Translations under genes and position numbers: made by a program
Origin: Candidatus Rifleibacteriota bacterium
GTDB lineage: Bacteria; Riflebacteria; Ozemobacteria; Ozemobacterales; Ozemobacteraceae
Assembly: GCA_029560455.1 (NCBI GenBank)
Contig: JAKQKW010000482.1
Span: 1-24,913, forward strand
Reading direction: 5' to 3'
Length of the DNA: 24,913 nucleotides
The notes under the pieces: model-generated
Database searches by the model: none
Told to the model about the DNA's origin: nothing
What the model saw: the letters and a program-made list of their open reading frames with translations, nothing else
In this document: piece by piece, positions 1 through 24,913 of the stretch
Layout: every line of letters begins with the position of its first letter
How positions within the stretch are numbered: the first letter of the stretch is position 1

Positions 1-132
1 ATGCTGCTGACTTTTCCGAAAGCAGCGGAGGAATAGCATCAAGACATTAACACTTGCCGGTAAATGCAGTTTACACTACGTATCGCTTTAAGCAGTTAGA
101 AAGCCAGAGAACATACACTTTAGAGGCAAAAT
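1..132. other. Window edge and hsdR upstream region
   Basis: This stretch lies before hsdR. Two plus-strand frames run in from the left edge and stop at 34-36 and 48-50, so one could be the tail of an upstream gene; hsdS or hsdM would be usual there, but the residues are too few to identify. A TTGCCG at about 55-60 is followed by AT-rich sequence, but no convincing -10 is visible. The reverse strand at about 70-87 holds GTGTAAAC, a weak relative of the TTATGTAAAC motif found elsewhere in the window. Confidence 0.3.
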
Positions 133-3100
133 ATGGTTGAATACAAGACTGTGGCAGAAACCAACAACTTCATCGTTTTAGATCGCTACACCAAAGAGTG
201 GAGAGTCTGTGAATCTTATCAAACCGAAGGCGATCTGGAACGGGAACTCATTCAGGATTTAAAAAAACAGGGTTATGAATTTCTGCCCGATGTAAACACC
301 CCTGACAGCATGCTGGCAAATGTTCGCATTCAATTGCAAACCCTTAACAGTGTGCAATTTTCTGACGGTGAGTGGTCACGTTTTGTAGAAACCTATCTGG
401 ACAAGCCCAGCGATACCATCATCGATAAAACCCGCAAAATTCATGACGACTATGTTCACGATTTTGTCTTTGATGATGGGCATATTCAAAACATCTACCT
501 GCTCGACAAGAAAACCATCGCCCGCAATAAAGTGCAGTTAATCAAGCAGTTTGAACAGACCGGCAGCCAGGCCAACCGTTACGATGTCACCATTCTGGTA
601 AACGGATTGCCCTTAGTGCAGATCGAGCTTAAAAAGCGGGGGGTGGCTATCCGCGAAGCTTTCAATCAGGTGCACCGCTACAGCAAAGAAAGTTTCAATT
701 CAGAGCATTCGCTGTATAAATATTTGCAGCTCTTCGTCATTTCAAACGGCACCGACAGTCGCTATTTTGCCAACACCACCAGAAGAGATAAAAACAGTTT
801 TGACTTTACCATGAACTGGGCGAAGTCAGACAATACGCTGATAAAAGATCTGAAAGATTTTACCGCCACCTTTTTTCAAAAAAACACGCTTCTCGAAGTC
901 CTGCTCCGTTATTCCGTTTTTGACGTCAGCAATACTCTCCTGGTAATGCGCCCCTATCAAATAGCGGCTACGGAACGAATTTTGTGGAAAATTAACAGCA
1001 CGAATCAAAGCAAGAACTGGAGTTCCGTCGAAAGCGGCGGGTATATCTGGCATACGACCGGCTCCGGAAAAACCCTGACCAGCTTTAAGGCAGCCCGCCT
1101 GGCTACCGAGTGCGATTTTGTCGACAAGGTATTTTTTGTGGTAGACCGTAAAGACCTCGACTACCAGACCATGATAGAGTATCAGCGCTTTTCACCCGAC
1201 AGCGTCAATGGTTCAGTGAGCACCGCAGGATTAAAACGCAACATTGAAAAAGATGACAATAAAATCATTGTTACCACCATTCAAAAACTCAATAACCTGA
1301 TGAAAAGTGAAGACAACCTGCCCATTTACAAAAAGCAGGTTGTCTTTATCTTTGATGAAGCACACCGTTCACAATTCGGAGAAGCTCAGAAGAATCTCAA
1401 GAAAAAATTCAAAAGATTCTGCCAGTTCGGTTTTACCGGTACGCCAATTTTTCCGCAAAATGCTCTGGGAGCAGAAACCACTGCCGGGGTATTCGGTGGT
1501 GAATTACATTCCTACGTAATAACCGATGCCATTCGCGATGAAAAAGTATTGAAGTTCAAAGTGGACTACAATGATGTACGCCCACAATTCAAGGCTATCG
1601 AAACAGAACAGGACGAAACAAAACTCACGGCTGCCGAAAATAAGCAGGCATTATTGCACCCTAAACGTATTGAAGAAATTTCCAGATATATTCTGCTTAA
1701 CTTCAAACAAAAAACACATCGACTCAAAGCCAATGGTAAAGGTTTTAATGCCATGTTTGCCGTAAGCAGTGTGGATGCGGCAAAGACATACTATGAAACC
1801 CTGCGCGATTTGCAGAAAGAGAGCGACAAACCTCTCAAAATCGCCACCATCTTTTCCTTTGCCGCCAACGAAGAACAAAGTGCCGTGGGTGACATTCCTG
1901 ATGAAAGCTTTGAAGTCTCCGCGATGGACAAAAGTGCAAAAGAGTTTTTGAGTGCTGCAATCAACGACTATAACAAAATGTTCAAAACCAATTACAGCGT
2001 TGACAGCAAAGAGTTCCAGAACTACTACCGTGACCTGTCGGCCCGGGTTAAAAGACAGGAAATTGATTTGATAATAGTTGTGGGCATGTTCTTGACCGGT
2101 TTTGATGCCCCCACACTCAGTACCCTCTTTGTTGATAAAAATCTGCGCTATCACGGTTTAATACAGGCCTATTCGCGTACCAACCGTATTTATGATGCGA
2201 CAAAAACCTTTGGCAATATCGTTACCTTCCGGAACCTGGAGCAGGCTACCGTTGACGCAATTACTCTGTTTGGCGACAAAAACACCAAAAACGTGTTGCT
2301 CGAAAAGAGCTACAAAGAGTATATGGAAGGTTTCTCTGACGCAGCTACTGGCGAGGCCCGTCGGGGTTACCTCGATATTGTGGCGGAACTGCAGGAGAAG
2401 TTCCCAGGTCCGGATGAAATCGTTAAGGAGAAAGATAAAAAAGAGTTCGCAAAACTTTTTGGTGAGTATCTTCGTGTTGAAAATGTGCTGCAGAATTACG
2501 ACGAATTTGCAGGGTTGCAGGCTTTTCAAAGCTTGGATATGAACGACTCTGCCGCAGTTGAAGAGTTCAAGGCAAAGCGCTACTTGACAGACGAAGACCT
2601 GGAGGCTATGCAGGCTATTCAGATCCCATCAATGCGCGCCATCCAGGATTATCGCTCGACCTACAACGACATCCGCGACTGGCTTCGCCGTGAAAAAGCC
2701 TGTAACAATGAGGCTGAATCAACCATAGACTGGGATGATGTCGTTTTTGAAGTTGATCTGCTCAAATCGCAAGAAATTAACCTCGATTACATCCTCGAAT
2801 TGATTTTTGAAAACAACAAAAAACTCAAAGATAAAGCGGCCCTGATTGAAGATGTCCGCCGGATGATCCGCTCCAGCATTGGCAACCGAGCAAAAGAGAG
2901 TCTCCTCGTTGATTTTATAAATCAGACCAACCTGGAAAATATTCTTGATAAACCAGGGATTATTGATGCGTTCTTCACGTTTGCACAAGCGGAACAAAAA
3001 CGTGAAGTCGTCGAGTTGATCGCTGCTGAAAAATTAAATGAGGAAGCAGCCAGGCGATATATTGCCGCATCCTTAAAACGGGAGTATGCAAGTGAAAACG

Positions 3101-3231
3101 GCACCGAACTCAATGCCATTCTTCCCAAAATGAGTCCGCTTAATCCTCAGTTCCTCACCAAAAAACAAAGCGTCTTTAATAAAATTGCAGCTTTTGTGGA
3201 TAAATTCAAAGGTGTTGGCGGCAAAGTTTAA
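133..3231 (+). CDS. hsdR: Type I restriction enzyme, HsdR (R) subunit
   Basis: This is the motor and nuclease subunit of a type I restriction-modification complex: it translocates DNA with ATP and cleaves away from the recognition site. It has 1032 aa, close to EcoR124I HsdR. The N-terminal nuclease shows Asp151, Glu165 and Lys167 (within QIELKKRG), the same positions known for EcoR124I. The helicase part has Walker A HTTGSGKT at 307-314, DEAH at 408-411, GFTGTP around 434-439, and a motif VI-like QAYSRTNR near 685. A long helical C-terminus, which in this family contacts the methylase, follows. The start has a modest AGAGG about 8 nt upstream. HsdM and HsdS are not in the window and presumably lie to the left. 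No disruption is visible, so it looks functional. Its codon use is somewhat more AT-rich than that of glnN or asnS, in keeping with a transferable cassette. Confidence 0.97.
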
Positions 3232-3240
3232 AAAGACAAT

Positions 3241-3528
3241 CTAATCAAGAGCTTTGAGGTTAAAATTAACGAAGGTATAACCTTCATCAGTCCTTTTAAT
3301 TGTTATTTTAGTGTCTTTATTAAGCAAGGGAAGGGGTCTGATAATTTCTTCAAGCTGCTCATCAGTAAGGGTTTTAACATCGTCGCTGAAAAAAACGATG
3401 CTTTCGGCCGCAATGCCTTGCCAGCTCCAGGCCTGGTACAAAACCTCATATTCATCAATGGTAGCAAGTTTTTGCAGTATTACATGCGTATCAGGATCGT
3501 TGGGAATATTACTGAATTTTTCGCTCAT
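3241..3528 (-). CDS. Hypothetical small protein, last gene of the Ubl/E1 operon
   Basis: This is a 95-aa acidic soluble protein that I do not recognise. It has no signal peptide or membrane segment. The sequence alternates predicted helix (DEQLEEIIRPLPLL) with strand-like stretches (TKITIKR, GYTFVNFNL), suggesting a small alpha/beta fold. I chose the ATG at 3528 because GGAGA lies 8 nt upstream; a GTG at 3534 would sit only 2 nt from that site. It follows the broken E1-like gene on the same strand and overlaps its third reading frame. It ends 9 bp from the hsdR stop, convergent and with no terminator between. From position it may be a partner of the ubiquitin-like module, a small antitoxin-like gene, or an unrelated passenger. 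Confidence 0.7.
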   Translation of the reverse strand: MSEKFSNIPNDPDTHVILQKLATIDEYEVLYQAWSWQGIAAESIVFFSDDVKTLTDEQLEEIIRPLPLLNKDTKITIKRTDEGYTFVNFNLKALD

Positions 3529-4238
3529 TTTCACTTCTCCTCTTCTTTTTCACTGTTGGCAGAAAACAGAATTCCGACATCTGGTCTGGCAGTTGGCATG
3601 TTTTCAATTCTTCTATTGGCTTTGCCAATCTCTCCATTTTTGTTGATCTTCTGGCGTTGAGAATTTTCCAGTCTACTTCGCTCATCGTACATTCGTATAG
3701 CATGGGCCATCAGGTGCAAAAACTCTGGCGACACCGCTCAAGCCCTCTATGGCGCCGTCGATCCAGGATTTTCCGCTTCTGAAAGCGTTCTGATTGATTG
3801 CCAATCTGGCTTCGCGGTTATCGAGACCGCCAAGAATCACATCGGCCCAGTAAAAAACCCCGAGGCCGAGGTCGGTTACCGCATTTACACACAGCGGTCT
3901 GATATTGATTTCGGGAAATAATTCGCGTGCGCGTTCGGCAGCGACATCGGCCTTGTTGCGCCCGCGGTCAGACTCACGAAAAAGCACCGAGCGCGAAAGA
4001 TTCGAAGGCTCGATCTGGTCGAAATCAACGAGCAGAATGTTGCCGATTCCGACCAGGGCCAGATTTTTGATAATTCATTGCCAAGGGCACCGGCACCGAT
4101 TACCAGCACCCGGGCATTCTGAAGACGGCTTTGATCCCACCAGCGGATAAGTTCGAACCTTGAAAAACGGTTCTCCTGCTGACCGGTGGAAATTTTTAAA
4201 ACCGTACCCTGATCAGTTGAGTTCTGATCTTCTGTCAT
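3509..4238 (-). pseudogene. ThiF/E1-like adenylyltransferase, frameshifted and C-terminally truncated
   Basis: Read across three frames, this is a ThiF/MoeB/E1-family enzyme, which activates the C-terminus of a ubiquitin-like protein with ATP. Frame 1 (4238 to about 4071) carries the nucleotide loop GAGALGNE at residues 48-55. Frame 2 (about 4070 to 3702) continues with NLALVGIGNILLVDFDQIE, NLSRS, GRNKAD and the diagnostic GGLDNREARLAINQ. Frame 3 (about 3701 down) gives ECTMSEVDW, completing a CxxC zinc pair (CYEC) with the end of frame 2. The first shift fits one lost base; the second fits one lost or two gained bases. After the ARRS motif homology stops, and the expected C-terminal part with its second cysteine pair is absent. 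The ATG overlaps the upstream Ubl stop as ATGA, so translation was coupled. It is probably a decaying gene; indel errors in the assembly are the alternative. Confidence 0.82.
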
Positions 4239-4507
4239 GCAGCCTTCCCGGCGGTGATTTCGGGCTGAATGCGCAGCACATCGCCTGAATTGACGCCGGC
4301 CTGATGAAAGGTTTCGTCATCGAGAAGCTGGCGGCCTGAGGCTTTGAACTTGTAGCTCATCAGCTGGCCATCAGGAGTAAATCTGGGCAGATTCATCCTG
4401 TCGATGAGAAGAATTATGATGCGGTTTACGGCTTCGTCGTCCGGAAGTTCAGCCTTTACTTTTTTGTTTCCGGTGGCATCCCAGATCTCAACCAGTACGG
4501 CACCCAT
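4235..4507 (-). CDS. Ubiquitin-like beta-grasp protein (EsaB/YukD type)
   Basis: This 90-aa protein has the pattern of a ubiquitin-like fold: an N-terminal strand pair (VLVEIWD, KKVKAEL), a central helix (DEAVNRIIILLIDRM), and C-terminal strands (MSYKFKASGRQL, SGDVLRIQPEI). It resembles YukD/EsaB-type proteins found in bacterial operons with ThiF-like E1, E2-like and JAB-like genes. It ends EITAGKAA, so it has no exposed GG tail; a Gly lies four residues from the end and might be used after trimming. Start ATG 4507 has AGGGGA about 8 nt upstream. Its stop overlaps the E1 start (ATGA), the strongest sign that the two act together. No E2 or deubiquitinase is visible in the window. It could instead have a non-conjugating role like YukD itself. 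Confidence 0.82.
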   Translation of the reverse strand: MGAVLVEIWDATGNKKVKAELPDDEAVNRIIILLIDRMNLPRFTPDGQLMSYKFKASGRQLLDDETFHQAGVNSGDVLRIQPEITAGKAA

Positions 4508-4529
4508 GGGTTTGATCCCCTTTCTGATT

Positions 4530-4557
4530 CATATAAACACTGTCTGCATGCTGACAG
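4530..4557 (-). promoter_or_regulatory. Candidate promoter with overlapping palindromic operator for the Ubl operon
   Basis: On the minus strand, CTGTCA (4552-4557) and TATATG (4530-4535) are separated by 16 bp and lie just upstream of the Ubl start. The -35 and spacer are covered by an 18-bp near-palindrome at 4540-4557 (CTGTC-T-GCATGC-T-GACAG), broken only by two mismatched positions. This looks like a dimeric repressor site, but the reading is inference from sequence alone. Confidence 0.35.
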
Positions 4558-4731
4558 AGCCTGCAATATTCATGCATCTCTGAGAAAGTATATACCCCAA
4601 CACAACCGGGGAGTGTGGTGATTTATTTCACATGCAAATTGTTTGCAAATTTCTTTGTAAAAGTTAGGGCAGGGGATATTTACATAAAGCAAAATAATCA
4701 TTATTATAAAAAAATACTGGAGGTGCTATTG

Positions 4732-6186
4732 ATGAAATTTACCCGCAAACTCGTTCTTGCCGCTCTGGCTGCCTCTCTCAGCTTTTCATATTCACCGGTT
4801 CAGGCTTCTGAAAAGGTTAACGTTCTGGTAATTGATTCAGGCAGTGATTTCACTCACGATGCACTCAAACCCCTGGCACTTCCGAACGACCTCGAACTCA
4901 ACGGCAAAGCCGGCGTAGACGATGACAACAATGGCTACACCGACGACATTTTCGGCTGGAACTTTGTTGACAACAGTGCAACTCTGGTGAATCTTTCTGA
5001 CACACCTCCTGACTATGACAAAGTTTTGCGCTGCATGGAACTCCTCGGCAAACTGCAGGCCTATGGTAAAGACGGTCTGACTGCTGAAGAATACGATTAT
5101 CTCGTAAAAAATTACCAGGACAAGCAGTTCTGGGCCTGGGTCGGTTTCACCGGCGGCTGGGCACACGGTACTCATTGTGCCGGTATCGTTTCAACCAAAA
5201 ATGACGGTGTTAACCTCAATGCCATCAAACATATTCAGACAGGCGGTGCACCGAAAGAAGAAGCCGCTCAGGCTCTGACAGCCATCAAGCATGCGATGCT
5301 GCACCGGCGCACTACCCGCAATGATGCTGCCGCTTCCGAAGGCGGGCAGAAGGTCACCATGGCCGATCTCGAAAAGTATTTCACCCAGCTCGGCCAGCAG
5401 TACGCGGCCCAGATCAAGCCCAAGGCCGATTACGTTGCTTCCCTGAAGCCGAGATTGATCAACTGCTCATTTGGCTCAGAAAACAAAAGCCTGTGCGAAA
5501 TGATAAAGGGCAACATGGTTCAGTGGGGCTTTCAGAACCCGACCGACGCCGAAGTTCAGGAAGTCGTGAACCTGTTCGTCACCAGAGCCTTTCTGCCAAG
5601 AGATAAAGCTTTCTTCGCCGGCTGCAAGGATGCTCTGATTTTCATCGCCGCTGGTAACTCGACTGAAGATCTCGACAACATCGTCACTTCACCGAATGAT
5701 GTTCCGATAGCAAACAAAATGGTTATCGCCGCCACCGACGAAGACCAGAAAATCGCGCCGTTCTCATGCTTCGGCCCCACCAAGGTTGACGTTGCTGTGC
5801 CTGGCGTGAACATTTTCGCAACTTATCCGAACCAGAAGATGGGCTACATGTCAGGCACTTCGATGGCCTGCCCGAATGCCGTCAGATTCGCTTCGATGGT
5901 TCTCGGTGTCAATCCGAACCTCAAACCTGCTCAGCTGAAAAAGATCCTTATGGATACCGTCGACAAAAAAGACTGGCTGAAAGAAAAAGTGCGGTCGGGT
6001 GGGGTGATCAACGTAACCCGCGCCATGTATGCCGCCCAGCAGATGCTCGATGGGAAAACGCTGTTCGAAGCCGTTAAAACTTCACGGGCTCAGGTTGCCG
6101 ACAAGGCTCCGAGATCTGCCAAGCGCACCCGCCCGAATCTCAGTGACCCGATGGTAAAAGAACTCTACTTCTCGGTCATCAAGTAA
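4732..6186 (+). CDS. Exported subtilisin-like (S8) serine protease
   Basis: This is a secreted serine endopeptidase of the subtilase family. From the ATG at 4732 it has 484 aa. GGAGGTG lies 6 nt upstream, and a typical signal peptide follows (MKFTRK, hydrophobic core, cleavage likely after PVQA near residue 25), so the longer open frame back to 4615 is not the true start. The catalytic triad is Asp35 (VIDSG), His145 (HGTHCAG) and Ser377 (SGTSMACP), with the oxyanion Asn309 (AAGNS). There is no recognisable inhibitory propeptide between signal peptide and domain. Large insertions separate Asp from His and follow the His (about 155-240). An Asp/Asn-rich loop near 62-72 (DDDNNGYTDD) may bind calcium. 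The C-terminal 50 residues are basic. It is monocistronic and ends at a strong terminator. Confidence 0.95.
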   Translation: MKFTRKLVLAALAASLSFSYSPVQASEKVNVLVIDSGSDFTHDALKPLALPNDLELNGKAGVDDDNNGYTDDIFGWNFVDNSATLVNLSDTPPDYDKVLRCMELLGKLQAYGKDGLTAEEYDYLVKNYQDKQFWAWVGFTGGWAHGTHCAGIVSTKNDGVNLNAIKHIQTGGAPKEEAAQALTAIKHAMLHRRTTRNDAAASEGGQKVTMADLEKYFTQLGQQYAAQIKPKADYVASLKPRLINCSFGSENKSLCEMIKGNMVQWGFQNPTDAEVQEVVNLFVTRAFLPRDKAFFAGCKDALIFIAAGNSTEDLDNIVTSPNDVPIANKMVIAATDEDQKIAPFSCFGPTKVDVAVPGVNIFATYPNQKMGYMSGTSMACPNAVRFASMVLGVNPNLKPAQLKKILMDTVDKKDWLKEKVRSGGVINVTRAMYAAQQMLDGKTLFEAVKTSRAQVADKAPRSAKRTRPNLSDPMVKELYFSVIK

Positions 6187-6210
6187 AAAGCAGTTCGCAG
6201 TAAATTAAAA

Positions 6211-6248
6211 AACCGGCTTCGGGCAAGACCTGAAGCCGGTTTTGTTTT
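6211..6248. terminator. Bidirectional Rho-independent terminator
   Basis: A perfect 10-bp stem, AACCGGCTTC (6211-6220) with GAAGCCGGTT (6232-6241), is followed by a T-rich run on the plus strand and by TTTTTTAAT on the minus strand. It lies between the convergent protease and permease genes and can serve both. Confidence 0.9.
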
Positions 6249-6270
6249 CTGCGAAAACTTAATGTTGCGA

Positions 6271-6969
6271 TTATTCGGTTTTTTCAGTTGGCAGAATCTT
6301 GTTCAAAAGAATACCAACAATTGCAGCCAGAGCCATACCTTCGATTTTGAACGACAGGGCTCCGATGCTGACTGGAAAAACCGCACCACCAAGACCGAGA
6401 ACCAGAATAACTGCAACAATGATAAGGTTTCTCGACTGGCACAGATCGATGCGGCCTTCGATAAGGCTTCGGGCACCGATTGCTGCAATCATGCCGAAAA
6501 GAACAACAGAGATGCCGCCGACCACGGCTTTGGGAATAGTAGAAATAATGCAGCCAAGTTTTGGGACAACACCCATCAGAATGGCGAATCCGGCAGCAAC
6601 TCGCATAACCTGAGGATTATGAACTTTTGTAAGAGCGACAACCCCTGTATTCTCAGAATAAGTAGTATTTGGCGGGCCACCGAACATAGTGGATACTGAA
6701 GTTGCCGCGGCCAGTGGTGCGATAAACGCAAATGATGAGCCCAGGAATACCGGCATACGGCCTCTGGTTATCAGGTGAAAAATCAGGGTTCCGATTCCGG
6801 CCATGAACAGGGCAACAGAAACATCCAGCCCGGTGATTAAGGGCACGAGAACTGTAGCACCAAACATGGTAAAAGCGTGCTGCAGACCAAGAATTATTTT
6901 TTTTCCGAGAGGCAGGGGAACATTCTCGCAGATGACACCCTGATTTCCTGCTGCAAATGCCTGATCCAT
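6271..6969 (-). CDS. uraA: Uracil/xanthine permease (NCS2), internally deleted remnant
   Basis: Both ends match UraA-type nucleobase:cation symporters, which import uracil or xanthine across the inner membrane. The N-terminal part has QHAFTMFGATVLVPL and GSSFAFIAP; the C-terminal part has GGPPNTTYSENTGVVALT, VPKLG, GGISVVLFGMIAAIG and SRNLIIV. The protein has only 232 aa against about 430 in E. coli UraA. After FAFIAP (near residue 86) it jumps straight to the segment before GGPPNTTY, so about 190 residues are missing in frame. The lost part holds several core helices and the AEHVGH segment with the essential substrate-binding Glu (Glu241 in E. coli). It is unlikely to transport. AGGGAG lies about 6 nt before the ATG. 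An assembly collapse is possible. Confidence 0.85.
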   Translation of the reverse strand: MDQAFAAGNQGVICENVPLPLGKKIILGLQHAFTMFGATVLVPLITGLDVSVALFMAGIGTLIFHLITRGRMPVFLGSSFAFIAPLAAATSVSTMFGGPPNTTYSENTGVVALTKVHNPQVMRVAAGFAILMGVVPKLGCIISTIPKAVVGGISVVLFGMIAAIGARSLIEGRIDLCQSRNLIIVAVILVLGLGGAVFPVSIGALSFKIEGMALAAIVGILLNKILPTEKTE

Positions 6970-6999
6970 AATATACTCCCTCTGTTTTAAATCGAGCGA

Positions 7000-7028
7000 A
7001 GTATAGCCAAGTTTGCAGAGACAGGCAA
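7000..7028 (-). promoter_or_regulatory. Promoter of the uracil permease gene
   Basis: On the minus strand, TTGCCT (7023-7028) and TATACT (7000-7005) are separated by exactly 17 bp and lie about 30 bp upstream of the permease ATG. I see no purine riboswitch or PyrR-type attenuator in the short leader. Confidence 0.65.
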
Positions 7029-7034
7029 CAAATT

Positions 7035-7071
7035 AAAAGCGCGCGGTATTATGTAAACCTCCAGCGCTTTT
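7035..7071. terminator. Stem-loop between membrane protein and permease genes
   Basis: AAAAGCGC (7035-7042) pairs with GCGCTTTT (7064-7071). On the minus strand it follows the stop of the membrane-protein gene and is followed by AATTTG, so it may end that transcript. The loop contains TATTATGTAAAC (7047-7058), the same motif that recurs near glutamine synthetase. Confidence 0.5.
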
Positions 7072-7081
7072 ATAGCTCTTA

Positions 7082-7795
7082 CTATAGCTGATGCCAGCAG
7101 AATGGAGCTCGATAACTCAATTTCTGTTCGAGCATTTTCTGGGCTTCCAAAACAGGAACTTCGCCGATATGAATCCTGTTTCTATCGCTCTCTGAAGTGG
7201 TGGGGTCGCCTTTAACGATTTCCTGGGCGATAATCTTCTTGTTTTTGGGGTCGATAAAATCCACAACAAAATCATGAATTGGAAACTTGCCAGCAAATTT
7301 ACCCTTTGAATAATAAATGCGATCGCTTTTCAAGGTCATTCTGATCACGAGATTAATATTATCGGGGGAAGGTGGCATGCGATTTTCGGGCAGGTTATAC
7401 TGGAGGCGTGAAACAAGTCGGCCGTTGGCATCCGGTTTTGCATTAATGATCAGAATTTTTGCTTCTGAGAATTTCTGAGAATAATTGTCGACACCGGGAA
7501 GTTTTTCGGAGGCCTGGGGTAAAGCGGCATAGACTTCGGCAATCTGGCGAAACTGTTTTTCGAATGGTTCAGTGCGTGCAAGAAAACCGTTTTCGACATA
7601 AGAGACGATCGCCGTGATAACCAACCAGACCGCCAGCCCAAGACCAGAAATAACGAGAAATACGACCATCAGACCGCTTAATCTTGAGGGGCCTGATGCT
7701 GCCGCGGCATTTTTACCGGCATCTTTTTTATCGATAACGGCAGAAAGGGTATTTTTGAGGTTATTAAGCTCGTTTTGGCGGACATCGTTCGACAT
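7082..7795 (-). CDS. Hypothetical single-pass membrane protein
   Basis: This 237-aa protein is not one I recognise. The first 40 residues are soluble and charged (NELNNLKNTLSAVIDKKD). One strong membrane helix follows at about 41-66 (LMVVFLVISGLGLAVWLVITAIV), then a C-terminal domain of about 170 residues with mixed strands and helices, probably outside the cytoplasm. A central stretch with many Asn, Pro and Lys residues (YNLPENRMPPSPDN) may be a loop. GGAGA lies just upstream of ATG 7795. It is transcribed toward the permease but with an intervening stem-loop and separate permease promoter, so it is probably its own unit. Confidence 0.75.
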   Translation of the reverse strand: MSNDVRQNELNNLKNTLSAVIDKKDAGKNAAAASGPSRLSGLMVVFLVISGLGLAVWLVITAIVSYVENGFLARTEPFEKQFRQIAEVYAALPQASEKLPGVDNYSQKFSEAKILIINAKPDANGRLVSRLQYNLPENRMPPSPDNINLVIRMTLKSDRIYYSKGKFAGKFPIHDFVVDFIDPKNKKIIAQEIVKGDPTTSESDRNRIHIGEVPVLEAQKMLEQKLSYRAPFCWHQL

Positions 7796-7910
7796 TTTAT
7801 CTCCAGATAGTTGTTTTTGAAGAAATAGAACGTTTTTATCGATTCATTTAGTAATTTTACAACAATTATTTATATTTCTTCGTTTTTTAAAATCTTTCGG
7901 CTATTTTTAA

Positions 7911-8065
7911 CTAGTGGTCTGTCAACATTGAACGTGCAAAATCAGTTACCTCTACGTCATCCCTGCGAAGGCAGGGATCTAAGATGCTGACAACCAGATT
8001 TCCGCCTGTATCCTCTGGGGCATAAACGCGGGAATGACGAAGATTCAAATGAGACAGAGAACTAG
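7911..8065. mobile_element. MITE-like element, family A
   Basis: A 155-bp stretch is bounded by imperfect inverted repeats: CTAGTGGTCTGTCA (7911-7924) and its inverted relative AGACAGAGAACTAG (8052-8065), 11 of 14 matching. Inside, two inverted modules beginning CGTCATYCC (at about 7959 plus strand and about 8041 minus strand) form an internal fold. The same 14-mer end occurs perfectly at 17661-17674. There is no transposase, so it would be non-autonomous. Confidence 0.6.
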
Positions 8066-8140
8066 AATTTTTATAAAAACAGTGACGTCAGATAAAGGTA
8101 ATTCAACAAGGCGTTCAATCTCTGGTCATAAAATGGTTGT

Positions 8141-8161
8141 AAAATGGCTTTCAGCCGTTTT
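8141..8161 (+). terminator. Orphan terminator-like stem-loop
   Basis: AAAATGGCT (8141-8149) pairs with AGCCGTTTT (8153-8161) around a 3-nt loop. It stands in an intergenic region with no gene clearly ending at it. It may be a remnant of a lost gene or may end an unseen small RNA. Confidence 0.35.
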
Positions 8162-8625
8162 TGTGGTCTCACTTATCTTTGGTTTACATAATATTTATTA
8201 TCAGACATTCTGTTTTTTCAGAACGAGGAAAAAGGCTTCGAATAAAATAACCCAAAACGACTTCTCCGCATGCAACGATTTCAACAATCGGCCTGTAAAT
8301 TAATCACGAAACCGGCAACGGTCTACGTAAACATTGTCGCAATAATTTGCAACAATTTACCGAATTTGATTCTCATTTTATCGCTTATGCACCTTGAAGA
8401 TGCCAGATGCAGGTCATCTCACTGATACCTTGCCCTCTATCCTGTTAACTGCTGGCCATGAGTGATACGTATGGCTCCACTGGAAATAAGCAAAGATTGT
8501 TCTAAAATTCATCTGCGCAAAAGCTTTTAGTTCTCTAATGTCAAAGAGTATAAGTTTTATTAAGAGTTTCAGATAGCTAATAATAACCAGAGTCTGCCTT
8601 GCGTAAATTCAGCTGTGAAAATATC

Positions 8626-8655
8626 TTGACTGCCTGTTGACCCTGCCTTTATTAT
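8626..8655 (+). promoter_or_regulatory. Promoter placing transcription start at the creatininase-like ATG
   Basis: TTGACT (8626-8631), an 18-bp spacer and TATTAT (8650-8655) are followed by only six bases before the ATG at 8662. The predicted start of transcription therefore falls at or next to the A of ATG. No Shine-Dalgarno site is present, so the message would be leaderless. Confidence 0.6.
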
Positions 8656-8661
8656 GGGCGC

Positions 8662-9495
8662 ATGAATTTAATGGATCTTACCGCAGCGGAACTTTCACAA
8701 ATCGACAAGGAAAACACCTTCGTTATTGTACCACTTGGCTCTATTGAGCAACATGGACCACATCTCCCACTTGGTACAAAATGCTTCATTGCCGAAACTA
8801 TTGCCTTCGAAGCGGCAACAAGACTTAAAAACGAAGAATATGGCTGCCTGATCGCGCCAACTGTCCCGTTCATGCCGTGCCATACCAGCGCCGGCTTCAT
8901 GGGCAGCTATGGTATGGGCGCCAGAACCTATTCTGATGCTCTTTACGATATCGGCAGCTCACTGAGTCGCGATGGCTTCAAAAACCTTGTCTTCGTCAAT
9001 CTGTCGATTTCTCCCGAAGCTCTCAAGGCAGTTGCCGTCGCTGTTGAAGATCTCAATACCCTGAGAGAATTCAGAGCTATCGATCCGATACCTCTCTGGA
9101 CTTTCTCGCACAACGAGCGCCTCGATGCAGCTCTGCGCGCTATCGGGCTCGAACCGGCAAGCGAGTTGCATGCGGATGTCAAGGAAACCAGCGCCCTGAT
9201 GCATATTGCCCCCGAGCTTTTACGCGACCAGATCGCCCGACAGCTGTCAGCCTGTTGTGCCAACCCCGCCTGGGAAGTCTTGAAAGGCAATTTTTCGTTT
9301 CAGGAAATGGGTTCGCGTGAGGGTTATCTTGGTTCGCCGGCTCTAGCCACCCCCGAGCTTGGCAAGCTTTTTATCGATGAAGCGGCCTTTGCCCTGGCAG
9401 AATCGGTTAAGTTTGCCGCCGACGGCAACCCGATGCCGGAACTGCCTATACAGATCAGAATGCTGCTGAAAATGGTCGACCTCGACGAGATGTAA
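8662..9495 (+). CDS. Creatininase-family protein with degenerate metal site
   Basis: This 277-aa protein has the fold and spacing of creatininase/creatinine amidohydrolase family enzymes. It keeps PLGSIEQHGPHLPLGT (residues 24-39), PTVPF at 66-70 and a HADVKETS segment at 170-177. The metal site is not intact. Glu29 and His31 of EQHG remain, but the Asp that normally follows LPLGT is Lys40. The NGHGGN/NGHYEN loop that gives two more ligands is NLSISP at 113-118. HAGE is HADV. An ordinary zinc amidohydrolase activity is therefore unlikely; it may be a binding or structural protein, or use other chemistry. The start has no ribosome site but a promoter lies directly before it. No cofactor-related neighbours point to a pathway. 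Confidence 0.85.
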   Translation: MNLMDLTAAELSQIDKENTFVIVPLGSIEQHGPHLPLGTKCFIAETIAFEAATRLKNEEYGCLIAPTVPFMPCHTSAGFMGSYGMGARTYSDALYDIGSSLSRDGFKNLVFVNLSISPEALKAVAVAVEDLNTLREFRAIDPIPLWTFSHNERLDAALRAIGLEPASELHADVKETSALMHIAPELLRDQIARQLSACCANPAWEVLKGNFSFQEMGSREGYLGSPALATPELGKLFIDEAAFALAESVKFAADGNPMPELPIQIRMLLKMVDLDEM

Positions 9496-9751
9496 CCCAT
9501 CTTTCCAGCTTGGCATCCCCCGCCGCATAGAGTTATGTAAACTACGCACTGGTCTCTCCTGAAAAACCCGGGCAAAATTATCCAAACCGCCCACCAAGCC
9601 TGAAATTCACGCGTATTATGTAAACCACACGCTAAATCTGCAAATTTACACGTAAATTATGTAAACTCCGCGCCAGCACCTCTCAATTTTTAATTTTTAC
9701 AAATTCGAGAAGTTTTATTTTATTTTTTTCAGCAAAAATGTCGAATCTACC
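9496..9751. other. Intergenic region before glutamine synthetase
   Basis: It holds the phased repeat array (9533-9672). From about 9685 to 9735 there is a very A/T-rich tract (runs of T and A) ahead of the glnN promoter, of the type that acts as an UP element or bends DNA. I see no gene or terminator for the creatininase-like gene. Confidence 0.6.
9533..9672. repeat. Four short repeats at about 41-bp spacing upstream of glnN
   Basis: TTATGTAAAC occurs at 9533-9542, 9616-9625 and 9657-9666, and a degenerate copy TTATCCAAAC at 9578-9587. Each copy is followed by a C-rich GC segment (TACGC, CGCCC, CACACGC, TCCGCGC). Start-to-start distances are 45, 38 and 41 bp, about four helical turns. A fifth exact copy lies at 7049-7058. 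They look like binding sites for one regulator or a short dispersed repeat family. The unit is too short and the spacers too uneven for a CRISPR array. Confidence 0.65.
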
Positions 9752-9780
9752 TTGACGCTTGTTTTTCAGACCAGTATGAT
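9752..9780 (+). promoter_or_regulatory. Promoter of glnN (type III glutamine synthetase)
   Basis: TTGACG (9752-9757), a 17-bp spacer and TATGAT (9775-9780) form a near-consensus sigma70 promoter about 55 bp upstream of the chosen ATG. Its presence inside the longer open frame is why that upstream extension is not coding. Confidence 0.8.
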
Positions 9781-9835
9781 TCATCTGCCAGATACATCAG
9801 TTCTTGATGTCAAACCAGTTGTAACGGAGGCTTCG

Positions 9836-11938
9836 ATGTCGCAGGTCCTCAATATTTTCGGTGAACTGACCTTCAATAAAGCGATAATGCGCGAAAAACT
9901 CAGCAATAATGCCTATGAAAAGCTTATTGCCACCATTCAGAGCGGCAGCCCGCTCGACCAGTCGATTGCCGAAGATGTCGCCCATGCCATGAAAGAATGG
10001 GCAATCAGCAAAGGCGCCACCCACTTCACCCACTGGTTCCAGCCGCAGCGCGGTGGCACCGCCGAAAAACACGACGCCTTCCTCACCTACTCAGACAACG
10101 GCGAAATGCTAGAAAGATTCTCAGCCAAACAGCTGATTCAGAGCGAGCCAGACGCCTCTTCCTTCCCTTCCGGCGGCATGCGTTCGACCTTTGAAGCCCG
10201 CGGCTACACCGCCTGGGATCCCACTTCCCCAGCCTTCCTTATCGAAACTGGCAAAACCCGCACCCTGGTTATACCTTCGGTTTTCCTCTCCTGGACCGGC
10301 GATGTTCTCGACATGAAGACGCCATTCCTCAGATCGATGCGTTCACTAAACGACGCTGGAATAAGCCTTCAGAGACTTCTTGGCAATCGCCTTGCCAAGA
10401 AAATCATCGTTAACTGCGGCCCTGAACAGGAATACTTTGTTGTTTCGAAAAAACTCTACGAAACCCGCCATGATTTGAGAACCTGTGGCAGAACACTTTT
10501 TGGTGCCCCGCCTGCCAAGGGGCAGCAGATGGAAGACCACTACTTCGGCGCCATTCACGAAAAAATGATCGCCTTCATGGAAGACCTCGATCGCGAGCTC
10601 TACCGCCGCGGTATTCCGGCTAAAACCCGCCACAACGAAGTTTCGCCGAATCAGTTCGAACTTGCCCCCCTGTTCGAAGAAGCCAATCTGGCCATCGATC
10701 ACAACCTGCAGACCATGAATGTCATGAAGCATGTCGGCAACCGCCATGGCCTGGTCGTACTGCTGCACGAAAAACCCTTCGCCGGCGTCAACGGTTCGGG
10801 TAAGCATGTCAACTGGTCGGTCGGCGATAACACCGGAGCCAACTATCTTGAACCATCTGCCTCGCCGTTGAAAAACATCAATTTTCTGCTCACTCTCGGC
10901 GCGGTTATGCTCGGTGTCGACAAATTCGGTGGCCTGCTGCGCGCCTGTGTCGCCGACGCAGGCAACGACCACCGCCTCGGCGCCAATGAAGCGCCACCGG
11001 CAATCATGTCGATCTATCTTGGTGAATATCTTACCAAGCTCGTTAATGAAATCGAAAGCATGGGCAAGCCGACCGAGCAGGCAATGGCCAACATCAACAT
11101 GGGCGTCAGAAACCTGCCGCGCATTTCCCGCGATTATTCTGACCGAAACCGCACTTCACCAATCGCCTTCACCGGCAATAAATTCGAATTCCGCGCTGTC
11201 GGTTCGTCACAGAACCCATCTGAAGCGGTTACCCTGCTCAATCAGCTGGCAACTTACGGCTACTACACGATCGAACGCCGGCTCGCCGCCCACAAGGGCA
11301 AAGATATCCGCGAAAGCGCCCTGCTCGTTCTCAAAGACGTTTTCAAAGAAACCCGCCGTATTCGCTTCGAGGGAAATGGCTACGGAAGCGAGTGGCACCG
11401 CGAAGCCGAGAAACTTGGCCTGCCGAATGCCCGCAACACCCCCGCCGCCCTGCCCGCCTTTGAAGAAAAAGAAGCCATCGAGCTGATGGAAAAAACCCAT
11501 GTTTTAAGCGGCCGCGAAGTCAAGGCCAGAGTCGAAATCAAATTTGAAAACTACATCAAAACCAAAGAGATTGAGTTCAAGACCGCTATCAACATGGCGA
11601 GAACCCAGATACTGCCAACCCTGACAAAGCAGCTGACTCTTTCTGCCAATGCGGCCAACTCTGTCAAAGCCGCCGGCCTGCCGGCCAAAGATATTCTCGA
11701 AGAAGTTAAGCGCTTCGACAAGCTTTTCAGTCAGGTCAGAGACAAGACTGAAAGCCTTGCAAAAGCACTCGAAAAGGCAGAAACCCGTAAAAACGCGCAT
11801 GCCAGAGCCGAATACCTTGGCAACGAATGTGAAAAAGCCCTGCTCGAACTGCGCGCGGCTGTCGATGCGGCCGAAGAATTCGTCGCGGAAGAACTCTGGC
11901 CCATGGCCAAATACCAGGACCTTCTGACCGTTCTCTGA
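9836..11938 (+). CDS. glnN: Type III glutamine synthetase (GSIII)
   Basis: It makes glutamine from glutamate, ammonia and ATP. The 700-aa length is typical of GSIII (about 700-730), much longer than GSI. Diagnostic segments are GPEQEYF near residue 193, RHNEVSPNQFELAP near 264, NGSGKHVNWS near 318, and FEFRAVGSSQNPS near 450, which give the metal, glutamate and ATP sites. The C-terminal 200 residues are helical and charged, as in the family. ATG 9836 has GGAGG 5 nt upstream; the open frame reaches back to a TTG at 9752, but that region is the promoter. It is monocistronic, with an inverted repeat after the stop. No glnB/glnK, ammonium transporter or glutamate synthase is nearby. The upstream repeat array may carry nitrogen control. 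Confidence 0.97.
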   Translation: MSQVLNIFGELTFNKAIMREKLSNNAYEKLIATIQSGSPLDQSIAEDVAHAMKEWAISKGATHFTHWFQPQRGGTAEKHDAFLTYSDNGEMLERFSAKQLIQSEPDASSFPSGGMRSTFEARGYTAWDPTSPAFLIETGKTRTLVIPSVFLSWTGDVLDMKTPFLRSMRSLNDAGISLQRLLGNRLAKKIIVNCGPEQEYFVVSKKLYETRHDLRTCGRTLFGAPPAKGQQMEDHYFGAIHEKMIAFMEDLDRELYRRGIPAKTRHNEVSPNQFELAPLFEEANLAIDHNLQTMNVMKHVGNRHGLVVLLHEKPFAGVNGSGKHVNWSVGDNTGANYLEPSASPLKNINFLLTLGAVMLGVDKFGGLLRACVADAGNDHRLGANEAPPAIMSIYLGEYLTKLVNEIESMGKPTEQAMANINMGVRNLPRISRDYSDRNRTSPIAFTGNKFEFRAVGSSQNPSEAVTLLNQLATYGYYTIERRLAAHKGKDIRESALLVLKDVFKETRRIRFEGNGYGSEWHREAEKLGLPNARNTPAALPAFEEKEAIELMEKTHVLSGREVKARVEIKFENYIKTKEIEFKTAINMARTQILPTLTKQLTLSANAANSVKAAGLPAKDILEEVKRFDKLFSQVRDKTESLAKALEKAETRKNAHARAEYLGNECEKALLELRAAVDAAEEFVAEELWPMAKYQDLLTVL

Positions 11939-11960
11939 TGCCACTTTTTTGATCAAAATA

Positions 11961-11999
11961 ACCCTGCAGATTTATGAACTTTTGAAATCTGCAGGGTTA
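11961..11999 (+). terminator. Strong inverted repeat after glnN
   Basis: AACCCTGCAGATTT and AAATCTGCAGGGTT form a stem of about 14 bp around a 10-nt loop, 22 bp after the glnN stop. The T run is short, and the 3' arm ends where the asnS -35 begins, so the hairpin and the asnS promoter are nearly fused. Confidence 0.65.
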
Positions 12000-12028
12000 T
12001 TGACTGTACAGGGGCGCTGCAGTATAAT
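12000..12028 (+). promoter_or_regulatory. Promoter of asnS
   Basis: TTGACT (12000-12005), a 17-bp spacer and a consensus TATAAT (12023-12028) lie 56 bp before the asnS ATG. The leader is short and shows no T-box. Confidence 0.85.
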
Positions 12029-12084
12029 CGCCACGCTGCTCAAGAAGATTTTGAGCCACCTAATCATAGTTGAGGTCTGTTTAA

Positions 12085-13536
12085 ATGAGTCTGTCTATCA
12101 GCAAAATTCTCGCCATGACGCCTTCAGACGAAGTTGTTTCGGTCAGCGGCTGGGTCCGCACCAAAAGATCGAGCAAGAATGTATCTTTCGTCGCCCTGAA
12201 TGACGGCTCAACCATTCGCAATCTTCAGCTGGTCGTCGACACAGAAAAAGGCTATGAAGGCGTTACCGAAGAAGTCATGGCATCGGTTACCACCGGTGCT
12301 TCGATAAGTGCTTCCGGCAAGCTGGTTGCCTCTCAGGGCAGCGGCCAGGCCGTTGAGCTGCTCTGCGAAAAAATAACTGTAATTGGCATTGCCGACCCCG
12401 ACGAATACCCGTTGCAGCCGAAAAAACACTCTCTCGAATTCCTCAGAGAAATCGGCCACCTGCGCTTTAGAACCAATGTTTTTGGCGCTATTCTCAGAGT
12501 CAGACATGCTCTGACTTTTGCCATTCATAAATTCTTCAACGACCGCGGCTTCTTCAACATTCACACGCCGATTATCACCGGCTCAGACTGTGAAGGCGCC
12601 GGCGAAATGTTCAGGGTTACCACCCTGCCCGACCAGAACCCGCCGCTGACTGACGACGGTCACGTCGACTTCAGCAAGGACTTCTTCGGCAAAGCCACCA
12701 ACCTCACGGTTTCCGGGCAGCTCGAAGCAGAGCTGGCAGCCACCGCACTCAGCAAGGTCTATACCTTCGGACCGACTTTCCGCGCTGAAAATTCGAACAC
12801 CTCACGCCACCTGGCCGAATTCTGGATGATCGAACCCGAAGTTGCCTTTGCCGACATCAAAGACAACATGGATCTCGCCGAAGAATTTCTTAAATATCTG
12901 ATTGGCTACGCCCTTGAAAACTGTGCCGACGACATGGAATTCCTCAGCAAACGCTATTCTGAAGAAGAAAAACTGAAGCCCCAGGCAGAACGCGATGAAA
13001 TGTCGCTCATCGAAAAGCTTGAATTTGTTCGCAAAAACAGCTTCGAACGCGTCACCTATACTCAGGCGATTGAAATTCTGATGAACTGCCCGATGAACAA
13101 AAAGAAGAAATTCCAGTATCCGGTAGAGCGCTGGGGTATCGACCTGCAGTCTGAACATGAACGCTATCTCGTCGAAAAGCACTTCAAAAAGCCGGTTATC
13201 GTTACCGACTACCCGAAAGAATGCAAGGCATTTTACATGCGCGCCAACACCGACGGCAAAACCGTCGCCGCCATGGACATCCTGGTGCCGGGCGTCGGTG
13301 AAATCATCGGTGGCTCGCAGCGTGAAGAGCGCTATGAGCAGCTCAAACAGCGTGCTGAAGAATTCAAGATCCCACAGGAAAGCATCTGGTGGTATCTCGA
13401 CATCCGCAAATTCGGCTCAGTAGTTCACAGCGGCTTTGGTCTGGGCTTTGAACGTCTTCTGATGTTCGTTACCGGCATGGGTAACGTCAGAGACGTCTCC
13501 CCCTTCCCCCGCACCCCGAAAACAGCTGAATTCTAA
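12085..13536 (+). CDS. asnS: Asparaginyl-tRNA synthetase
   Basis: This class IIb aminoacyl-tRNA synthetase attaches asparagine to tRNA-Asn. It has 483 aa, a little longer than the usual bacterial 460-470. An N-terminal OB-fold anticodon-binding domain covers about residues 1-110 ([24 protein letters not shown]). The catalytic core includes motif 2 [21 protein letters not shown] near 231, [10 protein letters not shown] near 409, and motif 3 [12 protein letters not shown] near 449. The [15 protein letters not shown] ending distinguishes AsnRS from AspRS. GAGG lies about 11 nt before the ATG. It has its own promoter and terminator. Confidence 0.97.
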
Positions 13537-13550
13537 AAGCAAAGACCGAA

Positions 13551-13592
13551 ACAGATCGCCCCGGCTAAAAGCCTGGGCGATCTGTTTTTTTT
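13551..13592 (+). terminator. Rho-independent terminator of asnS
   Basis: ACAGATCGCCC (13551-13561) pairs with GGGCGATCTGT (13575-13585), followed by eight T residues in the plus direction. Confidence 0.92.
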
Positions 13593-13599
13593 AAGTTGA

Positions 13600-16446
13600 T
13601 TATTCCGGTGTTTCGAGGCTGGTCATGAATTCATCCCAGCGGGTGGCCTCGTAGCGTCTGGCTTCGGGGTCGTGGCGCCTGAAAAGTCTTTCGAAGAGAA
13701 AGATCCACTGATCGCCCTGTGGCCACAGATAGTTGCGCGGTTCTTCGCGGAAGAACGGGTCGAGCCTGGCAGACTTCACCTGCTGGCGCGCAAGACTTAC
13801 ATAATCCTTTGCGGCGTCGGGCAGCCCCATGGCGGCGTGGCATTCAGCCAGGAGGCGGCTGATGATCGGACTGCCGGCATCGAAAGCGCAAAGCTTGTCG
13901 AGCATGCTGACCGCCTGCTGATACTCGCCGGTAGCTGCCGAGAATTTCGCGAACAGATATTGACCGGCGAGATCTTCATAATTTTTGCCACGAAAATTAT
14001 AGGATTTCAGCATCTGATCGTAGGCGGCAATAAATGCACCCGGATCAGCCTGTTCAAGTCTGATCCAGGCAAGCGTGCGCAGGCAGGCCGGGCCCTTCTG
14101 GCGAAGGTTTTCGGCAAGAAGATCAATTTCACTGCGGTCTGCGACAGAAAGTAGTCTTGGCTTCAGGCGACCGGTATGCGACAGGTCGGCTTCGATGTAT
14201 TTTTCGGCGATACGTTCAGCCTGAGATCTGGCAAGGCTGGCAAAGACCTCATCAAGCAACCATTCAGGCAGACCAAACCCCAGCAGCTTCTGAGATAATT
14301 CGACATCGGCAAGAACACTGTTGCGGGCCAGATTCTGGAATATTCTTGCCAGCCTCAGGGCCTCCCAGAAATTTGCGGGCGTCTTATTCACAAAGGTATC
14401 CAGTGCCAATTGCCTGTATCTGGCAGCCCGATCGGGGTGATTGAGAAGCATGGCGGCCCCCCACTCTCCTCTGGCCATGGCTTCTTCAAAAAAGCCGGTA
14501 AAACGCGATTCCTGCAGACGGTCAGCAACCAGAGCGGCGCGGGCATTTCTGATTCCGGTCAGGTCGACATTTTCAAACGCGAGCGTGCTTTCGTAAAGGG
14601 CAAGAGCCGTATGAAGATCGCCGGCAAGTTCACAGCGACGGGCTTCAACAAATACCGGTGGCCAGAAAGAGGGAAATTTCCGGCGCAGTTCAGCAAGCGA
14701 ACGAACAAATTCCTCGCCAGTTCCCTTCCTTGAAAGAATCCACAGAAGTTCCTGCATGCGGGCATCAACAGAAAAAGGCAGACTCCAGGCAGTTCTGTTA
14801 ATCTCTGCCTTCCAGTTTTCAGAGCCATCTGAAAGGCTTTTAAGAGCCCGATCGAAATAAATAAAGCCGATATGCAGCTGTATAAGCCAGATTATTACTG
14901 CCGCACAGCCAACGACAAGAAGCCTTTTAATGTTGTTGCCGATTCTGGGCGTTTCGCTGATTTCCTGGCGCGGATAAAGCAGATAAAAAAAGGCCAGAAC
15001 CAGCATTGCCGGCGTTCGCCAGGTGAAATCGGCCAGCAGAGTTGCCGAAACCGCCAGAAAGCCGATCAGCATGCCGGCAGCCCACCAGCCTTTAAATGCT
15101 CTCCACCAGATGATAAGACAAAGAATCAGGAGCGGTATGCCACCCCAGAGAAGCAGTTCGAGGAATCCCTGATGCGTGTGGGGGTAGTTCCAGTCATAGA
15201 CCCATAGCGCAGCGTCAGAGTCGGTGCGCTGGGGCAGCAGAGCGAACTGTAAAACCCCGTGGCCGGAGAATGGTGCCTGACTGATCAAACTGGCGGCGGT
15301 TTTCCAGACAACCAGGCGTTCATTGCGGGAAAACTCGGCAAAATCAAACTTATACCCCAGCCTGAAAATCACGACACAGAGCACTATCGCTGCCAATACC
15401 GCTGGAATCAGCATATTGTCTGGTTTTTTCTTTAAAGATTCAGGTTTTTCAACAGACTTCGAAGTCGAAAACCGCCCAACAAGCAGATGCAGAGCCAGGC
15501 TGATCACGGCAATCGCAAGAACAATTCTGGCGCCGCTGACGACCATATAGAGCAGGTAAGCAGCAATCAGCAGCAGGCGGCGGTTGTAATGAACTTCCGG
15601 ATTGGAACGGATGCCGGCGATAATTGCCCACACAGCCGCCAGGCACCAGGTAGCCAGATGATTCGGGTGCAAAGAACCGGCCCAGGCGCGGCGCGAAAAG
15701 AATTCGCCCAGAGTGGCAGACTCGAGTGCCTGGTTCGTCAATGCGGCACCGACGATGAGAATGCCGCTGAAAGCGATCGTGTCGATGATTCGCTGCTGCT
15801 GACGCGGTTCGGCGGCGACCGAGCAGGTCGCGAAAAACAACAGGGTTGCCGCTGAAAATGCCACGAACTGTGAAGTGAGGTCAGCAGCAATACCCTGATA
15901 GTGGTTTACGGCAAGCCAGGCCAGGGCTCCGACGGCAAGGAAATGCCTGCAGTCTGCGGTGAAACTGATGCGATCATGCAGCAGTTCGCGGCAGTAGAAA
16001 AGCAGAAACATGACAGTGACCGGTGCAGCTGAAATTCCGGCCTGCATACCGACACCCATGGTAACGGCAGAACCCGGGTCAAAACTGATGCCTGCATGGT
16101 AGACAACCAGACTTGCAGCACGGTCAGGTTCTTTGTAGAGGTAATATGTACACAAAAACCATGAAAGCACATATAAGACCTGAAAGTTCTCGACCCGCAT
16201 GGCAGCCTGACTGTGTACCTCATAAGACACGAGCGCGAAGGCGGGCAGAAAGCCGGAATATTTTTTCCCATAGATGCCGGCTGCGATTATGAAAAGCATG
16301 ACAGCCAGATCGAGGCCCGATTCAGGCAGAAGCATTGAATGATTCTCTGAAAAGATCAATTTTGCCCATACGAGAAGAAATGCCCAGGCTGCAGCCCGTG
16401 GAATGAATGATGTCATAGTCATGGTTTTAGCGGTTGTTTCGTTCAT
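13600..16446 (-). CDS. O-antigen ligase/polymerase-like membrane protein with C-terminal helical repeats
   Basis: This large integral membrane protein (about 948 aa from the ATG at 16446; 954 from the ATG at 16464) is built like Wzy/WaaL (O-antigen ligase superfamily) proteins, which join or extend surface glycans at the periplasmic face. Residues 1 to about 540 hold roughly a dozen hydrophobic helices. A longer extracytoplasmic segment around 350-430 includes RLVVWKTAASLISQAPFSGHG and YPHTHQGFLELLLWGG, which matches the family's conserved G-HG/H-x-F-E loop. Residues about 545-954 are soluble and rich in Ala, Leu and Arg helices in a TPR-like pattern (AGDLHTALALYESTLAF, FSAATGEYQQAVSMLDKLCAFD). 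Neither start has a good ribosome site. It is not in a glycan cluster, although a NeuC-like gene lies 1.2 kb away. Confidence 0.85.
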   Translation of the reverse strand: MNETTAKTMTMTSFIPRAAAWAFLLVWAKLIFSENHSMLLPESGLDLAVMLFIIAAGIYGKKYSGFLPAFALVSYEVHSQAAMRVENFQVLYVLSWFLCTYYLYKEPDRAASLVVYHAGISFDPGSAVTMGVGMQAGISAAPVTVMFLLFYCRELLHDRISFTADCRHFLAVGALAWLAVNHYQGIAADLTSQFVAFSAATLLFFATCSVAAEPRQQQRIIDTIAFSGILIVGAALTNQALESATLGEFFSRRAWAGSLHPNHLATWCLAAVWAIIAGIRSNPEVHYNRRLLLIAAYLLYMVVSGARIVLAIAVISLALHLLVGRFSTSKSVEKPESLKKKPDNMLIPAVLAAIVLCVVIFRLGYKFDFAEFSRNERLVVWKTAASLISQAPFSGHGVLQFALLPQRTDSDAALWVYDWNYPHTHQGFLELLLWGGIPLLILCLIIWWRAFKGWWAAGMLIGFLAVSATLLADFTWRTPAMLVLAFFYLLYPRQEISETPRIGNNIKRLLVVGCAAVIIWLIQLHIGFIYFDRALKSLSDGSENWKAEINRTAWSLPFSVDARMQELLWILSRKGTGEEFVRSLAELRRKFPSFWPPVFVEARRCELAGDLHTALALYESTLAFENVDLTGIRNARAALVADRLQESRFTGFFEEAMARGEWGAAMLLNHPDRAARYRQLALDTFVNKTPANFWEALRLARIFQNLARNSVLADVELSQKLLGFGLPEWLLDEVFASLARSQAERIAEKYIEADLSHTGRLKPRLLSVADRSEIDLLAENLRQKGPACLRTLAWIRLEQADPGAFIAAYDQMLKSYNFRGKNYEDLAGQYLFAKFSAATGEYQQAVSMLDKLCAFDAGSPIISRLLAECHAAMGLPDAAKDYVSLARQQVKSARLDPFFREEPRNYLWPQGDQWIFLFERLFRRHDPEARRYEATRWDEFMTSLETPE

Positions 16447-16546
16447 AGGAGAACAAATTAACATTTTTTTTGTTTTCGTAGTGGAAATTTTAAATATTTC
16501 GTGATAAGATGTAACTTCCCATGAAACGCTAGCCCTTAACTTTAAC

Positions 16547-16576
16547 TTGGTTTAACCTCGCAAACCTTATTACACT
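16547..16576 (+). promoter_or_regulatory. Possible promoter of the rplU operon
   Basis: TTGGTT (16547-16552), an 18-bp spacer and TACACT (16571-16576) lie just upstream of rplU. The match is moderate. An alternative extended -10 (TGATAAGAT, 16502-16510) lies further up but lacks a good -35. Confidence 0.4.
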
Positions 16577-16596
16577 CAAGACTGGGAGTAAATTAA

Positions 16597-16908
16597 ATGT
16601 ACGCCATTATCGAAATCGGTGGAAGACAGTACAACGTCGAAAAAGGCAGCAGACTGCGCTGCGAAAAACTCGACCAGGCCGCAAACTCAACCATGGCAAT
16701 TGACAAGGTTCTGTTTGTAAAGAACGGCGAAACCGTTCAGATCGGTGCCCCTTACGTGAAGGGTGCCCAGGTTAAAGCCAAGGTTGTTGGCCATGCCCGC
16801 GGTAAGAAGATCACTGTTCTTAAATACAAGAGCAAAGTCAACTATCGCCGCAAACTCGGTCATCGCCAGCACTACACCTCTCTTCTCATCGAAGAAATCA
16901 AAGGCTGA
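16597..16908 (+). CDS. rplU: 50S ribosomal protein L21
   Basis: This is ribosomal protein L21, 103 aa, which binds 23S rRNA with L20. It has the family start MYAIIEIGGRQYNVEKG, the central VLFVKNGETVQIGAPYVKGA and the basic KITVLKYKSKVNYRRKLGHRQHYT tail. GGGAG lies 8 nt before the ATG. It is first in the conserved rplU-prp-rpmA order; its TGA overlaps the prp ATG by one base. Confidence 0.98.
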   Translation: MYAIIEIGGRQYNVEKGSRLRCEKLDQAANSTMAIDKVLFVKNGETVQIGAPYVKGAQVKAKVVGHARGKKITVLKYKSKVNYRRKLGHRQHYTSLLIEEIKG

Positions 16909-17219
16909 TGATTGTTGTCGACTTCCCGGAAGCCTCTGAAAATCAGGTAAGCCTCAGGGTTGTCGGGCACAGTGGTCAGGCTGCGAAGGGCTTCGATATC
17001 GTTTGCTCAGCAGTGTCAGCACTGGTTCAGACGGTTATCGGAGGACTCGAAGAAGAGCTCGAAGCACAGCTTCAGGGTGAGGTCGGAGTGGGTTCATGCA
17101 ACCTCCTGATCAGAGTTCCAGAGGCGAATGCAGAAAAGTTCAGGGCAGTTTGTAAAGTATTTAAATACGGGTTCCGTAAGATTGCAGAATCGTATCCGGA
17201 ACATGTTCAGTTGAATTAG
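16908..17219 (+). CDS. prp: Ribosomal-processing cysteine protease Prp
   Basis: This 103-aa protein belongs to the Prp (YsxB) family, first known from Firmicutes, where it cuts a short N-terminal extension from L27. The catalytic pair is His21 (VGHSGQA) and Cys33 (DIVCSAVSAL), close to the S. aureus His22/Cys34. It sits between rplU and rpmA as in Firmicutes, with its ATG overlapping the rplU stop (TGATG). The L27 encoded next has no extension to remove, so the substrate here is unclear. Confidence 0.93.
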   Translation: MIVVDFPEASENQVSLRVVGHSGQAAKGFDIVCSAVSALVQTVIGGLEEELEAQLQGEVGVGSCNLLIRVPEANAEKFRAVCKVFKYGFRKIAESYPEHVQLN

Positions 17220-17239
17220 TCACCTAAGGGGGATTTATC

Positions 17240-17509
17240 ATGGCTCATAAGAAGGGACAGGGCTCAACCACCAACGGTAGAGACAGTAATGCGCAACGGT
17301 TAGGCACCAAGAAATATGCAGGCGAACTCGTAAAAGCCGGCAACATTCTTATCAGACAGCGCGGCACTCCGATTCACCCAGGCCACAACGTCGGCAAAGG
17401 CAAAGATGACACTCTTTTCGCCCTCACCGAAGGCCGCGTGAAATTTGAATGGTTCAAGGGCAAACATTGCGTCAGCATCGTTCCCGAAACCAAAGAAGCC
17501 GTAAACTGA
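17240..17509 (+). CDS. rpmA: 50S ribosomal protein L27
   Basis: This is ribosomal protein L27, 89 aa, whose N-terminus reaches the peptidyl-transferase centre. It starts [16 protein letters not shown], the mature form, and keeps [25 protein letters not shown] and [22 protein letters not shown] lies 5 nt before the ATG. An in-frame TAA at 17225-17227 rules out an upstream extension. obg, often next in this operon, is absent; a terminator follows. Confidence 0.98.
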
Positions 17510-17526
17510 TTTAACTCAGTATGAAG

Positions 17527-17556
17527 AAGCCGCCTGCAAAGGGCGGCTTTTTTGTT
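17527..17556 (+). terminator. Terminator of the rplU-prp-rpmA operon
   Basis: AAGCCGCC (17527-17534) pairs with GGCGGCTT (17542-17549), followed by a run of T. Confidence 0.9.
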
Positions 17557-17603
17557 TGTACCGGTTTTTTCCTGCCGAAATCGTCAAAGATAATTCGTTT
17601 CCG

Positions 17604-17674
17604 CAACTTCCGGATTCCGGGTCTGCGCCCAGAATGACGGAACACCATGCAATTCTTGCGTGACAGACCACTAG
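17604..17674. mobile_element. Solo MITE end, family A
   Basis: Read on the minus strand, CTAGTGGTCTGTCA (17674-17661) is followed about 25 bp on by a CGTCATTCTGGG...GGAATCC module, the same arrangement as the left half of the element at 7911. No partner end is found, so it is probably truncated. The TAG in the repeat is the stop codon of the adjoining epimerase gene. Confidence 0.55.
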
Positions 17675-18843
17675 AGTGGCTGAGCAAGATCGAAGAACAC
17701 TTTTTCGCGACGGACCGAGGCGAGATCGAAGCTGGCGATAATACCGGCGATGCGACTGGCCGAGTCTTCGCCTTCGTAGGGATTTACAGCTGTCGCGACC
17801 TTCTGGCGAAATTCGGGTTCAGAGGCCCTGACGATCGCTGCAGACATCGCATGTTCTTCAGCAGCAACGCTGATTACGGCTTCGCCATGCGGGCGACCGG
17901 TCTGGCGGCGGCCGATGTTAACCACCGGTGTACCGAGAGCGGGCACTTCGACAATGCCGCTCGAAGAATTGCCGATGACGCATCTGGCGAGGCGGGCAGC
18001 CGAAAGGTAATTCAGTCGGCCAAGCGACCTGACAAACACAGAGCCTTTGTGGCGGGCGGCAAAACTGCTGAACTGCTCATTGATTTTTTCGCCTTCCGGA
18101 TCAGCATTGGCACCGGTAAAAACCAGACTGCAGCCGACAAAACCACTGGCCAGTATGCGGGTAAGCATCTGAGCGATACGCAGGCCTTCGCCCGGGTTGC
18201 AGGTTTCGGGGTGAACGGTGATGAGAAAAAAATCTTTCAATTCGACCGACAGCAGAGTTTCAAGCTCTGAACGGCTTTTGAATGCAGTTTTCTTCAGGTC
18301 GGAAAGACCGAGATCACCGACATTAAAGATCATTTCAGGCTGCTCGCCAAGCTGAATGATGCGCCGACGGTATTCTTCGGTGGCGGCAAAATGCAGATCA
18401 CTCAATTTTGTAATGCAGTGGCGCAGGCAATCATCGAAGGCGGCAACGGTAAGCTCACCACCAGAGATGTGTGCAAGTCTGATACCGACAAGTCTGCAGA
18501 CAGCGGCAGCGGCAAAAATTTCGTATCGGTCACCGAGAACCAGGCACAGGTCTGGCCGCAGACGGTTCAAAGCTGCAGCAATCGCGGGAAAAGCATTGCC
18601 AATTGTCTGCAGCATGCGCTTCTGGTCATCTTCGCCTGAATCTGCGGGGATAATCGGCACTTCAACAACCGGCAGACCCGCAGCCCTGACTTCGTCGGCA
18701 GAGCCGCCGCCGACCGTGTGCAGATGACTGCCGGTAACGAGAACATGCACCTGCAGGCCGAGTGCCTGCATTTTGCTGCAGAGTGGCGCAAGCAGCCCCC
18801 ATTCAGCACGAGAGCCAGTTATTACCGTTATTTTTTTTACCAT
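17671..18843 (-). CDS. neuC: UDP-N-acetylglucosamine 2-epimerase, hydrolysing (NeuC-like)
   Basis: This 390-aa protein belongs to the GT-B fold epimerase family that converts UDP-GlcNAc (or a derivative) to a ManNAc-type sugar plus UDP, a first step to sialic or legionaminic acids. It has the N-terminal ITVITGSRAEWGLL, the hydrolysing-type block LVLGDRYEIFAAAA and LAHISGGELTVAAFDDCLRHCITKLSDLHF (about residues 100-155), and the UDP-binding end VIGNSSSGIVEVPALGTPVVNIGRRQTGR (about 285-315). No NeuB, NeuA or pseudaminic/legionaminic genes are nearby. Its stop TAG lies inside a MITE terminal repeat, so the insertion may have trimmed or replaced the original end. The start has only a distant AGAGG. 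Confidence 0.9.
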   Translation of the reverse strand: MVKKITVITGSRAEWGLLAPLCSKMQALGLQVHVLVTGSHLHTVGGGSADEVRAAGLPVVEVPIIPADSGEDDQKRMLQTIGNAFPAIAAALNRLRPDLCLVLGDRYEIFAAAAVCRLVGIRLAHISGGELTVAAFDDCLRHCITKLSDLHFAATEEYRRRIIQLGEQPEMIFNVGDLGLSDLKKTAFKSRSELETLLSVELKDFFLITVHPETCNPGEGLRIAQMLTRILASGFVGCSLVFTGANADPEGEKINEQFSSFAARHKGSVFVRSLGRLNYLSAARLARCVIGNSSSGIVEVPALGTPVVNIGRRQTGRPHGEAVISVAAEEHAMSAAIVRASEPEFRQKVATAVNPYEGEDSASRIAGIIASFDLASVRREKVFFDLAQPL

Positions 18844-18894
18844 ACCGCGATTTTAGCCTCTTTCTGTATAAGAAGCAATAATCTGGAGTTTTTC

Positions 18895-19024
18895 TCAGGG
18901 CAATCGCACTGAAATGCCGTATCACTCATCAGAACAAGATTCCCGCTGCTGCGGGATGACGCAGCCAATATTCGTCATTCCGGGCTTAGAACCGGAATCC
19001 AGAAGTTTAATGCGATCACCCTGA
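18895..19024. mobile_element. MITE-like element, family B
   Basis: A 130-bp element is bounded by inverted repeats TCAGGGCAATCGCACTGAA (18895-18913) and, on the other strand, TCAGGGTGATCGCATTAAA (19024-19006), 15 of 19 matching. Inside are two opposed modules of the CGTCATYCC...GGAATC type (18942-18962 and 18975-19001), each self-complementary. It has no coding capacity. Confidence 0.7.
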
Positions 19025-19113
19025 ATGTATTGCGATATTTTTTTTCTAAATTATGAAAAGAAGAATGCCGATAGTTTTTACAGGTAAGAAAAATTCAGCA
19101 GGAGGTGCCTTCT

Positions 19114-19263
19114 ATGTGCGCGCAGGAACTCATCGCTCTCTTCCGCTTTTCTGGTAACAGCTGTCCGGCTTGCCAGCGTATTGTAACCCGCTATGAACGC
19201 ACCCTGCAGCTTACTGAAAAAGACATGGAACATCTCGAAGGCTGCATTCTCAAAAAAATCTGA
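19114..19263 (+). CDS. Small CxxC protein (49 aa)
   Basis: This short gene has a strong ribosome site (GGAGGTG, 6 nt before the ATG). The product has an N-terminal hydrophobic-aromatic start, then a CPAC pair at residues 18-21 and a further Cys near residue 44 (LEGCILKKI), with charged helix between. It could bind zinc or an iron-sulfur cluster, or form a disulfide; I do not recognise a family. TTGCGA-N16-TATGAA at 19030-19057, just beyond the MITE, could be its promoter, and a strong terminator follows within 20 bp. The ribosome site, promoter-like boxes and terminator together make it a good candidate for a real gene despite its size. Confidence 0.68.
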   Translation: MCAQELIALFRFSGNSCPACQRIVTRYERTLQLTEKDMEHLEGCILKKI

Positions 19264-19281
19264 TTAAGCAAAAAAAAACGA

Positions 19282-19324
19282 ACCGGCCTGATGAAAACTG
19301 CTTTCATCAGGCCGGTCTGCTTTT
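19282..19324. terminator. Bidirectional terminator
   Basis: ACCGGCCTGATGAAA (19282-19296) pairs perfectly with TTTCATCAGGCCGGT (19302-19316). The plus side ends in CTGCTTTT; the minus side runs into GTTCGTTTTTTTTT. It ends both the 49-aa gene and the convergent dihydropyrimidinase gene. Confidence 0.92.
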
Positions 19325-19357
19325 AGCCATTTCAGCGAACTAATGTCAGGCGCGAGG

Positions 19358-20740
19358 TCAGAAAAAGTCGGGGTCTGTGGCCTTGCGTTTGAGAAATTTT
19401 CCCCCACCCTGCCTGCCTTTCCAGCCTTCTGCATGGCTGTAAACAACCTGGCCGCGCAGCAGAGTCATTTCATTACGGCCGCGACAGGCGAGGCCTTCAT
19501 AGGGCGAATAATCGGTGCGCATGTGCATGGTTCTGGCGCTGATCGGAGTATTACAGTCAGGGTTGTAAATCATCACATCGGCGTCGGTTCCAGGAATCAG
19601 GCTGCCTTTTTCGGGGTAAAGACCGAAAATTCTCGCCGGATTTTCAGAGATGGCTCTTACTGCGCGCTTCAGGGTAATTTTTTCGCTGTGAACGCCATTG
19701 AGAACCAGCCCCGGGAAAGTTTCGATACCGGGCAGACCCATCGGCAGGCTGGTTATTTTATTGTTCCAGGTGTTCTTGTCGGCGTGCGTGAATGGGCAAT
19801 GGTCGGTGGCAATGACCGCGATTTCGCCGGTCGCCAGGCATTTCCAGAGCAGTTCCTGTTGGGGTTTTGAACGTATGGGAGGGCAGCAACCCCAGAGATG
19901 GCCATCGGGTGGCACCAGCATCGAGTCGTCGAGATAGAGATACTGCGGGCAGGTCTCGCCGGCCAGCGGCGAACCGTTGACTCTTTCGCCCCAGAGAGTG
20001 TGGGCACCGTCGCCGCTTGAGACATGCACGACATAAACTTTGCAGCCGGTATGCCGGGCAAAGTCAGAGATACGGCGGATCGCTTCGACTTCGGTAAAAA
20101 CCGGCCGGGTTTTCGGCAGGGCTTCTATACCGAGTTCACCGGCTTCGGTGGCGGCATCGGTCAGAGCATCGATGATGACACCATTTTCGGCATGAACGGT
20201 GATAAGAATGCCATGTTGCCGACAGGCAGAGAGAACCTTGAGCAGGCTGGCATCATTCTGCATCAGACCAGACTTGCCGTAGGCCATGAAAATTTTCAGA
20301 CTGGTAACGCCTTCTGCAGTCAGCTGTGGCAGCTGTTCCTCGACCGTTTTATTGAAGCGGCCAATACAGGCATGCAGAGAATAATCGATACCGACAAGAG
20401 GATCGGCTTCGGCTTTTCTGCGGTTCAAACTTTCAAGAACGCCTTCTTCACCTTTCTGGGCTGTGAAATCGATAAAAGTGGTCACCCCACCGGCGGCTCC
20501 GGCGATACTGCCGGAATAAAAATCATCAGCAGAGATGGCGCCCGCGAAAGGCAGCGAGAAGTGGGTATGGGCGTCGATAGCTCCGGGCAGCACCCAGCGA
20601 CCGCTGACGTCAATTTCCCTTCTGCCGCTCAGGCCAAAACCGACTGCAGCAATCTTTTCGCCGTTAATGGCGAGATCAGCGGCGATAAGAGAGTCTTCCC
20701 AGAACACCTGACCATTTTTAAGAACCAGTTCAAACATCAT
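19358..20740 (-). CDS. hydA: Dihydropyrimidinase / D-hydantoinase family
   Basis: This cyclic-amide hydrolase opens dihydropyrimidines or hydantoins with a two-zinc site in a TIM barrel. It has 460 aa, the usual length. The metal ligands are all present: His58 and His60 (DAHTH), the carboxylated Lys149 (SLKIFMAYG), His183 (TVHAENG), His239 (VHVSS) and Asp313 (ATDHCPF). The C-terminal DYSPYEGLACRGR is typical of the family. AGGA precedes two tandem ATG codons at 20740 and 20737; the second has the better spacing. No other reductive pyrimidine-degradation genes are adjacent, although a damaged uracil permease lies in the same window. Activity on allantoin-like or other ring amides cannot be excluded. 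Confidence 0.92.
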   Translation of the reverse strand: MMFELVLKNGQVFWEDSLIAADLAINGEKIAAVGFGLSGRREIDVSGRWVLPGAIDAHTHFSLPFAGAISADDFYSGSIAGAAGGVTTFIDFTAQKGEEGVLESLNRRKAEADPLVGIDYSLHACIGRFNKTVEEQLPQLTAEGVTSLKIFMAYGKSGLMQNDASLLKVLSACRQHGILITVHAENGVIIDALTDAATEAGELGIEALPKTRPVFTEVEAIRRISDFARHTGCKVYVVHVSSGDGAHTLWGERVNGSPLAGETCPQYLYLDDSMLVPPDGHLWGCCPPIRSKPQQELLWKCLATGEIAVIATDHCPFTHADKNTWNNKITSLPMGLPGIETFPGLVLNGVHSEKITLKRAVRAISENPARIFGLYPEKGSLIPGTDADVMIYNPDCNTPISARTMHMRTDYSPYEGLACRGRNEMTLLRGQVVYSHAEGWKGRQGGGKFLKRKATDPDFF

Positions 20741-20833
20741 TATTTCCTGAATAATTAGATTTGGAATCTATTTAACAATTTTAGCATCCTGCCGAAAAAG
20801 ATACCGCAAAACATTGAAACGGGGGTAGGAATT

Positions 20834-21007
20834 TTGAACCATAATGTTTTAATGGCAGGGTTCGTTGGAGGATTGATCTGTGGCACCATTGTTTTCATCG
20901 TCAGTCGTGCGATGATGCTGCATCGGATGTTGCGCCGTGAGAAGATACGCGACCTTTCGTATTACGGTCGCAACACCCGTGACCGAACGTCAGAGAATCA
21001 GCACTGA
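20834..21007 (+). CDS. Small membrane protein (57 aa)
   Basis: A short open frame starts at TTG 20834, with GGGGGTAGGA immediately upstream, or at ATG 20852 (51 aa) with no ribosome site. It encodes one membrane helix (VLMAGFVGGLICGTIVFIVS) followed by a strongly basic tail (MLHRMLRREKIRDLSYYGRNTRDR), so the tail would face the cytoplasm. A Rho-independent terminator follows 9 bp after the stop, supporting a transcribed unit. The family is unknown to me; it may bind nucleic acid, lipid or a partner membrane protein through the basic tail. Confidence 0.6.
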   Translation: MNHNVLMAGFVGGLICGTIVFIVSRAMMLHRMLRREKIRDLSYYGRNTRDRTSENQH

Positions 21008-21015
21008 CAACCCGA

Positions 21016-21047
21016 CAGAAATCCGGCCCGGCCGGATTTCTGCTTTT
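21016..21047 (+). terminator. Terminator after the 57-aa membrane protein gene
   Basis: CAGAAATCCGG (21016-21026) pairs with CCGGATTTCTG (21032-21042), followed by CTTTT. Confidence 0.85.
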
Positions 21048-21104
21048 AGATCGAGACAAATTAATGCCATAAGCCACGATTTATGATATTTTATTGCAGA
21101 ATTT

Positions 21105-22508
21105 ATGGCAGAACGCAGAACCCTAGAGACCAAAAGAAAAATCATCACGCTGACGCGCAACCGGGAAACCCCGGCTGCCATCAAGCTTTTTCATAAATTT
21201 TTCACCGACGAAAACCCCGCAGATGTTGAATTTATCAACAGTTTTTTTCTTGAACTCAACCGTCTGAACCTTTTCGAGGCTGGTTACAAGCTTCTTGAAG
21301 AGACCGAGCACTGGCACCCCGATGATTCTGAGCACCAGACGCTCAAAGAAAGCGCCAGCAAGCTCTATGTCGACCACCTGGTCCTACAGGGTAACAATTA
21401 CCTTTTCGAACGCGAAGATACCTGCAATCGTCTCGAAGACAGCCTGCGTCGATCAGATTCACTTTCGCGCGAGAAGATGCGTGGTGAAAATGAAAAGATT
21501 CTGACGGGCATCACCTTGAAAGCGCTCAGCGCGTTTGAAAAAGCCAACCAGCTTCAGCCTTCGAATCTTGTGGCCCTGAGTGGTCTGAAAAGCTGTTTTG
21601 CTTTTCTCGGCGAAAAGGAAAAGCTTGCCGAAGTTGAAGCAGCTATCGAGGCCCGCAGGCCAGATCTGCGCCGCCTTGAGTTTCCGGTTCAGGAAGAGGA
21701 CGAAGAGCTGACCCCTGCGGCCAGGCTGCAGAAGGAAATCGATGTTGAAGAAAACTCGATAAATGAAATCAAGGGCCTGTTTGCGCAGAAAAAGTTTGAC
21801 GAAGTTATCAGGGAAGTCGACCGCCTGCATCTTTCGCACAGAACCAACGTGCCGATGCTGCTTCTTAAGGCTCGTTCTCTGGCAGAACTTCGAAGATTCA
21901 AAGATGTTGAGAAGGTCATGTTCGAAGCCGAACGCGAGAACACACATCTCTTTGAATTCAAAGACACCCGCAATGACCTCAATGAGCTCAAATACAAACT
22001 GCTGATCAAGGCCGCCGATTTTTATCTCGGCAAGGCGGTTGCTTTTGGGCCAAGCCTCGGGCATGAACATTTCAAAAAAGCACGCGTAAGTCTGCAGCGC
22101 GCGCTCTCATTGAATCCTGAAAACCTTGACCTTCTCGACAAATATTACACAGCGCTCAAATATCTTGGAGAAGAAGAAGAAGCTTTCAAAGCCAAAGCCA
22201 TGATTTATGTTCTGAATCCGAGATTTGTAACTTCATTCGACAATGCCGGTTCGAGTTCATTGTGTTTTATAGCCTCTTACGCCTTTGCAGACGAACCGTT
22301 GGCAATCGAGGAATTTCGCTGGTTCAGACGTGAATTTCTTATCGGTAACCACCCTGGCAGAATGATCAACTCGTTATACGTTCGCTGGAGTCCCCGGGCG
22401 GTCAAATTGCTGCAGAGATTCGCCCCGGCACGCATAATTATCAGAAATTTCCTGCAATTCCCGTTATTTATTGTTAAAATGTTGAAAAAGATAAAAACCG
22501 GAGTTTAG
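21105..22508 (+). CDS. TPR-like protein with C-terminal CFI-box domain
   Basis: This is a 467-aa, mostly helical protein without a signal peptide. Residues about 10-380 carry TPR-like units (ALSAFEKANQLQPSNLVALSGL, ARVSLQRALSLNPENLDLLDKYYTAL) and charged linkers (EEDEEL). The last 80 residues match the CFI-box C-terminal domain: CFIASYAFADEP at 387-398 is a degenerate form of the usual CFIATAAYGSP, followed by RWFRREFLIGNHPGRMINSLYVRWSP and a hydrophobic end. Function of that domain is not established. The ATG has no clear ribosome site; TATGAT at 21082-21087 would give a very short leader. The SpoIID-domain gene follows 10 bp later, so the two are probably co-transcribed. Confidence 0.8.
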   Translation: MAERRTLETKRKIITLTRNRETPAAIKLFHKFFTDENPADVEFINSFFLELNRLNLFEAGYKLLEETEHWHPDDSEHQTLKESASKLYVDHLVLQGNNYLFEREDTCNRLEDSLRRSDSLSREKMRGENEKILTGITLKALSAFEKANQLQPSNLVALSGLKSCFAFLGEKEKLAEVEAAIEARRPDLRRLEFPVQEEDEELTPAARLQKEIDVEENSINEIKGLFAQKKFDEVIREVDRLHLSHRTNVPMLLLKARSLAELRRFKDVEKVMFEAERENTHLFEFKDTRNDLNELKYKLLIKAADFYLGKAVAFGPSLGHEHFKKARVSLQRALSLNPENLDLLDKYYTALKYLGEEEEAFKAKAMIYVLNPRFVTSFDNAGSSSLCFIASYAFADEPLAIEEFRWFRREFLIGNHPGRMINSLYVRWSPRAVKLLQRFAPARIIIRNFLQFPLFIVKMLKKIKTGV

Positions 22509-22518
22509 AAAAGAGATC

Positions 22519-23787
22519 ATGAAAAGTTTTTGCCGTACCGCCATTTTAATTGCTGTTTTTTTCTGTCTGGGAATACCATTATCAGCCCAGACCAATCCGA
22601 AACCTGCAAGCGAAACCATAAGAGTCGGGCTTGAAACTTCAGAAGTCTTTACCACGATCAGAGTTCAAAGCTTCAGCGGCAACTGGCGGTTGACTTTTTT
22701 GCCGGGCAGTCAGGCGCAGAAAAACATCGGAACCCTTCTCGCTTCTGCAACGACACCGATTGCAACCGTAAGCGAACTTCTTGTCGAAGGCGAAGACGCT
22801 TCGCTCATGCTTGTTCCAAAAGGCATTGTTGCAAGACTTTCAACCGAAAAAGACCTCGAAAAAGGCTATAAAAGTGTTGTTATCGAGGGTGGCGAACTTC
22901 TCAGTGTCGAAATTCCCGGGCATCCACCGACAATAGTTCAGGGCCGGATCGAAATCGACAATAACGGCAATTCACTGACTCTTGTTAACACTGTAAACAT
23001 GCACCAGTTCATTGTCTCGTGTGTTTCAAAAATGCTGTTTTCGAATGAGCCCGAGGTAATTAAAGCCATGGTGATCGTTGTCAGAACCAGGCTTCACCAT
23101 TTGAAGGAACATGCAACCCACCCCGATACTAACTATGAAGTCTGCGATACCGACCACTGCCTGCCTTTTTCAGGCTGTGGCTATAACCGCGAGCTGGTCG
23201 ACATCCTCACCACCATGACCGGTAATCAGTCTCTGACCTACAAAGGCAAACCGATAATGCCAAGATTTCATCACACCTGTGGCGGCCGTATTTCCTCGGC
23301 AAAAGATGTTTATGGGGTCGATAATGAACCCTATCACCCGGCGCATGATGACATCTTTGAGGGCAAGGGTTCAGAAAACTGCTTCCACAGCCCTGGCTTT
23401 CACTGGACAATCGAGCTGCAGAAATTTGATATTCTCGATTTTCTTTCGGTAGCCTATGCTGCCGGCGCTGACCGCATTTACGCAAGCTGGGAGCCAGAAA
23501 AAATAGACGCCAACGGCCGCATTTTCCAGGTGCTGTTACGTGGCCGCAAGCCCAAAAGCGTTTCTGGCATCGACTTTTTGCAGAAACTGCAGAGCCATTT
23601 TGGTCCCAACAGCGTCAAAAGCATGAAATTCAATATGGATGTTCTCAAGCGCACGATCATTTTCCGTGGCATGGGAAACGGCGACGGCGTTGGCATGTGC
23701 CTTTACGGTGCTGACGGGCTGGCCAAGAAAAGCGTCAAATATGACCAGATTCTGAAATTTTACTACCCCGGAACCGACCTGAAGTAA
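22519..23787 (+). CDS. Exported SpoIID/LytB-domain protein with altered active site
   Basis: This 422-aa protein has an N-terminal signal peptide (cleavage near LSAQ, residue 24) and a SpoIID/LytB domain at about 140-420. In B. subtilis, SpoIID is a lytic transglycosylase that cuts peptidoglycan glycan strands. Family landmarks are MHQFIVSCVSKM with IKAMVIVVRTR (161-191), HHTCGGRISSAKDVYG, and GNGDGVGMCLYGADGLA near 387. The normal SEM motif, whose Glu is catalytic in SpoIID, reads SKM here (Lys171), and the GHGVGMSQYGA His is Asp389. Cleavage by the known mechanism is thus doubtful; peptidoglycan binding or amidase stimulation (LytB-type) remains possible. Cysteines at several positions suggest periplasmic disulfides. 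It is probably in an operon with the CFI-box protein. Confidence 0.85.
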   Translation: MKSFCRTAILIAVFFCLGIPLSAQTNPKPASETIRVGLETSEVFTTIRVQSFSGNWRLTFLPGSQAQKNIGTLLASATTPIATVSELLVEGEDASLMLVPKGIVARLSTEKDLEKGYKSVVIEGGELLSVEIPGHPPTIVQGRIEIDNNGNSLTLVNTVNMHQFIVSCVSKMLFSNEPEVIKAMVIVVRTRLHHLKEHATHPDTNYEVCDTDHCLPFSGCGYNRELVDILTTMTGNQSLTYKGKPIMPRFHHTCGGRISSAKDVYGVDNEPYHPAHDDIFEGKGSENCFHSPGFHWTIELQKFDILDFLSVAYAAGADRIYASWEPEKIDANGRIFQVLLRGRKPKSVSGIDFLQKLQSHFGPNSVKSMKFNMDVLKRTIIFRGMGNGDGVGMCLYGADGLAKKSVKYDQILKFYYPGTDLK

Positions 23788-23812
23788 AAACCGCCGCGGG
23801 CAGCGGCGGTTT
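23788..23812 (+). terminator. Stem-loop after the SpoIID-domain gene
   Basis: AAACCGCCGC (23788-23797) pairs with GCGGCGGTTT (23803-23812) around a 5-nt loop. The U tract is only three long, so termination may be partial. Confidence 0.65.
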
Positions 23813-23848
23813 CATGTGCTGTAATTTCTGCTGTCTTCTGCGGCTTTT

Positions 23849-23923
23849 TTACTGGTCGGCAGTCAGCTCAAGAGAAAGAAAAATACTGAAAACTGTTGCA
23901 AGGAACAACGGTAATGTGGTCAT
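23849..23923 (-). CDS. Possible 24-aa single-helix membrane peptide
   Basis: A minus-strand open frame of 24 codons has GGAG 8 nt before its ATG. It encodes one hydrophobic helix (LPLFLATVFSIFLSLEL) with a polar end (TADQ). Size and composition fit the small single-pass peptides known in many bacteria. It lies divergent to cutA in an intergenic region. Without comparison to relatives, chance cannot be excluded. Confidence 0.35.
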   Translation of the reverse strand: MTTLPLFLATVFSIFLSLELTADQ

Positions 23924-23990
23924 GTTTTCTGCTCCATTATTTCGATCTTAATTAATCTATCGGCAAAAATATTGCGTTGGTTTAGTCAAC

Positions 23991-24019
23991 TTGCCTTTTC
24001 GGACCGAGGCGGCTAAACT
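23991..24019 (+). promoter_or_regulatory. Promoter of cutA
   Basis: TTGCCT (23991-23996), a 17-bp spacer and TAAACT (24014-24019) lie 19 bp before the cutA ATG. Confidence 0.6.
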
Positions 24020-24038
24020 TTGGGTAACAGGAGTAAAC

Positions 24039-24359
24039 ATGCATTCATACTGCACCGTCTTCGTTACTTTCCCGGGCATTGAGCCAGCCAGAGAGGCTGC
24101 CACGAAGCTTGTCGAAGAAAAACTCTGCGCCTGCGCCAGCGTCTCAGAAGGGCACAATTCATTCTTTTCCTGGAAAGGCAAAGCTGACTCGGCCCTGGAA
24201 GCGCTGATGATTATCAAAACCCGAGTCGACCGGCTTGAAGCACTCGACCGACGCATGCGCGAACTGCACCCCTACGAGGTGTATGAATTCATCGCCATGC
24301 CAATCATCTACGGCAATGCCAGCTATCTCGCCTGGATCGACGAAAACACCCGACCATGA
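24039..24359 (+). CDS. cutA: CutA-family divalent-cation tolerance protein
   Basis: CutA is a small trimeric ferredoxin-like protein linked to copper and divalent metal tolerance; its exact biochemical role is unsettled. This one has 106 aa, with LVEEKLCACASV at 24-35, SFFSWKGK and ALMIIKT at 41-61, and LHPYEVYEFIAMPI at 76-89 ending YLAWIDENTR. ATG 24039 follows CAGGAG by 5 nt; the longer open frame covers the promoter. Its stop overlaps the start of the helicase gene as ATGA, so the two are translationally coupled, an unusual pairing. Confidence 0.95.
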   Translation: MHSYCTVFVTFPGIEPAREAATKLVEEKLCACASVSEGHNSFFSWKGKADSALEALMIIKTRVDRLEALDRRMRELHPYEVYEFIAMPIIYGNASYLAWIDENTRP

Positions 24360-24913
24360 CCAGAACCTTCAGTCTCGGCCAGGCAGCCGCTGCCAGCCAT
24401 AATTTTCGTATCAACTACGAGAATGAACTCAACCCGCAGCAGCTTGAAGCGGTAAAAGAGTTCAACGGACCGGTTCTCTGCATTGCCGGTGCAGGTTCAG
24501 GCAAAACCCGCACCCTGATTTACCGGGTTGCACGCATGATCGAGAGCGGCATCGCCCCGTCGAGCATTCTTCTTCTCACTTTTACACGCAAAGCAGCGCG
24601 GAACATGCTCGAGCGGGTAGCTGCCCTGATCGGGCCCGAAGGCCGGGCGGTTGCCGGCGGCACTTACCACAGTTTCGCTTCGATAATGCTGCGCAAATAT
24701 GGGCATTATATAGGCATAAATGCTGGTTTTTCCATTCTGGACGAAGCTGATTCGGCTGACATAATCAATCTTCTGCGCAGTGAAATGGGTTTCAACCGTA
24801 AAGAGGTCAGGTTTCCGAACAAGGCGACGCTGGCGCAGATATTTTCGAAGGCCGGCAATCTCGAAAGGCCCGTTTCCGAAGTTGTGGGCGAGTTCTACAG
24901 CCAGTTTGCCGAG
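24356..24913 (+). CDS. UvrD/PcrA/Rep-type DNA helicase, N-terminal part
   Basis: The first 186 residues of a superfamily 1A helicase run off the window edge. They show the Q motif LNPQQLEAV (26-34), Walker A AGAGSGKT (44-51), and motif Ia LTFTRKAARNM (74-84), with GGTYHSFASIMLR typical of the family. These enzymes unwind DNA in repair and in clearing replication blocks. The N-terminus has a roughly 20-residue leader before the Q motif. Whether it is UvrD, PcrA or Rep, or carries a nuclease tail, cannot be seen here. It starts within the cutA stop (ATGA). Confidence 0.9.
   Translation, partial: MTRTFSLGQAAAASHNFRINYENELNPQQLEAVKEFNGPVLCIAGAGSGKTRTLIYRVARMIESGIAPSSILLLTFTRKAARNMLERVAALIGPEGRAVAGGTYHSFASIMLRKYGHYIGINAGFSILDEADSADIINLLRSEMGFNRKEVRFPNKATLAQIFSKAGNLERPVSEVVGEFYSQFAE

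Follow-up and report, generated by a model that had tools for sequence, protein, structure and literature searches.

Burroughs, Iyer and Aravind in 2011 reportedly predicted bacterial operons that combine a YukD-like ubiquitin-like protein (Ubl) with E1, E2, Prok-RING and JAB proteins, and they are said to have also proposed the conjugation of YukD-like Ubls. Among the operon types of Iyer 2006 (PMC1779556), the bacterial types 6a-6e combine E1, E2 and JAB, with a Ubl in 6d and 6e, and row 11 groups YukD with ESAT-6 export genes and reports it as not conjugated. A passage of a 2014 review (PMC4197634), citing Burroughs 2011, assigns Caldiarchaeum-related operons to Actinobacteria, Planctomycetes and Acidobacteria. 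The Bub system is mentioned in an excerpt of PMC13373217, and the relevant part of the review PMC11354881 gives single E2 instances in four phyla, Riflebacteria included. In the literature searched, no description of the Riflebacteria operon treated here was found among the matches listed. The kind of operon is already known as a prediction and is little tested; new here are the remnant described below, a PEITAG end with a variable tail, co-occurrence counts and an apparently repeated loss within one phylum.

The window, i.e. the whole stretch of 24,913 nucleotides that was analysed, very probably contains a recently dead remnant, comprising the 5' end only, of a Ubl conjugation operon inherited within Candidatus Riflebacteria. 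The features concerned are listed in Table 1.

Table 1. Features of the window around the Ubl and E1 remains, with the evidence for each
Feature	Position	Strand	Evidence
hsdR, type I restriction subunit, 1032 aa	133..3231	plus	TIGR00348, 665 bits against a cut-off of 285
95-aa orphan gene	3241..3528	minus	family of at least 12 proteins listed besides the window's own
Tail of the piece C ORF, without E1 homology; junction region	3509..3645	minus	reading frames, DNA comparison with L001
E1 piece C: YECTMSEVDWKILNARRS; homology end, just before the conserved cysteine motif	3646..3708	minus	profile positions 162-182, E 8.9e-8
E1 piece B: adenylation domain with IEPSNLSR and DNREARLAINQ, reaching the first zinc cysteine	3712..4074	minus	profile positions 36-162 of 380, E 7.7e-66; Pfam ThiF E 3.5e-20
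E1 piece A: N-terminal part with the GAGALG nucleotide-binding loop, frame lost shortly after	4080..4238	minus	profile positions 1-38 of 380, E 8.7e-19
Ubl, YukD-family beta-grasp protein, 90 aa	4235..4507	minus	Pfam, alignment, AF2 and Foldseek, motif counts
S8 subtilase-type peptidase	4729..6186	plus	Pfam; genome comparison
Xanthine/uracil-type permease ORF, 232 aa, middle missing	6271..6969	minus	relatives of 446 aa (G001) and 444 aa (G024)

The Ubl and its C-terminal tail

The Ubl gene of the window comes from Candidatus Riflebacteria, and its product is a YukD-family beta-grasp protein. The reading frame is open, and the translated sequence matched Pfam YukD with an E value of 3.7e-6 (28.0 bits against a cut-off of 27). 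Structure prediction by AlphaFold2, proposed as a check in the preliminary description, gave a ubiquitin or beta-grasp-like fold with a mean pLDDT of 86. The best PDB match of this model in Foldseek was the Caldiarchaeum ubiquitin 6fj7 (E 2.8e-6, TM 0.72/0.80), and all 50 PDB matches listed were ubiquitin-like proteins or complexes containing one. The earlier reading of this gene as a YukD-type beta-grasp Ubl whose end overlaps the next start by ATGA was confirmed in both respects.

A total of 1,367 Ubl relatives were detected at E values up to 1e-3, and the best 120 of them were examined. Among these 120, identity to the window Ubl was 79-90% in proteins named as Riflebacteria or Ozemobacteraceae and 65-75% in those named as Planctomycetota. 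The window Ubl has lost two residues at the YKFHHK site (YKF--K), which is filled in 119 of the best 120 relatives; the sole exception with the same loss was P0001, a protein 99% identical to the window Ubl.

The preliminary description had pointed out that the Ubl ends in AGKAA rather than in GG. In the alignment the tail motif is intact, with the window protein ending in QPEITAG followed by KAA. PEITAG was present in all of the 120 listed proteins, which were selected by similarity as the top 120 of 1,367, and in all Ubls of the 80 loci treated in the next section (80/80), a count that is partly by construction as the Ubl tail was one of the two patterns used in the scan for loci. The residue before PEITAG was Q in 75 of the locus Ubls and L in the other 5, while the tail behind the motif measured 0 to 25 residues among the listed proteins and reached 51 in the loci. 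Judged from sequence, the fixed PEITAG end with a free tail has the look of a precursor trimmed by a JAB protease. As far as the relevant part of PMC5654768 describes it, the pro-ubiquitin of Caldiarchaeum carries a nine-residue tail which is cut off by an Rpn11/JAMM protease. Given this precedent, the fixed PEITAG with its variable tail and the JAB gene that follows in 43 of the 45 loci counted below, we regard the AGKAA end as normal for the family and not as a defect.

Intact relatives and the proposed pathway

The scan of genome contigs for Ubl relatives with the two patterns gave 213 confirmed loci, of which 80 were kept. The intact operon used for comparison, L001 from Candidatus Rifleibacterium amylolyticum, has the gene order Ubl, E1, JAB, FHA membrane protein, RING, RING-HtrA, E2 and a further zinc-ribbon protein, with a cysteine-rich tail on the E2. 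Its products matched the Pfam families ThiF (9.8e-51), JAB (1.2e-10), FHA (1.9e-14), Prok-RING_1 (1.6e-11), Trypsin_2 (6.9e-23) and UQ_con (5.5e-11). Among the RING matches, only that of the 222-aa protein passes the Pfam cut-off of 29.1 bits; the one within the HtrA protein reached 26.7 bits and the one in the product of the last gene 27.5 bits, both just short of it. An intact operon was also found in a named strain, Lacipirellula limnantheis I41 (L044), and in the E1 tree the operon is spread over nine named groups.

Co-occurrence was counted in those 45 of the 80 loci whose sequence continues for 8 kb or more downstream of the Ubl. The partner-gene profiles used for this started from L001 and were refined by iteration on the very loci being counted; E1 was detected in 42, JAB in 43, FHA in 42, RING in 42, E2 in 35 and HtrA in 23. 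The Ubl itself was counted in 38 of the 45, a shortfall read as an effect of the start-position window. Catalytic motifs were highly conserved. Of the 69 full E1 rows, 68 carried CYEC, and the conserved cysteine beyond the break point of the window E1 was likewise present in 68 (67 by pattern and one in a variant motif by eye); the JAB catalytic motif was kept in 67/67 rows. HPN was found in 40 of the 41 E2 rows. The cysteine following it was present in 39, recognised by pattern in 36 and by eye in 3, and the remaining two rows are fragments. Among 28 HtrA rows, GNSGG was present in 23 and a cysteine-rich N-terminus in 21. Hydropathy of the L001 proteins indicated a single membrane stretch for JAB and several for FHA. 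In RING-HtrA, three merged stretches (125-150, 156-182 and 189-213) separate the RING from the protease part; rough counts of membrane segments over the 28 HtrA rows ranged from 1 to 7.

Variants of this arrangement were observed as well. Three JAB-type ORFs lie downstream of the same Ubl and E1 in L076 and L080. L124 and L125 (genomes G031 and G032) display a compact order of E1, Ubl, E2 and JAB, and no FHA, RING or HtrA match was obtained in the stretches of these two loci that were examined.

Since the intact relatives hold E2 and JAB genes in the same operon, the assignment of the Ubl and E1 to a ubiquitin-like conjugation family is upheld. A cofactor adenylyltransferase of ThiF or MoeB type was considered for the E1 and rejected: the intact L001 E1 scored far under both NCBIfam cut-offs, with 122 against 275 bits for ThiF (TIGR02356) and 83 against 377 bits for MoeB (TIGR02355).

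For the intact relatives we infer a reaction order, membrane roles and, for the window, a cause of the rearrangement. The JAB protease would first cut the Ubl back so that it ends in ...PEITAG. The E1 would then adenylate the terminal glycine of PEITAG and load the Ubl on its own cysteine, from which the E2 would accept it. The membrane-bound RING proteins may serve as E3s for nearby substrates, with the FHA protein as a putative phospho-reader beside them, and the tag would be taken off again by JAB. The membrane stretches of RING-HtrA would place the RING and the protease on opposite sides of the membrane. More tentatively, and as a reading that we hold to be possible rather than likely, the relatives might represent one widespread membrane-bound pathway with a mono-glycine (AG) modifier cut by JAB, in which a cytosolic RING is linked by some three membrane segments to an HtrA protease on the far side and tagging is thereby coupled to proteolysis, and which was lost more than once in Riflebacteria, with the window and genome G012 holding two different remnants.

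The relatives matter more than the window. They are bacterial operons with genes for each step of a ubiquitin-type cascade, with RING proteins and often with a protease. Intact operons, one of them in a named strain, make the conjugation of YukD-type Ubls directly testable, and the same holds for the coupling of bacterial tagging to proteolysis.

Breakage, descent and probable decay

The E1 gene was described earlier as carrying GAGALGNE, DNREARLAINQ and CYEC. The signature stood, with the E values given in Table 1, while a single intact gene was not found. The three E1 stretches sit in three reading frames, together cover only positions 1-182 of a 380-position profile built from related E1s, and CYEC can be read only by changing frame within it. 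At the DNA level, the window matches the intact L001 over positions 3645-4523 with 75% identity, and homology then ends; the second half of the E1 is therefore gone. NARRS are the last homologous E1 residues in the window, and the next residue in L001 is the cysteine of the conserved motif, which, going by E1 chemistry, we take to be the catalytic one. Accordingly, the adenylation half is present in three frames and the catalytic-cysteine half is absent. Beyond the stump lies first a tail that shows no homology to the E1, then the 95-aa gene and finally hsdR; a rearrangement probably fused the E1 stump to the latter two. Profiles of JAB, FHA, RING, HtrA and E2 gave no match in the six frames of the window at E values up to 1.

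Directly visible in the DNA and its translations are the breakage and the absence of the other genes, the existence of intact relatives, and the conservation of the tail and catalytic motifs. With an E1 that is frame-broken and has lost its cysteine half, and with no E2, RING or JAB, the genes of the window cannot sustain a conjugation cycle. The suggestion of a reduced module thus gives way to a broken remnant rather than a minimal working set. The window probably does not cover the whole contig, and the missing genes could lie elsewhere, as do the E2 and RING-HtrA genes of G002 and G004. In these two genomes (L002/L133 and L004/L134) the genes from Ubl to RING are on one contig and RING-HtrA and E2 on another.

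Alternatively, the breaks could be a sequencing, assembly or binning artefact in a strain that has an intact operon, perhaps with a chimeric join in the contig near 3645. However, hsdR (1032 aa) and ORFs of 728 and 483 aa, by eye presumably glutamine synthetase and asparaginyl-tRNA synthetase, stay open in the same window, and two frame changes and a truncation coincide within one gene. The frame-shifted 117-aa ORF has letter-for-letter identical entries on three contigs, the longest of 6,655 bases; being shorter than the window, these were taken for other contigs, whether independent or not. The two-residue loss shared with P0001 points in the same direction. We consider an artefact improbable. 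It may be that all three contigs with this ORF stem from one population.

It was also considered that the locus is reduced but working, with the Ubl still used through another E1, or without conjugation as reported for YukD. The open frame, the well-predicted fold and the intact tail motif agree with such a use, but the dedicated E1 is dead and two residues are lost at an otherwise filled site. No type VII partner was seen either: WXG100, EssC or FtsK-type genes were absent from the nine window ORFs scanned, a set that includes four fragments of the Ubl/E1 locus. None were seen among the seven L001 operon proteins (Pfam) either. This alternative is improbable too, slightly more so than an artefact, and a dead remnant remains the preferred reading. 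The window Ubl, with an open frame and past purifying selection, could still be used.

In the E1 tree (78 rows, with the window occupying 46% of the alignment columns and the root placed only for display), the window was the sister of L001 inside a clade of L001-L004 with support of 100/100. The E1s of G031 and G032 were placed elsewhere, and two long branches join outside the part that matters. Ubl genes were detected in 7 of 39 Riflebacteria genomes, which may be incomplete, with one match cut by a contig end and three distant. E2 genes were present in eight of the 39, comprising all seven Ubl-bearing genomes and G012, i.e. one of the 32 others (Fisher p 5e-7).

For the Ubl, pN/pS between the window and L001-L004 was 0.08-0.21, compared with 0.07-0.18 for intact pairs; for E1 piece B the values were 0.13-0.23 and 0.18-0.23, in a test that is coarse because synonymous sites are near saturation. 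The end branch of the window E1 was 0.15 against 0.27 for L001, calculated on 46% of the columns. Both the values near those of intact pairs and the shorter end branch suggest that the E1 gene was probably under selection until recently, and the decay looks recent. The window shows how a Ubl conjugation pathway dies within a lineage.

In G012 a second remnant was observed (L131 8108-10300), in which an HtrA ORF is fused to an FHA-type membrane segment and is followed by an E2 with an in-frame stop. The genes upstream of it are housekeeping genes by eye, and no Ubl match was found in the G012 genome. In the window, the broken permease gene adjoins the S8 gene on its far side and is a second broken gene near the E1. 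Because the permease is also internally deleted, this part of the chromosome seems to erode.

Neighbouring genes and comparison with known systems

The preliminary description had placed the Ubl and E1 in a defence block and proposed the 95-aa protein as a possible unrecognised partner. Such a defence-island conjugation system, of Bil, Bub or CBASS-like type with adjacent restriction genes, would fit the hsdR next door, and Bil and CBASS employ E1/E2/JAB proteins according to a section of PMC11354881 and to PADLOC models. A relative of the 95-aa protein on a viral contig (L126 5001-7931) lies, by eye, near a cytosine methyltransferase and a vsr-like nuclease. However, the survey of co-occurrence pointed the other way. 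At 1e-5, none of the 80 related loci held a homologue of hsdR, and the 95-aa family had no match in the 39 Riflebacteria genomes, including the seven with a Ubl, in a search run without a positive control. No Ubl was seen near the viral-contig relative.

The upstream flanks sampled were not rich in defence genes. ORFs of 180 to 899 residues were listed, up to four per locus and only for loci with 9 kb upstream, and 82 ORFs from 32 loci of the 129 ORFs from 36 loci were compared with PADLOC after four near-duplicate loci and some distant ORFs were dropped. At 1e-20 four PADLOC families were detected with one member each, DndA, SspA, mad3 and PD-T4-6, of which we take DndA and SspA to be cysteine-desulfurase models; in Pfam the upstream ORFs belonged to mixed ordinary families. 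Within L001, the best PADLOC match of JAB was 1.7e-5, that of E1 was 9.4e-18 through the ThiF-type part only (residues 30-161), and the Ubl and E2 had no match at E values up to 0.1. The defence-linked reading was therefore not supported by the hsdR survey, by PADLOC on the flanks or by the 95-aa search, and it is the least probable of the alternatives weighed against a dead remnant.

The neighbours have relatives of their own. An hsdR 91% identical to that of the window is located on another Rifleibacterium contig (G001), and S8 relatives were found in 14 of the 39 Riflebacteria genomes with 42-71% identity over most of the length of the window protein. Six regions around S8 and one around hsdR were read in other Riflebacteria genomes, and neither a nearby Ubl nor an empty site was found. 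The 95-aa proteins are a possible small restriction-associated family, and no member was seen in the conjugation operons; a protein identical to the window's own is listed for at least 20 contigs, the longest of 36,296 bases. P0009 (Ubl), P0139 (E1 cut at MSEV) and P0123 (95-aa relative) are each listed with a 3,377-base contig; if they share one contig, the 95-aa gene would be near a Ubl in a second lineage, which would be the one hint for a partnership.

The intact relatives resemble several described systems. The types of Iyer 2006, as given in the portion of PMC1779556 concerned, likewise bring together E1, E2 and JAB (6d and 6e also Ubl), and differ in that RING, FHA and HtrA do not appear among them. 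Bil, as described in part of PMC11354881, shares with the intact relatives a Ubl, E1, E2 and JAB-type protease in one operon; however, its BilA has two ubiquitin-like domains, and RING and HtrA are not mentioned in that part. As to membership in Bil, the L001 Ubl and E2 were without a match among the models of PADLOC 2.0.0. The operon of Candidatus Caldiarchaeum subterraneum shares with the intact relatives, according to the sections of PMC5654768 that treat it, the ubiquitin fold, a pro-peptide tail, E1, E2, a small RING and a JAMM protease. It differs in being archaeal, in its di-glycine end and in that no FHA or HtrA gene is mentioned in those sections; the copy of the window, moreover, is broken.

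The operons reportedly predicted by Burroughs 2011 share the gene set and the Prok-RING_1 family with the intact relatives, whereas the window keeps only the Ubl and half an E1. Beyond these operons, the present analysis counted the PEITAG ends and their variable tails, RING-HtrA as a partner, and the nine named groups over which the operon is spread.
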